Assembly: GCF_000190755.2 (NCBI RefSeq)
Contig: NZ_JH109152.1
Span: 2,799,576-2,863,575, forward strand
Direction: 5' to 3'
Source: Methylobacter tundripaludum SV96
Lineage (GTDB): Bacteria > Pseudomonadota > Gammaproteobacteria > Methylococcales > Methylomonadaceae
DNA: 64,000 bases
This document shows positions 1 to 64,000 of the stretch, in pieces. The translations under genes were made by a program, and so were the position numbers. Under the pieces are notes generated by a model. It ran no database searches, had not been told where the DNA came from, and saw only the letters and a list, made by a program, of their open reading frames with translations. Within the stretch, counting starts at the first letter, position 1; each line of letters starts with the position of its first letter.

Positions 1-1511
1 CCAGCAAAGGCGTGTTGCCTTCCCTGGAGTTGCTGGATCACCGCGATACCCGCGTAATCGGTTATTCGCAAAGCGAATTGGAAGACATGTCGCGCTTGGT
101 GGAAGAAATTCTGGCCGATTTTAATGTTGCTGTCACTGTTGTCGGCTTTCACCCGGGTCCCGTTATCACCCGTTTTGAATTGCAACCTGCGGCTGGCGTT
201 AAAGTCAGCCGCATCAGCACCCTGTCCAAAGATTTGGCCCGGGCATTGTCGGTTACCAGCGTTCGTATCGTTGAAATCATCCCCGGCAAATCCGTAGTCG
301 GCCTTGAAATTCCCAACCGGGAACGGGAAATGGTGACTTTGCGCGAGTTATTGATCTCTGCGCCGTTTGAAAAATCCAAATCCATGCTGACCCTGGCGAT
401 GGGCAAGGATATTTCCGGTACGCCGATGGTTGCCGATCTGGGCAAAATGCCCCATGCGCTGGTCGCAGGTACCACCGGTTCCGGTAAATCGGTCGCCATC
501 AACACCATGATTCTCAGTCTGCTTTATAAAGCGACGCCGGAACAGGTGCGCTTGATCATGATCGACCCGAAGATGCTGGAGTTATCGGTTTATGAAGGCA
601 TTCCGCATTTATTGACCCCCGTAGTAACCGATATGAAGGAAGCCAGCAACGCGTTACGCTGGGCGGTTGCCGAAATGGAAAGACGTTACAAGTTAATGTC
701 CAAAATGGGCGTCAGAAATCTTGCCGGATTTAACCAGTTGATAGAAGACGCGACCGCAAGAGGCGAGACCATCAGGGACCCGATGTTTCAAATGATCAAT
801 CCTCTGGAAGAAGGCGAAGAGTATCCCACCTTAAGCACCCTGCCCAGTATTGTCATCGTCATCGACGAATTAGCCGACATGATGATGATCGTCGGCAAAA
901 AGGTTGAAGAACTGATCGCCCGACTGGCGCAAAAAGCCCGTGCGGCCGGCATTCATTTGATTCTGGCCACGCAACGCCCATCGGTTGATGTATTGACCGG
1001 CCTGATCAAAGCCAACGTGCCAACCCGGATTTCATTCCAGGTGTCGTCGCGCATCGACTCGCGCACCATCCTTGATCAAGGCGGGGCAGAAACCCTGTTA
1101 GGCAACGGCGATATGCTGTTTTTGCCTTCAGGCACCAGTATTCCCATTCGTGCTCACGGCGCTTTTGTTGATGACCATGAAGTGCATCGCGTGGTTGAAT
1201 TTTTAAAACAAACCGCGCCGCCAAATTATCTTGAAGACATTACCCGTGAGCTTTCCGATTCCGGTGATGGCTACAGCATGAGCGGCGGTGGCGGTAATGG
1301 CGATTCCGAAACGGATGCCTTGTACGACGAAGCCGTGCAATTTGTCACTGAAACCCGTAAGGCCTCAATATCCAGCGTACAAAGACGCTTTAAGGTCGGC
1401 TACAACCGCGCCGCAACGATGATTGAAGACATGGAGGCGGCTGGCGTTGTCAGCTCTGCGGAAAGCAATGGTTCAAGAGTCGTGCTGGCGCCGCCACCGG
1501 TAAGAGATTAA
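1..1511 (+). CDS. ftsK: DNA translocase FtsK, C-terminal part (5' end outside window)
   Basis: ATP-driven double-stranded DNA pump at the division septum that moves chromosome termini apart and activates XerCD at dif. The reading frame is open from the first bases, so the N-terminal membrane domain and linker lie outside the window. Visible parts are the RecA-like motor with Walker A (GTTGSGKS, about position 470-490), Walker B ([12 protein letters not shown], about 850-890) and the ATQRPSVDV segment. A Gly-rich linker follows, then the C-terminal gamma winged helix ([14 protein letters not shown]) that reads KOPS sites. The frame ends at TAA 1509-1511. A tiny membrane-protein gene follows after 2 nt and may be cotranscribed. 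Identification is secure from motif order and length. Confidence 0.97.
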
Positions 1512-1513
1512 CG

Positions 1514-1690
1514 ATGAACATTGCGTTAATCGGAGTCGCCATCGGGCTGATGGCGACTCTGGGCGGTATCGTTATTGTCAGACGCAATTCTCCTCAGCAA
1601 CCGATACCAGTCAAGGCCGTGCTTTTCGGGCTTTATTTCTGGGGGTTGGTGTTTTTACAGCTGGTTGTATTCGTGTTGTTCATGGGCTAA
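1514..1690 (+). CDS. Small two-helix membrane protein (58 aa)
   Basis: ATG at 1514 lies 2 nt after the ftsK stop and the frame ends at TAA 1688-1690. The product has two hydrophobic stretches, residues about 3-22 and 36-57, separated by a short basic and proline-containing loop (RRNSPQQPIPVK), so it should be a hairpin in the inner membrane. I recognise no family. The tight spacing suggests translational coupling to ftsK, so a septum-linked or neutral passenger role is possible, but function is unknown. The main support for a real gene is the clean amphipathic layout and the position. Confidence 0.6.
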   Translation: MNIALIGVAIGLMATLGGIVIVRRNSPQQPIPVKAVLFGLYFWGLVFLQLVVFVLFMG

Positions 1691-1750
1691 AGCATAGGCT
1701 GGTGTAATCAGTCCGGGCTTTAGACAAGGCTGTATGCACTAGGAAGTGCA

Positions 1751-1771
1751 GCCAAAAACGCCTCTTTTGGC
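1751..1771 (+). terminator. Possible weak terminator hairpin
   Basis: Arms GCCAAAA and TTTTGGC are separated by 7 nt and followed by a T-rich stretch (gcctattttt). It lies downstream of ftsK and the 58-aa gene and before the CBS gene. The stem is AT-rich, so termination is only a guess. Confidence 0.3.
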
Positions 1772-1877
1772 GCCTATTTTTACTTACTAGAGATTGCGCT
1801 CAACAAGAGTGCGGCGGATAACGGTGTGGCAAGGTCAATGCCCACATCTTCCTGGTTTTACGTTAGGCGTTAATGCT

Positions 1878-2264
1878 ATGGATAAACCAATATCATTGCT
1901 AATGAATAAGCACATTACGACCGTAGATATTAACGATACTATCGACCAGGTTGAAAAGATAATGGATTCGCACAAATCAACGTGTGCGTTGGTTATCGGT
2001 TCGGATCAGAGTTGTTTCGGTGTAATCAGTTATCCAGATATTGTACATTTCCATGAAAGGGGAAAAAATCCAAAAACCGAGCGGGCATGGGAGTTGTGTA
2101 CGCATAAGGTTATTGAAGTAAGCCCGGAGACATCTGCCAGCGAAACGGCTAAGTTAATGTTAAAGCATAAAATCAACCACATCGTCATAACAGAAAATAA
2201 AATAATAAAAGGCATCGTCTCATCAATTGATTTTGTAGGGGAGTACTTGAAACAAAATGTTTAA
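1878..2264 (+). CDS. CBS-domain pair protein
   Basis: A 128-aa soluble protein made almost entirely of two tandem CBS motifs. The first (about residues 5-65) begins with DKPISLLMNKHITTVDINDTI. The second (about 70-128) contains TSASETAKLMLKHKINHIVI. Such stand-alone Bateman modules usually sense adenine nucleotides or S-adenosyl compounds and act on a partner. I prefer the ATG at 1878 over an upstream TTG at 1794 because the added 28 residues are not CBS-like. It is monocistronic, with about 190 nt upstream and 220 nt downstream free of genes. The partner is unknown. Confidence 0.8.
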   Translation: MDKPISLLMNKHITTVDINDTIDQVEKIMDSHKSTCALVIGSDQSCFGVISYPDIVHFHERGKNPKTERAWELCTHKVIEVSPETSASETAKLMLKHKINHIVITENKIIKGIVSSIDFVGEYLKQNV

Positions 2265-2433
2265 CAGGTCGTTCAATAGTCTACTTACGCCCTGGAAGGC
2301 TTTGTTGGAATCATAGCGACGGTTTCGATGAGGTAAAAAATAAAATCGTCTGGAAAAGACGGCAGTAAGTTTTTGCAAGGATAAGGCTTACATATATGAG
2401 GAAGAATAAACATTACCCGGGCTTTTAGGTTTG

Positions 2434-2461
2434 TTGACAATAGCCCGATGAGCTGATACTT
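2434..2461 (+). promoter_or_regulatory. Sigma70-type promoter of hrcA
   Basis: A perfect -35 TTGACA at 2434-2439 is followed after 15-16 nt by GATACT/ATACTT at about 2455-2461. The CIRCE operator starts 8 nt further on, so HrcA bound there would overlap the transcription start. Reading of the hexamers is by eye. Confidence 0.6.
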
Positions 2462-2468
2462 TGCCTCG

Positions 2469-2495
2469 CTGGCACTCGTCTTAATGGAGTGCTAA
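2469..2495. promoter_or_regulatory. CIRCE operator (HrcA binding site)
   Basis: The sequence CTGGCACTC, nine nucleotides, GAGTGCTAA matches the CIRCE consensus TTAGCACTC-N9-GAGTGCTAA at 16 of 18 arm positions, with a perfect right arm. It sits between the hrcA promoter and the hrcA coding region, as expected for autorepression. No second CIRCE is visible before grpE or dnaK. Confidence 0.93.
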
Positions 2496-2515
2496 ATTTG
2501 GTTGCAGAGGTTGGT

Positions 2516-3634
2516 GTGGGTAATACGCAGTTTTTAAATGAGCGGTCGTTACAGCTATTGAAAACGCTGGTCGAGCGTTATATCAGTGATGGTCAGCCGG
2601 TGGGTTCGCGGGCTTTATCAAAAGATTCGGATTTAAATTTAAGTCCGGCCACTATTCGCAATGTCATGGCTGACCTGGAAGACCTGGGGCTGGTACATTC
2701 ACCGCATACTTCGGCAGGGCGGGTGCCTACGGTTAGCGGCTATCGCTTGTTTGTCGATACCTTGTTGACGGTTAAGCCGATGGAGTCGAAAGACTTAACC
2801 CGGCTGCACCAAGGCTTGTCGTTGAACGAGGACAGCAGCGATATGATCGGCGCTGCCTCGCGCCTGCTGTCGGAATTAACGCAAATGGCCGGGGTAGTGA
2901 CCTTGCCCAAAAGAGAGCTGGTCTGTTTACGGCATATCGAATTTCTGTCTTTATCTCACACCCGCGTATTGGTCATTTTTGTTACCAATGAGCAGGAAGT
3001 CCATAACAAAATCATCCATACCTCCAAAGTATTCAGTCCCGCCGAGTTACAGCAGGCGGCCAATTACTTGAATTCAATTTATTCCGGCCGCAGTCTTGAT
3101 GCGGTGCGAAAAGCCGTTTTAAAAGAATTGCAGGAAGATCAGGAACGCATGACAAATCTGTCTGGAACAGATTTGCATTTACCCGAAGGGTGTCGGGCAG
3201 GAAAGCCCGACATGAACCAAGGCATGCTGGATGCGGTAAAAATGGCGCAACTGGCGTTCGATCAGGACAATAAAAAAGATGATTACGTGCTGACCGGAGA
3301 AACCAATTTAATGGGTTTTTCCGAGTTGTCGGATATGGAACGGCTAAAAAACCTGTTTGAAGCGTTCAGCCAAAAGCAGGGCGTTATTCATTTGCTGGAT
3401 CAATGCATGAAAGCCGACGGCGTGCAGATATTCATCGGCGAAGAGTCCGGTTACCGGGCTTTCGATCATTGCAGCCTGGTGACCTCATCGTACTCGGTTA
3501 GCGACGAAGTGGTTGGGGTATTGGGCGTCATCGGGCCGACGCGCATGGCCTATGAAAAAATTATTCCTTTTGTCGACGTTACGGCAAAATTGTTGGGCGC
3601 CGCCTTGAATCCAAAATCAACGACCCCACTATAA
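2516..3634 (+). CDS. hrcA: Heat-inducible transcription repressor HrcA
   Basis: Repressor that binds CIRCE and, by known HrcA biology, senses heat through GroEL availability. The N-terminal winged helix is clear (LLKTLVERYISDGQPVGSRA, then SPATIRNVMADLEDLGLV and the HTSAGRVPT turn). A GAF-like domain follows, ending in VVGVLGVIGPTRMAYEKIIP. I favour GTG 2516 as start because AGAGG sits 5 nt upstream. GTG 2489 would lie inside CIRCE and TTG 2498 is an alternative. The segment SGTDLHLPEGCRAGKPD, encoded at about 3160-3211, looks like an insertion between conserved helices and coincides with two perfect hairpins in the DNA. First gene of the heat-shock cluster with grpE, dnaK and dnaJ. Confidence 0.93.
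   Translation: MGNTQFLNERSLQLLKTLVERYISDGQPVGSRALSKDSDLNLSPATIRNVMADLEDLGLVHSPHTSAGRVPTVSGYRLFVDTLLTVKPMESKDLTRLHQGLSLNEDSSDMIGAASRLLSELTQMAGVVTLPKRELVCLRHIEFLSLSHTRVLVIFVTNEQEVHNKIIHTSKVFSPAELQQAANYLNSIYSGRSLDAVRKAVLKELQEDQERMTNLSGTDLHLPEGCRAGKPDMNQGMLDAVKMAQLAFDQDNKKDDYVLTGETNLMGFSELSDMERLKNLFEAFSQKQGVIHLLDQCMKADGVQIFIGEESGYRAFDHCSLVTSSYSVSDEVVGVLGVIGPTRMAYEKIIPFVDVTAKLLGAALNPKSTTPL
3153..3212. repeat. Two palindromes inserted in frame within hrcA
   Basis: Hairpin 1 has arms CAAATCTG (3153-3160) and CAGATTTG (3168-3175) with a 7-nt loop. Hairpin 2 has arms TGTCGGGC (3191-3198) and GCCCGACA (3205-3212) with a 6-nt loop. The second resembles intergenic GTCGGG/CCCGAC palindromes at 8532-8557 and 55830-55845. 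The reading frame of hrcA stays open through both. Confidence 0.7.
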
Positions 3635-3667
3635 AATAACGCAACTATTCAGCAGTTTTGAAAAATG

Positions 3668-3694
3668 GAACGCCTACTTTTGGCATCGGCGTTC
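3668..3694 (+). terminator. Hairpin in the hrcA-grpE gap
   Basis: Arms GAACGCC (3668-3674) and GGCGTTC (3688-3694) enclose 13 nt and are followed by a mixed T-rich run without a clean U tract. It may attenuate read-through or set transcript ends between hrcA and grpE. There is no strong evidence for full termination. Confidence 0.4.
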
Positions 3695-3748
3695 TATTGT
3701 ATTGGGTGCTGAGTCACATTAATTTTAAATATTAAGGAGCTATAAATA

Positions 3749-4360
3749 ATGAGTACTGATCAGGAAGCGCCTGAATCTCAGGTTAAAGCTGAAAACGGAA
3801 CGGCTAATGAACAGCCGCATACCGAGTTAGCCGAGCACGAGCTTACGATTGAGGAGTTACAGCAGGCCTTGGCCCAAGCTGAGCACAAAGCTCAGGAGAA
3901 CTGGGACAAAGCGGTTCGCGCACAGGCGGAAATGGAAAACCTGAAAAGAAGAACGCAAAAAGATCTGGAAGATGCGCACAAATTTGCGCTGACAGGCTTT
4001 GCGAAAGAATTATTGCCGGTATTAGACAGTCTGGTGTTAGGTTTGCAGGCTGCGACAGGCGATAGCGAGGAAGTGAAAAAATTCCGTGAAGGCAGCGAAT
4101 TAACGATTAAACAGTTCGAATCAGTATTTGCAAAATTCAAAATTGAAACGATTGATCCGATCGGCCAGCCGTTTAATGCCGAACAGCATCAGGCCATGGC
4201 CATGCAGGCCGTAGACGGCGTAGAGCCGAATACGGTGGTTAACGTTTTCCAAAAAGGTTATATGTTGAACGGACGCTTACTCCGTCCCGCCATGGTTTTG
4301 GTTGCCAAAGCAGCCGAAAAAAAGCCGACAGATACTCCTAGCATCGATGAACAGGCTTGA
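3749..4360 (+). CDS. grpE: Nucleotide exchange factor GrpE
   Basis: Dimeric cochaperone that releases ADP from DnaK. The 203-aa product has an acidic, Gln-rich N-terminus, a long coiled coil (about residues 30-100, EELQQALAQAEHKAQ through AEMENLKRRTQKDLEDAHKFA) and a C-terminal beta domain (about 130-190) with FNAEQHQAMAMQ and GYMLNGRLLRPAMV. Start ATG 3749 has AAGGAG upstream. It follows hrcA by 114 nt and precedes dnaK by 71 nt. Its last codons carry the -35 element of a heat-shock promoter for dnaK. Confidence 0.97.
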   Translation: MSTDQEAPESQVKAENGTANEQPHTELAEHELTIEELQQALAQAEHKAQENWDKAVRAQAEMENLKRRTQKDLEDAHKFALTGFAKELLPVLDSLVLGLQAATGDSEEVKKFREGSELTIKQFESVFAKFKIETIDPIGQPFNAEQHQAMAMQAVDGVEPNTVVNVFQKGYMLNGRLLRPAMVLVAKAAEKKPTDTPSIDEQA

Positions 4361-4383
4361 AATTAAACAAAGCAGCCTCATAT
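4356..4383 (+). promoter_or_regulatory. Sigma32 (RpoH)-type promoter for dnaK
   Basis: CTTGAAA (4356-4362), 13 nt, then CCTCATAT (4376-4383) matches the RpoH consensus CTTGAAA-N11-16-CCCCATNT with one mismatch in the -10 element. The -35 overlaps the grpE stop codon. It lies about 50 nt before the dnaK ATG. Confidence 0.75.
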
Positions 4384-4431
4384 TTGTAACAACTTTTACT
4401 TTTTTAAATAAATTCAGGTCTGGAGAATTCA

Positions 4432-6366
4432 ATGGCTAAAATAATCGGCATAGATTTAGGAACCACAAACTCGTGTGTTGCGGTATTGGAAAACGGCGTC
4501 GCAAGAGTAATTGAAAACAGCGAAGGTGCGCGCACTACGCCTTCCATTATCGCTTTTACCAGCGACGATGAAGTGTTGGTAGGTCAATCGGCGAAACGTC
4601 AGGCCGTTACTAACCCAAAAAATACCGTATTTGCGATCAAACGTTTGATCGGTCGCCGTTTTAAAGACGATGTCGTACAAAAAGACATCAAAATGGTGCC
4701 TTATAAAATCGTCGAAGCTGAAAACGGCGATGCCTGGGTTGAAGTTCATGGCAAAAAAATGGCGGCTCCCGAAATTTCAGCACGTATTTTGATGAAGTTG
4801 AAAAAAGACGCCGAAGCCTATTTAGGCGAAGAAGTCACCGAAGCGGTCATTACCGTACCGGCTTATTTTAACGACTCGCAACGCCAAGCGACCAAAGACG
4901 CCGGTCGTATTGCCGGACTTGAAGTTAAACGTATTATCAATGAGCCGACGGCGTCAGCATTGGCTTTCGGCATGGATAAGCCTAAAGGCGACACCAAAAT
5001 TGCAGTCTATGACCTGGGTGGCGGTACCTTCGATATTTCCATTATTGAAATTGCCGAAATAGAAGGCGAGCATCAGTTCGAAGTGTTATCGACCAACGGC
5101 GATACCTTCCTGGGCGGCGAAGATTTCGACTCAAGAATCATTGAATTTTTGGCCTCAGAATTCAAAAAGGAAAGCGGCGTTGACGTTCATAACGATCCGT
5201 TGGCCTTGCAGCGTTTGAAAGAAGCGGCGGAAAAAGCCAAGATCGAATTGTCTTCAAGCCAGCAAACCGACGTGAATCTGCCTTACATTACCGCAGATGC
5301 CTCAGGTCCCAAGCATTTAAACGTTAAATTGACCCGCGCCAAACTGGAATCGCTGGTTGAAGAGCTGATTAACCGCACTAAAGGCCCTTGCGAAATGGCG
5401 CTGAAAGACGCGAAGTTAAAGGCATCGGATATTAATGACGTGATTTTGGTAGGCGGTCAAACCCGTATGCCGAAAGTACAGGAAATGGTAAAAGCCATTT
5501 TCGGCAAAGAACCGCGTAAAGACGTTAACCCTGACGAAGCGGTCGCTTTAGGCGCGGCGATCCAGGCGGGTGTTTTGGCGGGCGACGTTAAAGACGTGTT
5601 GTTGCTGGATGTTATCCCGTTATCGCTGGGTATCGAGACAATGGGCGGTATCATGACCAAGCTGATCGAGAAAAACACCACGATCCCGACCAATGCATCG
5701 CAAGTGTTCTCTACCGCGGACGACAATCAAACGGCAGTGACAGTTCATGTATTGCAAGGTGAGCGCGAAAAAGCGGCGGCGAATAAATCGCTGGGACGTT
5801 TTGATCTGGCCGATATTCCGCCAGCACCGCGCGGCATTCCGCAAATTGAAGTTGCATTCGACATTGATGCCAACGGTATTTTGAACGTGTCGGCCAAAGA
5901 CAAGGCGACCGGCAAAAAACAATCGATTGTTATCAAAGCCTCCAGCGGTTTATCGGATGATGAAGTTGAACGCATGATTAAAGATGCCGAAGCACATGCT
6001 GATGAGGACCGTAAACTGACAGAATTGGTTCACGCTCGCAACCATGCGGACGGCATGATTCACGCGACTGAAAAATCACTGAAAGAATTGGGTGATCAAG
6101 TCGGCGCTGATGAAAAAACCAGCATTGAGCATGCGATTGAGGCACTGAAAGCCGCAGTTAAAGGTGATGATAAAGCGGAAATTGAAGCCAAAACGAATGA
6201 CTTAACCGAGTTGTCCGGTAAGCTGGCCGAACGCGTTTATGCACAAAAATCGGCGTCTGAAGGTGAAGCGTCCGGCGCTCATGCTTCTTCAGAGCATCAT
6301 GCTGCGGCGGATGACGGTGTTGTCGATGCCGAGTTTGAAGAAGTTAAAGATGACGATAAGAAGTAA
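4432..6366 (+). CDS. dnaK: Chaperone Hsp70, DnaK
   Basis: ATP-dependent cytoplasmic foldase working with DnaJ and GrpE. The 644-aa length is typical. The nucleotide-binding domain starts with [14 protein letters not shown] and contains [29 protein letters not shown] and [14 protein letters not shown]. The linker [13 protein letters not shown] leads into the substrate-binding beta domain, a helical lid and the acidic tail ([13 protein letters not shown]). ATG 4432 follows a GGAG-type ribosome site. A sigma32-like promoter precedes it, so dnaK can be induced apart from the CIRCE-controlled hrcA transcript. Confidence 0.99.
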
Positions 6367-6376
6367 AATGTAGGTC

Positions 6377-6393
6377 GGGGGTAGCTTACCCCC
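6377..6393. repeat. GGGGGTA/TACCCCC palindrome after dnaK
   Basis: A 7-bp perfect stem with a 3-nt loop, preceded by GTAGGTC, so it looks like a shortened member of the GTAGG-type palindromes seen at 8532 and 28246. It may act as a dnaK 3' end. Confidence 0.5.
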
Positions 6394-6415
6394 TATGCAT
6401 TAACTTAAGGCATAA

Positions 6416-6482
6416 AACCACGAAGAACACGAAGCTCGCGAAGAAAAAAACTTCGTGTCCCTTCGTGTTCTTTTTGCGGTTT
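6416..6482. repeat. CACGAAG-family inverted repeat
   Basis: The left arm begins ACCACGAAGAACACGAAG. The right arm runs CTTCGTGTCCCTTCGTGTTC. It is an imperfect copy of the element seen at 29656-29722 and at the ends of 36104-36237. It fills most of the 201-nt dnaK-dnaJ gap. Confidence 0.7.
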
Positions 6483-6567
6483 AGTAACCTGTCTCTTATC
6501 CTCTTTACGAGTATCTCGGACAAAATCAGATGATAATCACCAAAATCCAACAATAGACTATTGAACC

Positions 6568-7698
6568 ATGGCAAAAGAAGATTTTTACAAGCTTCTCGGT
6601 GTAGACAGAAACGCCAGTGATGCAGAAATTAAGAAAAGCTATCGCAGCAAGGCGATGAAGCATCATCCGGATAGGAATAAAGACAATCCGGTGGAAGCTG
6701 AGGCCAAGTTTAAGCAGATTAAAGAAGCTTACGAAGTGTTATCAGATCCTAAAAAGCGTTCCGCTTATGACCAGTTCGGCCATGCCGGAATTGATCCTTC
6801 GATGGGCGGCGGACGTTCCAGCGGTTTCGGCGGAGCTGAAAGTTTCAGCGATATTTTCGGCGATATTTTTGGCGGAGGAAGACAACAACAGCGAAGCAAC
6901 GTTCAGCGCGGCTCGGACCTGCGTTACAACCTGGAATTAACGCTTGAAGAAGCCGTATTCGGCACCGATGCCAAAATCCGCGTGCCGGTGCTGGTCGCCT
7001 GCGGCGAGTGTAGCGGTTCCGGCGCCAAAAAAGGTTCAAGTCCCGTTATCTGTTCAACGTGTCACGGTCACGGCCAAGTCAGGATGCAACAGGGATTCTT
7101 TTCGGTTCAACAAACCTGTCCAACCTGCCGCGGTACGGGCAAACAGATCAAAGACCCTTGCGGCGCGTGTTACGGTCAGGGGCGAGTCCAGGAAAATAAA
7201 ACTCTGTCGGCAAAAATCCCGGCGGGTGTCGATACCGGCGATCGCATACGTCTGGCCGGAGAAGGCGAAGCCGGAGAGTTCGGCGGCCCGGCAGGCGATC
7301 TTTACGTTCAGGTTCAGGTAAAAGATCATCAGATTTTTACCCGCGACGGCGCGAATTTATATTGCGAAGTGCCGATCAGTTTTCCTACCGCCTGTTTGGG
7401 CGGCGAGTTGGAAGTGCCGACCTTGAATGGCAAAGTGCTGTTGAAAATCCCTGCCGAAACGCAAACCGGAAAATTATTCAGGCTGCGCGGAAAAGGCGTC
7501 AAGCCGGTCAGAGGCGGTCCGGTTGGCGATTTACTGTGTAAAGTGCAGGTTGAAACACCCGTGCATCTGACCAAAGAACAAAAAGCCTTGGTTGAGCAGC
7601 TCAGCGAATCCCTATCCGGCGGCGGTAAACACCACAGTCCGCAAGAGTCTTCATGGACTGACGGCGTAAAAAGCTTTTTCGATAAACTAACAGGATAA
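6568..7698 (+). CDS. dnaJ: Chaperone Hsp40, DnaJ
   Basis: Cochaperone that delivers clients to DnaK and stimulates its ATPase. The 376-aa protein has the J domain with the HPD motif ([12 protein letters not shown], about residues 30-40) and a Gly/Phe-rich linker (70-110). Four zinc-binding CXXCXGXG repeats follow ([32 protein letters not shown], about 145-215), then the C-terminal peptide-binding beta domains. It is a class I DnaJ with all cysteines present. The dapB start is only 3 nt after its stop, so the two are probably translated from one message. Confidence 0.98.
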
Positions 7699-8505
<807 letters not shown>

Positions 8506-8531
8506 AGATCAAAGATCGGTCGTAGTCGTAG

Positions 8532-8557
8532 GTCGGGTTAGCGTAGCGTAACCCGAC
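8532..8557. repeat. REP-like palindrome GTCGGGTTA/TAACCCGAC
   Basis: Perfect 9-bp arms with an 8-nt loop (GCGTAGCG), preceded by GTAG, 27 nt after the dapB stop. It belongs to the GTAGG(T)CGGG-type set and may terminate dapB transcripts. The rest of 8558-8978 holds only the small minus-strand gene. Confidence 0.65.
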
Positions 8558-8648
8558 ATATCGAAGAGAAAAATGTCCGGCATAAATAGCAGTCCGATCT
8601 TCATAGCTACCCGACAACATGCTTTATTCGAGGCTATATGGTTATATG

Positions 8649-8849
8649 TTACTTCTCAGACAATAATGCCATTGCCTTTTCGCTGTTAATCCAATATTTC
8701 CCGTTATTCATAAGCTTGATCTGCTCCAGCATAAGAAATATATCCTGGCATTGTAGATTTGGGTCTGAACGGACAACGCAAGTTTTGTACTCCAAAAAAC
8801 ATTGATGCCGGAGTTCAACGCTTGCTTTGCAGCTTAAATAACCGGCCAT
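8649..8849 (-). CDS. Small twin-CX9C protein (66 aa), function unknown
   Basis: The frame from ATG 8849 (or TTG 8855) to TAA 8649 encodes a soluble, helix-prone 66-aa protein without signal peptide. Counted from the ATG, cysteines lie at residues 7, 17, 24 and 34, giving CX9C, six residues, CX9C. This exact twin CX9C spacing is the hallmark of eukaryotic CHCH proteins of the mitochondrial intermembrane space such as those of cytochrome oxidase assembly. No clear Shine-Dalgarno is visible, which lowers confidence. It lies alone in the dapB-sbcD gap, opposite to both neighbours. Metal binding through paired thiols is a possibility but is inference. Confidence 0.5.
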   Translation of the reverse strand: MAGYLSCKASVELRHQCFLEYKTCVVRSDPNLQCQDIFLMLEQIKLMNNGKYWINSEKAMALLSEK

Positions 8850-8978
8850 CGTCAAGGTTTCTCACGATAAGGCTTCCCGAACATTGGAGCAATCTTGCCG
8901 GTTAAAAAGATTGATCCGCTACAGACAGCTTTTCTTTGTTATATTGCTTACCATTAAACCCTTTAAAACAGGCAACCA

Positions 8979-10220
8979 ATGTTAAGAATATTTCACACCG
9001 CAGACTGGCATCTTGGGCATCATCTGCATGGCGTATCAAGGCAACTGGAACATCAGCAGTTTCTGGACTGGTTGTTGGATGAATTGCAAACCAAACAGGC
9101 CGATGCGTTGATTGTTGCCGGTGATATTTTCGATTCGGCAAATCCATCCTCCGCCGCGCAATCTCAGCTTTATGACTTTCTGGTCAAAGCCAGAACCCGG
9201 CTGCCGAATTTGAATATTATTTTAATCGGCGGCAACCACGATTCTGCGTCACGGCTGGATGCTCCATCGCCGATACTCAATGCGCTGGGCGTTACCGTGG
9301 TCGGCGGCTTGTCGCGCGACGCTCAGGGCAATATCGATTGGGATCGCTTATTGGTGCCGCTGACCAATGCGGCGGGCGAGGTTAAAGCCTGGTGCGGCGC
9401 CATGCCGTTTTTACGCAATGCCGATTTACCCGGAAGCGAGCAAGACACCGATCCGTTAATCTCCGGTATGAAAACGTTGTATGCCGAGTTGTTTGCGCAG
9501 CTGCAACAAAAGGCGAGTAATGCCGAAAGCCTGATCCTGACCGGGCATTGTTATATGGTCAACGGCGCAGTGTCCGAATTAAGCGAGCGCAAAATACTGG
9601 GCGGCAACCAGCATGCACTACCCGTCGAATTATTTCCCGACGATATTGCTTACGTGGCATTAGGCCATTTACATCTGGCGCAAAAAGTCGGTTCGAATGA
9701 GCGCATTCGCTACAGCGGTTCGCCGATTCCGCTGTCGTTTGATGAAACCGATTATTCGCATCAGGTTGTTCAGGTCGATGTGAAGGCCGGTCAGCCGGTT
9801 GAAATCGTCGCCGTTAAAATCCCCCGCAGTGTCCAATTATTAAGGATTCCCAACGGCAAAGATTTTGCCGTGTTGTCGGATGTGATCGGGCAGTTGGAAA
9901 AACTGACTCTCGACGATCTGCCGATAGCACAAAGACCTCTGCTTGAATTGCGTATCAGGCTGGAAAAGCCGGAGCCCGGATTGCGGCAGCAGATTGAAGA
10001 AGTGATCGCCAAACTGCCGGTGCGCTTATTGAAAATATCCACCGCTTACAGCGGCAGCGAAAAAAGTCTGGCCGATTTAAAAATCGAAGAACGCCTGGAG
10101 GAATTGCAACCGCTGGATGTTTTCCAGCGCTGCTATCAAAACAAATATGACAAGGACGCGCCCGAAGCCATGAATGCGCTATTTAACGAATTGGTTGAAA
10201 GCCTGCAAGGAACAGAATAA
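8979..10220 (+). CDS. sbcD: Exonuclease SbcCD, nuclease subunit SbcD
   Basis: Mn-dependent nuclease partner of SbcC (bacterial Mre11). It cuts hairpins and DNA ends with bound protein. The calcineurin-like phosphoesterase motifs appear in order: TADWHLGH, GDIFDSANP, GGNHDSASR, TGHCY and GHLHLAQ. A C-terminal capping domain follows. The 413-aa length is typical. ATG 8979 starts with LRIFHTADWH, the usual N-terminus. The stop TAA shares its last base with the ATG of sbcC, so the two are translationally coupled. Confidence 0.97.
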   Translation: MLRIFHTADWHLGHHLHGVSRQLEHQQFLDWLLDELQTKQADALIVAGDIFDSANPSSAAQSQLYDFLVKARTRLPNLNIILIGGNHDSASRLDAPSPILNALGVTVVGGLSRDAQGNIDWDRLLVPLTNAAGEVKAWCGAMPFLRNADLPGSEQDTDPLISGMKTLYAELFAQLQQKASNAESLILTGHCYMVNGAVSELSERKILGGNQHALPVELFPDDIAYVALGHLHLAQKVGSNERIRYSGSPIPLSFDETDYSHQVVQVDVKAGQPVEIVAVKIPRSVQLLRIPNGKDFAVLSDVIGQLEKLTLDDLPIAQRPLLELRIRLEKPEPGLRQQIEEVIAKLPVRLLKISTAYSGSEKSLADLKIEERLEELQPLDVFQRCYQNKYDKDAPEAMNALFNELVESLQGTE

Positions 10221-13200
10221 TGCGCATTCTAGCGATACGCGGAAAAAACCTGGCAAGCTTGGCCGAACCGTTTGAGATTTTGCTGAATTCGGGGCCACTG
10301 GAGCAAGCCGGATTATTCGCTATTACCGGACAAACCGGCGCCGGTAAAAGCACGATCCTGGACGCCTTGTGTTTGGCGCTTTATGACAAAATCCCGCGCC
10401 TGCCGGACGGTCACGGTTTTGCGGTAGGCCATAAAGACGAGGATGAAAACCTGCGCGTGGTCAGTACTGACGTGCGCTCGATATTACGCCGGGGCACCAG
10501 CAACGCTTACGCCGAAGTGGATTTTATCGGCAAGGACAAGCACCACTACCGCGCGCGCTGGGAAGTCAGCAAAGCTAGAGGCAAAGCGGACGGGCGCTTG
10601 CAGGCGCAAGAAATCACGTTAAGTAAAATTGACGACGGCCAGCGCATCGGTCAGGGCAAGAAAAACACGCTGGAGAAGATCTGCGAACTGATCGATCTTA
10701 ATTTCGACCAGTTCCGTCGTTCGGTGTTATTGGCTCAGGGCGATTTTGCCGCGTTTTTAAAAGCCAAAAAAGACGAGCGTTCCAGTTTGCTGGAGCGCAT
10801 CACCGGCACCGAACTTTATTCCGAACTGTCCATCGCCGCATTCGATCGGGCCAGGCAGGAAAAAGACGCGCTAAACCTGATTACAAGCCGAATGCAGGAT
10901 CAAATCCCGCTGGATGAAGAAGCCCGGCAACTGCTGGAACAGCAACGGGATCAATTCACCAGCCAGTTGGCCGATCTGGATCAACAAATCGCAAGCAACC
11001 AAAAAATCATCGATTGGTATGCCGAACTGAAAAAACTGCAAGAAGCCGAGCGAGTTGCCCGTGACAATTTTGCAGGTAGTCAACAGGCATGGGATGCGGC
11101 AGAAGTCGAGCGGCAACTCATGCAAAAAGTCGAAGCCGCGCAGCCTTTAAGGCCTCTGTTAGCTCAGTACCAAACGGCAAATGCCGAGCACCTTGATGCC
11201 CAACAAAAACTCAAAGACAGCGTCGATCAGCAAGTCGCCGCTGATATAAAACTGCAAACGGCAAAGAAACAGCTTAGCACTCTGGCAGGTGCATTAGCCG
11301 AAGCCGAACAGCAACAACAGCAGGCGCAACCGGTATTAATTAAAGTGCGGGCCTTGGATACCCGTATCGATGTTATCCGGAAAGCTGTCGGCACGTTGTC
11401 CGTAGAAGAAAATCAATTGCTTCAAGCGTTGGACGGTGCCGAAAAAGAATATCAAACCTTATTGAGGAGGCAGGCCGAACAAACTGCCGCACTGCAACAG
11501 CTTAATCTCTGGCTGGAACAAAATCAGGCAATTAAGCCTGTTGCTGCCGAATGGAGCCGATGGGATGCCGAGCTGGAACGCTATCAAACCTTGAACGCCC
11601 GGAAAACAGATGACGCACTTAAAGCGGAGCAGTTAAGGCTGGCGGTGGCCAAGGATGAGCGCAGTCTGGCAGAGCTAAAGCTTGCGATTGAGGATAGTCA
11701 CAAAAAACTGGAACTGCATCAACAGGCGCTGGCGCAACTGAAAACACAGGACAGTAAGCAATCTCTCGAAGACCTGCATCAAATAAAAGATGAACTTGAA
11801 ATCAAGCGCGGACAGGTCGCCCAAGCACTGAGTCTGGCGAATAATGCACAGGAGCTGCAACAGGCTATCAAGCAGGATGCGACCAAACTGGAAGCTACCG
11901 AGCAGACGATTAATGAAGGCGCGTTACAACTGCAAACATTAAACCAGCAACAGATGACTAATAGTGTTGCTCTGAGCGAGGCAAAAAAAGCCTTGGATCT
12001 GATACAGGCGACAACGCATAAAAACGCCGAACAGTTCCGTTCCTTGTTGCAGAAGGATCAGCCCTGTCCGGTTTGCGGAGCGCTTGAGCATCCCTGGAAA
12101 GATCAGGTCTGCATAGGCAATGAACATGCGGTAGCGCAGTCAGCTCGAGTCGGGGAGCTGGAAAATCTGAATGAAACACTGATTAAAGCTATCGTCGAAT
12201 TGACCAAAAGCATCAGCCAAGGGCAAGAGCAAAAAACAGCGCTGGCCGAAAAGCTGGCCGAGGCGCAGACCAAGCTGGCTCAATGCGGCAATGATTGGGC
12301 CGTATTAGCTATGCACAATAAGGTCGCATCGGTTCCCGACCGATTGCGACACTTCCACCATCCTTGGCAGTCGCCTGATTTTTCCATCACCGATATTCAG
12401 CTTTTGCCTGCACTTAAAATTCAAAACGAGCAAATCAATTCTGCGTTGGAGCTAACCAAGCAACAGGAAAAAGCGGCTCTCGAATTACAAAGACAGCTTA
12501 AAGCGGCACAGGATTTATTCGATGCGAATCAGCGGAATAAGGAAAAACTGTCTGCAGAATACGCCACGATGGATAAGCAGTACGCCAAAAATAAAGCCGA
12601 CCTAGAATATGTCACAGCCGGAATTCAGGAGCAGGAACAACAACTGCAAGCGATTGTCGATTTGTTGGCGACACCGTTCCGGCAGTTGGAAAACTGGCCA
12701 TCTCGTTTGCAGGATTCCACCGCAGCATTCAGGCAAGATTGCGCCGTAAAAGCGCAGCAATTCCAGGGTACCGAACAGCAGATTGAAACCGCTGCCAAAG
12801 CCTTGGAAAAAATCAACCATGATGAAAAGCTCGCCGAGCAGGCACTGAAACAATGTCAGCAACAACACCGGCTTAAACAGGCAGAGTTGAAGACACAAAC
12901 CGAAGAACAGCAAAAACTGTCAGTCGAACGCGACGCGGTGTTGCCAAGGGTTACCGCCGACAGTTATGAGCAAACCGTTAACCAAAACGTACAGACTGCA
13001 AGAACTGCTCACCAGCAGGCCGGTCATACCGTCAGTCAGGCGGAAACGGCGCTGGCGACCCATAAACAGAATCAGCAGCATTGGCAAACCGAGACCGGCA
13101 GACGCTACGACAACCTGGAAAAAGCCCTAAGCGCGCTGAACCAGTCGCTGGAAAAGCAAGCTATCGATCTTGAGCAGTTAAGCCGGTTGCTGGAAAAAGA

Positions 13201-14002
13201 CGAGCACTGGCTGGCCATATGGAAAACCCAAATGGCGACTCTGGAGCGAGGCCTGCAAGAGTCTGCGGCCTTGTTAAAAGTTAAAGCCGACGATTGTTTG
13301 AAACAACAAAGCCATCCTGTCGAAATACCCGAAGAAGACGCCCATAAACTGTCGGCCGAATTACAGCAGCAAAGACAGGCCACCCATACCCAAAAAGAAG
13401 AGCAGGTCATACTGCTGCGGGAAGACGATAAAAAAATTGCAGCCGGGCGTGCCTTGAAAGCAGAGCTGGACAGCCAACAAGACCGTTGGGTGCAATGGGA
13501 AAGCCTTAATGACACCATCGGTTCGAGAAACGGCGCAAAGTTTCGTACTTTCGCCCAAAGCCTGACTTTGGAAGCATTGCTGGCGCACAGCAATCAGCAT
13601 CTTGAAGACTTCGCCAAACGCTATGCCCTGCAGCGCGTACCGGGCAGCGATCTGGAGCTGCAAATTATAGACCGCGACATGGCCGACGACGTGCGCAGCG
13701 TACACAGCCTGTCCGGCGGCGAAAGCTTTCTGGTGTCGCTGGCGTTGGCCTTGGGTTTGGCGTCCTTGTCATCCAACAAAACCCAGGTTGAATCGCTGTT
13801 TATCGACGAAGGCTTCGGCAGCCTGGACCCGGAAACGCTGGACATAGCCATCGCCAGCCTGGACACCCTGCAAGCCTTGGGCAGAAAAGTCGGCGTTATC
13901 TCGCATGTGCCTATTTTGGTTGAACGGATTGGTGCCAAGGTGGTAGTTGAAAAGCAGGGCGGGGGGCGGAGTAGTGTTGTTATTGTTGGTGGTGGGTATT
14001 AA
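10220..14002 (+). CDS. sbcC: Exonuclease SbcCD, SMC-like ATPase subunit SbcC
   Basis: Rad50-type ATPase that gates SbcD. The 1260-aa protein has an N-terminal ATPase lobe with Walker A (GQTGAGKSTILDALCLALYD), then two long Gln/Glu/Lys-rich coiled coils. They meet at a zinc hook CPVCG near residue 615, close to the middle as expected. The C-terminal lobe has the ABC signature (LSGGESFLVSLALALGLASL), Walker B (LFIDEGFGSLDPETLD) and the H-loop (VGVISHV). Cell role is repair of replication-blocking palindromes, which is notable here because the window is rich in perfect inverted repeats. Confidence 0.98.
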   Translation: MRILAIRGKNLASLAEPFEILLNSGPLEQAGLFAITGQTGAGKSTILDALCLALYDKIPRLPDGHGFAVGHKDEDENLRVVSTDVRSILRRGTSNAYAEVDFIGKDKHHYRARWEVSKARGKADGRLQAQEITLSKIDDGQRIGQGKKNTLEKICELIDLNFDQFRRSVLLAQGDFAAFLKAKKDERSSLLERITGTELYSELSIAAFDRARQEKDALNLITSRMQDQIPLDEEARQLLEQQRDQFTSQLADLDQQIASNQKIIDWYAELKKLQEAERVARDNFAGSQQAWDAAEVERQLMQKVEAAQPLRPLLAQYQTANAEHLDAQQKLKDSVDQQVAADIKLQTAKKQLSTLAGALAEAEQQQQQAQPVLIKVRALDTRIDVIRKAVGTLSVEENQLLQALDGAEKEYQTLLRRQAEQTAALQQLNLWLEQNQAIKPVAAEWSRWDAELERYQTLNARKTDDALKAEQLRLAVAKDERSLAELKLAIEDSHKKLELHQQALAQLKTQDSKQSLEDLHQIKDELEIKRGQVAQALSLANNAQELQQAIKQDATKLEATEQTINEGALQLQTLNQQQMTNSVALSEAKKALDLIQATTHKNAEQFRSLLQKDQPCPVCGALEHPWKDQVCIGNEHAVAQSARVGELENLNETLIKAIVELTKSISQGQEQKTALAEKLAEAQTKLAQCGNDWAVLAMHNKVASVPDRLRHFHHPWQSPDFSITDIQLLPALKIQNEQINSALELTKQQEKAALELQRQLKAAQDLFDANQRNKEKLSAEYATMDKQYAKNKADLEYVTAGIQEQEQQLQAIVDLLATPFRQLENWPSRLQDSTAAFRQDCAVKAQQFQGTEQQIETAAKALEKINHDEKLAEQALKQCQQQHRLKQAELKTQTEEQQKLSVERDAVLPRVTADSYEQTVNQNVQTARTAHQQAGHTVSQAETALATHKQNQQHWQTETGRRYDNLEKALSALNQSLEKQAIDLEQLSRLLEKDEHWLAIWKTQMATLERGLQESAALLKVKADDCLKQQSHPVEIPEEDAHKLSAELQQQRQATHTQKEEQVILLREDDKKIAAGRALKAELDSQQDRWVQWESLNDTIGSRNGAKFRTFAQSLTLEALLAHSNQHLEDFAKRYALQRVPGSDLELQIIDRDMADDVRSVHSLSGGESFLVSLALALGLASLSSNKTQVESLFIDEGFGSLDPETLDIAIASLDTLQALGRKVGVISHVPILVERIGAKVVVEKQGGGRSSVVIVGGGY

Positions 14003-14104
14003 ATCGATTCGGGATATGTCGGCACGCAGTCTCTGGCTAAACGGACAATTTAATGTAAAGATTGTTTTATTCACTCATTGCCTGAAGACTTTCCTGATCA
14101 ACCA

Positions 14105-14914
14105 ATGCCCGATATTTCCCAACATGGTCACAGCACCAACTTAATCGGTTTGGCGACGGCTTGCATGGCCAGCCATGCCTTTAACGAAAATCCCAAACCC
14201 TTGCATATTGCAGGCACCCGCGAATCGGCTTCAGGCTTGTTTGAGCAATTGCTCAGGCAGCCGACACGCGATGACTGCGGCCGGATATTTCAAGACTATA
14301 TGTGTATTGTTTTCGGCTTTGAAACGGAACAACGATTATGCAACGATCATTCGGGAAGGAGACGTTACCGTAACAGTTACCTCAGGTTAATCCAGGATTG
14401 GGGGCTGGATTCGAACAATGCCCAGGGCGCGGTTTTTAAAGGCTGGGTCGAAAGCCGCTTCGGGCTGTTTCCTACTTATCATAAACAGCAGATAGCCAGT
14501 TTCATCAGCAAGGACTGGATCATGTATATCGAAGAAAAGATGAACAGTCGTTATCACAACAACTGCATTTACATGCAGCTGGATCTTCTTTACGAATATT
14601 GCCAGTGGGTTATCGAACGTTTTCAGTTTCCGGCGGCGACGCATAAAACCCTTTATCGCGGCGTCAATTCACTGGACGATGATTGGCTGGTTCTGGATGA
14701 GGATAAAACCCATAAAATCGTGCGATTCAATAATATTGTTTCCTTTACCGACCGCCGTAGCATTGCCAGCGAATTCGGTGCGTATATTCTGGAAGTTGAA
14801 GTGCCGATGGTTAAACTGATTTTTTTTAATGAACTGTTGCCGCATCATGCCTTGCACGGCGAAGCAGAATACTTGGTGATTGGCGGCGATTATCGGGTCA
14901 AAGTGCAGCGTTAA
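14105..14914 (+). CDS. draT: NAD+--dinitrogen-reductase ADP-D-ribosyltransferase
   Basis: Switches nitrogenase off by ADP-ribosylating an Arg of NifH when ammonium appears or energy falls. The 269-aa sequence shows the DraT hallmarks GHSTNLIG near the start, LHIAGTRES and GVFEQLL-like LFEQLLRQP, then YRGVNSLDD. VSFTDRRSIASEFG and GEAEYLVIGG at the C-terminus suggest the R-S-ExE layout of arginine-type ADP-ribosyltransferases. Start is ATG 14105 or TTG 14078, and neither has a strong ribosome site. draG follows after 11 nt, so they form an operon. This is the best evidence that the organism fixes nitrogen. Confidence 0.93.
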   Translation: MPDISQHGHSTNLIGLATACMASHAFNENPKPLHIAGTRESASGLFEQLLRQPTRDDCGRIFQDYMCIVFGFETEQRLCNDHSGRRRYRNSYLRLIQDWGLDSNNAQGAVFKGWVESRFGLFPTYHKQQIASFISKDWIMYIEEKMNSRYHNNCIYMQLDLLYEYCQWVIERFQFPAATHKTLYRGVNSLDDDWLVLDEDKTHKIVRFNNIVSFTDRRSIASEFGAYILEVEVPMVKLIFFNELLPHHALHGEAEYLVIGGDYRVKVQR

Positions 14915-14925
14915 GGGGGAGAAAG

Positions 14926-15810
14926 ATGTCGACAGAGCAACTATTGAACAGGGCGTTGGGAGCCTATTTGGGCTTTGCCTGCGGCGATGCGCTCGGGGCG
15001 ACGGTCGAGTTTATGTCGCCGAAACAAATCCAGAAACGCTACGGCGTGCATCGGGATATTATCGGTGGCGGTTGGCTGGGCCTGGAAGTGGGCCAAGTCA
15101 CCGACGACACGCAAATGTCGCTTGCACTAGGACAGGCCATTATCGATCACCAGGGCTGGAACATTCAGGCCGTCGCCGATAATTTTGTCGTCTGGCTGGA
15201 AAGCGGTCCGCCGGATATAGGCGATACCTGCCGGCGCGGCATCATGCGCTATCGGGATAGCGGCGAACTATACGGTTTGCCTCGCGATGGCGATGCGGGA
15301 AACGGCGCATGCATGCGCAACCTGCCGGTTGTGCTGGCGACCTTAAACCGGCCGGACTGTTTCAGCGAATGGAGTTTGCAACAAAGTCATATTACCCATA
15401 ACCACCCGTTGTCCAATGCGGCCACCTTAACGCTGGGACGGATCGTCAACCATTTGATTAACGGGCTGGATACGGACGCTTGCAAACAGGAAGCCGAACG
15501 GTTGATCGGTCAACATGGCGAATTCGCTTACAGCCCTTATCCGGGCAAAGCCTCGGGCTATATTGTCGATACCGTGCAGACGGTTTTGCATTATTTTTTC
15601 AGCACGGACAGTTTTGAAGCCTGCCTGATTGCCACCATTAACCAGGGCGGCGATGCCGATACCACCGGCGCGTTGGTCGGTATGCTGGCAGGCGCAAAAT
15701 ACGGCGTTGGACAGATTCCGGAGCGTTGGTTAAAGCAATTGGATCAGCAGGTGCCCGAGCAAATACGACAACAAACGACTGAACTTATCCGGCTGGCGGA
15801 GTCTTTGTAA
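14926..15810 (+). CDS. draG: ADP-ribosyl-[dinitrogen reductase] hydrolase
   Basis: Removes the ADP-ribose placed on NifH by DraT and so reactivates nitrogenase. The 294-aa protein has the ADP-ribosylglycohydrolase fold with metal-binding motifs: GACGDALGAT-like GFACGDALGATVEF, TDDTQMSLALG near residue 60, NGACMRNLPV near 125, and NQGGDADTTGALVGMLAGA near 240, which carries the dinuclear-metal aspartates. A strong ribosome site (AAGGGGGAGAAAG) precedes ATG 14926. The pair usually answers to PII proteins and AmtB, which are not in the window. Confidence 0.95.
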   Translation: MSTEQLLNRALGAYLGFACGDALGATVEFMSPKQIQKRYGVHRDIIGGGWLGLEVGQVTDDTQMSLALGQAIIDHQGWNIQAVADNFVVWLESGPPDIGDTCRRGIMRYRDSGELYGLPRDGDAGNGACMRNLPVVLATLNRPDCFSEWSLQQSHITHNHPLSNAATLTLGRIVNHLINGLDTDACKQEAERLIGQHGEFAYSPYPGKASGYIVDTVQTVLHYFFSTDSFEACLIATINQGGDADTTGALVGMLAGAKYGVGQIPERWLKQLDQQVPEQIRQQTTELIRLAESL

Positions 15811-15968
15811 AACGCATAAAGAAACGCGGTAAGGCGTAATTTGCAGGGGCTTGTATTACCGGGCATAAAAACCGCGACAAATCACAGCGCTTTGATAGAA
15901 TTACCTTGATTTCAATTGCCCTGATTCTTATCGTCAGCCCACCTACTGCGCTAAGCCATTATTCTGAC

Positions 15969-17300
15969 ATGCAAAAAGAACCAGCCGCCAAATATTACAA
16001 TAGCCATCAAGCTGTGCTTGATCTTTTGCAAAAGCACAAGCTTATCGCAGACTTGGTGCATAAACAGGACATGCCGCATCATGGCTTGGTGGAAGCGCTG
16101 GTTCGCAAAGAGAACATGGCGCAATTGCAGCAGATACTTAATCATTTGCCGCCTTCGGAAATCGCCCATATTCTGGAAGAATTGCCGCCGGAAGATCAAT
16201 TGCTGATCTGGGAACATCTGGATGATGACCATAAGCAACCCATTTTGCTGGAAGCTCCGATTTCCGTGCTGCAAATTCTGGGCAAACAAGACTACAAGAC
16301 TGAAAAATCCAGAGTCAAAGCGTTTAATTTGCACGAAGGCCGCCTGCACGAGATTTCGATTAATACGCCCCAGGATTTGCTTGAGGCCAAGCCTATCTGG
16401 ATAGATCTGGTTGCGCCGACGTTTGAGGATCGAATATGGGTTGGCGATATTTTCGGCATAGAGATTCCTGACCCGGATAAATTGAGCGACCTGGAATCAA
16501 GCGCCCGGTTTTATGTGGAAGAAAACGGTGAAATTCACTTGCATTCGGATTTCCTGCTGGACAAGGATGACGTGTCACGCAACGTCGCCGTCGCTTTTAT
16601 CCTGTATCGGGATATTTTGTTCTCGATTCGTAAAGAAGAGTTGCCGATCTTCCGGCTTCAGCGTTTACGCGCGCTTAGCCAACCCAATTATGTTTCCGAC
16701 TCAAGGGACATGTTGCTGGATCTTTACGCCGCCAATGCCGAGTATTCGGCTGACGCACTGGAGGAGGTTTATCTTGCTTTGGAAGTGGTTGGCAATCAGG
16801 TGCTTAGTAAGCAGATTAGCGATGAGGACGCCGCTAAGATATTGATTAATATTGCCAATGAAGAGGATCTGAATGGCCGGATCCGCAGGAACGTGATGGA
16901 TACGCGTCGCGCGGTTTCGTTTCTGATGCGCAGCAAGATTCTTGCAAAAAACCAACTGGAGGATTCCCAACAGATCCTGCGCGATATTGAATCGCTGGAC
17001 GGCCACACGGCATTTCTTTTCGACAAGATCAACTTTCTGATGGATGCTTCCGTGGGTTTCATCAATATCAACCAGAATAAGGTCGTCAAGCGATTGACCG
17101 TCGTTAGCGTTGTGTTTATGCCGCTCAATGTATTGGCCGGTATTGGCGGTATGTCCGAATTCTCAATGATGACGCAAGGAATTGCCTGGCCCGTCTCTTA
17201 CAGTATTTTTACCATTGGATTGGTGGTTGTCGGCTGGCTTACTTTTGCCATTTTACGGTTTCTTGAAAAGCGCGAGCACGGCAAATCAGGCAAACGCTAA
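15969..17300 (+). CDS. CorA-family divalent cation transporter with MgtE_N-like N-terminus
   Basis: Inner-membrane Mg2+/Co2+-type channel protein, 443 aa from ATG 15969 (a TTG at 15906 would add a poor leader). Residues about 20-85 resemble the MgtE N-terminal helical repeat (LPPSEIAHILEELPPEDQLLIWEHL). The central alpha/beta cytoplasmic domain and a long helix follow. Two membrane helices lie near the C-terminus (VVFMPLNVLAGIGGM and a second from about residue 400) with a basic tail. The signature that is GMN in classical CorA reads GMS here (GIGGMSEF). The transported ion is uncertain. It stands between draG and an envelope gene cluster, all on the plus strand. Confidence 0.85.
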   Translation: MQKEPAAKYYNSHQAVLDLLQKHKLIADLVHKQDMPHHGLVEALVRKENMAQLQQILNHLPPSEIAHILEELPPEDQLLIWEHLDDDHKQPILLEAPISVLQILGKQDYKTEKSRVKAFNLHEGRLHEISINTPQDLLEAKPIWIDLVAPTFEDRIWVGDIFGIEIPDPDKLSDLESSARFYVEENGEIHLHSDFLLDKDDVSRNVAVAFILYRDILFSIRKEELPIFRLQRLRALSQPNYVSDSRDMLLDLYAANAEYSADALEEVYLALEVVGNQVLSKQISDEDAAKILINIANEEDLNGRIRRNVMDTRRAVSFLMRSKILAKNQLEDSQQILRDIESLDGHTAFLFDKINFLMDASVGFININQNKVVKRLTVVSVVFMPLNVLAGIGGMSEFSMMTQGIAWPVSYSIFTIGLVVVGWLTFAILRFLEKREHGKSGKR

Positions 17301-17378
17301 TGCGGTAAAAGGAGAAAGGGTGATGCTTTGCCCTAACGGAAATCGGGAATCATCAATTCGCTTAGTTTCGGCCTCGGG

Positions 17379-17384
17379 TATAAT
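17379..17384 (+). promoter_or_regulatory. Candidate -10 element (TATAAT) for the TSUP operon
   Basis: A perfect TATAAT lies 36 nt before the ATG at 17421. No good -35 is seen at 16-18 nt spacing, so an activator might be needed or the match may be chance. Confidence 0.4.
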
Positions 17385-17420
17385 GACGGGCTGGAATAAC
17401 ATCAATCTAAGAGGAACATA

Positions 17421-18143
17421 ATGCCGGTCGATATTTTACTTACAGTTGTTGCAACATCCGTTATTCAGTCTATTTTTGGGGTAGGCGTGTTGTTATTTGG
17501 CACGCCCCTGTTGCTTTTGCTCGGTTATGATTTTGTCGATGCACTGGGTGTGTTGCTGCCGGTTTCCATTGCCATAAGCGCTTTACAATTTCTAAGGCAT
17601 TATGAAGATGTTGATACCGGGTTTTATAAAAATGTACTGATTTACAGCATTCCATTGGTGGTGCTGTTTTTAGTGGTGGTCACTACGGTCAAAATCAATA
17701 TCAGCCTGGTCATTGGCCCGTTACTGATTTTTGTCGCGTTAAAAAACTTTTCAACGGTTATTGATAGGGCACTACAATCCGTCGTCAAGTATGAAAGAAT
17801 TTACCTGATGGCAATGGGCCTGGTTCATGGGATGAGCAACTTGGGCGGTTCGATGTTGACCGTGATAATTTACAGCAAGCACTATCCCAAAAACAAAACA
17901 CGAGTGACCGCTGCGGCCAGCTATGCGACGGTTGCCTTATGTCAGTTGGCAACGTTGTTGTTTATCGGCAGTGAGTTTACGGTGTCATTTGCAGACAAGA
18001 TCAGCTTTATTCAGGTTGCTGTGGTGATGTTTTTATTGACTGAAGAAATGCTTTATAACGGGATCGATAATGAAAAATACAGCAAGATTTTTGCAATGTT
18101 TTTGTTTGCGTCCGGCATCCTGTTAATAGCGAAATCCTTATAA
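17421..18143 (+). CDS. TSUP (TauE/SafE-type) membrane permease
   Basis: The 240-aa protein has about seven or eight hydrophobic helices and the half-repeat signature of the sulfite exporter TauE/SafE family: FGVGVLLFGTPLLLLLGYDF near the N-terminus and GMSNLGGSMLTVIIYSKH in the second half. Members move small anions such as sulfite, sulfoacetate or similar compounds, and the substrate here cannot be read from sequence. AGAGGAA precedes ATG 17421. It is followed after 14 nt by the DUF502 gene, so an operon is likely. Confidence 0.85.
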   Translation: MPVDILLTVVATSVIQSIFGVGVLLFGTPLLLLLGYDFVDALGVLLPVSIAISALQFLRHYEDVDTGFYKNVLIYSIPLVVLFLVVVTTVKINISLVIGPLLIFVALKNFSTVIDRALQSVVKYERIYLMAMGLVHGMSNLGGSMLTVIIYSKHYPKNKTRVTAAASYATVALCQLATLLFIGSEFTVSFADKISFIQVAVVMFLLTEEMLYNGIDNEKYSKIFAMFLFASGILLIAKSL

Positions 18144-18157
18144 AACTGGAGAGAAAA

Positions 18158-18748
18158 ATGAAAGAGTTAATTAAAAGGCTGTTGAATTATTTCCTGATCG
18201 GTGTTCTTGCGGTGATTCCCATTGTGGTTATTTTACAAATCATGATTTTTGTAAAAGACCGGGTTTCCGATTTGTTTCAAATGGTTTACGGCTATGCGGA
18301 TAATTATCTCTATACGATTCTGGTTTTCGCGGTCAGTTTTTTTATCCTGGTCTACATCGGTCGAAAATTAGTCCAGGAAGGCCGTTCCTGGGTTATTGGC
18401 GCGTTTGATCATGTTATTGAGCGAATCCCATTGATCAATACGCTTTACCGGGTGCTTAAAAAAGTGATCAATATGTTTTCATCCCATGACCGGACTATCG
18501 CTAAGGAAGTGGTTTATGTCGAGTATCCAAAAGATAACATGTGGATGACCGCTTATGTTACGAACCGGCACGAAGATAAATACGTGTTGTTTATCCCTAC
18601 ATCGCCTAACCCGACTTCCGGTTATACGGTGATTGTCGATAAATCGAAGATAATTAAATCAGCCATGAATATCGAAGAGGCCAGCAGTTTTATCATCAGC
18701 GTTGGCGTTGATTACGGTAAGGTCTCGGAAATGAGTCAATTGCCCTGA
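18158..18748 (+). CDS. DUF502 family membrane protein
   Basis: The 196-aa product has two membrane helices (about residues 12-33 and 52-72) and a soluble C-terminal part with IPLINTLYRVLKKVINMF and VLFIPTSPNPTSGYT, a pattern of the DUF502 family. These proteins are widespread in bacteria and related to a chloroplast protein of unknown role. The start is preceded by GGAGAG. It lies 26 nt before a small lipoprotein gene. No biochemical function is established that I can rely on. Confidence 0.85.
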   Translation: MKELIKRLLNYFLIGVLAVIPIVVILQIMIFVKDRVSDLFQMVYGYADNYLYTILVFAVSFFILVYIGRKLVQEGRSWVIGAFDHVIERIPLINTLYRVLKKVINMFSSHDRTIAKEVVYVEYPKDNMWMTAYVTNRHEDKYVLFIPTSPNPTSGYTVIVDKSKIIKSAMNIEEASSFIISVGVDYGKVSEMSQLP

Positions 18749-18774
18749 ATTTGAACCGCAGAATGGAAATATAG

Positions 18775-18978
18775 ATGAAATTATTAATTAGCGTGGCGGC
18801 GATCCTGGTGCTGGTTTCAATCTCCGGTTGCGATAAAGACGATAAGCAGGTTAAAGCCGCCGAAACAGGGCTGTTAAAAACTCAGCTGGAAACTTTGGAG
18901 CAAGCCAAGCAGGTTGAGCAACAGGTTCAGGATGCTGCGGAGCAACAGCGTCAAAAGATAGAGGCGGGAACGCAATAA
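18775..18978 (+). CDS. Small lipoprotein (67 aa)
   Basis: A typical lipoprotein signal ends in the lipobox SISGC, giving a mature protein of about 48 residues that begins CDKDDKQ. The rest is a Gln/Glu/Lys-rich helix (QLETLEQAKQVEQQVQDAAE) likely to form a coiled coil, as in Lpp-like or OsmB-like small lipoproteins, although I see no specific family. The Asp at mature position +2 suggests retention in the inner membrane if the E. coli Lol rule applies. Confidence 0.75.
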   Translation: MKLLISVAAILVLVSISGCDKDDKQVKAAETGLLKTQLETLEQAKQVEQQVQDAAEQQRQKIEAGTQ

Positions 18979-19171
18979 CCTGCGGGCGTTGTTTCGGTTC
19001 GTCCCGCTGTGTTATGCGATGACGGCGGATGTAAAAAACGCCTCTGCAGAAAAAGTCGCCTTAAGCATTTTCGATTGATTTTATTGACTTTAAGCCCCTT
19101 GTTTGTTATGAATGATCCTGCCTTTATCGGCAAAAAATAATAATAAACAATTACATAAGAGGGGGACGGGT

Positions 19172-19981
19172 ATGAAATCTGATAACAGCACCAAAACAGG
19201 CAAGCTGGCTAAATTAACTCAGCTGGAAGCGGAGGTGGCTAAGCTTTCCGAGCAGCTGAAAACAAATAAGAAAACTATTGTTCTGCTGAAAAAATCTTTA
19301 ACGGAGCGCGATTTAAAGATTCATGAATTAGAATCGAAATTGATATACGCTCAACAATCGTTGTTGAAAAAAACGGTATTTACAATTCATCAATGCAGGG
19401 ATCAAATCAAAAACGGAATTGACGAAAAAATAATCAACCCTGCTTTAGCGCAAATTCAACAGCAGATTGAGGTCATTCAGGACATTGTCTGTGAAGCCAA
19501 GGACCTCATCAGCAAGAAAAAAATGCTGATTCACGAAAATATTCAAACGACTTCAAATAGAGTCCATCAATGCCCTGATCAAGCGATAAGGTATTTTGAA
19601 AAATGGCTTGTCGAGCCGGGCAGGCTAGCGGTCAATGAAGTGGTTGGATTGATCGACAACAATGTAAAAAACGGTCAGGATCTGGTCGAGCAAAAAATCA
19701 TCTATCCAGGCAAACTGTGCTACGACAAGGTTGTTGAAGTTGCGCAGGCGCTACCGACGCAGAGTCGGGTGATTTTTCAAGTGTGGTTGGCGGATCCCGC
19801 TATGCAGAAAATAGGAGCGTTGCCCGTTATTCGAAAGGAGCTTGGCGTCAATGCAGGCGCATTAATGAAACGATTGATTGACCAGCTAAAATCCGGAGCA
19901 GAACAGGGTTTTGAGCATGCAGTCGATGCCGTAAAAAAATCATCCTTTTGGGATGGAAAGCGGAAGATGGAAGCGGCTTAG
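19172..19981 (+). CDS. Coiled-coil protein of unknown function (269 aa)
   Basis: Start ATG 19172 has a strong GAGGGGGA ribosome site. An ORF extension to 19112 is unlikely. Residues about 10-75 are a heptad-like coiled coil (LTQLEAEVAKLSEQLKTN, then LLKKSLTERDLKIHELESK). The remainder is helical with repeated short patterns such as EKIINPALAQIQ, EKWLVEPGRLAVNEV, EQKIIYPGKLCYDKV and QVWLADPAMQKIG. This suggests three or four copies of a roughly 35-45-residue unit with a conserved Pro after an aliphatic pair. No signal peptide or membrane helix is visible. I do not recognise the family. Confidence 0.7.
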   Translation: MKSDNSTKTGKLAKLTQLEAEVAKLSEQLKTNKKTIVLLKKSLTERDLKIHELESKLIYAQQSLLKKTVFTIHQCRDQIKNGIDEKIINPALAQIQQQIEVIQDIVCEAKDLISKKKMLIHENIQTTSNRVHQCPDQAIRYFEKWLVEPGRLAVNEVVGLIDNNVKNGQDLVEQKIIYPGKLCYDKVVEVAQALPTQSRVIFQVWLADPAMQKIGALPVIRKELGVNAGALMKRLIDQLKSGAEQGFEHAVDAVKKSSFWDGKRKMEAA

Positions 19982-20015
19982 GTCAAGTCAGTCTTTCAGG
20001 CATTTAACAACGACG

Positions 20016-20037
20016 AGGCGACCGGGGTTGGTCGCCT
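20016..20037. terminator. Hairpin between convergent genes
   Basis: Perfect arms AGGCGACC and GGTCGCCT with a 6-nt loop sit between the coiled-coil gene (plus strand) and oadB (minus strand). A short T-rich stretch follows on the plus strand. It may end transcription from both sides. Confidence 0.55.
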
Positions 20038-20053
20038 GTCTCTATTGGCAAGA

Positions 20054-21181
20054 TTATTTAACCAAACTCAATAAAACTCCCGCCGCTACCGCAGATCCAA
20101 TCACCCCGGCAACATTAGGCCCCATGGCATGCATCAGCAGGAAGTTATGCGGGTTGCTCTCCAATCCGAGTTTGTTAACTACTCGTGCCGCCATCGGTAC
20201 TGCGGAAACACCGGCTGCGCCGATCAGGGGGTTAATCGGGGTACTGCTGAATTTATTCATGATTTTCGCCATGATCACGCCGGCCGCCGTGCCGATGCTG
20301 AAGGCAATCGCCCCCAAAGCCAGGATACCCAGCGTTTTGACCTGCAAAAAGGCTTCGGCGCTGAGCTTTGAACCTACCGCTAAACCCAGGAAAATAGTGA
20401 CGATGTTGATCAGTTCGTTTTGTGCGGTTTGACTCAAGCGTTCGACCACGCCGCAGGCGTTCATCAGATTACCCAATGCGAACATGCCGATTAAGGGCGC
20501 GGCTGACGGTAACAACAAGGTGCAAATAACCAGCAGCATTAACGGGAAGACGATTTTTTCGGTCTTGCCCACGACGCGCAGCTGTTGCATTTCGATTTTG
20601 CGTTCATCTTCGGTGGTTAAGGCGCGCATGATCGGCGGCTGTATCAGCGGTACCAGAGCCATGTAGGAGTAAGCCGCAACCGCAATGGCACCCAACAAGT
20701 CGGGCGACAGTTTTGAGGCCACATAAATAGCGGTCGGGCCGTCGGCACCGCCGATAATGCCGATTGCGGCGGCATCTTTTAAAGTAAACTCCAGTCCCGG
20801 TATGGCGTTGAGCGCCAGCGCTCCCAGCAGTGAGGCAAAAATACCGAACTGCGCCGCAGCGCCCAGCAGCAATGTTTTAGGGTTAGCCAACATCGGACCG
20901 AAATCGGTCATTGCGCCTACGCCCATAAATATCAGCAACGGAAACAGGCCGGTTTTAATGCCGTAATACAGGTAGTACAAAATACCGCCTTCCTCGGCGA
21001 TACCGGCAACCGGGATATTGCTGAGGATGGCGCCAAAGCCTATCGGCAATAACAGCAAGGGTTCGAAGCCTTTTTTGATAGCCAGGAACAGCAGCAAAAA
21101 GCCGACCAGCATCATAAAGGCCTGACCACCGGTAAAGTTGTAAATACCGGTGCTGTGCCAGAGTGAAATGAGATTTTCCAT
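20054..21181 (-). CDS. oadB: Na+-translocating oxaloacetate decarboxylase, beta subunit
   Basis: Membrane subunit that decarboxylates the carboxybiotin carried by OadA and pumps Na+ outward. The 375-aa protein is highly hydrophobic with about nine to eleven helices. Family signatures are [25 protein letters not shown], the ion-site segment [18 protein letters not shown] with its conserved Asp, and the C-terminal [18 protein letters not shown] and [19 protein letters not shown]. It is the last gene of oadG-oadA-oadB, with 144 nt from oadA. Confidence 0.95.
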
Positions 21182-21325
21182 GGGATGACCCTTCTATTTT
21201 AAATTTTTTAAACCACTTAGCGCACAAAGAACACGAAAAAAGCGATGAGCTAGTCCAATGCTGAATGAATAAAGCAGGGTACGTTCAAGAAGATTTTTTC
21301 GATGGTTTATCGCTTTTTATCTCGA

Positions 21326-23131
21326 TTATAAAAAAATCAACACATCGCCACCGGCAACGGCGCTTCCTTCTTTGATATTGATAGTACTGACAATACCGGC
21401 CGTTTTGGAACGTACTTCGGTCTCCATTTTCATGGCTTCCATGACGACTACGACATCGCCTTCGGCAACGATGCTGCCTACATCGACAAGAACTTTCAGA
21501 ATATTACCGGCCATTGGCGATTCAACCACGGCACCGCTGCTGGCGATTAGCGCGGCATGGGTTATGCTGGCGGCGGGCTGAATCGTCAAGGCGGCGTTGT
21601 TGGCGCCGACGATGACGCTGAAATTTCTGCCATCGACGTTGACGGTATAGGTTTCCGTTTGCGGCTGGATGGGTGCGCTGTCGGCAGTGACCGATTTTGC
21701 CTGAGCTGTGTTGTTGGCGGCAAAGGCTTGCGCATCGGGGGCCGCTTCAAAGGCGGCCGGGTTGCCCCGGTTAGCCAGAAACTTCCAGCCGACTTGCGCA
21801 AACAAACCGTTGATCAAAGCATCTTCTTCGATGTTGGCGGCGAGCGTCACGCCTTCGGCTTGGGCTTTTTCCCGTACTTCGGCAATCAGCTTGTCCATTT
21901 CCGGCGCGATCAGATCGGCCGGGCGACAGGTAATCGCTGGTGTGCCGTTCAGCACTTTGTCTTGCAGGGCTTTGTTGACCGGCGCGGGCGTTGCGCCGTA
22001 TTCGCCTTTTAAAACACCGGCGGTTTCTTTAGTGATGTTTTTGTAGCGCTCGCCGGTCATCACGTTGATCACGGCTTGGGTGCCGACGATTTGTGAGGTC
22101 GGCGTGACCAGCGGAATAAAACCCAAGTCTTCGCGGACACGGGGGATTTCCAGCATGACTTCATCGAACTTGTCGGCGGCGCCTTGTTCTTTCAGCTGGC
22201 TTTCCATATTGGTCAGCATGCCGCCCGGCACTTGGGAAATCAGGATGCGGCTATCGACGCCTTTTAAGCTGCCTTCGTATTGCGCATATTTTTTGCGTAT
22301 GTCCCTGAAATAGGTGGCGATGTGTTCCAGTTCAACCAGATCCAGTTTGGTATCGCGCTCAGTGCCTTCCAGGCTGGCGACGATGGTTTCGGTGGGACTG
22401 TGCCCGTAAGTCATGCTCAGCGATGAAATCGCGGTGTCGACATTGTCCACGCCGGCTTCGGCGGCCTTGATCAGCGTGCCGACACTCAAACCGGTGGTTG
22501 CATGGCAATGCAGATGAATCGGGATTTTGGTGCTTTTTTTCAGGCGTTTGACCAGTTCAAAGGCATCGTAAGGCTTGAGCAATCCGGCCATGTCTTTGAT
22601 GCAAATGGAATGCGCGCCCATATCTTCAATCTGTTTGCCGAGATCCACCCATAAATCCATGGTGTGTACGGGGCTGGTGGTGTAGGAGATGGTGCCTTGC
22701 GCATGCGCATCGGTGCGGAGTACGGCTTTGATGGCGTGCTCGATGTTGCGCATGTCGTTCATCGCATCAAAGACGCGGAACACATCGATACCGTTGATCG
22801 CGCAACGCTCGACAAACTTATCCACTACGTCATCGGCATAATGCCGGTAGCCCAGGATGTTCTGGCCGCGAAACAGCATTTGCTGGGGCGTGTTAGGCAT
22901 GGCGGCTTTCAACAGGCGCAGTCTTTCCCAGGGATCTTCGCCCAGATAGCGGATACAGGCATCAAAGGTCGCGCCGCCCCAGGACTCAATAGACCAATAA
23001 CCGATCTTGTCGAGCTTTTCGCAAATCGGCAGCATGTCTTCGATGCGCAACCGGGTTGCCAAAATGGATTGATGAGCATCACGCAGAACGACTTCGGTGA
23101 TACCTAAGGGCTGCTTTTTAACGGTGGCCAT
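21326..23131 (-). CDS. oadA: Oxaloacetate decarboxylase alpha subunit (biotin carboxyl carrier)
   Basis: Transfers CO2 from oxaloacetate to biotin. The 601-aa protein has an HMGL-like carboxyltransferase TIM barrel beginning [14 protein letters not shown], with metal-ligand segments [12 protein letters not shown]. The conserved carboxylase domain follows, then an Ala/Gln-rich linker (about 480-520) and a biotinyl domain with the biotinylation site [11 protein letters not shown] near residue 565. The linker-plus-biotin tail favours OadA over a pyruvate carboxylase B subunit, and the flanking oadG and oadB settle this. Start is ATG 23131. Confidence 0.95.
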
Positions 23132-23200
23132 GCTTGTTGTTTCTCCTGAAACCTTTGTAAATTTTTAGTCATTGACCCAGCGGTCATTAATTGGGTGTCG

Positions 23201-23434
23201 TTAGTTATGCTTCTTGCGGTACTGGTGTACGGCGGCAGTTATTGCGGCAACAACGCTTTTATCAATGTCGGCGGTAATGCCGGGAACCGTTTTTGATGCC
23301 GGTATGTCCGGGAAATAGCGTTGCACCAGTGCAGACATGATGTTTATAGCGATTACCAGCATGATCAAGAACAGGAATACGATGCCCATCCCGGTAAACA
23401 TTAATTCGATCCCGCTAGTCATTTGTTCTGTCAT
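23201..23434 (-). CDS. oadG: Oxaloacetate decarboxylase gamma subunit
   Basis: A 77-aa protein with one N-terminal membrane helix (about residues 11-33, FTGMGIVFLFLIMLVIAIN) and a short soluble tail (AAITAAVHQYRKKHN), the usual form of OadG, which anchors the complex and helps bind Zn2+. Sequence conservation in this subunit is low, so position next to oadA and the helix layout carry the call. Its start faces msrB across a 166-nt divergent promoter region. Confidence 0.85.
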   Translation of the reverse strand: MTEQMTSGIELMFTGMGIVFLFLIMLVIAINIMSALVQRYFPDIPASKTVPGITADIDKSVVAAITAAVHQYRKKHN

Positions 23435-23600
23435 AGTTGATCACTTATTAAATTTCTTAACTATTGCATTGTATCATAGGCAAAAATCATAACTAATCGA
23501 TGTTTTTTTTCATATCGATTTCGACGTGCAGTCTTTTGGCTATGCGGCTTTGAACGCGTACAATACCAAGCATTATAAACGGTTGTTATGGAGTGAAAAT

Positions 23601-23987
23601 ATGACAGACAAAGATGAACAATGGCAACAGAAATTAACCCCCGAGCAATTTAACATTTGCCGTTTGAAAGCCACCGAGCCGCCTTTTACCGGCAAATACG
23701 CCGACTGTAAAAAGGACGGCATTTATCATTGCATTTGCTGCGGCAATCCGTTGTTCGATTCGGCGACCAAGTACGATTCAGGCTCCGGCTGGCCGAGTTT
23801 TTGGGATGTGTTGTCTGAACAGAGCGTGGCGGAACATGCTGACGTCAGTCACGGCATGCGCAGGGTTGAAGTGACCTGCAAGTCCTGCGATGCGCATTTA
23901 GGCCATGTTTTCGAGGACGGCCCGCAACCGACAGGACTGCGCTATTGCATTAATTCAGCGGCATTAGATTTGAAAGAAAGATCATGA
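23601..23987 (+). CDS. msrB: Peptide-methionine (R)-S-oxide reductase
   Basis: Repairs Met-R-sulfoxide in proteins using thioredoxin. The 128-aa product has two zinc-binding pairs (CICC and CKSC), the [11 protein letters not shown] segment and the catalytic [11 protein letters not shown] near the C-terminus. ATG 23601 has GGAG 7-10 nt upstream. An upstream start at 23526 would add 25 residues not typical of the family. The stop overlaps the start of the aminopeptidase gene by 4 nt (ATGA). Confidence 0.96.
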
Positions 23988-25285
23988 GTGGTAAGGAGCT
24001 GGTCCAAAACTTACTGGATTTTATCGATGCCAGTCCCAGTCCCTGGCATGTCGTAAAAACCATTGAAGCTCAGCTTGCGACACAAACACCGCCGTGGCAA
24101 CGTCTCGACGAAACCGCCAAGTGGACATTGCAGCCGGGCGGGCGTTATTACGTGGTGCGCGACGATTCGTCTATCGTCCTGTTTGTACAGGGGCAAAAAC
24201 CGCTGGCTGAAACCGGGTTTAAAATTATCGGCGCACATACCGATTCTCCCGGCTTGAGAATCAAGCCGAATGCGGCCAGCGGCGCGGACGGTTTGGTAAG
24301 GCTGGGTGTCGAGGTTTACGGAGGCCCGATACTGGCGACCTTTACCGACAGGGATTTGAGCCTTGCAGGAAGAATCGCTTATAAAAACGATCAGGATCAG
24401 ATCGCCAGCATGCCGGTCAAATTCGATCAGCCGCTGCTGCGTTTGCCTAATCTGGCAATACACATGAACAGGGCGGTTAACGAAGAAGGCCTGAAACTGC
24501 AAAAGCAGACCGAATTGCCGTTGATCCTGGCGACTTCAACTGAAGAACAACTGCCGCCTGCCTATTTTTCCGCGTTGCTGCAACAGCAATCAGGCATAGC
24601 CGCTGAGCGTATTTTGTCCTGGGATTTGGCCGTGTACGACACGCAGAAAGGCGCTTTTTGGGGAGCGGAAAGCGAGTTTTATGCGGACAGCCAGCTGGAT
24701 AATTTGGCTTCGTGTCATGCCGCATTACAGGCTTTGTTGAATGCCGACGGCATGGATGCCACGCGAGTGTGCGCGTTGTTCGACCATGAAGAAATCGGCA
24801 GTCAAAGCAACAAAGGCGCTGACGGCAGTTTTCTGCCCGACGTGCTTGGGCGCATCGCTTTGGCGACCGCCACCGACGGCGAGGATTATGCCAGGGCGCT
24901 GGCGAAAAGCTTCATGATCAGCGCGGACATGGCGCATGCCTATCAGCCTAATTTTCCCAATGCTTACGACCCCGGCCATAAAGTCATCGTCAACAAAGGC
25001 CCGGTGATCAAAGTCAACGCCAATCACAACTACAGCTCGGAAAGCGTCTCGGCGGCGATGTTTGTAGACTGGTGCGAACAGGCCGGAGTGCCGTACCAGA
25101 CCTATTCGCATCGCTGCGATCTGCCCTGCGGCAGCACCATCGGACCGATTACCTCCGCAAAACTGGGCATCCGCTCAATCGATGTCGGCAACCCGATGTG
25201 GGCGATGCACAGCCTCAGGGAAAGCGCCGGGGTGCTGGATCACGATTACATGATCAGGGTGATGAAACGGTTTTTTGCTGCATAA
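23984..25285 (+). CDS. apeB: M18 family aminopeptidase
   Basis: Zinc metalloaminopeptidase, probably acting on acidic N-terminal residues in the cytoplasm. The 433-aa length fits bacterial M18 enzymes. Motifs include [14 protein letters not shown] (first metal His/Asp), the [14 protein letters not shown] segment with catalytic Glu pair, [14 protein letters not shown] and the C-terminal [11 protein letters not shown]. It is translationally coupled to msrB through the ATGA overlap. A CACGAAG repeat begins just after the stop. Confidence 0.93.
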
Positions 25286-25292
25286 GGCATAA

Positions 25293-25320
25293 AACCACGA
25301 AGACACGAAGAGCACGAAGA
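25293..25320. repeat. Half element of the CACGAAG family
   Basis: It starts ACCACGAAGACACGAAG, identical over 17 nt to the left arm at 29656, but no matching right arm follows, so this is a solo arm or a decayed copy. It opens the 345-nt gene-free stretch 25286-25630, which contains only repeats. Confidence 0.65.
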
Positions 25321-25430
25321 AAAATTGTAACTATGCAGCGCGAAAGCCCAACATCCCTCTCTAGTGGGTATAGCTATCTACACAACTTTTTTTGCATTAT
25401 AAATACAATGAGTTACAAAGCAGCTTGGCT

Positions 25431-25620
25431 CCCTCTCCTGCTGGAGAGGGTTGGGGTGAGGAGATTAAAAACAACCATTTATATCCCCTCGGCAATTGCT
25501 CCTGCATTGCTCTACCTCCTGCATCCATGCAAGTCGTCATCCCAACCTTCTCCCTCAAGGGAGAAGGGGCCGGTACTTATGTAGATACCTATGCCAGTGG
25601 GAGAGGGCAGGGTGAGGGAG
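25431..25620. repeat. Composite repeat block upstream of the AlkB-like gene
   Basis: Three units occur in order. First is a palindrome CCCTCTCC-TGCT-GGAGAGGG (25431-25450). Then comes a 36-nt unit beginning TCGGCAATTGCTCC (25489-25524), of which a near-identical copy lies inside the methyltransferase gene at 50539-50575. Last is a perfect 10-bp palindrome CCTTCTCCCT-CA-AGGGAGAAGG (25546-25567). The block ends with GAGAGGGCAGGGTGAGGGAG, echoing the GGAGAGGG and GGGTGAG of the left edge. No gene is convincing here. Confidence 0.65.
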
Positions 25621-25630
25621 TTAAAAAAGC

Positions 25631-26329
25631 ATGTTGACGCCCAACCTAGTCCCCTTTGACGGCGAGCTTTACTTAATCAAACAGTTTTACAGCTTGCCGG
25701 AGTCCGACCGGCTGTTTGCACAGCTGCAAGCCGATTTGGCTTGGCAGGAAGAGGCCATTTTTATCTACGGCAGATGGGTAAAAGTGCTCCGTTTGATGTG
25801 CTGGTACGGCGATCCCGATGCCTGGTATCGCTATTCGGGCGTTAACCATCAGCCGCTGCCGTGGACTCCGGTGTTACAGGCCATCAGGAAGAAAGTGGAG
25901 CGGCAATGCCAATGCACCTTTAACAGCGTATTAGCCAATTTGTACCGGGACGGTAACGACTCTATGGGCTGCCACGCCGATGATGAAAAAGAACTGGGGC
26001 CAAATCCGGTGATTGCGTCATTGAGCTTGGGCGATGAGCGCTTATTCAGGCTGCATCATAAAGAAACCAAAGAAAAACTGGATATTGTTTTAGGTCACGG
26101 CGATTTGCTGGTGATGGCCGGAACCTTGCAACATCACTGGATGCATTCGGTGCCGAAAACCAAAAAATTGAAAACGCCACGGATCAATTTGACCTTTCGG
26201 ACAATTAGGGCGGCCTTGGCAACTGCTCCATGCAGTCGTGATCAAACAGCGCCATCGGCTCATGCGGAACCGGCAAATATGCTATTAAACCACTCCACCT
26301 CAAACCCATACGGGAAAAGCCGGTCATGA
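25631..26329 (+). CDS. AlkB-like 2-oxoglutarate/Fe(II) dioxygenase
   Basis: Oxidative demethylase family for alkylated nucleic acid bases. The 232-aa protein has the Fe ligands HADDE (HxD) and a distal His in HHWMHSVPK, plus the 2-oxoglutarate Arg segment PRINLTFRTI near residue 185. The IYGRWVKVLRL and WYRYSGV segments resemble the ALKBH2/3-type group. The core should end soon after TFRTIR. The last 40 residues, starting with the repeat-encoded LATAPCSRDQ, are not family-like. The stop overlaps the next gene by 4 nt. Confidence 0.88.
   Translation: MLTPNLVPFDGELYLIKQFYSLPESDRLFAQLQADLAWQEEAIFIYGRWVKVLRLMCWYGDPDAWYRYSGVNHQPLPWTPVLQAIRKKVERQCQCTFNSVLANLYRDGNDSMGCHADDEKELGPNPVIASLSLGDERLFRLHHKETKEKLDIVLGHGDLLVMAGTLQHHWMHSVPKTKKLKTPRINLTFRTIRAALATAPCSRDQTAPSAHAEPANMLLNHSTSNPYGKSRS
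26216..26240. repeat. GCAACTGCTCCATGCAGTCGT repeat in the AlkB-like gene tail
   Basis: It contains GGCAACTGCTCCATGCAG followed by TCGTG. The same core occurs at 55743-55768 (one base different within the core), in inverse orientation at 36172-36193, and in longer form at 25489 and 50539. Here it is read as codons of the dioxygenase C-terminus. Confidence 0.65.
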
Positions 26330-27240
26330 ACGACGATAGACGATCGCACGAAGCCTCTATTCTTAGAGCATTTTTCGACGACCAATTACAGCACCTGCAT
26401 CAGCTTGTCAGTAATCTGGGTAGCCATATTCACGACGCTGAACTACAGGCGAATGAAGACAGGCAGATTGTCGAAAGTTTCGTCGATGCATCAAACACCA
26501 AGATGCGAGCCGTACAGGGCTACTCCGATAAGCTAAGCGAACATGTGCGGGCGTTGCATAGACATGTGCTCCAAGTCGCGGATCAGATTCCGCCCCCCGT
26601 CGACTTGAATAGGGATGCATTTGAGTCGGATCCACTTGTCAACGCCCTGTTCGTCAATAGCAAAGACATCGAGAAGCTATTTGCAACCGATCCCGACGCG
26701 AAGGTCTATTTACGTTCCCAGAGTAAAAATCAAGCCCCGGTGCTGTATGCGCTGTTAACTGCCGTCAAGAGTGAAAAGCGAATGCTGGGCATGGACATGC
26801 ACGGAGAAATGCTCATTCGCGAAGTACCCCAACAAGCGGTCAATTTTTCTTTGCACAAAATCCACGCGCCTTGCTCCGGCGGTGCAGAGCTAAGCTCCGC
26901 GCTAAAAGAGTATTTGTTCGGTTGCGTAGTGGAGCTTGTCAAACGGGAGATGGTGTCTCGCATGGCAACTCATCAGCCGTTCAATACGAGCGATGAATCT
27001 TACGAGTCGAAAGTCAAGAGTCTGGCCAACCCGGATGTTTATCTGGACGCATTGCTTGGCTATATCGAAGCCCCTGACAAGCTGTTGAGTATTGATAAAA
27101 CCCATTTTAAGCTCAGCAAACTGGGTATTAAATTAGAGGACGGCGATAGCGGGCAGCGCGCAAACGAGTTTGACATCCATGAGCTCACCTGGAGCAACGA
27201 CACCCGAAACGTGGTGTTGCAAATTGCTTATGTCCGGTAA
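26326..27240 (+). CDS. Unknown protein (304 aa) overlapping the AlkB-like gene
   Basis: ATG 26326 overlaps the preceding stop (ATGA), so it is coupled. The product is soluble, with a helical, charged first third (about residues 8-90, ILRAFFDDQLQHLHQLVSNL then DKLSEHVRALHRHVLQVAD). The central part contains VYLRSQSKNQAPVLYALLTA and a KEYLFGCVVELVKREMVSRM helix. No membrane segment, signal or known catalytic motif is visible. I do not recognise it. The coupling hints at a shared cellular theme with the dioxygenase, but the overlap may have arisen late, when that gene's C-terminus was extended by a repeat. Confidence 0.7.
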   Translation: MNDDRRSHEASILRAFFDDQLQHLHQLVSNLGSHIHDAELQANEDRQIVESFVDASNTKMRAVQGYSDKLSEHVRALHRHVLQVADQIPPPVDLNRDAFESDPLVNALFVNSKDIEKLFATDPDAKVYLRSQSKNQAPVLYALLTAVKSEKRMLGMDMHGEMLIREVPQQAVNFSLHKIHAPCSGGAELSSALKEYLFGCVVELVKREMVSRMATHQPFNTSDESYESKVKSLANPDVYLDALLGYIEAPDKLLSIDKTHFKLSKLGIKLEDGDSGQRANEFDIHELTWSNDTRNVVLQIAYVR

Positions 27241-27279
27241 GTGGAACGCTTTTTGTTCTCCCCGGTGGTGTGCAGTTAT

Positions 27280-27396
27280 GTAGGCCGGAATAAGACCACC
27301 CAAGCGTAGCGCGAGGTGGCGTTTCCGGCAGATTCGTGAGGTGGTGCCGGAAACACCTGTTTTCGCTGCCGCTCAAACAGGCTTATTGCGGCCTAC
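27280..27396. repeat. Nested inverted-repeat element, about 117 bp
   Basis: Outer ends GTAGGCCGGAATAAG (27280-27294) and CTTATTGCGGCCTAC (27382-27396) are complementary at 14 of 15 positions. Inside is a second inverted pair, GTTTCCGGCA (27321-27330) and TGCCGGAAAC (27345-27354). A relative with the same modules lies at 58673-58745. It fills most of the gap between two convergent unknown genes. Confidence 0.75.
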
Positions 27397-27406
27397 AGAG
27401 CTATAG

Positions 27407-28222
27407 CTACGCTGTGGCATTGGGCAGCCGAGGGCTAGCTGGATTTTCCAGTAAATGGCCACTCTTATCATAGGCAATAAACGGGAATTTGGACTTATCT
27501 TTTAAGACCTTTATCTCGTTTTCAACAGTTTTGCTCATTTCTTCCTGAACCAGTTGGTGTAACTTGAACATTTCCTCGTTTGTTTCGTTTATGGTCTTCT
27601 CCAATGCCTCTAGAGCGGTTCCAAGCACAGGGATATTAAAAAGCTCTCCCCACATGTAGTTCTTTAAGAAATTCAGAAGGAATTCCCATGCGCTGTTGAC
27701 TGAGAAGTACGATCCATCCTTGCTTTTTTTGATAGTGGCGATTACTTTTTCAAGTGATCGAAGCATAATAACGCTATCGATTTCTCCACTTAATTTGATT
27801 TCCTCAAGAATCTGAATTATCAAATCAAATAATTCAGGTAATCGGCTCTCCTTTTTGAAATGCTCAAAAATTAAGTCGAAATCGAATGCAGTCTCGGGGT
27901 TTACATCGAAGACCCATTGATAATTCTCTAAAGAAGTTTTAATCGAGATGAAATTCTTTAATAGATCATATGCTGACCATTGCCCCGCTGTGTAGGCCGT
28001 TACGAATTTGATTACTTGCATTAGCCATGAGGGTACATCGTTGGAGGAACAAAGCACCTGTAGATCTTTTGCTGCCCCAAGCATAGCTGTTGCACAAGCC
28101 ATTTTATTGTCTGGGTCTTCACTAGCTAATGCTTTAAGTAATGGTTCCGATGTTTCAATAAGGCGCTGATGTTTCTCTTTAACTAATCTTAAGAAAAATT
28201 GAACACTGTCGTTTGCGGGCAT
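27407..28222 (-). CDS. Unknown AT-richer protein (271 aa)
   Basis: ATG 28222 has GGGAG about 8 nt upstream, which I prefer to a longer frame from 28258. The product is helical and soluble-looking, with acidic stretches (FDFDLIFEHFKKESRLPELFD) and a mildly hydrophobic patch (FNIPVLGTALEALEK). It carries a coiled-coil-like tail (EEMFKLHQLVQEEMSK). I recognise no family. Base composition is clearly more AT-rich than purD next door. The gene is bracketed by a repeat element at 27280-27396 and a perfect palindrome at 28246-28270. This suggests later acquisition at the end of the conserved pur cluster. Confidence 0.65.
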   Translation of the reverse strand: MPANDSVQFFLRLVKEKHQRLIETSEPLLKALASEDPDNKMACATAMLGAAKDLQVLCSSNDVPSWLMQVIKFVTAYTAGQWSAYDLLKNFISIKTSLENYQWVFDVNPETAFDFDLIFEHFKKESRLPELFDLIIQILEEIKLSGEIDSVIMLRSLEKVIATIKKSKDGSYFSVNSAWEFLLNFLKNYMWGELFNIPVLGTALEALEKTINETNEEMFKLHQLVQEEMSKTVENEIKVLKDKSKFPFIAYDKSGHLLENPASPRLPNATA

Positions 28223-28245
28223 TGATGGACTCCCATGCGAGTCAA

Positions 28246-28270
28246 GTAGGGTACGCACAGCGTACCCTAC
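28246..28270. repeat. Perfect 11-bp palindrome overlapping the purD stop
   Basis: Arms GTAGGGTACGC (28246-28256) and GCGTACCCTAC (28260-28270) with loop ACA. The purD stop TAG (minus strand, 28267-28269) is part of the right arm. A decayed copy sits at 36145-36169 inside a larger element. It could serve as the purD terminator. Confidence 0.8.
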
Positions 28271-29547
28271 GAGGATTTTATAGCCTTAAAACCAATATCA
28301 GTCCGGTAATAAACATTATCCCAGTGGATGCCGTTAGCTAACTTATAGGCTTTGCTTTGAGCTTCCTTAATATCATGACCCAAGGCGCAAGCGCATAATA
28401 CCCGTCCGCCTGTTGTAACCAGATCGTTGCCGACTTGTTTGGTGGCCGCATGAAACACTTTGCTGTCTTCGTGTTCCTCGGCAGGCAAGCCGGAAATGAC
28501 CGCGCCGCTTTGATAGGCGTCAGGATAACCGCCCGCGGCCAGAACCACGCCTAATGCGGCGCGTTCGTCCCAGTCGCTAGTGGTATTATCGAGATTTCCA
28601 GCCAGCGCGGCTTCGCAAAGTTCTACCAGATCGCTTTTCAAGCGCATCATGATCGGCTGCGTTTCAGGGTCGCCGAAGCGGCAGTTGTATTCCAGCACTT
28701 TAACGGAACCGTCGGCACTAATCATCAAACCGGCGTACAGAAAACCGGTATACGGCAAACCGTCTTCCGCCATGCCTTTTAAGGTCGGTTCGATCACATC
28801 GCGCATGACCTTGTCGTGTATTTCCGGGGTGACGACGGGAGCAGGGGAGTAAGCGCCCATGCCGCCGGTATTGGGGCCTTGATCGCCATTGTCGCGGGCT
28901 TTATGATCCTGCGAGGTCGCCATTGGCAAGGCGTGTTTGCCGTCGGCTATGACGATAAAGCTGGCTTCCTCGCCGGTCAGGAATTCTTCGACGACGACCC
29001 GGTTGCCCGCTTCGCCGAACACATTGCCGGATAACATGTCCTCAACAGCTGCTATCGCTTCCTGTTCGGTCTGGGCGACGATCACGCCTTTGCCTGCTGC
29101 CAAACCGTCGGCCTTGACCACGATCGGCGCGCCTTGCTGCTTTATGTAATCGATGGCTTGCTGCTTGTCGGTGAAGGACTGGTATTTCGCCGTCGGGATG
29201 TTGTGGCGGATCATGAAGTCTTTGCAAAAAGTTTTCGAGCCTTCCAGTTGCGCGGCTTTTGCGGTAGGACCGAAGCATTTGAGACCCGCTTCCTGGAAAC
29301 GATCAACGATGCCCAGAACCAAAGGCACTTCGGGGCCGATGATAGTCAGGTCGATCGCTTGTTGTTGGGCGAATGCCAACAGCGCGGCAATATCGTCGAC
29401 GGCAATGGCGATGTTTTCAACCGACGGTTCCAACGCAGTACCGGCATTGCCGGGCGCGACAAACACTTTTTCGACTTTGGCTGATTGCTTGGCTTTCCAG
29501 GCGAGGGCGTGTTCACGGCCGCCGCTGCCGACGATGAGGATTTTCAT
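28267..29547 (-). CDS. purD: Phosphoribosylamine--glycine ligase
   Basis: Second step of purine synthesis, joining glycine to phosphoribosylamine with ATP. The 426-aa protein from ATG 29547 starts MKILIVGSGGREHALAWK. A 16-residue upstream extension from 29595 is not family-like. ATP-grasp features include KADGLAAGKGV, VVEEFLTGEEASF and GGMGAYSPAPV. It follows purH with a gap of 191 nt that holds a CACGAAG element. The stop codon lies in a palindromic repeat. Confidence 0.97.
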   Translation of the reverse strand: MKILIVGSGGREHALAWKAKQSAKVEKVFVAPGNAGTALEPSVENIAIAVDDIAALLAFAQQQAIDLTIIGPEVPLVLGIVDRFQEAGLKCFGPTAKAAQLEGSKTFCKDFMIRHNIPTAKYQSFTDKQQAIDYIKQQGAPIVVKADGLAAGKGVIVAQTEQEAIAAVEDMLSGNVFGEAGNRVVVEEFLTGEEASFIVIADGKHALPMATSQDHKARDNGDQGPNTGGMGAYSPAPVVTPEIHDKVMRDVIEPTLKGMAEDGLPYTGFLYAGLMISADGSVKVLEYNCRFGDPETQPIMMRLKSDLVELCEAALAGNLDNTTSDWDERAALGVVLAAGGYPDAYQSGAVISGLPAEEHEDSKVFHAATKQVGNDLVTTGGRVLCACALGHDIKEAQSKAYKLANGIHWDNVYYRTDIGFKAIKSS

Positions 29548-29655
29548 AATGATACTCGTTAGTTGCAAGAACGACCGGGCGGTCACCCATAACAATTGAT
29601 TGAAACAGAAAGTTCGTATATTTAATCAATAAAGCGTAAGTAGATTGATTAATTC

Positions 29656-29722
29656 ACCACGAAGACACGAAGGACACGAAGAAAAAAAGGGTAAAACTTC
29701 GTGCTCTTCGTGTCTTCGTGGT
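29656..29722. repeat. CACGAAG-family inverted repeat between purH and purD
   Basis: Perfect 17-nt arms: ACCACGAAGACACGAAG (29656-29672) and CTTCGTGTCTTCGTGGT (29706-29722). Each arm extends with further GACACGAAG/CTTCGTGCT units. At RNA level this is a long hairpin inside the purHD operon. Confidence 0.85.
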
Positions 29723-29738
29723 TAATGCTTTTAAAATA

Positions 29739-31346
29739 TTAGTGTCTGAAATGACGCATGCCGGTAAAGACCATGGCGATATTATGCTCATCGGCTGCGG
29801 CAATGACTTCATTATCGCGCATCGAGCCGCCGGGCTGGATGACGGCGGTGATGCCCGCTTCGGCGGCGGAATCGATGCCGTCCCGGAACGGGAAAAAGGC
29901 GTCGGAAGCCATCGCGGAACCCGGAACATCCAAGCCCGCATCGGAGGCTTTGATACCGGCGATTCTGGCTGAATAAACCCGGCTCATTTGTCCCGCGCCT
30001 ACGCCGATAGTCTGGCCATTTTTGCAGTACACAATCGCATTGGATTTGACGAATTTGGCGACTTTCCAGGCAAATAGCAAATCGGCCAGTTCCTGTTCGG
30101 TCGGGGCGCGTTTGCTGACTATTTTGAGGTCGGATGCACTGATTTCACCAAGATCCTTGTCTTGAACCAACAAGCCGCCTGCAACGCGCTTGAAATCAAG
30201 TGACGCTTGGTTATCGCTGTTCCAGGTGCCGCATTCCAGCACGCGCACATTTTGTTTTGCCGCCAAAACGGTTTGCGCGGCTGCGCTGATGGACGGCGCA
30301 ATAATGACTTCGACAAATTGACGCTTGGCGATTTCAGCGGCGGTTTGTTCGTCCAGTTCGCGGTTAAACGCGATAATGCCGCCGAATGCCGAGGTCGGGT
30401 CGGTGGCATAAGCTTTGTCGTAAGCGTCAAGCAGGCTGTCTGCCTGGGCTACGCCGCAGGGGTTGGCATGTTTGACGATAACGCAGGTGGGCTGGTCGCC
30501 GAATGATTTAACGCATTCCAGCGCGGCATCGGCATCGGCAATATTGTTGTAGGAGAGTTCCTTGCCTTGCAATTGCTTGGCGGCGGCAATCGTGCCGGCG
30601 GCCGGTGTTTTTTCCCGGTAAAACGCCGCGTTTTGATGCGGGTTTTCGCCGTAACGCATGGTCTGGTTATGGTAAAACTGCAAATTCAGCGTGTCGGGAA
30701 ACTGGACTCCGTTATCGCCAGGGATGGTGTGTATGCCGCTAGCCTGTCGGGAACAGGCGCGGTGAATGTTGCCCAGGTAGGCCGAAATCGCAGTGTCATA
30801 ACGGGCCGTGTGTTCGAAGCTTTTCAGCGCCAGATTGAAGCGAGTTTGCTGCGAAAGGCTGCTGTTGTTTTTCAGCTCGGCAATAACCGATGCGTAATCG
30901 GCCGGATCGACGATGACGGCGACATCGGCATGATTCTTGGCGGCGGCGCGGATCATGGTCGGGCCGCCGATGTCGATGTTTTCAATGGCCGTGTCCAAGT
31001 CGCAGTCCGGATTGGCGATAGTCTGTTCGAAGGGGTACAGGTTGACCACTACCATATCGATCGGCTTAATGCCGTTTGCGGCCATCACCGCGTCATCGAT
31101 GCCTCGACGCGCCAAAATGCCGCCGTGGACTTTGGGGTGCAAGGTTTTAACCCGGCCGTCCATCATTTCCGGGAAACCGGTGTAATCGGAAACTTCAGTT
31201 GCCGGAATGTTATGCTCAGCCAATGTCTTGGCGGTGCCGCCGGTGGACAGGATTTCGATGCCTAATTGATTGAGTTCCCGACAAAAATCCACGATACCGG
31301 ATTTGTCGGATACGCTGACCAACGCGCGAGTTACTTTTTTGTTCAT
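29739..31346 (-). CDS. purH: Bifunctional AICAR formyltransferase/IMP cyclohydrolase
   Basis: Last two steps of IMP synthesis. The 535-aa protein has the N-terminal IMPCH domain ([15 protein letters not shown], then [15 protein letters not shown] and [15 protein letters not shown]). The C-terminal AICARFT domain contains the catalytic KHANPCGVA and [11 protein letters not shown] segments. ATG 31346 lies 47 nt after the fis stop. It is part of dusB-fis-purH-purD, an order known from pseudomonads. Confidence 0.98.
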
Positions 31347-31393
31347 GTAGATCTCAGAATGAAAGAGGGGGTAAAACCAGCCTTGTTTGGGTA

Positions 31394-31678
31394 TTAGGAC
31401 AGGCCGTAGAATTCCAGTTTTTTGCGCAAGGTGCTGCGACTCAAGCCCAATGCTTTGGCCGCTTTGGTTTGGTTGTAGCCTGAATGTTCCAGCGTTGCCT
31501 GCAATAAAGGCTTTTCAACTTCGCCGATGACCATCGCATGTAAACCCACCGCATCATGACCGTTCAGATGCAGGAAATATTGCTCCACGGTCTGTTTAAC
31601 ATGTGCGGATAAGGGAATGGTTGCGATTTTTTTGCTGTCTATGTTGATGATTTCGGCACTTTTTTGGGATGCGTTCAT
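31394..31678 (-). CDS. fis: Nucleoid protein Fis
   Basis: DNA-bending nucleoid protein and growth-rate-linked regulator. The 94-aa product from ATG 31678 has an N-terminal dimer part and a C-terminal helix-turn-helix ([20 protein letters not shown]). ATG 31678 lies 1 nt after the dusB stop, so translation is coupled as in the classical dusB-fis operon. A GTG at 31690 inside dusB is a less likely start. Confidence 0.95.
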
Positions 31679-31679
31679 A

Positions 31680-32663
31680 TTATGCAGCACTGTCGGAGGT
31701 TAAAAGATTAAATGCCGAATTAATCAGCGCTATTTGTTGGGATGGACATTGCGCCCGGTTGATGTTGCTTTGGGCATCCTGGGCTACGGACTCAAGATGC
31801 TTAAAATACCAGGCTATATGTTTGCGCGCTATTCTAACACCGCTCGCATTGCCGTAGAAGCTATATAGTTTGTCCAAATGGCTTGATATTGTGTTGTGTA
31901 TGTCCGTAACTGTTGGTTTTTCAAGGTGTTTGCCATGGTTGATAAAGTGACTTATTTGACTAAATAACCATGGATTTCCTTGAGCGGCCCGACCGATCAT
32001 AATGGCATCCGCACCGGTTGACTCAAGCACAAATCGGGCCTGTTCGGGAGAATCAATATCGCCATTGGCGATAACCGGAATACTGATAGCTCGTTTCACT
32101 TTTTTAAGGGTTTCATGTTCGGCTCGGCCTTCAAATTTGCAGGCACGGGTTCGCCCGTGAATCGTCAACGCGGCAATGCCCGCATTTTCGGCTATGCGGG
32201 CTATTTCAACGGCATTGCGGCTGTGTAAATCCCAGCCGGTACGGATTTTTAACGTGACCGGAATATCGACGGCATTGACGACCGCATCGAGTATTCGTTT
32301 TACCAGCGCTTCATCTCGTAATAGCGCGGAGCCTGCGGCAACCGAACACACCTTTTTTGCCGGACAGCCCATGTTAATGTCGATAATCTGGGCGCCTCGT
32401 TGGGCATTAAGTTTTGCCGCGTCAGCCATAAGTTGCGGGTTGGTGCCCAGAATCTGTACGGAACGTATGCCGGTTTCACCGTCATGATCGGCTTTTAACA
32501 GCGTTCTTTTATGCTGACGTAACGCCGGATTGGATGCCACCATTTCGGACACGGCCAAGCCTGCGCCGAATTGCTTGCACAATTCCCTGAACGGACGGTC
32601 GCTGATACCGGCCATAGGCGCAAGAATCAGGTTGTTTTTAAGTTGGTAAGGGCCGATGTGCAT
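31680..32663 (-). CDS. dusB: tRNA-dihydrouridine synthase B
   Basis: FMN enzyme that reduces uridine in the tRNA D-loop. The 327-aa protein from ATG 32663 starts MHIGPYQLKNNLILAPMAGI. An upstream open frame to 32939 lies over another gene and is not used. It has the catalytic Cys in NMGCPAKKVC and the FMN-binding IPVIANGDI and GADAIMIGRAAQGNPW. It heads dusB-fis. Upstream lies a large hairpin and the 175-aa orphan gene on the same strand. Confidence 0.97.
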   Translation of the reverse strand: MHIGPYQLKNNLILAPMAGISDRPFRELCKQFGAGLAVSEMVASNPALRQHKRTLLKADHDGETGIRSVQILGTNPQLMADAAKLNAQRGAQIIDINMGCPAKKVCSVAAGSALLRDEALVKRILDAVVNAVDIPVTLKIRTGWDLHSRNAVEIARIAENAGIAALTIHGRTRACKFEGRAEHETLKKVKRAISIPVIANGDIDSPEQARFVLESTGADAIMIGRAAQGNPWLFSQISHFINHGKHLEKPTVTDIHNTISSHLDKLYSFYGNASGVRIARKHIAWYFKHLESVAQDAQSNINRAQCPSQQIALINSAFNLLTSDSAA

Positions 32664-32678
32664 GGGGAAGGCTAAGGG

Positions 32679-32733
32679 CGAAGGGCTAAAGGCACAAGGG
32701 AGGTTTTTTTCGCCTTTCGCCTTTAGCCCTTCG
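32679..32733. terminator. Long inverted repeat before dusB
   Basis: Perfect 15-bp arms, CGAAGGGCTAAAGGC (32679-32693) and GCCTTTAGCCCTTCG (32719-32733), with a 25-nt loop. It starts 6 nt after the stop of the 175-aa gene (minus strand) and so may terminate that transcript ahead of dusB. The AAGGCACAAG motif in the loop recurs in the terminator at 42303. Confidence 0.6.
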
Positions 32734-32739
32734 TCTAAC

Positions 32740-33267
32740 TCACTTATCTCCGTCCTCGTTCCAAATCGGATTGTCGCGGTCTTCCGGTTCCAGTTTAGCA
32801 GCGTCTTCCGCATAGATATGCCAGAAAGACTTATCGATTTTGGCGTTGTTATAGCCTTCTTTTTTATCATGGGCGAACGGGCACCACCAGTTCTCAACAA
32901 TCTTGACCATATAGGCATGCCATTCGAACAGGGCGACACTGCACGGGCAGTACCAGGTGCAGTTCAGTATCCAGAACAGTTTTGACTGGGAGGTGCTGGC
33001 CTTGAATGAGGCGTCCATGGTAATTTGGTTTTTTAAGGTATAACGATGGCTGGCCCGGTCAGGCAGGAAATCCGAGTAGGTCTTGAGGTTTTTGGCGCCC
33101 ATCATCAGCAAGTGCCAGTAAGTCATATAGGCGCTGGCAAACACAAAGGGAAGGGTAAAGATGGGCATGTAGACCAGGACCATGCCAATGGCTCTTTGCA
33201 ATACCGGGATTTTCTGATGGTTTTTGCCGATTTCAACGCGACCGGAACAGGACTCACAAGCTTTCAT
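32740..33267 (-). CDS. Unknown Cys/Trp-rich membrane-associated protein (175 aa)
   Basis: The product opens with a CESC pair (MKACESCSGR). One clear hydrophobic segment follows at about residues 26-55 (VLVYMPIFTLPFVFASAYM). A second aromatic, Cys-containing stretch (FWILNCTWYCPCSVALF, about 98-114) precedes WWCPF, and the tail is strongly acidic. The clustered Cys, Trp and His suggest metal or heme handling, but I know no family with this pattern. It forms a pair with the 62-aa CCAGC protein just upstream (13 nt) and interrupts the otherwise conserved prmA-DUF3426-dusB-fis order. Confidence 0.75.
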   Translation of the reverse strand: MKACESCSGRVEIGKNHQKIPVLQRAIGMVLVYMPIFTLPFVFASAYMTYWHLLMMGAKNLKTYSDFLPDRASHRYTLKNQITMDASFKASTSQSKLFWILNCTWYCPCSVALFEWHAYMVKIVENWWCPFAHDKKEGYNNAKIDKSFWHIYAEDAAKLEPEDRDNPIWNEDGDK

Positions 33268-33280
33268 TATTTTTATATCC

Positions 33281-33469
33281 TCATTTTTTTGTTGTTAGTA
33301 GGGGGGTTATAGTCGGTTTGGTATTATCCTCATTAAGTAACTGATAAATGCTCAGACACCCGGCACAGCAAAACTTTTGCAGGCCGTCACTGGTGGTCAG
33401 GGAAAATCCGGTGATTTCTACCGGTTGACCGCAGAGTACGCAGGGTTCCTTATCTTTTGCATTGACCAT
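33281..33469 (-). CDS. Small metal-binding-like protein (62 aa) with CVLC and CCAGC
   Basis: The protein contains a CxxC pair (PCVLCGQPV) and a second cluster FCCAGCLSIYQLL about 20 residues later. This arrangement resembles the zinc/copper-binding front domain found before CcoI-type P-type ATPases (YCCxGC) and TRASH-like modules, but the ATPase itself is absent. It is probably a stand-alone metal-binding chaperone or sensor, though that is inference. It starts 16 nt after rlmI and ends 13 nt before the 175-aa gene, so the three are likely cotranscribed. Confidence 0.75.
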   Translation of the reverse strand: MVNAKDKEPCVLCGQPVEITGFSLTTSDGLQKFCCAGCLSIYQLLNEDNTKPTITPLLTTKK

Positions 33470-33485
33470 AAATTGCCCTTACATT

Positions 33486-34682
33486 TTACAAGCTTGAAGA
33501 GACAGAACAAAAAAAAGTTTTCAAATATTCGGTCTCGGGCGCTGCCGGGTCGATGGGGTGATCGGGTCCCTGTCCGCCTCCGGCAAAAAACACCAGATGA
33601 CGATCTATGTGTCGTCCTGACGAGCGTAAAATCTCATGCAGGTTTTCACGGCTCAGGTGGTGAGAGCAGGATGCCGAGACCAGTATGCCGTTTTTGGACA
33701 GCACTTGCAGGGCCAGGTGATTCAGGCGTCGATAAGCTTCGTAGCCTTGTTTGAAATCTTTTTTGCGTTTAATTAAAGCGGGCGGATCCAGTACGATAAT
33801 GTCATAGAGCTGGTTTTCCAAACGAGCCTGCTTCAGGAACTCAAATACATCGCTACGCACAAAGTGCATTTTATCCTGAACCCCGTTTAGCGCGGCATTA
33901 TCCGCTGCCAATGCCAGCGCGCTTTCCGAGGCATCTACGCAGGTGACCTCCAAGGCTCCGGCCAACGCGGCAGGAATGCCCCAGGCTCCGGTATAGGAAA
34001 ACAAATCGAGCACCCGCTGGTTTTTGGCAATGCCCGCCAATTGCGCGCGGCTGCTGCGGTGATCGTAAAACCAGCCGGTTTTTTGTCCGCCCAGAATGTC
34101 GATTTTAAATTGCGCGCCATTTTCTTCAATGATCAGCGGCTCGGGGAGCTTGCCGTAAGCCAGCTCGGATTCCAGGCTTAAACCTTCCTGTTGCCGCTGG
34201 CTGTTATCGTTTTTCAGGATAATGGCTTCGGGACTCAGCAATTCAATCAGCGCGGCAAATAGCGATTCCTTGCGCTGTTCTATCCCGGCGGTGGTTATTT
34301 GCACCGACAACACCGGGCCGAAACGGTCGACGACCAGTCCGGGCAAGCCGTCGCTTTCACCGAAAACCAGGCGGTAGAAAGGTTTGTCGAACAGTTTTTC
34401 GCGCAAAGCCAGTGCGGTAGTCAATCGTTCTTTGAAGAAGTTGGCACCGCATTTCAAGTTGGGTTTTCTGGACAGAAGTCTCGCGCAGATCAGGGCTTGA
34501 GGATTGATGTAGGCGGTGCCCAGCACCTTGCCGTCGTCGCTTTTTACCTGAACCAGGTCGCCGGCGCTGAACTGCTCAAGCGGCGAGCGCTTGGTGTCGA
34601 CCTCGTTGCTGAAAACCCAGAGATGGCCTTTGCGCAGACGTTTGTCTTCGTTCTTTTTTAAATAAATTTCCGGATGAGCCAT
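33486..34682 (-). CDS. rlmI: 23S rRNA m5C methyltransferase RlmI-like
   Basis: SAM-dependent methyltransferase related to RlmI, which makes m5C1962 in 23S rRNA. The 398-aa protein from ATG 34682 has an N-terminal PUA domain (KNEDKRLRKGHLWVFSNEV). An EEHD-like middle region follows, then a Rossmann MTase with VLDLFSYTGAWGIPAAL, the DPPALIKRKKDF catalytic segment and SASCSHHLS, which carries the conserved Cys. The gap to the DUF3426 stop is 1 nt. It is an addition to the conserved pseudomonad-like order. Confidence 0.9.
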   Translation of the reverse strand: MAHPEIYLKKNEDKRLRKGHLWVFSNEVDTKRSPLEQFSAGDLVQVKSDDGKVLGTAYINPQALICARLLSRKPNLKCGANFFKERLTTALALREKLFDKPFYRLVFGESDGLPGLVVDRFGPVLSVQITTAGIEQRKESLFAALIELLSPEAIILKNDNSQRQQEGLSLESELAYGKLPEPLIIEENGAQFKIDILGGQKTGWFYDHRSSRAQLAGIAKNQRVLDLFSYTGAWGIPAALAGALEVTCVDASESALALAADNAALNGVQDKMHFVRSDVFEFLKQARLENQLYDIIVLDPPALIKRKKDFKQGYEAYRRLNHLALQVLSKNGILVSASCSHHLSRENLHEILRSSGRHIDRHLVFFAGGGQGPDHPIDPAAPETEYLKTFFCSVSSSL

Positions 34683-34683
34683 A

Positions 34684-35202
34684 TTAATCAATGAGTTTAA
34701 AAGTATAACCGCCGACATTGGTTTTTGGTGCGGCGATGTTCAGGCTGATTGCGGCAGTCGCATCAGGGGACATGACTGACGTTGCAGCCTGGGTTTTGAG
34801 CAAATAGTCTTGCGCTCGAAAAACGCGTCGGGCGAACGGATTTTCAGCGTAGTCGAGCAAGGCCAGATCCAGGTTCGGGTAAGGCTGCGCAAAAGCGGCC
34901 CGGTTGCGGATCACCGCTCTGAATAACCGGCTATGATCCGGTAAAGCGGACCATGAGCCCTGCAATACTGCGAACTCGCCCGGATTTTTATAGGCGGGCA
35001 GTTGGCAATTCAGTTGTCGACATATTTTTTCCAGTCCGGGCCGAAAGGTCGGGTTCCGGCTGAGCGCCGTGCCTTCAAAATACACTATTTGCCCGGCCAG
35101 CAGCAGTACAGCGCTAATCAGTCCTGCGCCCCAATAAGTACTACCGGGTACGATTTCTCGGTCCCAGGGTAAGCGGGGCTGATTAGCGCTTGATGCCGTC
35201 AA
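34684..35202 (-). CDS. DUF3426 family membrane protein
   Basis: The 172-aa product has one N-terminal membrane helix (about residues 24-45) and a periplasmic domain ending in PKTNVGGYTFKLID, resembling the DUF3426 domain. Relatives downstream of prmA commonly carry an N-terminal zinc ribbon. None is seen here, so this copy is shortened. The start appears to be TTG 35202, inside the last codons of prmA (20-nt overlap). Function is unknown. Confidence 0.75.
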   Translation of the reverse strand: MTASSANQPRLPWDREIVPGSTYWGAGLISAVLLLAGQIVYFEGTALSRNPTFRPGLEKICRQLNCQLPAYKNPGEFAVLQGSWSALPDHSRLFRAVIRNRAAFAQPYPNLDLALLDYAENPFARRVFRAQDYLLKTQAATSVMSPDATAAISLNIAAPKTNVGGYTFKLID

Positions 35203-36061
35203 GCCTGATCCAGTCTTCCTGTTGCACCGGCGCGTTGAACGCTATGTATTGCTGATAAGCGTTCATCACCGACTCGGCCTGTTCATGCAAAATGCCGGAC
35301 AAAACCAGTTGGCCGCCGGGGGCGACCAGATTGCAAATCTGTTCCGCCATGTCGATTAAGGGCTTTGCCAGTATGTTGGCCAGCACGATGTCCGCCTGAA
35401 ACGGCGTAAATTGCTCGGGCAGATAGCAAGCTATTTTATCTTGCACCTGGTTTTTTAGCGCATTGCTTTGCGTTGCGGTGATTGCTTGCGGATCAATATC
35501 CACCGCGTGAGCTTCCTTGGCATCTAGCAATATCGCCGCAACAGCCAGTATTCCGGAACCGCAGCCGTAATCGATGACGGTTTTGCCGGTTAAGTCATGG
35601 CTCGCCAGCCATTCCAGGCATAAAGCGGTGGTCGGATGCGTGCCGGTGCCGAAAGCAAGACCCGGATCGAGGGTCAGGCAAACCGTGCCTGCCTCATACT
35701 GTTCCTGATCGGTCGGGCAAACCCAGAGCTTCTCGGCAAACTTCATCGGCTTATAATATTCCATCCAGGCGCGTTCCCATTCCTGGTCGGCAACTTCTTC
35801 ATATTTCCAGTTGCGCAATTGCTCTGCTTTAAACTGGGCGTAAACCAGCGTCTTGATCAGTTCGGGTTCGGCATCCAGTTCATAAAGCGCAATGACTTCG
35901 GTGTTGCTCCATATTTTGGTTTCGCCGATAGCCGGTTCGTAAACCGGTTCGTCCTCAGCGTCCATATAAGTAACGGACACAGCGCCGAGATTGTCGAAAA
36001 AGTCGGCAAGCCGGGGCGCGATGTCTTCATTGGTGATAACGGTAATTTGGTGCCAGGCCAT
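35183..36061 (-). CDS. prmA: Ribosomal protein L11 methyltransferase
   Basis: Trimethylates lysines and the N-terminus of ribosomal protein L11. The 292-aa protein has an N-terminal substrate-recognition domain and a C-terminal Rossmann domain. Motifs are GTGTHPTTALCLEWL, VIDYGCGSGILAVAA and the NILAKPLI catalytic segment. ATG 36061 begins MAWHQITV. It is separated from accC by a 179-nt repeat-filled gap. Confidence 0.97.
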   Translation of the reverse strand: MAWHQITVITNEDIAPRLADFFDNLGAVSVTYMDAEDEPVYEPAIGETKIWSNTEVIALYELDAEPELIKTLVYAQFKAEQLRNWKYEEVADQEWERAWMEYYKPMKFAEKLWVCPTDQEQYEAGTVCLTLDPGLAFGTGTHPTTALCLEWLASHDLTGKTVIDYGCGSGILAVAAILLDAKEAHAVDIDPQAITATQSNALKNQVQDKIACYLPEQFTPFQADIVLANILAKPLIDMAEQICNLVAPGGQLVLSGILHEQAESVMNAYQQYIAFNAPVQQEDWIRLDGIKR

Positions 36062-36103
36062 GATTTGGAAATGTATGTGTAGGGGCGGATAGTGGGTTAG
36101 TTA

Positions 36104-36237
36104 TTCACCACGAAGGCACGAAGGACGCGAAGTTTTAGAATTGCGTAGGGTACGCACAGCGTGCTTTACGCGACTGCATGGAGCAATTACCGATAGCTCA
36201 ACCTATAAACTTAAAATCTTCGTGCCTTCGTGGTGAA
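36104..36237. mobile_element. MITE-like composite element with perfect 20-bp inverted ends
   Basis: Ends TTCACCACGAAGGCACGAAG (36104-36123) and CTTCGTGCCTTCGTGGTGAA (36218-36237) are perfectly complementary. Inside are a decayed copy of the 28246 palindrome (36145-36169, GTAGGGTACGC...GCGTGCTTTAC) and a copy of the TGCATGGAGCAATT unit (36172-36193). Thus three repeat families are stacked in 134 bp. No coding capacity is present. Flanking TTA/TTTTTA bases do not give a clear target duplication. Confidence 0.7.
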
Positions 36238-36240
36238 TTT

Positions 36241-37584
36241 TTAATAAATCCCCAGCTTTTTTTCCAGGTAATGGATGTTTTGCCCGCCGACTGCAAACGC
36301 ACTGTCATTCATGATGTCGTGCTGTAGCGGGATATTGGTTTTAATCCCGTCGATGATGATTTCGCTTAACGCGGTGTTCATCCGGGCAATGGCGCTCTTG
36401 CGGTCTTCGCCGTGGGCAATCAGTTTGCCGATCATCGAATCGTAATAAGGCGGCACTTTATAGCCGTTGTAGATATGAGTCTCGCAACGGATGCCGGGGC
36501 CGCCGGGCATATGGAACTGGTCTATGGTGCCGGGGCAGGGCATGAAGGTTCTGGGATCTTCGGCATTTAACCGGCATTCGATGGCATGGCCCTGAATTTT
36601 TACCTGGTCCTGGGTAATGGACAGTCGTTGGCCCGCAGCAATGCGCAGTTGTTCCTTGACGATGTCAAAACCGGTCACCATTTCGGTAACGGGATGCTCG
36701 ACTTGAACGCGGGTGTTCATTTCAATGAAATAGAACTCGCCTTTTTCATACAAAAACTCGAAAGTGCCTGCGCCCAGATAGCCGATGTCGACACAGGCTT
36801 TGGCGCAACGCTCGCCGATGGCTTTGCGTTGTGCTTCGGTGATGCCCGGCGCCGGGGCTTCTTCAACCACTTTTTGATGGCGGCGTTGCATGGAGCAGTC
36901 GCGTTCGCCTAAATGTATCGCGTTGCCATGCGAATCGGCCATGACCTGGAACTCGATGTGCCGGGGATCTTCCAGAAACTTTTCCATGTACACCGTGGGA
37001 TTGCCGAACGCAGTTCCCGCTTCGGCTTTGGTCATCGCGATGGCGTTTAATAAGGCCGCTTCGGTATGCACCGTACGCATGCCTCTGCCGCCGCCGCCGC
37101 CGGCGGCCTTGATGATGACCGGATAGCCGATTTCATGAGCCAACTTAAGGTTCTTTTTATTGTCATCCGACAAGGGGTCATTGTTGCCGGGAACGCAGGG
37201 AATTCCCGCTTCCAGCATGGCTTTCTTGGCGGAAATCTTGTCGCCCATCATGCGGATGGTTTCGGCATTCGGGCCGATAAAAACAAAGCCGCTTTGTTTT
37301 ACCTTTTCAGAGAAATCGGCATTTTCAGACAAAAAGCCGTAACCGGGATGAATGGCTTCCGCGTCGGTCACTTCGGCGGCGCTGATAATGGCCGGAATAT
37401 TCAAGTAGCTGTCAGCGGATGACGCAGGGCCGATGCAAACGGATTCATCGGCGAGACGTACGTGTTTTAGATCCCGATCCGCTTCGGAATGCACGGCAAC
37501 AACCTTGACACCCAGTTCCCGGCAGGCGCGTAAAATGCGCAGAGCTATTTCGCCGCGATTGGCGATAACGATTTTATCGAACAT
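36241..37584 (-). CDS. accC: Acetyl-CoA carboxylase, biotin carboxylase subunit
   Basis: ATP-dependent carboxylation of the biotin on AccB, first step of fatty acid synthesis. The 447-aa protein from ATG 37584 starts [20 protein letters not shown]. It has the ATP-grasp glycine loop ([14 protein letters not shown]), the [19 protein letters not shown] segment, [16 protein letters not shown] and the terminal biotin-proximal region. A 24-residue upstream extension is unlikely. It follows accB by 19 nt. Confidence 0.98.
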
Positions 37585-37603
37585 GAGTTCCCCGTTCCTT
37601 GTG

Positions 37604-38041
37604 TTATTCAATGATGAATAATGGCTGGCCATATTCGACAGGTTCGGCGTTTTCAACCAGAATTTTGGTGATGGTTCCGCTTTTATCCGACTCGATCTGA
37701 TTGAGGATTTTCATTGCCTCAATGATGCACAAGGTATCGCCGACTTGAACGGATTGGCCTACTTCGGCGAAAACCTTGGTGCCGGGCGAAGCGGAGCGAT
37801 AAAAGGTACCGACCATCGGCGACTTGACCACATGTCCGGTAATCTTTTCTTCGGCAGGCACCGCTGCAGAAGCGGCTACGGCAGGGGCTGCGGCAACCGG
37901 TGCGGGCGCATAGGCGACAGCAGCGGGAGCGGCGGAATAACGGCTGATGCGAATGGATTCTTCGCCTTCTTTGATTTCCAGTTCGGCGATGTCGGATTCT
38001 TCGATAATCTCGATGAGTTTTTTTATTTTTCTAATATCCAT
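37604..38041 (-). CDS. accB: Acetyl-CoA carboxylase, biotin carboxyl carrier protein
   Basis: A 145-aa protein with a helical N-terminus ([20 protein letters not shown]), an Ala/Pro linker and a C-terminal biotinyl domain. The biotinylation site is [11 protein letters not shown] near residue 110 (MKM is more usual; MKI is a mild variant). The thumb loop ([14 protein letters not shown]) typical of BCCP is present. It sits between aroQ and accC in the conserved order. Confidence 0.97.
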
Positions 38042-38045
38042 AATT

Positions 38046-38492
38046 TTAATGTCTCTCGGCTAATATCTGATGAGCGGCCAGTAAGGCCAGTTCGTACCCT
38101 GTTGCGCCTAATCCGCAGATAACGCCTATGGCAATATCCGAGAAATAGGAATGTTTTCTAAAAGGTTCACGTGCGTGGACGTTTGATAAATGAACCTCTA
38201 TAAATGGGATCTTGGTTGCCAGCAGCGCGTCGCGAATGGCGACGCTGGTATGAGTGAAGGCTGCCGGATTAATAATGATGAAATCAACGTGGGCTTGGTA
38301 AGCCTCATGGATCAGTTCTACAATTTCGTGTTCTGCGTTGCTTTGATGGAAGTTAAACTGATGACCCAGTTCGGCAGTCTTTTGTTCAAGAGTATGCTTA
38401 ATGTCGCCGAGGGTTTGATTTCCGTAAAGACCGGGTTCCCGAATACCTAACAGGTTTAAATTCGGCCCATTTAAAACGGTAATTGTAGCCAT
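38046..38492 (-). CDS. aroQ: Type II 3-dehydroquinate dehydratase
   Basis: Shikimate pathway enzyme dehydrating 3-dehydroquinate. The 148-aa product has all type II signatures: [17 protein letters not shown] (catalytic Tyr), [34 protein letters not shown] and the His segment [17 protein letters not shown] 38492 is preferred to the preceding TTG. The gene begins an operon with accB (4 nt) and accC. The 232-nt gap upstream should hold the promoter, but no clear one is picked out. Confidence 0.97.
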
Positions 38493-38724
38493 CAATTTTT
38501 GCAGTCAGTTTAGGGGTTAAAAAGCATTATTATCTGTTAATTTTGCCCAATTTATGGGGTTTTGTCCAGATATTCTGTTTTTAGCAAAAGTTAGCGACAG
38601 AATTCAGGCTGTTTGGAGTTGTTACGCACAAATCTGCTGATTTTGAAAGTTATTTATGCGTTAGCGCGGCAGTCGGGTGGGAAAGCATGGGTTACTCCAC
38701 TTGGCTTGATTTAAACCAGTGATA

Positions 38725-39240
38725 TTAGTTCAGCAACGGCGTAATAATTTCCAGTATTTGCTCTTTGGAAAACTCCCCCGGATGTCGACTTATGATTTGC
38801 CCTTGCCGGTCAACAATGAGGGTATAGGGAACCGCATCAACGCTGTTGCCCAGTTGATGAGCCAGGGTGACACCATTATCGCCGCCCAATAAAATCGGAT
38901 AATTGATTTTATTTTCGGCGGCGTACTTGGCGACCGGTTCCTTATCCTCCAAAGCGATGCCGATAAACTGTACGCCTTGGTCGGCATATTGTTCCTGCAA
39001 GGCGACAAAACCGGGAATTTCTTTAAGACAGGGCGGGCACCATGTCGCCCAGAAATTGATCACCAATACCTTGCCCTGCCATTCGGCAATGTTGCGCTGC
39101 TGGCCGGACAGATCGGGCAGGTTGAACGCGGGTAAGGCGCTAGGAGTGGTTTTTTCAGCGGATGAAAAAAGATGCCGGGCGGTTACGCCAAGACTCAGGG
39201 CAATAATCGCGGCAATAATAATCAGGGCTGTTTTTTTCAT
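38725..39240 (-). CDS. TlpA-like thiol-disulfide protein
   Basis: Periplasmic, membrane-anchored thioredoxin-like protein of 171 aa. An N-terminal hydrophobic anchor (residues about 4-24) is followed by a thioredoxin fold with the active site WCPPC in INFWATWCPPCLKEIPGF and the cis-Pro segment AVPYTLIVD. ATG 39240 overlaps the dsbD stop by 4 nt (ATGA), so it probably receives electrons from that DsbD. Roles in cytochrome c maturation or copper-site reduction are plausible. Confidence 0.93.
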   Translation of the reverse strand: MKKTALIIIAAIIALSLGVTARHLFSSAEKTTPSALPAFNLPDLSGQQRNIAEWQGKVLVINFWATWCPPCLKEIPGFVALQEQYADQGVQFIGIALEDKEPVAKYAAENKINYPILLGGDNGVTLAHQLGNSVDAVPYTLIVDRQGQIISRHPGEFSKEQILEIITPLLN

Positions 39241-41435
39241 AATGAGGTACGTTGCAGTGATTTAATAAAGGTTTCGGCATCCTGGTAGCCGATGACCCGG
39301 TAGGCGGTTTTTTCCTGGTGGTCCAAACCGAAAAACAAGATGGCCGGTGGCCCGATCAGGTTGAACTTCGTTAACAGCGCCTTATCGTCATCCGAATTAT
39401 TGGTGACATCAATTTGCAGCAATGTATAGCCTTTGAGCGCCTGTTTAACGCGCGAGTCGGCAAAAGTATAAGTTTCCATTTCCTTGCATGAGATGCACCA
39501 ATCGGCGTAAAAATCCAGCATAACCGGTTGATGGTTGGCATTGGCCTGCTTAATCCGGGCTTCCAGCGCCGCTATTGACGCGACTCGTTCAAAAACAATA
39601 CCCGGTTCCGCGGCTTGCGCATTACTCACGCCGAGTCCTTGCAGCGGCTTTAACGGATTGCTGTTGCCCAGGCTAAAGCCGATTAGCAACAACAGGCCGT
39701 AAGCCAGCATCATCAAGCCTAAGCCTTTCCACAGCTTGCGCCAGCCGGAACTGTTTTCGGGCAGCGGATCGACGGCGCTGAGGTAAATGGCCGGAAATAT
39801 CAGCAGCATCGCCCACAGCATCATGATCACGTTGCCCGGCAAAATCCGGCTGAGCATCCACACTGCGACCGCCAGCATGATGACGCCGAATACCGCTTTG
39901 GTGGAATTAAGCCAGTCTCCGGCTTTGGGCAGCAGTTTTCCGGCGGACGCGCCCAGCAACAGCAACGGTACGCCCATGCCTAAACCCAAGGCAAATAAGG
40001 CGCTGCCGCCCAACACTGCGTCGCCGGTTTGGCCGATATAAATCAGCGCACCCGCCAATGGCGCGGCAACGCAGGGGCCGACGATCAGCGAGGATAGCGA
40101 ACCCATGATAGCGGCGCCCCAGAGCGAGCCGTCACGGTGTATTTCACTGGAATTATGCAGTTTGACTTGTAATGATTTGGGCAGTTCCAGATGGTAAAAG
40201 CCGAACATCGACAGGGACAGCGCGACAAAAACGGCGCTGAACAGGCCGATGATCCAGGGTTGCTGAAAAGCGGTTTGCAGGTTGCTGCCGAATAACGCGG
40301 CGAGTATGCCGAACACCGTGTAGGTCAGCGCCGAGGCAATCACATAACTTAAGGACAGTGAAAAGGCCCGGCCGGTGGTAATCCGGTTGCCGTGGCCGAC
40401 GATAATGCCCGATAAAATCGGAATCATCGGAAAAATGCACGGGGTCAGCGATAACAACAAGCCGAAGCCGAAAAAACTGAGCAAGGTTATCGGTAAGCTG
40501 TCCTTGTGCAAGGATTGTACGATTTGATCCTGTTCGGAAAGTTCCGGCGCAGCCGGTTGCTGGGCGATCGGCAGGGCCAGGTCGATTTTTTTGCTCATCG
40601 GCGGATAGCAAACGCCGCGGTCGGCACAACCCTGATATTTTGCCAGCAGGGTAATGGTTTGTGCCGCTTGGTTGGAACGGATAAGCGGCAGGTCAAAGTC
40701 GAGTTCGTCGTGGAAGGTTTCAACCTGGCCGAAGGCTTCATCCTGTTTAGGCGCACCTCTGGGAATATCGTACGTTCCAAGCTTTACGCCGTCAGCGTTA
40801 ATCAGCTCAAATTGGACCTTTTCCCGGTACAGGTAATAGCCGTTGGCAATGCGCCAGTTAACATGCACGGTGTGATCGTCTTTGACTGATGCAAAAAACT
40901 CGAAAGCCTGATCCGGCTGTAGCAGGTCATCTTCAAACAAGTTAAGTTTTAAGCTTTGAGCGCCTTTTAGCAGTTGCTTGACCGGATCGATTTTGGCAGA
41001 AGGTGCGGGCAGCTTGAGATCGAAAGTGGTTTTCTGAGGCGGATAGCAAATGCCCCGGTCGGCACAGCCCTGATATTGCACTAACAGCTGCAGGGACGAT
41101 GCGCCGTTTTCGACGGTTAAGGCAACCGGAACGTTCAGGGTATTGCGGTAAATAACCACATCGCCGAAGTTTTCATCCTGATGGGTTTGCCCGGACGGAA
41201 ATGCAGGCTCGCCTAACCGGATTTGCCCAGTTTTTGATTCAAAACGCATTTTATTGCGGTAAAGATAATAACCTTCGGCGATGTCCCAGGAGATTTCAAT
41301 CCGGTCGGCGGCAATCGCTTTGGCCGAAACCTTGAAGGCCTGGTCGGGCGGCAGGATTTCGTCAGCGCCCAGCGCAAAGGTCGATTGGCTGACAAGCGAC
41401 AGGAAACAGAGAACAATTATTTTAAAGAGTGGCAT
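39237..41435 (-). CDS. dsbD: Thiol:disulfide interchange protein DsbD with duplicated alpha domain
   Basis: Inner-membrane electron carrier moving reducing power from thioredoxin to the periplasm. From ATG 41435 it is 732 aa. After the signal there are two consecutive DsbD-alpha-like domains (about residues 20-150 and 165-295), each with GYYLYR and YQGCADRG-x-CYPP. Next is an eight-helix DsbD-beta domain (SLTPCIFPMIPILSGII and VGPCVAAPLAGALIY hold the redox Cys). A C-terminal thioredoxin domain has DWCISCKEMETY. Most DsbD have one alpha domain, so this copy is duplicated. It overlaps cutA at its start and tlpA-like at its end. Confidence 0.95.
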   Translation of the reverse strand: MPLFKIIVLCFLSLVSQSTFALGADEILPPDQAFKVSAKAIAADRIEISWDIAEGYYLYRNKMRFESKTGQIRLGEPAFPSGQTHQDENFGDVVIYRNTLNVPVALTVENGASSLQLLVQYQGCADRGICYPPQKTTFDLKLPAPSAKIDPVKQLLKGAQSLKLNLFEDDLLQPDQAFEFFASVKDDHTVHVNWRIANGYYLYREKVQFELINADGVKLGTYDIPRGAPKQDEAFGQVETFHDELDFDLPLIRSNQAAQTITLLAKYQGCADRGVCYPPMSKKIDLALPIAQQPAAPELSEQDQIVQSLHKDSLPITLLSFFGFGLLLSLTPCIFPMIPILSGIIVGHGNRITTGRAFSLSLSYVIASALTYTVFGILAALFGSNLQTAFQQPWIIGLFSAVFVALSLSMFGFYHLELPKSLQVKLHNSSEIHRDGSLWGAAIMGSLSSLIVGPCVAAPLAGALIYIGQTGDAVLGGSALFALGLGMGVPLLLLGASAGKLLPKAGDWLNSTKAVFGVIMLAVAVWMLSRILPGNVIMMLWAMLLIFPAIYLSAVDPLPENSSGWRKLWKGLGLMMLAYGLLLLIGFSLGNSNPLKPLQGLGVSNAQAAEPGIVFERVASIAALEARIKQANANHQPVMLDFYADWCISCKEMETYTFADSRVKQALKGYTLLQIDVTNNSDDDKALLTKFNLIGPPAILFFGLDHQEKTAYRVIGYQDAETFIKSLQRTSL

Positions 41436-41755
41436 GAATCTATCCAATTCAGGTATTCGGGTAAGCCGCGCTCAATGGTGACGGCAATTATTTCAGGCAG
41501 TTCGTAAGGATGATGGTTGCGCAGGGTCGTTTCAATAGCCTGATAGTGATCTTTATGCGCCTTGATCAGCAATAGATGTTCCTGGGCGGATTCAATTTGT
41601 TCCTTCCATGTATAAATAGAGGTCATGCCGGGTAAAATGTTTACACAGGCGGCCTCGTTATTTGCGACCAGCAGTCGGGCTATTTTTTCAGCCGTGTCTT
41701 TATCAGGGCAAGTGCAGAAGATTATTTGATGGTTGGCAGGCATGTTACAGGTCAT
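41417..41755 (-). CDS. cutA: Divalent-ion tolerance protein CutA
   Basis: The 112-aa protein has the trimeric ferredoxin-like CutA1 fold with signatures CTCPDKDTAEKIARLL, CVNILPGMTSIYTWK and LLIKAHKDHYQAIE. Linked to copper tolerance in older work, but its biochemical role is unsettled. It is the first gene of cutA-dsbD-tlpA and overlaps dsbD by 19 nt, an arrangement common in proteobacteria. Confidence 0.95.
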   Translation of the reverse strand: MTCNMPANHQIIFCTCPDKDTAEKIARLLVANNEAACVNILPGMTSIYTWKEQIESAQEHLLLIKAHKDHYQAIETTLRNHHPYELPEIIAVTIERGLPEYLNWIDSCHSLK

Positions 41756-41843
41756 AAAAGCTGGGGCGTCGGATATTATCCTAGAAATTAACCGGAATTG
41801 CCCTTATATTGTAACGACGATGATTACAACACGGGTACTTTAG

Positions 41844-42281
41844 ATGAAAACTTTTCAAACGCTATTTCTGGTCGTCCTGATTATCCCTTTTGCAGAAATT
41901 TATTTGCTGTTGCAGGTAGGTGGAATTATTGGTGCATTCCCGACCATTTTGCTGGTGGTGTTTACCGCAGTGCTGGGCGCTTGGCTATTGAGACAGCAAG
42001 GTTTTGCAACGTTTCAGCGATTTCAGGAGAGTTTGGCGCAAGGCGAGATTCCCGCTTATGAGATGGTGGAAGGCCCTATTATTCTGGTAGGGGGGGCATT
42101 ATTGCTAACGCCGGGATTTATTACGGATATAATCGGCTTTGCCTGCTTAATTCCGCAGTTGCGCAGGAAAATCGCCCAATATGTGATTGAACATTATCTT
42201 GTTCAGGCCGGGGCGCATTTTCAGCAGGCAAAAGCGGCTGAAAATAATGTGTTGGAAGGCGAGTTTAGTAAAGAAGAGTAG
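41844..42281 (+). CDS. fxsA: FxsA family membrane protein
   Basis: The 145-aa protein has hydrophobic helices at about residues 5-45 and 68-95 with family motifs PFAEIYLLLQVGGIIG and LLTPGFITDIIGFACLIP, then a charged cytoplasmic tail. Named in E. coli for its effect on F exclusion of phage T7. Otherwise its role is unclear. Divergent from cutA across 88 nt. Confidence 0.92.
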   Translation: MKTFQTLFLVVLIIPFAEIYLLLQVGGIIGAFPTILLVVFTAVLGAWLLRQQGFATFQRFQESLAQGEIPAYEMVEGPIILVGGALLLTPGFITDIIGFACLIPQLRRKIAQYVIEHYLVQAGAHFQQAKAAENNVLEGEFSKEE

Positions 42282-42302
42282 GAAAGCGAAAGATTCAAGG
42301 CA

Positions 42303-42343
42303 AAAGGCACAAGACTAAATTTCGGTTTTTGTCTTGTGCCTTT
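42303..42343. terminator. Bidirectional terminator between fxsA and DUF2892 gene
   Basis: Perfect 13-bp arms AAAGGCACAAGAC (42303-42315) and GTCTTGTGCCTTT (42331-42343) with A/T flanks, placed between two convergent genes. The arm shares AAGGCACAAG with the hairpin at 32679-32733. Confidence 0.75.
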
Positions 42344-42348
42344 ATGAC

Positions 42349-42609
42349 TTAGCTTTCTGTAGAATCGTTTTCTGTGGAGCCGCTTTCAGCTGTTCCACAG
42401 GTGTTTTTATTGAGTCCTGAATAAACCGGGCACCAACCTGAATAACCTGTTGCAACAAGAACCAGACCCACCAATAATAAAAGAACCTCACCGCCAGGGA
42501 CGAAAAGAGAAATAACCAGAAGTGCCGATCCCGCATATAGACGGTATTTCTTTTCCTTCTCGCCAACATTGTGTTCAAATTTAAGCATACGTTTAAAATC
42601 AAAATTCAT
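42349..42609 (-). CDS. DUF2892 (YgaP-like) small membrane protein
   Basis: The 86-aa protein has a charged N-terminus (MLKFEHNVGEKEKKYRLYAG), two close hydrophobic helices (about residues 28-55) and the motif GYSGWCPVYSGL that marks the membrane part of YgaP-type proteins. Here it occurs without a rhodanese domain. The tail is Ser/Thr/Glu-rich. A nearly coextensive frame shifted by one base gives no recognisable product. Confidence 0.85.
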   Translation of the reverse strand: MNFDFKRMLKFEHNVGEKEKKYRLYAGSALLVISLFVPGGEVLLLLVGLVLVATGYSGWCPVYSGLNKNTCGTAESGSTENDSTES

Positions 42610-42724
42610 CTTAAAATCCTCTGTGTGTAGTTATTATTATCTTTAGCAAAGCAACGGTTCGGTCTGTCATTATCGAACCCATGCAATATACACAGCTCCG
42701 AAAAATGTGCAAGCGAAAAAAATA

Positions 42725-44902
42725 ATGGATGTCACTTCAATAATAGATCCCCTCAATGATGCCCAACGTCAGGCAGTTACCGCGCCTTCCCAAGCCATGC
42801 TGGTTTTGGCCGGCGCCGGCAGCGGCAAGACTCGCGTATTAGTGCATCGCATCGCCTGGCAGATTCAGGTGCTGGGCGTGTCGGCGCACAGCATTCTGGC
42901 GGTAACGTTTACCAATAAAGCGGCCAAGGAAATGCGCGGCAGGATTGAGGAATTGCTCAATATGTCCGCGCAATCCATGTGGATAGGCACTTTTCACGGC
43001 GTGGCGCACCGGCTGTTAAGACGGCATGCCAAACAGGCCAAATTGCCGGAAACCTTTCAGGTAATGGATTCAGGCGACCAGTTGAGGCTTATCAAACGCC
43101 TGCTGGCTACGCTTAATCTTGACGCGGATAAATGGCCGCCGCGCCAAGTGCAATGGTATATCAATGCGCAAAAAGACGAGGGCATCAGGGCGCGGCATAT
43201 GATGGAGACCGGCGATCCTTACCAGCGTCAAATGCTGATCATATATAAAGCTTATGAACAGCTGTGCGACCGCTCCGGCTTGGTGGATTTTGCCGAGTTG
43301 CTGCTGCGGGCGCATGAATTGCTACGCGACAACCCCGATGTGCTGGATTTTTATCAGCAGCGTTTCAGGCAGGTTCATGTCGATGAGTTTCAGGACACCA
43401 ATACCATACAATATGCCTGGTTGCGGCTGCTGACCGAGGGCAAGGACAATATCTTTGTCGTAGGTGATGATGATCAGTCCATTTACGGCTGGCGCGGTGC
43501 GAAAATCGAGAATATCTACAGCTTTCAAAAGCATTATCCCAATCATCAAGTCATCAAGCTGGAACAAAATTACCGCTCGACCGGCAATATCCTGAAAGCC
43601 GCCAACAAGGTCATCAGCGTCAATGACGGTCGCATGGGCAAAGAGCTGTGGACCGATGCCGGTGACGGCGATTTGATTTCCCTGTACGCGGCATTCAACG
43701 AACAGGATGAAGCCCATTTTGTGGTCGAGCGCATCAGGGCTTGGGTCAATGAGGGCGGACTGCGCAAGGATGTCGCCATTCTGTATCGATCCAACGCCCA
43801 ATCCCGGCAGTTTGAAGAAAGATTGATGACCACCGGCACACCTTATCGGGTTTACGGCGGGTTGCGCTTTTTTGAGCGGGTGGAAATTAAAAACGCGCTG
43901 GCTTATTTACGGCTGATGTCCAACCGCGATGACGACGCTTCGTTTGAACGGGTGATCAACACCCCGACGCGCGGCATAGGCGCCAAAACCATTGACGATA
44001 TTCGGAACATTGCCAGGGATCAAAGCCTTTCGTTATGGGCGGCGGCGATCGTGCTGATTAATCAGCGCACCCTGTCGGCAAGGGCGACCAATGCCCTGAT
44101 AGGCTTTTTGGAGTTGATTAAGCGGTTTGACGGGCAGGCGGAAGGCCTTGAGCTTTTTGAAAAGGTCAAACTGGTGGTCGAAAAAAGCGGCCTGATCGAG
44201 CTGTATCAAAAGGACAAGGCGGACAAAGGCGAAGAAAAAGTAGAAAACCTGGAAGAGCTGGTCAACGCGGCACGGCTTTTCGATGCGAGCACCATCGGAG
44301 ATCTGGAAGATCAAGAAAATTTGGGCGAGCTGGATATGTTTTTGGCGAATGCCACACTGGAATCCGGTGAACTGCAAGGCGATGACTTCGACGATTGCGT
44401 GCAGCTGATGACCCTGCATTCGGCCAAAGGACTGGAGTTTAAGCAGGTGTTCCTGGTCGGTATGGAAGAAGGCTTATTCCCGTCGCAGCAGTCTGTTGAC
44501 GATGTCGGGCGACTGGAAGAGGAGCGCAGGCTTTGCTATGTCGGCATTACCCGCGCCATGAAGCAGTTGTATCTGACTTATGCCGAATCCCGGCGTTTAT
44601 ACGGACGGGAAACTTATCCCAGACCGTCGCGGTTTCTGCGCGAGATTCCGTCTGAACATATCCAGGAAGTCAGGATGCGCGCCACCGTGACGCGTCCGGT
44701 GACTTCGGTAAAACCGAAGGCGCAGTCGTTGCAAACGGAAGGAAAATACAAGTTGGGGCAACGCGTCAGTCATGCCAAATTCGGCGAAGGCGTGGTGTTG
44801 CAGATGGAAGGCGACGGCGCGCAGGAAAGAGTGCAGATCAACTTCAAGCAAGTAGGCCTCAAGTGGCTGATATTGGCTTATGCGCAATTGGATGTGCTGT
44901 AG
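42725..44902 (+). CDS. uvrD: DNA helicase II, UvrD
   Basis: Superfamily 1A 3'-5' helicase in nucleotide excision and mismatch repair. The 725-aa protein from ATG 42725 has motif I GAGSGKTRVLVHR, Ia AVTFTNKAAKEMR, II HVDEFQDTN, III VGDDDQSIYGWRGA, IV LEQNYRSTGNI, V LMTLHSAKGLEFKQVFL and VI VGITRAM. A C-terminal tudor-like fold for RNA polymerase contact follows (KFGEGVVLQMEGDG). Motifs and length separate it from Rep. Confidence 0.95.
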   Translation: MDVTSIIDPLNDAQRQAVTAPSQAMLVLAGAGSGKTRVLVHRIAWQIQVLGVSAHSILAVTFTNKAAKEMRGRIEELLNMSAQSMWIGTFHGVAHRLLRRHAKQAKLPETFQVMDSGDQLRLIKRLLATLNLDADKWPPRQVQWYINAQKDEGIRARHMMETGDPYQRQMLIIYKAYEQLCDRSGLVDFAELLLRAHELLRDNPDVLDFYQQRFRQVHVDEFQDTNTIQYAWLRLLTEGKDNIFVVGDDDQSIYGWRGAKIENIYSFQKHYPNHQVIKLEQNYRSTGNILKAANKVISVNDGRMGKELWTDAGDGDLISLYAAFNEQDEAHFVVERIRAWVNEGGLRKDVAILYRSNAQSRQFEERLMTTGTPYRVYGGLRFFERVEIKNALAYLRLMSNRDDDASFERVINTPTRGIGAKTIDDIRNIARDQSLSLWAAAIVLINQRTLSARATNALIGFLELIKRFDGQAEGLELFEKVKLVVEKSGLIELYQKDKADKGEEKVENLEELVNAARLFDASTIGDLEDQENLGELDMFLANATLESGELQGDDFDDCVQLMTLHSAKGLEFKQVFLVGMEEGLFPSQQSVDDVGRLEEERRLCYVGITRAMKQLYLTYAESRRLYGRETYPRPSRFLREIPSEHIQEVRMRATVTRPVTSVKPKAQSLQTEGKYKLGQRVSHAKFGEGVVLQMEGDGAQERVQINFKQVGLKWLILAYAQLDVL

Positions 44903-44981
44903 GAGGCGCTTTAGCTCCGAATAATGGGCAATTGTCACTGGGTCACCGTATCAGCAAGTAGCCTATTATATGAACACACTT

Positions 44982-44987
44982 TATAAT
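44982..44987 (+). promoter_or_regulatory. Candidate -10 (TATAAT) for fbaA
   Basis: Perfect TATAAT about 100 nt before the fbaA ATG in the only gap between uvrD and fbaA. No convincing -35 at standard spacing, so this is tentative. Confidence 0.3.
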
Positions 44988-45087
44988 AGCCGGCAGACCG
45001 CATTGGGCTGTGGGTATTTGTATCCGCAACCGCAATGACTCTCGGCTTGATTATTCTCAACGTAACAGATTGAACAGGAACCCCTTA

Positions 45088-46167
45088 ATGTCACAGAAAA
45101 TTTTAGATGTAGTAAAACCCGGTGTTGTAACTGGTGATGACGTACAAAAAATCTTTGCGATTTGCAAAGAAAACAGCTTTGCATTACCTGCGGTAAATGT
45201 CATTAACACTGATTCGATTAATGCAGCGTTGGAAGCGGCCGCGAAAGTAAAATCGGCTATCGTTATCCAGTTTTCCAATGGCGGCGCAGCATTTGTTGCC
45301 GGTAAAGGCCTTAAAGCGGAAGGCCAGCAAGCGGCCATCTTGGGTGCTATCTCCGGTGCTCAACACGTACACCAAATGGCTGAAGCATACGGCGTACCGG
45401 TTATTTTGCACACCGACCACGCGGCAAAAAAACTGCTGCCTTGGATCGACGGATTGTTGGATGCCGGCGAAAAACATTTTGCGGCAACCGGCAAACCTTT
45501 ATTCAGCTCGCACATGCTGGATTTGTCTGAAGAAAGCCTGAAAGAAAACATCGAAATCTGCGGCCAATATCTGGCGCGCATGTCCAAAATGGGCATGACC
45601 TTGGAAATCGAATTGGGCTGCACCGGCGGTGAAGAAGACGGCGTTGACAACAGCGATATGGATCATTCCATGCTGTACACTCAGCCAGAAGATGTCGCTT
45701 ACGCTTATGACGAGTTAAGCAAAATAAGCCATCGTTTCACGATTGCCGCTTCATTCGGCAACGTTCACGGTGTTTATAAGCCGGGTAACGTTAAATTGAC
45801 GCCAAGCATTTTGGCTAACTCGCAAAAATACGTTTCTGAAAAATTCGGCGTTCCGACCAACACCCTGAATTTTGTATTCCACGGCGGTTCAGGTTCAACG
45901 CCTGAAGAAATCAAGGAATCAATCAGCTACGGCGTAATCAAAATGAACATCGATACCGACACCCAATGGGCAACTTGGGAAGGCATCATGAACTACTACA
46001 AACAAAACGAAGGTTATTTGCAAGGCCAAATCGGCAACCCTGATGGGGACGACAAGCCAAACAAGAAATACTACGATCCACGCGTTTGGCAACGTGCCGG
46101 CGAAGTCGGCATGGCGACTCGTTTGGAACAAGCTTTTCAGGAATTGAATGCAGTTAATACCCTGTAA
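45088..46167 (+). CDS. fbaA: Class II fructose-bisphosphate aldolase
   Basis: Zn-dependent aldolase cleaving or making fructose 1,6-bisphosphate. The 359-aa protein from ATG 45088 is of the E. coli FbaA type: FALPAVNVINTDSINA, VILHTDHAAKKLLPW (metal His), ELGCTGGEEDGVDN, ASFGNVHGVYKPGN and VFHGGSGSTPEEI, then NMDTD-like KMNIDTDTQWATW. AGGAA precedes the start. In a methanotroph this enzyme would serve the ribulose monophosphate cycle and gluconeogenesis. It is monocistronic with a strong terminator. Confidence 0.98.
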   Translation: MSQKILDVVKPGVVTGDDVQKIFAICKENSFALPAVNVINTDSINAALEAAAKVKSAIVIQFSNGGAAFVAGKGLKAEGQQAAILGAISGAQHVHQMAEAYGVPVILHTDHAAKKLLPWIDGLLDAGEKHFAATGKPLFSSHMLDLSEESLKENIEICGQYLARMSKMGMTLEIELGCTGGEEDGVDNSDMDHSMLYTQPEDVAYAYDELSKISHRFTIAASFGNVHGVYKPGNVKLTPSILANSQKYVSEKFGVPTNTLNFVFHGGSGSTPEEIKESISYGVIKMNIDTDTQWATWEGIMNYYKQNEGYLQGQIGNPDGDDKPNKKYYDPRVWQRAGEVGMATRLEQAFQELNAVNTL

Positions 46168-46184
46168 ATTGACGAGCTAAGTGA

Positions 46185-46216
46185 AAGGCCGATGCATGTG
46201 CATCGGCCTTTTTTTT
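46185..46216 (+). terminator. Strong intrinsic terminator of fbaA
   Basis: Arms AAGGCCGATGCA (46185-46196) and TGCATCGGCCTT (46199-46210) form a perfect 12-bp GC-rich stem with a 2-nt gap (the inner pairs would open to form a loop), directly followed by a T tract. Textbook Rho-independent form. Confidence 0.92.
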
Positions 46217-46346
46217 GTCCGGCAGGCGGCAGTAACACCGAAAATAAAGGGATGAATGGGGTGTCGTTATGATGGATGTGTCTTGCTCAAATCAGGTATC
46301 ATGAAAGCAGTTCGCGACAGAACAACATATGACGAATAACCCAGTA

Positions 46347-46362
46347 ATATAGTAAACTATAT
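46347..46362. promoter_or_regulatory. AT-rich palindrome before ubiG
   Basis: ATATAGT-AA-ACTATAT lies 12 nt before the ubiG ATG 46375. It could be an operator or contain the -10 of a ubiG promoter. No factor can be named. Confidence 0.3.
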
Positions 46363-46374
46363 CAACCTCAAATC

Positions 46375-47094
46375 ATGGTTAGCACGATGACAGCAACAAA
46401 CAATGTACACCCGCACGAAATCCATAAATTCGGCTCGATGGCGGAACGCTGGTGGGATACTCAGGGCGAATTCAAAACCCTGCATGATATTAACCCGCTA
46501 CGACTCCAGTTTATCCAGCGTTATGCGGATATTGCAGGTAAACGCATCGTTGATGTCGGTTGCGGCGGGGGTATTTTAACCGAAGGCCTGGCTAAACACG
46601 GCGCTGATGCGTTGGGTATCGATCTTAGCGAAGACCTGATTGATATTGCCGATCTGCACGGGCTTGAATCCGGTGTTAACGCGCATTATCAAAAAATCAG
46701 CGCAGAAGACTTGGCCGAACAACAGCCGGAAAGCTTCGATCACGTGACTTGCATGGAAATGCTCGAACATGTACCCGATCCCGGTTCGATCATCTCAGCT
46801 TGCGCCAGAATGGTTAAACCCGGCGGCATGGTGTTTTTCTCGACGCTCAACCGCAAGCCCAAGGCCTATTTATTGGCTATTTTTGCCGCGGAATACGTCC
46901 TGCAAATGCTGCCCAAAGGCACCCATGATTTTAAAACCTTTATCAAGCCGTCGGAGCTGAGCCAGTCGGCGCGCGCGGCAGGTCTTGAATTGCAAGGCAT
47001 GGTAGGCATTGAATACAATCCGTTCAGCAAGCATTTCAGCCTGGGCAAAGACATTGACGTTAATTACATCGCTGCCTTTAAGCGTCCCGAGTAA
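46375..47094 (+). CDS. ubiG: Ubiquinone biosynthesis O-methyltransferase
   Basis: Performs both O-methylations in ubiquinone synthesis. The 239-aa protein has FGSMAERWWDTQGEFKTLHD, the SAM loop VDVGCGGGILTEGLA, TCMEMLEHVPDP and the terminal IEYNPFSKHF. Start ATG 46375 or 46387. It is followed after 2 nt by the HAD phosphatase and then an SDR gene, matching the ubiG-mupP-yciK order of pseudomonads. Confidence 0.97.
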   Translation: MVSTMTATNNVHPHEIHKFGSMAERWWDTQGEFKTLHDINPLRLQFIQRYADIAGKRIVDVGCGGGILTEGLAKHGADALGIDLSEDLIDIADLHGLESGVNAHYQKISAEDLAEQQPESFDHVTCMEMLEHVPDPGSIISACARMVKPGGMVFFSTLNRKPKAYLLAIFAAEYVLQMLPKGTHDFKTFIKPSELSQSARAAGLELQGMVGIEYNPFSKHFSLGKDIDVNYIAAFKRPE

Positions 47095-47096
47095 AT

Positions 47097-47774
47097 ATGG
47101 CTGCCGATTTCAAATTATCCTGCGTATTATTCGATCTTGACGGCACTCTGGTCGACACCGCGCCGGATTTGATTTCATGCCTGAACCGCGCGCTAAATAT
47201 CCATGGCTTTGATACCGTGGCGCCCGAAATCATCAAGCCGTTTATTTCGTTCGGCGCGGCGGCAATGATCAACGCCAGTCGGCCTGAACTTGACGATCGG
47301 TTGAAGGCCGCTATTCTGGAAACCATGCTGACTCATTACCAGAATAATATTGCCGAACACACGGTCTTTTTCTCGGGCATGGCCGATACGCTGGCTGCGA
47401 TTGAAGCGCAAGGATTGAAGTGGGGCGTGGTCACCAACAAGCGCGAACGCTTTACCAACCCGCTGATGGACGCTTTAAAGCTGACCGAGCGCGCCGCCTG
47501 CATCGTCAGCGGCGACACCACCGCCAACCCCAAGCCCCATCCGGAACCGATGCTGCTAGCCTGCAGGCAGGCGGACGTCGATCCGCAGGAATGCGTCTAT
47601 ATCGGCGATGCCCTGCATGACATTACTGCCGGGAAAAATGCGCAAATGAAAACGCTGGCTGCACTTTACGGCTATATTAACCCCGGCGATACTCCGGAAA
47701 CCTGGGGCGCTGATGCGTTAATCGAGTCGCCCGATCAAATATCAACCTGGATAGCATCACTGTCATGCCGCTAA
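47097..47774 (+). CDS. HAD phosphatase, MupP/phosphoglycolate phosphatase type
   Basis: The 225-aa haloacid dehalogenase-type phosphatase has motif I FDLDGTLVDTAPDL, motif II VVTNK and motif III/IV IGDALHDITAGKNA. Sequence alone cannot separate Gph from MupP. The neighbours ubiG (2 nt upstream) and a YciK-like SDR (10-nt overlap downstream) are those of Pseudomonas mupP, which dephosphorylates MurNAc-6-phosphate in cell-wall recycling, so MupP is a serious alternative to phosphoglycolate phosphatase. Confidence 0.9.
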   Translation: MAADFKLSCVLFDLDGTLVDTAPDLISCLNRALNIHGFDTVAPEIIKPFISFGAAAMINASRPELDDRLKAAILETMLTHYQNNIAEHTVFFSGMADTLAAIEAQGLKWGVVTNKRERFTNPLMDALKLTERAACIVSGDTTANPKPHPEPMLLACRQADVDPQECVYIGDALHDITAGKNAQMKTLAALYGYINPGDTPETWGADALIESPDQISTWIASLSCR

Positions 47775-48493
47775 CAAATCAAGTCATCTTAATTACCGGC
47801 GCGGGCGGAGGTCTTGGCAGCACTGCTGCTCTGGCACTGGCCAAACACGGTGCGCACATCATTTTGCTGGATAAAAACATTGCCAAACTGGAAGCGGTTT
47901 ACGATGCGATTTTGACCATCAAGGCGCCCGAGCCGGTCATTTATCCGTTTGACTTGGCGGGCGCCAATGAAAACGAGTATCAGGAATTGGCCGATAAGAT
48001 TGGTGAAAAGTATGGCTCTCTGCAGGGCATCTTGCATTCAGCGGTAGAGTTCAGCGCTTTTTCTCCAATCGCCACATACAAAACCAAAGACTGGGGGCAT
48101 ACTTTAAACGTTAACCTGAATGCACCTTTTCTACTGTGCAGGGTCTTGTTGCCGGTGCTGCAAAAGAGCGAACATGCTTCTATTGTGTTCACGTCCGATT
48201 CTTCTGCCAGGAAAGCGCCTGCTTATGCAGGCGCGTACGGCGTTTCAAAAATAGCCATGGAAGGCTTGGCAAATATATTGGCCGATGAACATGAAGCCTT
48301 CGGAAAAATCAGGGTCAATACCCTGATACCGGGGCCGATAGATTCTCCGTTAAGAAAACGGGCCTATCCGGCTGAAGATAAAAGCAAGCTGCCGTCAATG
48401 AAATCGCTGGCTCCCATTTATCTGTATTTATTCGGCTCAGAAAGTATAGGCATAACCGGCCAAGCTATCGATGCACGAACCTTCTATCTATAA
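47765..48493 (+). CDS. YciK-like short-chain dehydrogenase
   Basis: The 242-aa Rossmann oxidoreductase has the cofactor loop ITGAGGGLGSTAA, the Ser in FTSDSSARK and the catalytic Tyr/Lys in YGVSKIAMEG. An acidic Asp after the second beta strand (LLDKN) hints at NAD preference. The substrate is unknown. It overlaps the HAD gene by 10 nt and precedes sufT by 10 nt. Confidence 0.9.
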   Translation: MPLTNQVILITGAGGGLGSTAALALAKHGAHIILLDKNIAKLEAVYDAILTIKAPEPVIYPFDLAGANENEYQELADKIGEKYGSLQGILHSAVEFSAFSPIATYKTKDWGHTLNVNLNAPFLLCRVLLPVLQKSEHASIVFTSDSSARKAPAYAGAYGVSKIAMEGLANILADEHEAFGKIRVNTLIPGPIDSPLRKRAYPAEDKSKLPSMKSLAPIYLYLFGSESIGITGQAIDARTFYL

Positions 48494-48503
48494 CTGAATT
48501 ATT

Positions 48504-49052
48504 ATGGCTGAAAGAGAAGACGTTGTTTTAACCCGGGATGTCAATATTGTTACTATCCCTGACGGCAATACCGAGACTTTAAGTCAAGGACAGATAGTCA
48601 CCATTCATCAGGCACTCGGCGACAACTATACCGTGGTCACCGAACACGGCCACATGGTGCGAATTGCCGGAGCGGATGCCGATGCTTTGGGCAAGGAACC
48701 GAATCAGCTGCATACGCTGGTATCGGAAACCGACGCGGCGGCGGTTGAGCAAAACTGTTGGGAAGTGATGAAAACTGTTTACGACCCCGAAATTCCGGTC
48801 AACATTGTTGACCTCGGGCTGGTTTATCAGTGTCTGGTAACGCCTGCGGATGAAGGCCTGAATCATGTTCATGTGATAATGACCTTGACCGCCCCAGGCT
48901 GCGGGATGGGGCCTGTTATCCAGAGCGACGTGGAAAAAGGCATTCGCGCACTGCCCGGCGTCGCCAGTGTTAATGTCGAAGTGGTGCTTGACCCGCCCTG
49001 GTCGCGGGAAATGATGTCGGAAGTCGCTCAGTTGCAATTGGGCTTGTATTGA
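48504..49052 (+). CDS. sufT: SufT-type Fe-S assembly factor (MIP18 domain)
   Basis: The 182-aa protein has an N-terminal SufT-specific part (about 1-85) and a MIP18/DUF59 domain with DPEIPVNIVDLGLVYQC, TLTAPGCGMGPVIQSDV and VVLDPPWSREMM. The conserved Cys in PGCGMG is present. SufT works in maturation of Fe-S proteins under high demand. Here it is detached from suf genes and sits 10 nt after the SDR. Confidence 0.92.
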   Translation: MAEREDVVLTRDVNIVTIPDGNTETLSQGQIVTIHQALGDNYTVVTEHGHMVRIAGADADALGKEPNQLHTLVSETDAAAVEQNCWEVMKTVYDPEIPVNIVDLGLVYQCLVTPADEGLNHVHVIMTLTAPGCGMGPVIQSDVEKGIRALPGVASVNVEVVLDPPWSREMMSEVAQLQLGLY

Positions 49053-49172
49053 AGTTGTCGGTTGTGTAAGCCGCCCGATGCCTGATGGTTAGCAGGGCGG
49101 ATTGTGTCCTTTCTAGTTGCGCTGTTTATTTGTATAATTAAAAGCTTACATTAGAATTTGGATGAAGGCAGG

Positions 49173-49826
49173 ATGGCTACTTTTAAGGATATGAATTTGC
49201 AAGTCGGGGCACGCTTGCAAATGGCGGTGCAAAATGGCGCCAAGCAGCTGATTTATTATACAGAGCTCATCGGTTACTTAGATAAAGACTACTTGATAAT
49301 AAAGACACCTGTTGAGAATGGGCTTTCCATTCAAATTCAGGTAGGCGAGCAGGTTACCCTGCGGATATTATCAGGGGTGGATGTTTTTACGTTGACGTGT
49401 CATGTCAAAACCATCTTCAGAGCCCCGCATCATTATATGCACCTAAGCTTTCCCACGGATATTCAATCCATCGCATTGCGCGGAGCCATCAGAGCCAAGG
49501 TCAATTTGCCGGTGCAGGTCAATGGCATCACTCAAGCCGGCGTTATTGCCGATATCAGTGTCACAGGCGCTGCAATAATTGCCGATAGCGCTCTGGGCGA
49601 GCTTAATCAAGAAGCTTTAATTTCTTTCGACTTCCCTATCAAGCCGACCAATCAGAGCGCGCATATAGATACCAGCGTGACGATTCGCAGTATTCAACAG
49701 TTGCCCAGCAAGAAAAAAGACGCGCCGCCAAGGTTCTCGCATGGGGTATTGTTTCATGAACTTGAGCTTACCAATCAGGTGATGCTGTTAAATCTTGTAT
49801 ATGAATCGATGAACAGGCTGAGCTAG
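49173..49826 (+). CDS. PilZ-domain protein with YcgR-like N-terminus
   Basis: The 217-aa protein from ATG 49173 (TTG 49158 possible) has an N-terminal beta domain (about 1-105) and a C-terminal PilZ domain. c-di-GMP contacts are intact: RxxxR (RGAIR) and DxSxxG (DISVTG). It should therefore bind c-di-GMP and act on motility, surface attachment or polysaccharide export. No flagellar gene is nearby. Confidence 0.9.
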   Translation: MATFKDMNLQVGARLQMAVQNGAKQLIYYTELIGYLDKDYLIIKTPVENGLSIQIQVGEQVTLRILSGVDVFTLTCHVKTIFRAPHHYMHLSFPTDIQSIALRGAIRAKVNLPVQVNGITQAGVIADISVTGAAIIADSALGELNQEALISFDFPIKPTNQSAHIDTSVTIRSIQQLPSKKKDAPPRFSHGVLFHELELTNQVMLLNLVYESMNRLS

Positions 49827-49992
49827 AATCGCGAATAATCCGCTGCACTAAGCTTATTGGCGGGCTTGGGGTGTATTGAGGTAGGCGAATGTTGTATCGA
49901 TTCGATATTGTTGTCTGGCGTGATGCGCCAACATTAAAGATAGTGCGAGTTTAGTGCAAAAAATTTTGATGCCTTATGAGTGAAATATTAAT

Positions 49993-50940
49993 ATGTCTGC
50001 CAATGAAAATGGCGATCGCATGAATGAAGAAGCACAAACCGGAATAATTCCACGCGAATACGGCCAGCCTTGGCCTGATTACGAACTGCTGGATGCGGGC
50101 GAAGGCAAGAAGCTGGAACGGTGGGGGAAGGTCATCACCATCCGTCCGGAAATCCAAGCCAATTTCAAACCGGGATGGCCTTTTGCCCAATGGCAAGACA
50201 TGGCGCATTGGGAATTTGAAGAACAATCTTCAACCCAAGGCCGCTGGCTTAACATCAAACCGCATGCTCCCGAACAATGGCTTATTTCCTACGGAAACTT
50301 AAACTTCGGCTTGAAGCTAACCAAATTCAAACATGTGGGCTTGTTCCCCGAACAGCAGGCAAATTGGCGCTTTATTAAGGAACGGGTGAGTGCCGGGCAA
50401 AAGGTCTTAAATTTATTTGCCTACACTGGAGCGGCGTCGCTGGTTGCCCGTGACAATGGGGCGGAAGTGACGCATGTGGATTCGGTCAGGCAAATGATCA
50501 CCTGGGCCAACGAGAATATGGAACGCACGACTGCCGGGATGCAGGAGGTAGAGCAATGCATGGAGCAATTGCCGAGTCATCTTTCCGGCATCAAATGGGT
50601 GCTTGAGGATGCGTTAAAATTTGCCCAACGCGAATTGAAGCGGGGCAAACAATACGACGGTATTATCATGGACCCGCCTGCCTGGGGACTAGGTGTCAAA
50701 GGCGAAAAATGGAAGCTGGAAAATCACCTGTCCGGCTTGATAGAAACAGCTTATGGGTTAATGAATCCGGGGGCTTTTTTAATTCTTAATACCTACTCGC
50801 CTAAAGTAGAGCCGGCGGATTTGGCAATGTCTGCCCGGCAGTATTTTTCTGCAAATCAACTGGAAATAAAACAACTGTGGATGCGGACAACAACGGGTAA
50901 GGAGCTGTATTGCGGCAATTTGTTGCGGGCGGTCAAGTAG
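49993..50940 (+). CDS. Class I SAM-dependent methyltransferase, RlmI/RlmK-related
   Basis: The 315-aa protein lacks a PUA domain. It has a beta-rich N-terminal region (WKVITIRPEIQANFK-like) and a Rossmann domain with VLNLFAYTGAASLVA, THVDSVRQMITWANENM, the catalytic IIMDPPAWGLGVKGEKW and LILNTYS. The substrate is probably RNA but unproven. Residues about 183-196 (MQEVEQCMEQLPSH) are encoded by a dispersed repeat and look like an in-frame insertion between two conserved strands. The stop TAG lies in a palindromic repeat. Confidence 0.88.
   Translation: MSANENGDRMNEEAQTGIIPREYGQPWPDYELLDAGEGKKLERWGKVITIRPEIQANFKPGWPFAQWQDMAHWEFEEQSSTQGRWLNIKPHAPEQWLISYGNLNFGLKLTKFKHVGLFPEQQANWRFIKERVSAGQKVLNLFAYTGAASLVARDNGAEVTHVDSVRQMITWANENMERTTAGMQEVEQCMEQLPSHLSGIKWVLEDALKFAQRELKRGKQYDGIIMDPPAWGLGVKGEKWKLENHLSGLIETAYGLMNPGAFLILNTYSPKVEPADLAMSARQYFSANQLEIKQLWMRTTTGKELYCGNLLRAVK
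50539..50575. repeat. Dispersed repeat unit inside the methyltransferase gene
   Basis: The 37 nt starting ATGCAGGAGGTAGAGCAATG equal the reverse complement of 25489-25524 except for one extra T. Two copies at this identity 25 kb apart, one intergenic and one coding, show a mobile or copied unit. Confidence 0.85.
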
Positions 50941-50963
50941 GGCGATTTCGGAATGCGCCCTAC
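50937..50963. repeat. GTAGGGCG/CGCCCTAC palindrome at the methyltransferase stop
   Basis: Perfect 8-bp arms (50937-50944, 50956-50963) with an 11-nt loop. The stop codon TAG (50938-50940) is part of the left arm. It lies between convergent genes (methyltransferase and ietS) and may terminate both. Confidence 0.75.
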
Positions 50964-50980
50964 TGGCCTAAACCTTATTT

Positions 50981-53470
50981 CTACGTGGCAATCGCGACCA
51001 AGCTTTCGATAGCGTTATATAAATCAATATCTGTCTTTGGTGTGCGAATAGAAACAATAAGGGCATAGCGCGCTTTTTTGTCGTAACGTCCCTCTTTCTT
51101 GCGGGTTTTCCACCAACCTGTCACCGGATATACGGCAAGAACGCCACGCTCGGCAAGTGCTGCCGCTGTCCATGTCCATGTGTCGGAATGCAGTGAGCCA
51201 AGATGGCGCAAGGCTGTCCCCAACTGCCAATTAGAGTCGGAGCCACCGCTGGAATAGCTTCCATCTTCCGCATCGCGTACCCGTTGGTTAATGCGGGCAC
51301 GAAAATCATCATTTTTTTCCTCAGGACGTTTAACATCAAAACGTAAACCATGGGATTCATAACGATAGCGTCCGCCCGCGCCTCGTTCAACAATACCGGG
51401 ACTAGGTTCGATAAAATAGGAAAGTGTCACACGCATCTCAACTGGGGTTTCTCCTAAATTCATTAAGGCTTCTTGAGGCCAAGGTAGGGAATGCAGATGC
51501 ATTTCACGCAATTTTGGCTCTCCCTTATCGTCTTCTCGTACAAACGGCTGAAGTTCGTCTTGGACGATTAGGGTTAACGAGTTGGACGCGCTCCATAAGG
51601 CGCGTTCGAGATTGGGTACGCCAAAGCCGCAATGGCGAATCAAGTGTTGATAATCTCCGCTTCGCTCACGTACGTCCAAAAAATCGGCCTTCATTTGCTC
51701 GGTCCATTCTGCCGAATGCACAATCAAAGCTCGCACCGTTTCCGGCCAGAGATTAGGATACTGGGCCATGAGTTGCGCGGCCATGCGTGAACACAAAGCC
51801 GTGGCAGCACTGGTTGCATTGGTTGTAGTCAGTAAACGTTCAGTAAGTTCGTGATGCGTTGTCAGCAAGTTGAGACTGTGTATAGTCACTGGCCCTAACG
51901 CATTTTTTGCCACATTTCCGCCTTCAAAAACCACATCCGGTTTTAAAGGCCAATGTTTTTGCCAAGTCCTTGATGTTGTGCTGAAAGGGCTTAATCCTCC
52001 GAAAGGAGCAACAGCTGAATAGCCTTGGGTGTCCGCTTCAGTGATGTTAGTTTTTTCGGTGTAAGCCCCAACTGTAAGAATATTCCAAGCTTGCCCTGGA
52101 TCGTGAATGCTGTCAGTACTGTTGCTGAATGGATAGCCGCCCCAAGCATTAATATCGTCAATATTGCCTCCGGATACAATAATCAAACGAGGTATAAGGC
52201 CTTCACCATCCACATCGCTAGCTAGACGATCTAGCGTTGCCGACCAAGCGGAAGGTTTGCCTTGATCTCTATTGTCCTTGGCAGTGATTGCCATACTGAA
52301 AACTCGTTGACGATACGGTGCCGAGACTTCTGGTCGAGCGACCGCTTCCAATGTCAAATTGCCGTGATGGCGGCCGATATTTCCACCGTTGTGAGGTAAA
52401 ATTTTCACGGATTCAAGGCGGTGGGTCACTACAACTGGATCAGAGCTTGCCAAACTGTGAGTCAGGTCACCCCAGACCGCTAAACCGGCCATTTCCGTAC
52501 CATGACCGGCTTGATCAGCGACACCCCAGACAGGTTCATTAGTATGCAGGTCCTCGACGTTCAAACTTTGTGCAAGTAATGGATGCCCAATATTAACGCC
52601 GGTATCGAGTATGCAGATATGGGGTACATTTTCCATAGGCCATTGCGTCCGTTCGAGCAATTCATCGACCCACTCCCGTTGCTCTGCTGGGTTAAGTGAG
52701 TCGAAAAATTCAGCGGTTTCTTTTGCGCGTTTGAGTTCAGCGACGCTGTTGAGTAGCATCATGGACTGTTGAATCTGCTCTTGTGTGCCATACATAAGCA
52801 GTACACTGCGTTCGGGAAAATGCAGCTCGTCGGCAGAAAGTCCAAAACCGATTTGCCCTGCAACAGAGCGAAAGCGATGGATAGTTGACATCCTGTCTTT
52901 AAAAATAGGAAGCCATACTTCCCACCAAATTGGTTCCTGTTCCGTAGCAGGTAAGGCCGATGGATCGTCTGTCCATAATTCGCTGAAAGCGGCGTTGCGG
53001 ATTTCACTGATGGTATTTATTAGTGGTTTATTGTCTAGTGCCTGCCCCTTGTTGCCTTTACGTTCTGCAATGTATTCCTGAACTTTTCGTTCGAACACAT
53101 CCAGCTTGCCATCTGGCACAAATACAGTGGCATAAGTGTGGTGGTCATCGTGCCGAACATTTAACAGTTCGATTCCAGCGCGGGCATTAGAGAGGCTTTT
53201 TATAGCCAACTCCACATCAGGCAGACTTGAGAATTGGATTTGCAACCCAAGGCCGGATGTTATTCCTGCTTGCTGTTGTTGATGTTTGGCTTCATTAGCG
53301 ATAGATTTAAGGCTGGATAGCTGACCAAGCAATGTCTGTCCATGAGTGGCACGATCCAATTCGGGGAGTTTTTTGTCTCCGCCTCCTTTCGTTATCGGAG
53401 TGTAAGGCTCAGTTTGTGAGGTATTGGAAAGAACAAAATGATATCGGCGGGAGGTTCGACTTTCATCCAT
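50981..53470 (-). CDS. ietS: Subtilisin-like serine protease of an IetAS-type pair
   Basis: An 829-aa S8-family protease with a long N-terminal region (1-270) and a large beta-rich C-terminal region (about 640-829). The catalytic triad is readable: Asp in CILDTGVN (about 290), His in GHGTEMAG (about 325), Ser in NATSAATAL (about 552). The oxyanion Asn is in VSGGNIDD. The usual GTS reads ATS here. There is no signal peptide, so it acts in the cytoplasm. With the AAA ATPase 15 nt upstream it matches IetS of the IetAS system, known from Ti-plasmid maintenance and as a phage-defence module. Confidence 0.88.
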   Translation of the reverse strand: MDESRTSRRYHFVLSNTSQTEPYTPITKGGGDKKLPELDRATHGQTLLGQLSSLKSIANEAKHQQQQAGITSGLGLQIQFSSLPDVELAIKSLSNARAGIELLNVRHDDHHTYATVFVPDGKLDVFERKVQEYIAERKGNKGQALDNKPLINTISEIRNAAFSELWTDDPSALPATEQEPIWWEVWLPIFKDRMSTIHRFRSVAGQIGFGLSADELHFPERSVLLMYGTQEQIQQSMMLLNSVAELKRAKETAEFFDSLNPAEQREWVDELLERTQWPMENVPHICILDTGVNIGHPLLAQSLNVEDLHTNEPVWGVADQAGHGTEMAGLAVWGDLTHSLASSDPVVVTHRLESVKILPHNGGNIGRHHGNLTLEAVARPEVSAPYRQRVFSMAITAKDNRDQGKPSAWSATLDRLASDVDGEGLIPRLIIVSGGNIDDINAWGGYPFSNSTDSIHDPGQAWNILTVGAYTEKTNITEADTQGYSAVAPFGGLSPFSTTSRTWQKHWPLKPDVVFEGGNVAKNALGPVTIHSLNLLTTHHELTERLLTTTNATSAATALCSRMAAQLMAQYPNLWPETVRALIVHSAEWTEQMKADFLDVRERSGDYQHLIRHCGFGVPNLERALWSASNSLTLIVQDELQPFVREDDKGEPKLREMHLHSLPWPQEALMNLGETPVEMRVTLSYFIEPSPGIVERGAGGRYRYESHGLRFDVKRPEEKNDDFRARINQRVRDAEDGSYSSGGSDSNWQLGTALRHLGSLHSDTWTWTAAALAERGVLAVYPVTGWWKTRKKEGRYDKKARYALIVSIRTPKTDIDLYNAIESLVAIAT

Positions 53471-53485
53471 AAGGTCACTAGAGAA

Positions 53486-54490
53486 TTATGTTTCAGGTGT
53501 AAAAATTTTGCGTTGCTTCATGATTTGTCTTTCTCTCAACATCTTTTTCAAGTCAGCAGAAGTCAGAGTGTTCCTGTCATGGATAACCGCATCCTTAATC
53601 GCATCTTGAACTGCGCGAGTCAACTCAGCATGGCTCAAGCCTTCGGCGATTTCGGCTAGGCTGGCCCATACTGGTTTAACGATTTTGAAACCGGACAGTT
53701 TGAATTTCAAAACCTCAATGATCTGCGTACGGTTTGGCAAACCGTATTCGATAACATCATCAAAACGCCGGAACAACGCATAATCAAGTGCTTGCGGATG
53801 GTTCGTTGCGGCAATAATGACACTGTTTGACTCGTCTCGTTCAAGCATTTGCAGAAAACTATTGAGAACTCGACGAATTTCTCCTACATCGTTAACAAAG
53901 CCGCGTTGCGCACCAATAGCATCAAACTCATCAAAGAAATAAACACCACGCACTGAGGCGATGCTATCGAAAACCTGCCGCAGTTTAGCGGCAGTTTCGC
54001 CCATAAACTTAGTGATCAACGCATCCAACCGAACCACAAACAACGGAATACCTAATTCTCCAGCCAACACTGAGGCTGTTAGGGTCTTGCCAGTACCAGG
54101 GGGGCCGACCAAGAGAATTTTGCGGCGTGGTGACAGACCATGAGCTTGAATTTTGGCAAAATGCCGTTGTTCTTTGATAATCCGCTGCAAATGTTCCTCA
54201 GTAGTTATGTCCAACACAATTTCAGCTAGGCGTGCTTTCGGATAAGAAGCGTCAAGCAGTGTGGTCATTTCTCCACGCGGCTGGATGATTGGGGTTGGCC
54301 GTTTTTCGATAGAAACAGCAGAGCGGTGTACCTTGCCAGCGTCGATCATTGAACGCAAATCTTCCGCCAGCTTGCCGTGACCCAGTTTAGCCTCATGTGC
54401 AGCCACTTGCATTGCGACAGCATAAAAATGACCATCGTCACCGTCGATATGCGATTTGAGTAAGGCTTTGAGTTGGTCCGCGCTAGCCAT
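53486..54490 (-). CDS. ietA: AAA ATPase of an IetAS-type pair
   Basis: A 334-aa classical AAA ATPase. The N-terminal 110 residues are family-specific. Then come Walker A GPPGTGKTLTA (about 130), Walker B VYFFDEFDAIG (about 187), sensor 1 VIIAATNHPQALD and the Arg-finger region FRRFDDVIEYGLP. A small helical domain closes the protein. It presumably remodels or delivers substrates to the adjacent subtilase. ATG 54490 is the first gene of the two-gene unit, with a 297-nt gap upstream. Confidence 0.88.
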   Translation of the reverse strand: MASADQLKALLKSHIDGDDGHFYAVAMQVAAHEAKLGHGKLAEDLRSMIDAGKVHRSAVSIEKRPTPIIQPRGEMTTLLDASYPKARLAEIVLDITTEEHLQRIIKEQRHFAKIQAHGLSPRRKILLVGPPGTGKTLTASVLAGELGIPLFVVRLDALITKFMGETAAKLRQVFDSIASVRGVYFFDEFDAIGAQRGFVNDVGEIRRVLNSFLQMLERDESNSVIIAATNHPQALDYALFRRFDDVIEYGLPNRTQIIEVLKFKLSGFKIVKPVWASLAEIAEGLSHAELTRAVQDAIKDAVIHDRNTLTSADLKKMLRERQIMKQRKIFTPET

Positions 54491-54548
54491 GGTTGTGGGG
54501 TGACTCTGTGTTTTAGAAAGAAAAGAAAAGTATATCAGTATGTCCTAT

Positions 54549-54566
54549 GATAATGATAATGATAAA
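54549..54566. promoter_or_regulatory. Three tandem GATAAT-type hexamers (Fur-box-like)
   Basis: GATAAT-GATAAT-GATAAA lies about 60 nt upstream of the ietA start. Arrays of three NATA/TAAT hexamers are the described minimal Fur recognition pattern, and the first 12 bases equal the start of the Fur consensus. It could equally be simple AT-rich sequence. The rest of 54491-54787 shows no gene. Confidence 0.35.
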
Positions 54567-54787
54567 AAATTACTGTATTCGTCAATGACTTATAAATTCA
54601 ACGAAGTCCAGTAGGGCACGTATCTGGCAGTTTGGAGGGTTATGGTTGGGAAATGGCACTCGATGGGTACCAACACAACTAAACGGTCGAACGATCAGCC
54701 GTATAGATCGGGCATGTAGTTTATGACCAATATGGCGACGGATTTTTGTTTTGCCTGACACATCTCAAACATCCCTATTAAGCCCCT

Positions 54788-55225
54788 TTATCGATTCTCG
54801 ACTTCCCACCCCTTGCAAGCCAAGGCAATGTGATATGGAACAGGGCGGGCACCGGTTCCGTAGGCGCTCATGGTGCGTGTCGTCATGTCCAATGCTCGCG
54901 CTGCGTCGGCCAACGACAGTCCGTTACGTAGCCGCCAGGCGATGAATGTGCGGGTGTTTTCGTCGGTGGAGGTTTGAAGCAGCGCTTCCAGCCATAAGGT
55001 ATCGGCGCCGATTTGAATGTCAAAGTCTGCCCATTCGATCGTCCAACCTATGCTGTTTGTGAGCCGCACCTTGGCAAAGGCGGCTGGATCGCGTAAAGGC
55101 GCAAGGCCCGGTTTGGCGAAAATAGCTTCCCCCTTATCCACGGTCATTATGCAGCCGTTAATAAAGGTCATTTTTAGTTGATAGTTAGGTAAAGGTTCAA
55201 CCGCTGCTAGGCGGGGGCGCTTCAT
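54788..55225 (-). CDS. DUF2442 protein with helix-turn-helix
   Basis: The 145-aa protein from ATG 55225 has an N-terminal DUF2442 fold (YQLKMTFINGCIMTVDKGE, then SIGWTIEWADFDIQIGADTLW). Its C-terminal part looks like a helix-turn-helix (LSLADAARALDMTTRTMSAY). ATG overlaps the DUF4160 stop by 4 nt, so the two are coupled. Such small pairs resemble toxin-antitoxin or regulator modules, and this HTH partner may autoregulate. The role is not established. Confidence 0.82.
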   Translation of the reverse strand: MKRPRLAAVEPLPNYQLKMTFINGCIMTVDKGEAIFAKPGLAPLRDPAAFAKVRLTNSIGWTIEWADFDIQIGADTLWLEALLQTSTDENTRTFIAWRLRNGLSLADAARALDMTTRTMSAYGTGARPVPYHIALACKGWEVENR

Positions 55226-55449
55226 TGATGCCACTTTTTCCATTCCTTGATTAATTCATTACGGTTTGCCGTAACCCACGCCATGACTTCATCGCGCAAA
55301 CCGCGCGGAAAAGTGCCTTCACAGGCCAGGGTTTGCAGGTTAATTAATACATCAAAACTGCCGCCGACCAAGTGCGCATGCATCGGCGGAGAGTCGTCCT
55401 CTCGTACCTCAAGTCGGTATTTGTTGCGAAAGAGTTGCTTGGTAGTCAT
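55222..55449 (-). CDS. DUF4160 protein
   Basis: The 75-aa protein carries the DUF4160 pattern: FRNKYRLEVREDDSPPMHAHLVGG and a C-terminal WVTANRNELIKEWKKW. DUF4160 and DUF2442 genes are commonly adjacent. The start ATG 55449 lies only 6 nt after a good -10 element, so the message would be leaderless or nearly so. Function is unknown, and a small toxin or antitoxin role is only a guess from context. Confidence 0.85.
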   Translation of the reverse strand: MTTKQLFRNKYRLEVREDDSPPMHAHLVGGSFDVLINLQTLACEGTFPRGLRDEVMAWVTANRNELIKEWKKWHQ

Positions 55450-55450
55450 G

Positions 55451-55483
55451 TTCCAATAATATGGAATAATTCTAATATGTCAA
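55451..55483 (-). promoter_or_regulatory. Promoter with operator-like palindrome for the DUF4160-DUF2442 pair
   Basis: On the minus strand TTGACA (55483-55478), 16 nt, then TATTAT (55461-55456) form a near-consensus sigma70 promoter. The -10 is the exact centre of the palindrome TTCCA-N6-TGGAA (55451-55466), so a repressor bound there would block RNA polymerase. The predicted start of transcription falls on the A of the ATG. Confidence 0.65.
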
Positions 55484-55489
55484 CCGCCG

Positions 55490-55851
55490 CGTTGTGAGAG
55501 AAGGCGATTAAAAGTGCGGTTTAAACTCAAGGGAAACGCTCACTCTCTGTACTAATCGGTCCATCGCCATTCCGGCAGAGATTCACTCCGGGCAAGCACT
55601 CCGGGTTAATGAAAAAGCCGTTTCAGGCGAATTTTCGAGCGGGTAGACAGGGGATGTGCGTATGGAAAAAACAGCCTTGCACGATTAACAAACGGGGTGA
55701 TTGAGCTACGCAATGCGTTGAAGCTTGATATTCGATGACTTATCGGCAACTGCGCCATGCAGTCGTGGCTCTGTCGGGATGACGCGTTGTGTCGATTACA
55801 TTGCCTGGATTCAACTCATAAGCGCAATAGTCGGGTCAGCCCGACCTTGCG
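55490..55851. other. Gene-free stretch with two repeats
   Basis: No credible gene is visible. It contains a GGCAACTGCGCCATGCAGTC copy (55743-55768) of the repeat also found at 26216, and a palindrome GTCGGG-TCAG-CCCGAC (55830-55845) 7 nt beyond the stop of the M23 gene, which may be its terminator. The remainder shows nothing recognisable. Confidence 0.6.
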
Positions 55852-56808
55852 TTATTCAACCGCATTGCCCATTTGGGAGGGAGCAATTCCTTTAAGCCAG
55901 GCGTTAACTGACGGTTGCTCGGCTTGGCCTTGCTGGTTGATAAAGGTAAACGGCACAGAAACCAGCTCCATGCCTTTGTTGATCTGAACCGCGAAATGCA
56001 AATGCGGGCCGGAGGAAAAACCGGTGTTGCCCGAATAACCGATCAATTGTCCGGCCACCACAGCCAAGCCCGGATAAACCTGGGCTTTCTCCAGTTCCAG
56101 GTGGGCATAAATCGCCATAGAACCGTCATCGTGCAAAATCCTGATGTTGTTGGCCTCGGAGCTGTACGCCTTATTGGTGCCGCCTTTATAAAAATCATCC
56201 TCGGCTTCCAGGACTATGCCCGATCTGGCCGCATAAACCGGTGTGCCAACCGGCATGACTATGTCTACGGCATATTTGTTTTGTTCGTCGGTATGGCTAA
56301 AACTTCCGCCGAAAGCCTGGGAAATTTGGAACGCTGTATTGGGCGCTACCGGTGGCCAATAGCTTGCATTAGCGCTGTAATGCGCTAAAGGGCTACCGAT
56401 GATATAGCTGTATTTAAGTGCAAGCCGCCATGGTTCATGCTCATCGATAGCATTGATCTGGAAAAGACTGTCCGATTTTCCAGATTCGATAACAAACCGC
56501 TTGGGCAGGTCGGGCGTAGCCTGGACATTGTTTCGTTCGGAAAAATCGATTTCAACTTCTACAGGCCCTGCATAATCATTACGGATATAAAACTGCGGAT
56601 GCCGCTCTTCGCCCGACTGCAATAGCCAGAGCAATTGCTTGGTCGCCGGCTTAAGTTGTCTCACTTCGAGTTGTTTTTGCTCGGTTTCCGGCGGCTTGTC
56701 GGTAAAATGCAATATGCCTTGCTTGTCCTGAAATTTATAAAGTTTTTTGCCAACGGCATTAAACGAACACAGCGACAATACTATAAAAATTAAGAGTGAT
56801 GTTTTCAT
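55852..56808 (-). CDS. M23 peptidase with DUF4124 N-terminus
   Basis: Exported 318-aa protein (ATG 56808, or 56820 four codons earlier) with a signal peptide, then a DUF4124 segment (KKLYKFQDKQGILHFTDKPP). A C-terminal LytM/M23 zinc peptidase domain has YAVDIVMPVGTPVYAA, AIYAHLELEKA and the GPHLHFAVQ motif. The first zinc His is not at the classical HxxxD position. An SHTDEQNKYAVD layout places it further upstream. Likely a cell-wall endopeptidase or an activator of amidases. Confidence 0.9.
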   Translation of the reverse strand: MKTSLLIFIVLSLCSFNAVGKKLYKFQDKQGILHFTDKPPETEQKQLEVRQLKPATKQLLWLLQSGEERHPQFYIRNDYAGPVEVEIDFSERNNVQATPDLPKRFVIESGKSDSLFQINAIDEHEPWRLALKYSYIIGSPLAHYSANASYWPPVAPNTAFQISQAFGGSFSHTDEQNKYAVDIVMPVGTPVYAARSGIVLEAEDDFYKGGTNKAYSSEANNIRILHDDGSMAIYAHLELEKAQVYPGLAVVAGQLIGYSGNTGFSSGPHLHFAVQINKGMELVSVPFTFINQQGQAEQPSVNAWLKGIAPSQMGNAVE

Positions 56809-56853
56809 GGGTTGCGTCATATGGAAAAAGAATATGCGCGGTAATACCGACCT

Positions 56854-57024
56854 TTAATCTTCAGGTTGGCTGGGGAAATAAGGGTCGGCGATCAAAACCG
56901 GGATAAACAGTGCAATCATTACCGCAATTGCAATAAACGCGGGGTTAATAATGCCTGCCAACCAATAGGCTATCGCACTCCCCCAGACCATGCGCATCGG
57001 CCCGGGCATTTTAATGATTTTCAA
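56854..57024 (-). CDS. Small hydrophobic protein (56 aa)
   Basis: TTG 57024 preceded by a perfect AAGGAG with 6-nt spacing opens a 56-aa frame ending at TAA 56854. Residues about 12-48 are hydrophobic (WGSAIAYWLAGIINP, AFIAIAVMIALFIPVLIA), giving one or two membrane helices, with a polar tail DPYFPSQPED. It lies 45 nt before the M23 gene on the same strand and may be cotranscribed. No family recognised. Confidence 0.6.
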   Translation of the reverse strand: MKIIKMPGPMRMVWGSAIAYWLAGIINPAFIAIAVMIALFIPVLIADPYFPSQPED

Positions 57025-57189
57025 AACAAGCTCCTTGGTAAATAGGGTTGTAGGGCTTTCCGCTTAAGACGGGGCAAGCGTCAAGGCTTAACCTTAAACT
57101 ATGCCGTAGCGTTTTTGGTATTATGACAGCTAATTTCAATGAGCGTTCATTTACAAAAGACGATCATAAGCCGATTTTGAAAATAAAAC

Positions 57190-58686
57190 ATGCAATATTC
57201 AAACAGTAACTATTGGGATTTTGGCGCCCCAATTGCCGGTATTTTACTCACCTTATCTTTTGCTCCTTTTGATTATTCCTGTTTGGCGCCGGTAGCGTTG
57301 GCGTTTTTGTTCGCCTGCTGGCAGAACGTATCGGCTAAGCGCGCGGCCATGCGCGGCTATTTATTCGGCCTGGGCGCGTTCGGTTCAGGCGTGTCCTGGG
57401 TCTACATCAGCATGCACGATTTTGGCGGAGCCGGTGTGTTTGAGGCGAGTCTGCTGACCGGTTTGTTTTCCGCTTTTTGGGCATCGTTTCCGGCCTTGGC
57501 CGGTTATCTTTCGGTAAAAACAAATCCGGTAAATAAGGGCTCGGTTCGGATTCTGTTGATGCCGGTCATCTGGATACTGGTTGAATATCTCCGGGGCTAT
57601 TGGGTGCTGAACGGATTTCCCTGGCTGCATATTGCCTATTCTCAGTTGGAAACGCCTCTGTCCGGATACATACCGGTATTGGGCGTTTACGGCACCGGTT
57701 TCATCGCCGCATTAACGGCTTCAATGGCCGTAGAAATTTTGTTTGGCAGCAAAAGATTATTGCCGATAACGGTGCTTATCGTCTTATGGGGAACCGGCGG
57801 CTTGTTGCGTAATCAAACCTGGACGCATGAAATCGGCCAGCCCCTTCGCGTTTCCATGATTCAAGGCAATATAGCGCAGGATCAAAAGTGGCGGCCTGAA
57901 AATAAAATCAACACGCTTTTAAAATATAAAAAGATGACCGAAGCCCATTGGGATTCCAACATCATTATCTGGCCGGAAACCGCGATTCCCGCCTATCTGG
58001 ATCAGGTTAACGACGCCTTTTTAGCGCCTCTCGGTAACGACGCCAAGCTGCACAATACCGATTTAATCATCAGCGTCCCGGTACAGGAGCAATCCCCGAG
58101 CAGGAGCTTCAATGCCGTGATAACCCTGGGCAAGGAACAAGGCATGTACCGTAAAACCCATTTGTTGCCTTTTGGCGAATATCTGCCGCTACAGCCTTTA
58201 TCGGGTTTTGTGCTGAACAAGATAAATATAAGACTGGGGAATTTCACGCCGGGGGCGGTAGACCAGCCTTTGTTGAAAGCGGGCGGCTACCCCTTCATAA
58301 CCTTGGTTTGTTATGAAGACGTATTCGGCGATGTGAGTAGCCGGGGGTTACCGGACGCGGCTTATCTGGTTAATGTGACTAATGACGGCTGGTTCGGCAA
58401 TTCGATAGAACCTCATCAACATCTGCAAATGGCCAGAATGCGGGCAATGGAAACCGGGCGCTTTTTGTTGCGTTCGACAAATACCGGAGTGACGGCTGTT
58501 ATTTCGCCAAAGGGCGAGATTATCAATCAGGCTCCGTTGTTTCAGGAAGTAGCGCTAACCGGAACCATAACCCCGATGGGCGGCATGACGCCCTATGCGA
58601 AATGGGGCGACAAGCCGGTTATTGGGGTAATGGCTATTTTGTTGTTGGGTTTGATGGGTTGGGGCAAAAGAGGTAGGTCGGGATAA
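57190..58686 (+). CDS. lnt: Apolipoprotein N-acyltransferase
   Basis: Adds the third acyl chain to lipoproteins in the inner membrane. The 498-aa protein has about six N-terminal helices, then a nitrilase-like periplasmic domain. The catalytic triad is visible as Glu in IIWPETAIPAYL, Lys in YRKTHLLPFGEY and Cys in LVCYEDVFGD. A final membrane helix closes it. The last codons and the stop TAA (GGTAGGTCGGGATAA) coincide with a repeat element starting at 58673, so the native C-terminus may have been altered. Confidence 0.96.
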   Translation: MQYSNSNYWDFGAPIAGILLTLSFAPFDYSCLAPVALAFLFACWQNVSAKRAAMRGYLFGLGAFGSGVSWVYISMHDFGGAGVFEASLLTGLFSAFWASFPALAGYLSVKTNPVNKGSVRILLMPVIWILVEYLRGYWVLNGFPWLHIAYSQLETPLSGYIPVLGVYGTGFIAALTASMAVEILFGSKRLLPITVLIVLWGTGGLLRNQTWTHEIGQPLRVSMIQGNIAQDQKWRPENKINTLLKYKKMTEAHWDSNIIIWPETAIPAYLDQVNDAFLAPLGNDAKLHNTDLIISVPVQEQSPSRSFNAVITLGKEQGMYRKTHLLPFGEYLPLQPLSGFVLNKINIRLGNFTPGAVDQPLLKAGGYPFITLVCYEDVFGDVSSRGLPDAAYLVNVTNDGWFGNSIEPHQHLQMARMRAMETGRFLLRSTNTGVTAVISPKGEIINQAPLFQEVALTGTITPMGGMTPYAKWGDKPVIGVMAILLLGLMGWGKRGRSG

Positions 58687-58745
58687 GGCCATCCAAGGGG
58701 CGTGCCGGAAACGTTGCCGCTCGAACCGGCGTTTCCGGCCTGCAG
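58673..58745. repeat. GTAGG/CCGGAAAC repeat overlapping the lnt 3' end
   Basis: It begins GTAGGTCGGGATAAG (compare GTAGGCCGGAATAAG at 27280) and contains the inverted pair GCCGGAAAC (58704-58712) and GTTTCCGGC (58731-58739), as in the 27280-27396 element. The lnt stop is within it. It may also serve as terminator. Confidence 0.7.
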
Positions 58746-58756
58746 GGCTGTTTTAC

Positions 58757-59038
58757 TTATTCTCCGGATTCTTCTTTAGCCTTCTTCGATTTCCATTTCG
58801 AATAGAAGTAGGCCCCACCCGAGATGACCCCGGTAACCGTTGCGGCAGTCCCGATGATCGGAGCTGCGGTAACGATCAAAGGTGCGCTCGTTATTCCAAG
58901 AGCGACACCTATCGCACTGAATCCGGTGGGTATAGCCAATGCTGCACCCGCCGCTACAATGCTGGAAGTAATACCTAATCCCATCGACACGGTTTCTATT
59001 TTGTCGGCAACTCTCTTGTGATTTATTCGGGTTTTCAT
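58757..59038 (-). CDS. Small Gly/Ala-rich hydrophobic protein (93 aa)
   Basis: ATG 59038 has GGAG about 8 nt upstream. After a basic N-terminus (MKTRINHKRVADKIE) there is a long hydrophobic stretch of about 55 residues, rich in Gly, Ala, Ile and Thr. It would form two or three tight helices (GITSSIVAAGAALAIPTGFS, APIIGTAATVTGVISGG). A lysine-rich tail KWKSKKAKEESGE follows. The pattern recalls pore-forming or holin-like small proteins, but no family is recognised. It is alone between lnt and the rhodanese gene. Confidence 0.65.
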   Translation of the reverse strand: MKTRINHKRVADKIETVSMGLGITSSIVAAGAALAIPTGFSAIGVALGITSAPLIVTAAPIIGTAATVTGVISGGAYFYSKWKSKKAKEESGE

Positions 59039-59201
59039 TGTCACGTTCTCCAAATCCGAGGGCTTTCACAAATCGGTGATGCCCAACAAATTATTATCTA
59101 AAACTAATATTTTACATCCTTTCTTAATGATCCGGGAGCGGAACGGGGTTTAAATCCCGTCCGGCAGAAAGTTTCCGTGCTAAACAGCCAAGCGCATCTG
59201 T

Positions 59202-59579
59202 TTATTCAAAATCAAAACCCGCTTTCCTCCAAGCCTTTGCGCCTCCTTTAAGATTAGTTAAGTTATCGTAACCTAATCCATGAAGAGACTTTGCCGCAGC
59301 ATTTCCCATCGGGCCGCCTTCGCAATACAGATAAATGGCGGTGTGTTGATCTTTTGGAAATTTGTCTTGGTATTTCTCGATCTCGTTATAAGGAATAACA
59401 AGATCGGTGCCTTTGATGTGCTTTTGTTCGGGCGTGTGAACGTCAACCAGGAATATATCCTCATGTTGCATGATTTGGTTCAATTCAGCCGCGGTTATCG
59501 CTTTCAAATAATCAGGTTCTTGAAACGTGCAGCCGCTTACAATGAAGATAACGGCTAGAATGTAATGGCGTTTTTTCAT
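59202..59579 (-). CDS. Rhodanese-like lipoprotein (125 aa)
   Basis: A lipoprotein signal ends in VSGC. The mature part is a single rhodanese domain with VDVHTPEQKHIKGT, the active-site loop YLYCEGGPMG (Cys present) and GYDNLTNLKGGAKAWRKAG at the end. Such periplasmic single-domain rhodaneses handle sulfane sulfur or thiols. The loop has an extra Gly/Pro compared with classical CRxGxR, so activity may differ. Probably monocistronic. Confidence 0.88.
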   Translation of the reverse strand: MKKRHYILAVIFIVSGCTFQEPDYLKAITAAELNQIMQHEDIFLVDVHTPEQKHIKGTDLVIPYNEIEKYQDKFPKDQHTAIYLYCEGGPMGNAAAKSLHGLGYDNLTNLKGGAKAWRKAGFDFE

Positions 59580-59708
59580 AGCTTAGACCTCGAAATTCAA
59601 TTGCTTTGAGATAATTGGGGGGAGGGACGGAGTTTAAACCCCGTCCCAGGCGATTATCCATGATCAGGGCGCGTTCGCAAATTCCGATCGTTGTCCGGCA
59701 GAGATCAA

Positions 59709-62390
59709 TTATTGCCTCAAATCCTTAACAACCCGCACCACTTCCTGATCATCGGCGATGGTTTCGATGCTGAAACCCAGCTTGGTAACCAGCGACAACA
59801 TAGGTTTGTTAATCGCCAGCACCTCGCCTTCAAAGAAGGATATGCCTTTGGATTTGGCTGTTTGCAACAAGGTTTTCATCAGTCGGGTGCCTATACCCAT
59901 GCATTGGCAATCATCGGCAACGACCAGCGCAAATTCCACCGAATGACCGTCCGGGTTGACCATATACCGACCCACACCCAATTCATTCGGCATGTTTTCG
60001 TCTTCGGTTACCGCAACAAAAGCCATTTCGCGGTCATAATCGATTTGGGTGAAGCGCACGATCATTTCCGGCGTCAATTCCTGCAAAGCCTGCATAAAAC
60101 GGAAATATTTAGTGCGTTCGGATAAGCGATGCACAAAGTCTTTTTCCATGCCCGCATCCTCAGGTCGGATCGGCCTGATCGTAATATTGGCGCCGTTCGA
60201 TAATTGATGATGCTGGATTAATTGATGGGGATAAGGATGGATCGCCATATGCGAATAAGCAGTGAGCTGATGCGATGTTTCCGCTTTAATGCGCGCATCA
60301 ACGGCCATGACGCCGTGCTCATCGACGATCAGCGGATTAATATCCAGCTCTAAAATCTCCGGCAGCTCGCTGACCATGGTCGATACATTCAGCAACACAT
60401 CCACCAAGGCTTGTTTATTGGCGACCGGTAATTGGCGGAATGCCTCAAGATACCTGGCCGCCTTGGTTTTGGCGATCATTTGTTCAACCATATACGCATT
60501 CAGCGGCGGCAGCGCGACGGCACTGTCTTTCAAAATTTCCACCATCGTGCCGCCCAAACCGACGCTGATCGCAGGGCCGAATACAGGGTCCCTGACCACG
60601 CCTATCATCAACTCGCGGCCGCTGGCGGATTTGAACATCGGCTCAACGGTCATGCCGACTTCGGTAATTTCGGGGTATTTTTGCTTGATTGCTGTTTCCA
60701 TTTCCAGGTAATGGTGCGAAATTTCCTGAACGCTGTTGATATTAAGCCGCACGCCGCCAATATCGGATTTATGACTGAACTCAGCCATATTGACTTTTAA
60801 TACCACCGGAAAGCGCATCGTTTCAGCGGCGATCATCGCATCTTTGGCGCTGGAAACCTTGATAGTCTGGTTGACCGGAATGTGGAACGCGGCCAGGATG
60901 GCTTTGGATTCCTGCGCGGTTAAAACCTGACGGCCTTCCGAAAGCACCCGCTCGACAATCAAACGCGCACCGGCAACATCGGGTGTCGCCAATTCATCGG
61001 TAGGCGAGGGGATTTGTTTCAGCAGGATTTGATTCTGGGTATAGCTGGACAGGAATGAAAACGCATCGACCGCAATTTCCGGCGTACTAAAGTGAGCCAC
61101 TTTGCTGTTGGCAAAAAGATTACGGCCTTCCTGAACCCGTGCGCCGCCCGTCCATGAAGCCAACACCGGTTTTTTGCTGGTTTTTGCGCCTTCGATAATG
61201 CATTCGGCGACCTGGGTCGGATTGGTCATCGCCTGAGGCGTTAAAATGACCAGTATGCCGTCGATATTTTTATCTTTAAGGCAAACTTCCAGCGCTTTCT
61301 GGTAACGCTCGGAAGTCGCATCGCCCAGAATGTCGACAGGATTGGCATGGGACCAGTGTACCGGCAAAACCTCGTCCAGCGCGGCGATGCTGGCGGGACT
61401 CAGTTCCGCCATTTGCACGCCGACATCTTCCGCGCGGTCGGTGCTCATAACGCCGGGGCCGCCGGCATTGGTGATAATCGCCAGACGGTCTTTTTTGACC
61501 ACATAATTGTTGGCCAAAACGCGGGCGGCGGAAAACAGCTCATTGATGCTGTAAACCCTGACCACACCGGCCCTGGCAATCGCCGCATCGAACACATTGT
61601 CGCCGCCGACCATTGCGCCGGTATGCGACATCGCCGCCTTGCAACCGGCTTCATGACGGCCGGATTTGATCAGGATCACCGGCTTTAGCCGGGCAGCCGC
61701 TTTAAGGCCGCTCAAAAAGCGACGGGCATCACGGATACCTTCAACATACATCAAAATGCCGGTGGTTTTGCTGTCGGTCGCCAGATAATCCAGCACCTCG
61801 CCGAAATCGATGTCCGCCGCGCCGCCCATCGATACCACCGTTGAAAAGCCGATGTCCTGGGATTTGGCCCAATCCAGAATCGCCGTACACACCGCGCCCG
61901 ATTGGGACAGCAGTGCCAGATTGCCGTCCTTAATCGTGCCGTCGCCGAAGGTCGCATTCAAATGGCCGCTGGGACGGGCAACGCCCAGACAGTTCGGGCC
62001 GATGATACGGATACTGTAGCGATGGGCGATGTCCAGAACCTCCTGTTGCAGCCGTTTGCCTTCCACGCCCAGTTCGCCGAAGCCCGCGCTGATAATGATC
62101 ACGGAAGTGACGCCTTTCTCGCCGCATTGGCGCACAACGCCCGGAACGCTGGGCGCCGGGGTCGCTATCACCACCAGATCGAGATCCTCGGGAACGGCAT
62201 TGAGATCGGGGTAAGCCTTTAAGCCTAGTAAAGTGTCGCGTTTGTTATTGACCGGATAAAGTCCGCCTTTAAAGCCCGCTTCCTGCATGTTAAGCAGCAG
62301 CCGGTAGCCCACGCTTTCTTCGCGTTCGGATGCACCAACGATAGCAACGGATTTTGGGGTGAAAAAACGGTTCAGGTAATGAGGGCCCAT
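59709..62390 (-). CDS. Acyl-CoA synthetase (NDP-forming)-like protein with GNAT domain (Pat/PatZ type)
   Basis: An 893-aa fusion from ATG 62390. The order is CoA-binding domain (SVAIVGASEREESVGY), succinyl-CoA-ligase-like domains (IRIIGPNCLGVARP, KSGRHEAGCKAAMSHTGAMVGGD), an ATP-grasp domain (FPVVLKVNMAEFSHKSDIGGV) and a C-terminal GNAT acetyltransferase (about 740-893) with acetyl-CoA loop QCMGIGTRLM. This architecture is that of protein lysine acetyltransferase PatZ, which silences acetyl-CoA synthetase. Whether the ligase half is active is unclear. Monocistronic, divergent from the next gene. Confidence 0.92.
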   Translation of the reverse strand: MGPHYLNRFFTPKSVAIVGASEREESVGYRLLLNMQEAGFKGGLYPVNNKRDTLLGLKAYPDLNAVPEDLDLVVIATPAPSVPGVVRQCGEKGVTSVIIISAGFGELGVEGKRLQQEVLDIAHRYSIRIIGPNCLGVARPSGHLNATFGDGTIKDGNLALLSQSGAVCTAILDWAKSQDIGFSTVVSMGGAADIDFGEVLDYLATDSKTTGILMYVEGIRDARRFLSGLKAAARLKPVILIKSGRHEAGCKAAMSHTGAMVGGDNVFDAAIARAGVVRVYSINELFSAARVLANNYVVKKDRLAIITNAGGPGVMSTDRAEDVGVQMAELSPASIAALDEVLPVHWSHANPVDILGDATSERYQKALEVCLKDKNIDGILVILTPQAMTNPTQVAECIIEGAKTSKKPVLASWTGGARVQEGRNLFANSKVAHFSTPEIAVDAFSFLSSYTQNQILLKQIPSPTDELATPDVAGARLIVERVLSEGRQVLTAQESKAILAAFHIPVNQTIKVSSAKDAMIAAETMRFPVVLKVNMAEFSHKSDIGGVRLNINSVQEISHHYLEMETAIKQKYPEITEVGMTVEPMFKSASGRELMIGVVRDPVFGPAISVGLGGTMVEILKDSAVALPPLNAYMVEQMIAKTKAARYLEAFRQLPVANKQALVDVLLNVSTMVSELPEILELDINPLIVDEHGVMAVDARIKAETSHQLTAYSHMAIHPYPHQLIQHHQLSNGANITIRPIRPEDAGMEKDFVHRLSERTKYFRFMQALQELTPEMIVRFTQIDYDREMAFVAVTEDENMPNELGVGRYMVNPDGHSVEFALVVADDCQCMGIGTRLMKTLLQTAKSKGISFFEGEVLAINKPMLSLVTKLGFSIETIADDQEVVRVVKDLRQ

Positions 62391-62540
62391 TGATGCTCCA
62401 GAAATAACGGAAAGAAAATACGGTTTATAGCGCAAAATTCTAGCATTGTTAGCCTGCGGACCTGATTAAATTTTAATGACGAAGCCGTAAGCAGCGCCAT
62501 AAATTGATACACTGGTGTTTTTGAATTGGCGGAGAGTATT

Positions 62541-63122
62541 TTGAGACATTTGATAATAAACCAGCCGAGTAAGGCATGCCGCGCGGGCCTTTTAATCATC
62601 GCACTGTTCAGTTTAATGATTGATCAACCGGTATTTGCTCATGCCGGGGTCGATCACGACAATAGTTGTTTTCTGACCGTGGGCGATACCCGATTGCGAA
62701 TCAGCGGTTACCAGTTTCAGCCCGAGCTGGAAGGCAAGCACTTCTGTCATTTTTTTCCTGAGCTTGGACAAATAGTGCTGGCGGTGGAACCGTTGGCGGA
62801 AGGACAGGAAAAGACCTGGGTTACACTGGAGTTGGCGGCATTGACTTCGTGGCTAAATCCCGCCGAGGCTTTTACCGTGATTAAACAGCAGCCTGCGCAG
62901 CCTATCGGGACAGGTCTGGCTTCGATTTCGCAAACCATTGAACAGCGCGGTGTCTACAAGCTTAATGTGACATTGCAGGAGGGTTCCGGTAAGAGTCGGC
63001 AACAGCGCCTTATCTTTCTGGTGGGTATTCCGGTGACTAAAATACTGGTGATGATTGCCGGTGGCTTATTGGTTTTTGTGCTTGGATTTGCCGGGCTAAG
63101 CGGTTTAAAAAAGGAGGGTTAA
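62541..63122 (+). CDS. Membrane-anchored periplasmic protein (193 aa), unknown
   Basis: TTG 62541 follows GGAGAG (a TTG at 62526 is the alternative). A signal peptide ends near PVFAHAG. The mature N-terminus HAGVDHDNSCFL is rich in His and Asp, possibly a metal site, with a second Cys in GKHFCHFFPE. A beta-rich domain follows, then a C-terminal membrane helix (ILVMIAGGLLVFVLGFAG) and a short basic tail, so the domain faces the periplasm. I recognise no family. Copper or heme-related work is conceivable but unproven. Confidence 0.75.
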   Translation: MRHLIINQPSKACRAGLLIIALFSLMIDQPVFAHAGVDHDNSCFLTVGDTRLRISGYQFQPELEGKHFCHFFPELGQIVLAVEPLAEGQEKTWVTLELAALTSWLNPAEAFTVIKQQPAQPIGTGLASISQTIEQRGVYKLNVTLQEGSGKSRQQRLIFLVGIPVTKILVMIAGGLLVFVLGFAGLSGLKKEG

Positions 63123-63300
63123 AGAGTGTTGATGACAAAAAATGCGGAAAAAGTCGCATGGTTTTGTCCATATAGAACCTGTTTTTTGAAGAATTTCCAA
63201 TACCCAATACTAACAAGCGCAATACGTTAAATATAGCCTTCAGTAAGGGATGAAGCCTTTACTGAAGCTTGTCTGACAGGGGCTTGCTGACTCAAAACGA

Positions 63301-64000
63301 TCAAGCAGCAAAGCCCTGCTTCAGCAATGCATCAAACTGCTCAGCCGATACCGGTTTGCTGAACAGATAACCTTGCATCTCATCACAACCCTGTTCGCGC
63401 AGGAACGCTTGCTGCCCTTCCGTTTCCACGCCCTCGGCAATGGTTTTCAGGCCAAGGCTCTTCGCCAAGTTGATAATGGCGCTGACGATCACCTTGTCTT
63501 CCGGGTCGGTGCTGATGTCACGTACAAAGGACTGGTCGATCTTGAGCTTATACACCTTGAATTCCTTCAGATAGCTCAGTGAGGAATAGCCGGTACCGAA
63601 GTCATCGATCGACATACGAACGCCGCGCTCTTGCAAATTGTTCATTACGGCGATGGCGCTTTGCGGATTGTGCATCGCCACGCCTTCGGTCAACTCCAGT
63701 TCCAGATACTCGGGCGGCAAGCCTTCTTCGTCGAGTATGCGGGTGACCAGCTCGGGCAGGTCGGGATGACGAAACTGCACCGCTGACAGGTTCACTGCCA
63801 TAATCAACGGGCCGAAACCCTCATTCACCCAAGCTTTTGCCTGCTGCACGGCGCACCGTAATACCCATTCGCCGATCGGCAGGATCAGCCCGCTGCCTTC
63901 CGCGACAGGAATAAATTCCGCCGGAGACACCATGCCCAATTCAGGATGCTGCCAGCGTAGCAAGGCTTCCGCCCCGATAATGGCCCCGTCGCGCATCGAA
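63301..64000 (-). CDS. EAL-domain c-di-GMP phosphodiesterase, C-terminal part (5' end outside window)
   Basis: The frame runs off the right edge. The visible 233 residues are an EAL domain with all key motifs: GAEALLRWQHP, ELTEGV, DDFGTGYSSLSYL, KIDQSFVRDI and AEGVETEGQ, and a terminal SKPVSAEQF. It should hydrolyse c-di-GMP. Upstream PAS or GGDEF domains are common but lie outside the window. With the PilZ protein at 49.2 kb it shows active c-di-GMP signalling. Confidence 0.95.
   Translation of the reverse strand, partial: SMRDGAIIGAEALLRWQHPELGMVSPAEFIPVAEGSGLILPIGEWVLRCAVQQAKAWVNEGFGPLIMAVNLSAVQFRHPDLPELVTRILDEEGLPPEYLELELTEGVAMHNPQSAIAVMNNLQERGVRMSIDDFGTGYSSLSYLKEFKVYKLKIDQSFVRDISTDPEDKVIVSAIINLAKSLGLKTIAEGVETEGQQAFLREQGCDEMQGYLFSKPVSAEQFDALLKQGFAA

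Follow-up and report, generated by a model that had tools for sequence, protein, structure and literature searches.

A repeat within a methyltransferase gene

The window (i.e. the whole stretch of 64,000 nucleotides that was analysed) contains a SAM-dependent methyltransferase gene, the open reading frame of which at 49993-50940 (i.e. the METHYLTRANSFERASE of this report) matched Methyltrans_SAM above the cut-off and RlmK/L- and RlmI-type rRNA methyltransferases below their cut-offs. The original prediction was that a dispersed intergenic repeat lies in frame within this gene, 37 nt at 50539-50575 having been matched, apart from one extra base, to the reverse complement of 25489-25524. This match was confirmed, the extra base being a T, and the in-frame repeat was borne out as one of 13 such copies detected in 12 genes by open-frame and codon scoring and family scans. 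The proposed unit of 36-37 nt was part of a real repeat, but the true unit is 48 nt (Table 1; 50527-50574 is an alternative placement as one A is ambiguous). The insert encodes TTAGMQEVEQCMEQLP, corresponding to residues 179-194 of the 315-aa product.

Orthologous loci were compared after dropping 6 of 30 as distant paralogues. Relatives had been expected to be shorter at the insert, and 16 of the remaining 24 loci (including that of the window) were empty, the encoded segment being absent from these orthologues without the repeat, as the prediction had set out to be checked. Single 48-nt inserts were present in three loci (the window's genome, G040 and G027). Four loci had compound inserts, consisting of 96 nt in G036 (a second copy, in another frame, inside the first), 117 nt in G030 (two copies and a further piece) and 99 nt in both G047 and G037 (another repeat within hairpin 1, as judged by eye). 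A different insert of 24 nt in G034 resembled a decayed short form of the repeat. Alignment of filled (..CGCA/CGACTG...TTGCCGA/GTCATC..) and empty (..CGC/AGCCACC..) alleles, with junctions marked by slashes, gave a difference of +48 nt with at most one ambiguous base and, on the evidence of these alignments, the methyltransferase insert is a gain. The orthologues of G039 and G048 (i.e. L091 and L092) start with GGRVMQGAQ and GGRIMQGAQ in the alignment, resembling an additional copy of the element at the N-terminus.

An AlphaFold2 model of the methyltransferase, generated from a shallow alignment of 18 sequences and with a mean pLDDT of 69, placed the insert within residues 171-203, all of which had a pLDDT of <50, between a strand (residues 158-162) and a helix (residues 205-216). 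As modelled, the insert is not a confident core element of the fold.

Table 1. Positions of the methyltransferase gene, the element and its relatives in the window, and of composite copies in the genome
Feature	Position	Strand	Description or evidence
SAM-dependent methyltransferase gene, 315 aa, carrier of the in-frame repeat	49993..50940	+	Methyltrans_SAM; distant RlmK/L and RlmI similarity
Element, 48-nt form (CGA - hairpin 1 - GAGGTAGA - hairpin 2 - CGA)	50528..50575	+	Filled and empty orthologues differ by exactly 48 nt; 16 additional aa predicted
Hairpin 1 (CTGCC GGGA TGCAG)	50531..50544	+	4/5 pairs in the methyltransferase copy; family covariation
Unpaired linker GAGGTAGA, contains GTAG	50545..50552	+	Site of nested copies in other elements
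Hairpin 2 (GCAAT GCATGGAGCA ATTGC)	50553..50572	+	T-A/C-G covariation
Intergenic copy	25489..25536	-	48 nt via an extra T in CGACTTGC
Short form CGACTGCATGGAGCAGTTGCCA, 22 nt	26217..26238	-	Left 12 nt and right end; within an oxygenase open reading frame
Short form CGACTGCATGGAGCAATTACCGA	36171..36193	+	Between listed open reading frames
Short form CGACTGCATGGCGCAGTTGCCGA	55743..55765	-	Between listed open reading frames
Composite-subfamily copies	G000 C1:359427, C1:2429886, C3:53558 and nine others		

Structure, copies and distribution of the element

A 20-nt core of the repeat matched twice in the window (0 matches in 100 shuffles) and 129 times in the genome at up to three mismatches (63 forward and 66 reverse; 4.85 Mb in 3 contigs), with 0 genomic matches for the reversed pattern. 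A genome-wide count had been named as a check on the prediction and this number is far above two. A DNA search with the 121 bases around the insert gave at least 43 places including itself (40 of 154 candidates scored), and the 42 other places were aligned over about the same 50 bases.

Reading of 99 of the 129 copies revealed a general plan of 47 or 48 nt: CGA, a 5-base stem closed by an NGGA loop, GAGGTAGA, a 5-base stem with a 9- or 10-base loop, and CGA. The linker lies directly before hairpin 2, an imperfect palindrome that has GTAG at its 5' foot. All fetched loci were screened with a pattern that left the stems free, and pairing was assessed in the 80 distinct elements so picked. Stem cells were paired in 97.4% of cases and 40 cells, in six of the ten stem pairs, carried changes on both sides. 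Neither value was reached in any of 500 column shuffles, and the number of pair types was reached in 1/500, these shuffles ignoring relatedness. When partners were slid by 1-3 bases as a control, at most 50% of cells were paired and at most 20 cells, in four pairs, were changed on both sides. Examples, taken from elements other than those with an extra T (CGACTTG), are the replacement of CTGCA/TGCAG by CTCCA/TGGAG or CGGCA/TGCCG in hairpin 1 and GCAAT/ATTGC versus GCAAC/GTTGC in hairpin 2. The nested copy of G036 had, by eye, wholly other stems (CCCCA/CGGGG with 4/5 pairs; ATCGC/GCGAT), with linker and ends kept. A structure grammar independent of stem sequence produced 249 hits (74 distinct, owing to overlapping loci) and none when these sequences were reversed. 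In its strict form this grammar recovered neither window copy because of a mismatch in hairpin 1 of one and the extra T in the other. The covarying stems, the altered stems of the G036 nested copy and the structure-scan hits indicate that the conserved feature of the element is its structure together with the linker. The ends are partly inverted at best (CGACTGC and GCAGTTGCCGA) and no autonomous relative was seen among the neighbours of 80 listed loci.

Chance similarity or an assembly artefact, an explanation of vanishing probability for which nothing was found in favour, was refuted by the copy number (129 versus 0 in the control), by the same insert in the independent assemblies G040 and G027, and by the covarying stems.

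The shorter relatives predicted at 26216, 36172 and 55743 were real, being 22-23-nt forms at about 26217, 36171 and 55744 that join the left 12 nt to the right end. Six such forms were found in the genome, three of them in the window, using one pattern with at most 2 mismatches. One is held, in reverse orientation (ATAPCS), by the C-terminal stretch of a 2OG-Fe(II) oxygenase reading frame at 25631-26329. Twelve copies form a composite subfamily whose left half differs, being a CCACATCC..GTGG hairpin, often with an inverted TTGCTCCTGCA arm. Six copies (G000 C1:277, 540170, 1119266, 1508862; C2:1541628; C3:162392) have identical near flanks and seem to ride in a multi-copy element; the copy at 540170 is located close to the 3' end of an ORF that looks transposase-like by eye. 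By the same means, many intergenic copies were observed to sit inside other dispersed palindromes.

The core was detected in 122/237 genomes of the family, representing 20/29 genera, and in 53/369 genomes drawn from the class (the window's included), representing 45/272 genera, with one control hit seen. Among the matches listed (80 of 117 stretches) were Methylobacter, other Methylococcaceae, Methylomonas, Sedimenticola and Thiohalomonas, as well as MAGs labelled Endozoicomonas and Lysobacteraceae. Seven records of a plasmid collection matched in all, Pseudoalteromonas replicons among them, and no match to the element was found in phages. The first 35 nt of the element also occur in the BREX pglX gene of Moellerella and Salmonella plasmids (L423:2501-2535, NZ_CP093250.1; NZ_CP133280.1); this piece is in frame in Moellerella pglX, the one gene read.

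Insertion into other genes, target sites and nesting

Curated cut-offs were exceeded by five of the other carrier genes, i.e. LeuS (TIGR00396), MurF (TIGR01143), FlgJ (TIGR02541), oligopeptidase A (NF008159) and a formyltransferase (NF005414). The remainder encode a nitrate-reductase-like (NasA-like) molybdopterin protein, an FAD oxidoreductase (Pyr_redox_2), a VWA protein, a 2Fe-2S-ferredoxin-like protein (below cut-off), an ATP-grasp protein with two copies and an ABC transporter that is CydD-like by eye. Joined protein flanks of the insertion sites were compared with seven genomes of the same genus. Sister species without the insert at the same place were found for 11/12 carrier genes; no clean empty allele was available for the CydD-like site. 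All seven relatives lacked the insert in LeuS, and all seven were empty at the FAD oxidoreductase site and the first ATP-grasp site. The formyltransferase site was empty in all four relatives in which it was found and the ferredoxin-like insert, a difference of 51 rather than 48 nt, was absent from all six. The oligopeptidase A and FlgJ sites were each empty in five relatives and filled in two. The VWA site was empty in five, filled in one and double in one, and the second ATP-grasp site had no insert in six and 144 nt in one. The nitrate-reductase-like site was empty in five and compound in two, with a difference in the window's genome of 51 nt, not 48. For MurF, one relative was filled, one had a partial insert lacking the element and five were without. 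At the CydD-like site a long compound insert was common to two relatives and five differed. This in-frame compound insert (L174:305-2236) holds the element inside another palindromic repeat (VPKLLLGN...SQAGAWEL) and is shared by 2/7 sister species. A copy at the C-terminus of a siroheme-decarboxylase-like protein was present in 0/6 relatives. Differences of exactly +48 bp in the DNA were found for LeuS, oligopeptidase A, the FAD oxidoreductase, FlgJ, the formyltransferase, the VWA protein and ATP-grasp site 2 against G040. Judging from these alignments, insertions in one genome that are absent from every relative examined are best read as gains.

The predicted inserted peptide is 16 aa, DCMDAGGRAMQGAIAE or TTAxMQEVEQCxEQLP. 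The best leucyl-tRNA synthetase in the PDB (3zgz, presumably the E. coli enzyme) has a 16-residue gap exactly at the LeuS insert, which falls in the editing domain. The best PDB relative of oligopeptidase A had no clean gap and has its own, shorter loop at the insert site. Coding copies of the window's genome run one way in 12/13 cases. An orientation bias was dropped, since the copies in open frames at scan loci of other genomes were distributed as 14 versus 10; these 24 copies were drawn from 75 loci (the other 15 of 90 had short flanks and were excluded) by a pattern that selected the 48-nt form and with an open frame as the sole criterion.

Selection of the coding copies for function, either of the 16-aa inserts or of mRNA hairpins, appears improbable. 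Inserts in FlgJ, oligopeptidase A, the VWA protein and the methyltransferase are common to more than one species, but two reading frames are used, both orientations occur in open frames of other genomes and the carrier genes are unrelated in function. The low-confidence position of the methyltransferase insert, in a model from few sequences, likewise resembles that of a merely tolerated loop.

Length differed between coding and non-coding copies. Among 85 copies with both ends, 13/13 coding copies were 48 nt, whereas the 72 non-coding copies, among which the C-terminal copy and a small number of uncertain copies were counted, comprised 50 of 47 nt, 21 of 48 nt and one of 56 nt. Fourteen of the 99 copies had been dropped from these length and flank counts for want of two canonical ends (12 with the other left half, one with a cut right end and one with a changed left end). 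When the 85 copies were reduced to 57 distinct contexts, with the CydD-like coding copy merged with a non-coding look-alike, the 48-nt form accounted for 12/12 coding but only 13/45 non-coding contexts (Fisher P = 7e-6). This form has one extra base, usually in the loop of hairpin 2. It was likely kept in genes by selection rather than by frame-directed insertion: insertion would be blind to frame, and only frame-preserving insertions would be retained, where the protein can accommodate an additional loop.

The base preceding the element was A in 48/57 contexts and the base following it was G in 46/57. Both were present, defining an A^G target, in 40/57 distinct contexts as compared to a frequency of 4.8% for AG in the window. 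AG was also present at the insertion point of empty alleles for the methyltransferase site and for the FlgJ site (G027). No target-site duplication was evident in filled/empty pairs. A position-free test of 200 distinct contexts identified seven clear nested copies, all in the linker, with three at GCAGGA^GGTAGA (two being one MurF event in two species) and four at GAGGTA^GAGCAA; these two linker sites are among the element's seven AG sites. An eighth match, outside the linker, was discounted as weak (6/28 letters differ). Tandem contexts numbered 20.

Candidate mobilisers and known systems

These features very probably define a mobile element that is non-autonomous and 47/48 nt long, has two hairpins, CGA ends and a conserved unpaired linker, and is found in frame in conserved genes. 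It would move as single-stranded DNA with the help of a trans-acting enzyme, of which a Y1/HUH nuclease resembling the REP transposases is the probable type. For TnpA_REP, PMC8266576 describes cleavage at CT and a possible guide role of GTAG; the A^G target, read from the other strand, fits this cut site. By analogy, a Y1/HUH-type enzyme acting in trans on single-stranded DNA is the likeliest mover, at a shade below an even chance, because the hairpins are defined by structure, GTAG stands at the foot of hairpin 2, the target is CT (the complement of AG), no duplication is seen and nesting occurs in the unpaired linker.

Eleven Y1_Tnp matches were found in the window's genome, ten of them over the cut-off and some RAYT-like by eye. 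Together with GTAG right before hairpin 2, as in REPs, and a target complementary to the CT site of TnpA_REP, these genes would suit a REP-RAYT system that is still living, with the element as an ordinary REP and one of the RAYTs of the window's genome as its mover. This explanation was judged unlikely: the element flanked 0/11 Y1 genes on both sides, one truncated gene having a longer relative of the element on one side; several Y1/RAYT-like genes possess their own, differing GTAG or GGAG palindromes (e.g. GTAGGTCGGGTTAGCGTAGCGTAACCCGAC); and the element has two unlike hairpins. Among these genes, L126, L124, L125 and L123 have mutually different flanking palindromes of their own. Over 38 Y1_Tnp loci in five genomes, element-related sequence lay within 1.5 kb of two, neither of them both-sided; a density of roughly 100 copies per 4-5 Mb is estimated to give approximately three by chance. 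Uncorrected for genome completeness, Y1 number was weakly correlated with copy number among genomes of the window's genus (rho 0.47, P = 0.02, n = 23); in another genus the correlation was not significant (rho 0.36, P = 0.12, n = 20). A genus with zero copies in 18 genomes had a mean of at least 7.7 Y1 matches, counts being capped at 17. The element is also present, in an open frame, within a RAYT-like gene (L339:434-1018) that is 59% identical to the one at L120.

Mobilisation by an unrelated or lost enzyme, with many of the present copies being residues spread by descent and with the surrounding DNA, was considered rather unlikely. No convincing recurrent neighbour gene was found among 80 listed loci (of 117) in other genomes, where the biggest cluster was three ORFs overlapping the element itself and the sole Y1 match was a gene invaded by the element. 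This result, the missing link to Y1 genes and the identical flanks of some copies, which imply a ride in multi-copy elements, agree with such an explanation. Recent movement is nevertheless suggested by near-identical element sequences and by insertions unique to the window's genome (LeuS, FAD oxidoreductase, formyltransferase and ferredoxin-like, with 7, 7, 4 and 6 relatives without). The Y1 genes of five genomes, the neighbours of the 80 listed loci and the family-wide Y1 counts yielded no candidate for the mobilising enzyme, and a Y1/HUH-type enzyme acting in trans is retained as the preferred mover.

IS200/IS605-type elements have a hairpin at each end, make no target duplication and move by a single-strand mechanism. 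The element resembles these and their miniature derivatives in having a hairpin at each end, no evident target duplication and a possible single-strand mechanism, but lacks a strict tetranucleotide target, is very small and has no autonomous partner among the sequences searched. The absence of an evident target-site duplication in its filled/empty pairs also distinguishes it from a MITE of a DDE transposon.

In-frame palindromic repeats as a kind are already established, according to the accounts of Rickettsia palindromic elements (RPEs) and of intragenic GTAG/CGTC REPs in PMC10969869 and PMC3733652. The original prediction correctly cited in-frame spread in Rickettsia but knew of no such description for this type of organism; other REP families outside Rickettsia are in print (PMC3733652), with intragenic REPs in O. 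terrae, Thauera and Thioalkalivibrio. RPEs are portrayed as short palindromic repeats that lie in frame inside unrelated conserved genes and between genes (PMC10969869, PMC3733652). The element shares this distribution, being both non-coding and in frame in unrelated conserved genes, and its orthologues without the repeat have an uninterrupted gene, not cleanly so for the CydD-like gene. Compared by description, it differs from RPEs, given as ~150 bp in a review, in its length of 47/48 nt, its two hairpins, its A^G target, its nesting and its occurrence in Gammaproteobacteria, where sister species show empty sites. GTAG-class REPs have GTAG at the 5' palindrome foot and a high copy number, and are mostly intergenic with some intragenic copies that add amino acids, in the account of PMC3733652. 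The element is similar in its GTAG foot, many copies and presence inside some genes; in contrast to these single palindromes of 20-40 bp, it is a fixed pair of unlike hairpins of 47/48 nt with CGA at both ends, rare 22-24-nt forms existing. It also differs from REP-RAYT systems in that no RAYT was flanked by it among the 38 Y1 loci. GTAGAGC, GGTAGA and words starting with 'Methylo' are absent from the main text of PMC3733652, in which consensus sequences are given in figures, and one family there could share the second hairpin. Enterobacterial RU repeats, as presented in PMC2759123, are small mobile repeats that form in-frame gene fusions and in this respect are like the element, but their units are 103-168 bp and of another structure. 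The element is not among the entries examined in the REP table of PMC2817692, and no description of its family was found in the literature searched; 14 papers contained fragments of its sequence but, from their titles, look unrelated. The same literature yielded no account of its anatomy of two hairpins, its filled/empty alleles, its A^G target, its nesting in itself or its breadth in Gammaproteobacteria.

Our tentative reading, held at somewhat less than even probability, is that a structure-defined 47/48-nt element, mobilised as a single strand and present in many gammaproteobacterial families, would repeatedly write 16-aa segments into essential proteins and re-enter its own linker (giving modules of 16, 32 and 48 aa), with a mover that is not a cognate flanked RAYT. 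The best-known cases of in-frame palindromic spread are in reduced intracellular genomes, in which weak selection could account for them; the present cases are from multi-megabase genomes of methanotrophs that are probably free-living, and affect conserved enzymes such as LeuRS and MurF. Because filled and empty alleles exist in sister species, gain and tolerance are directly datable and testable. The element offers known proteins that carry, as a natural series, insertions of 16, 32 and 48 residues, and its hairpins are a well-defined substrate for a search for the missing enzyme.
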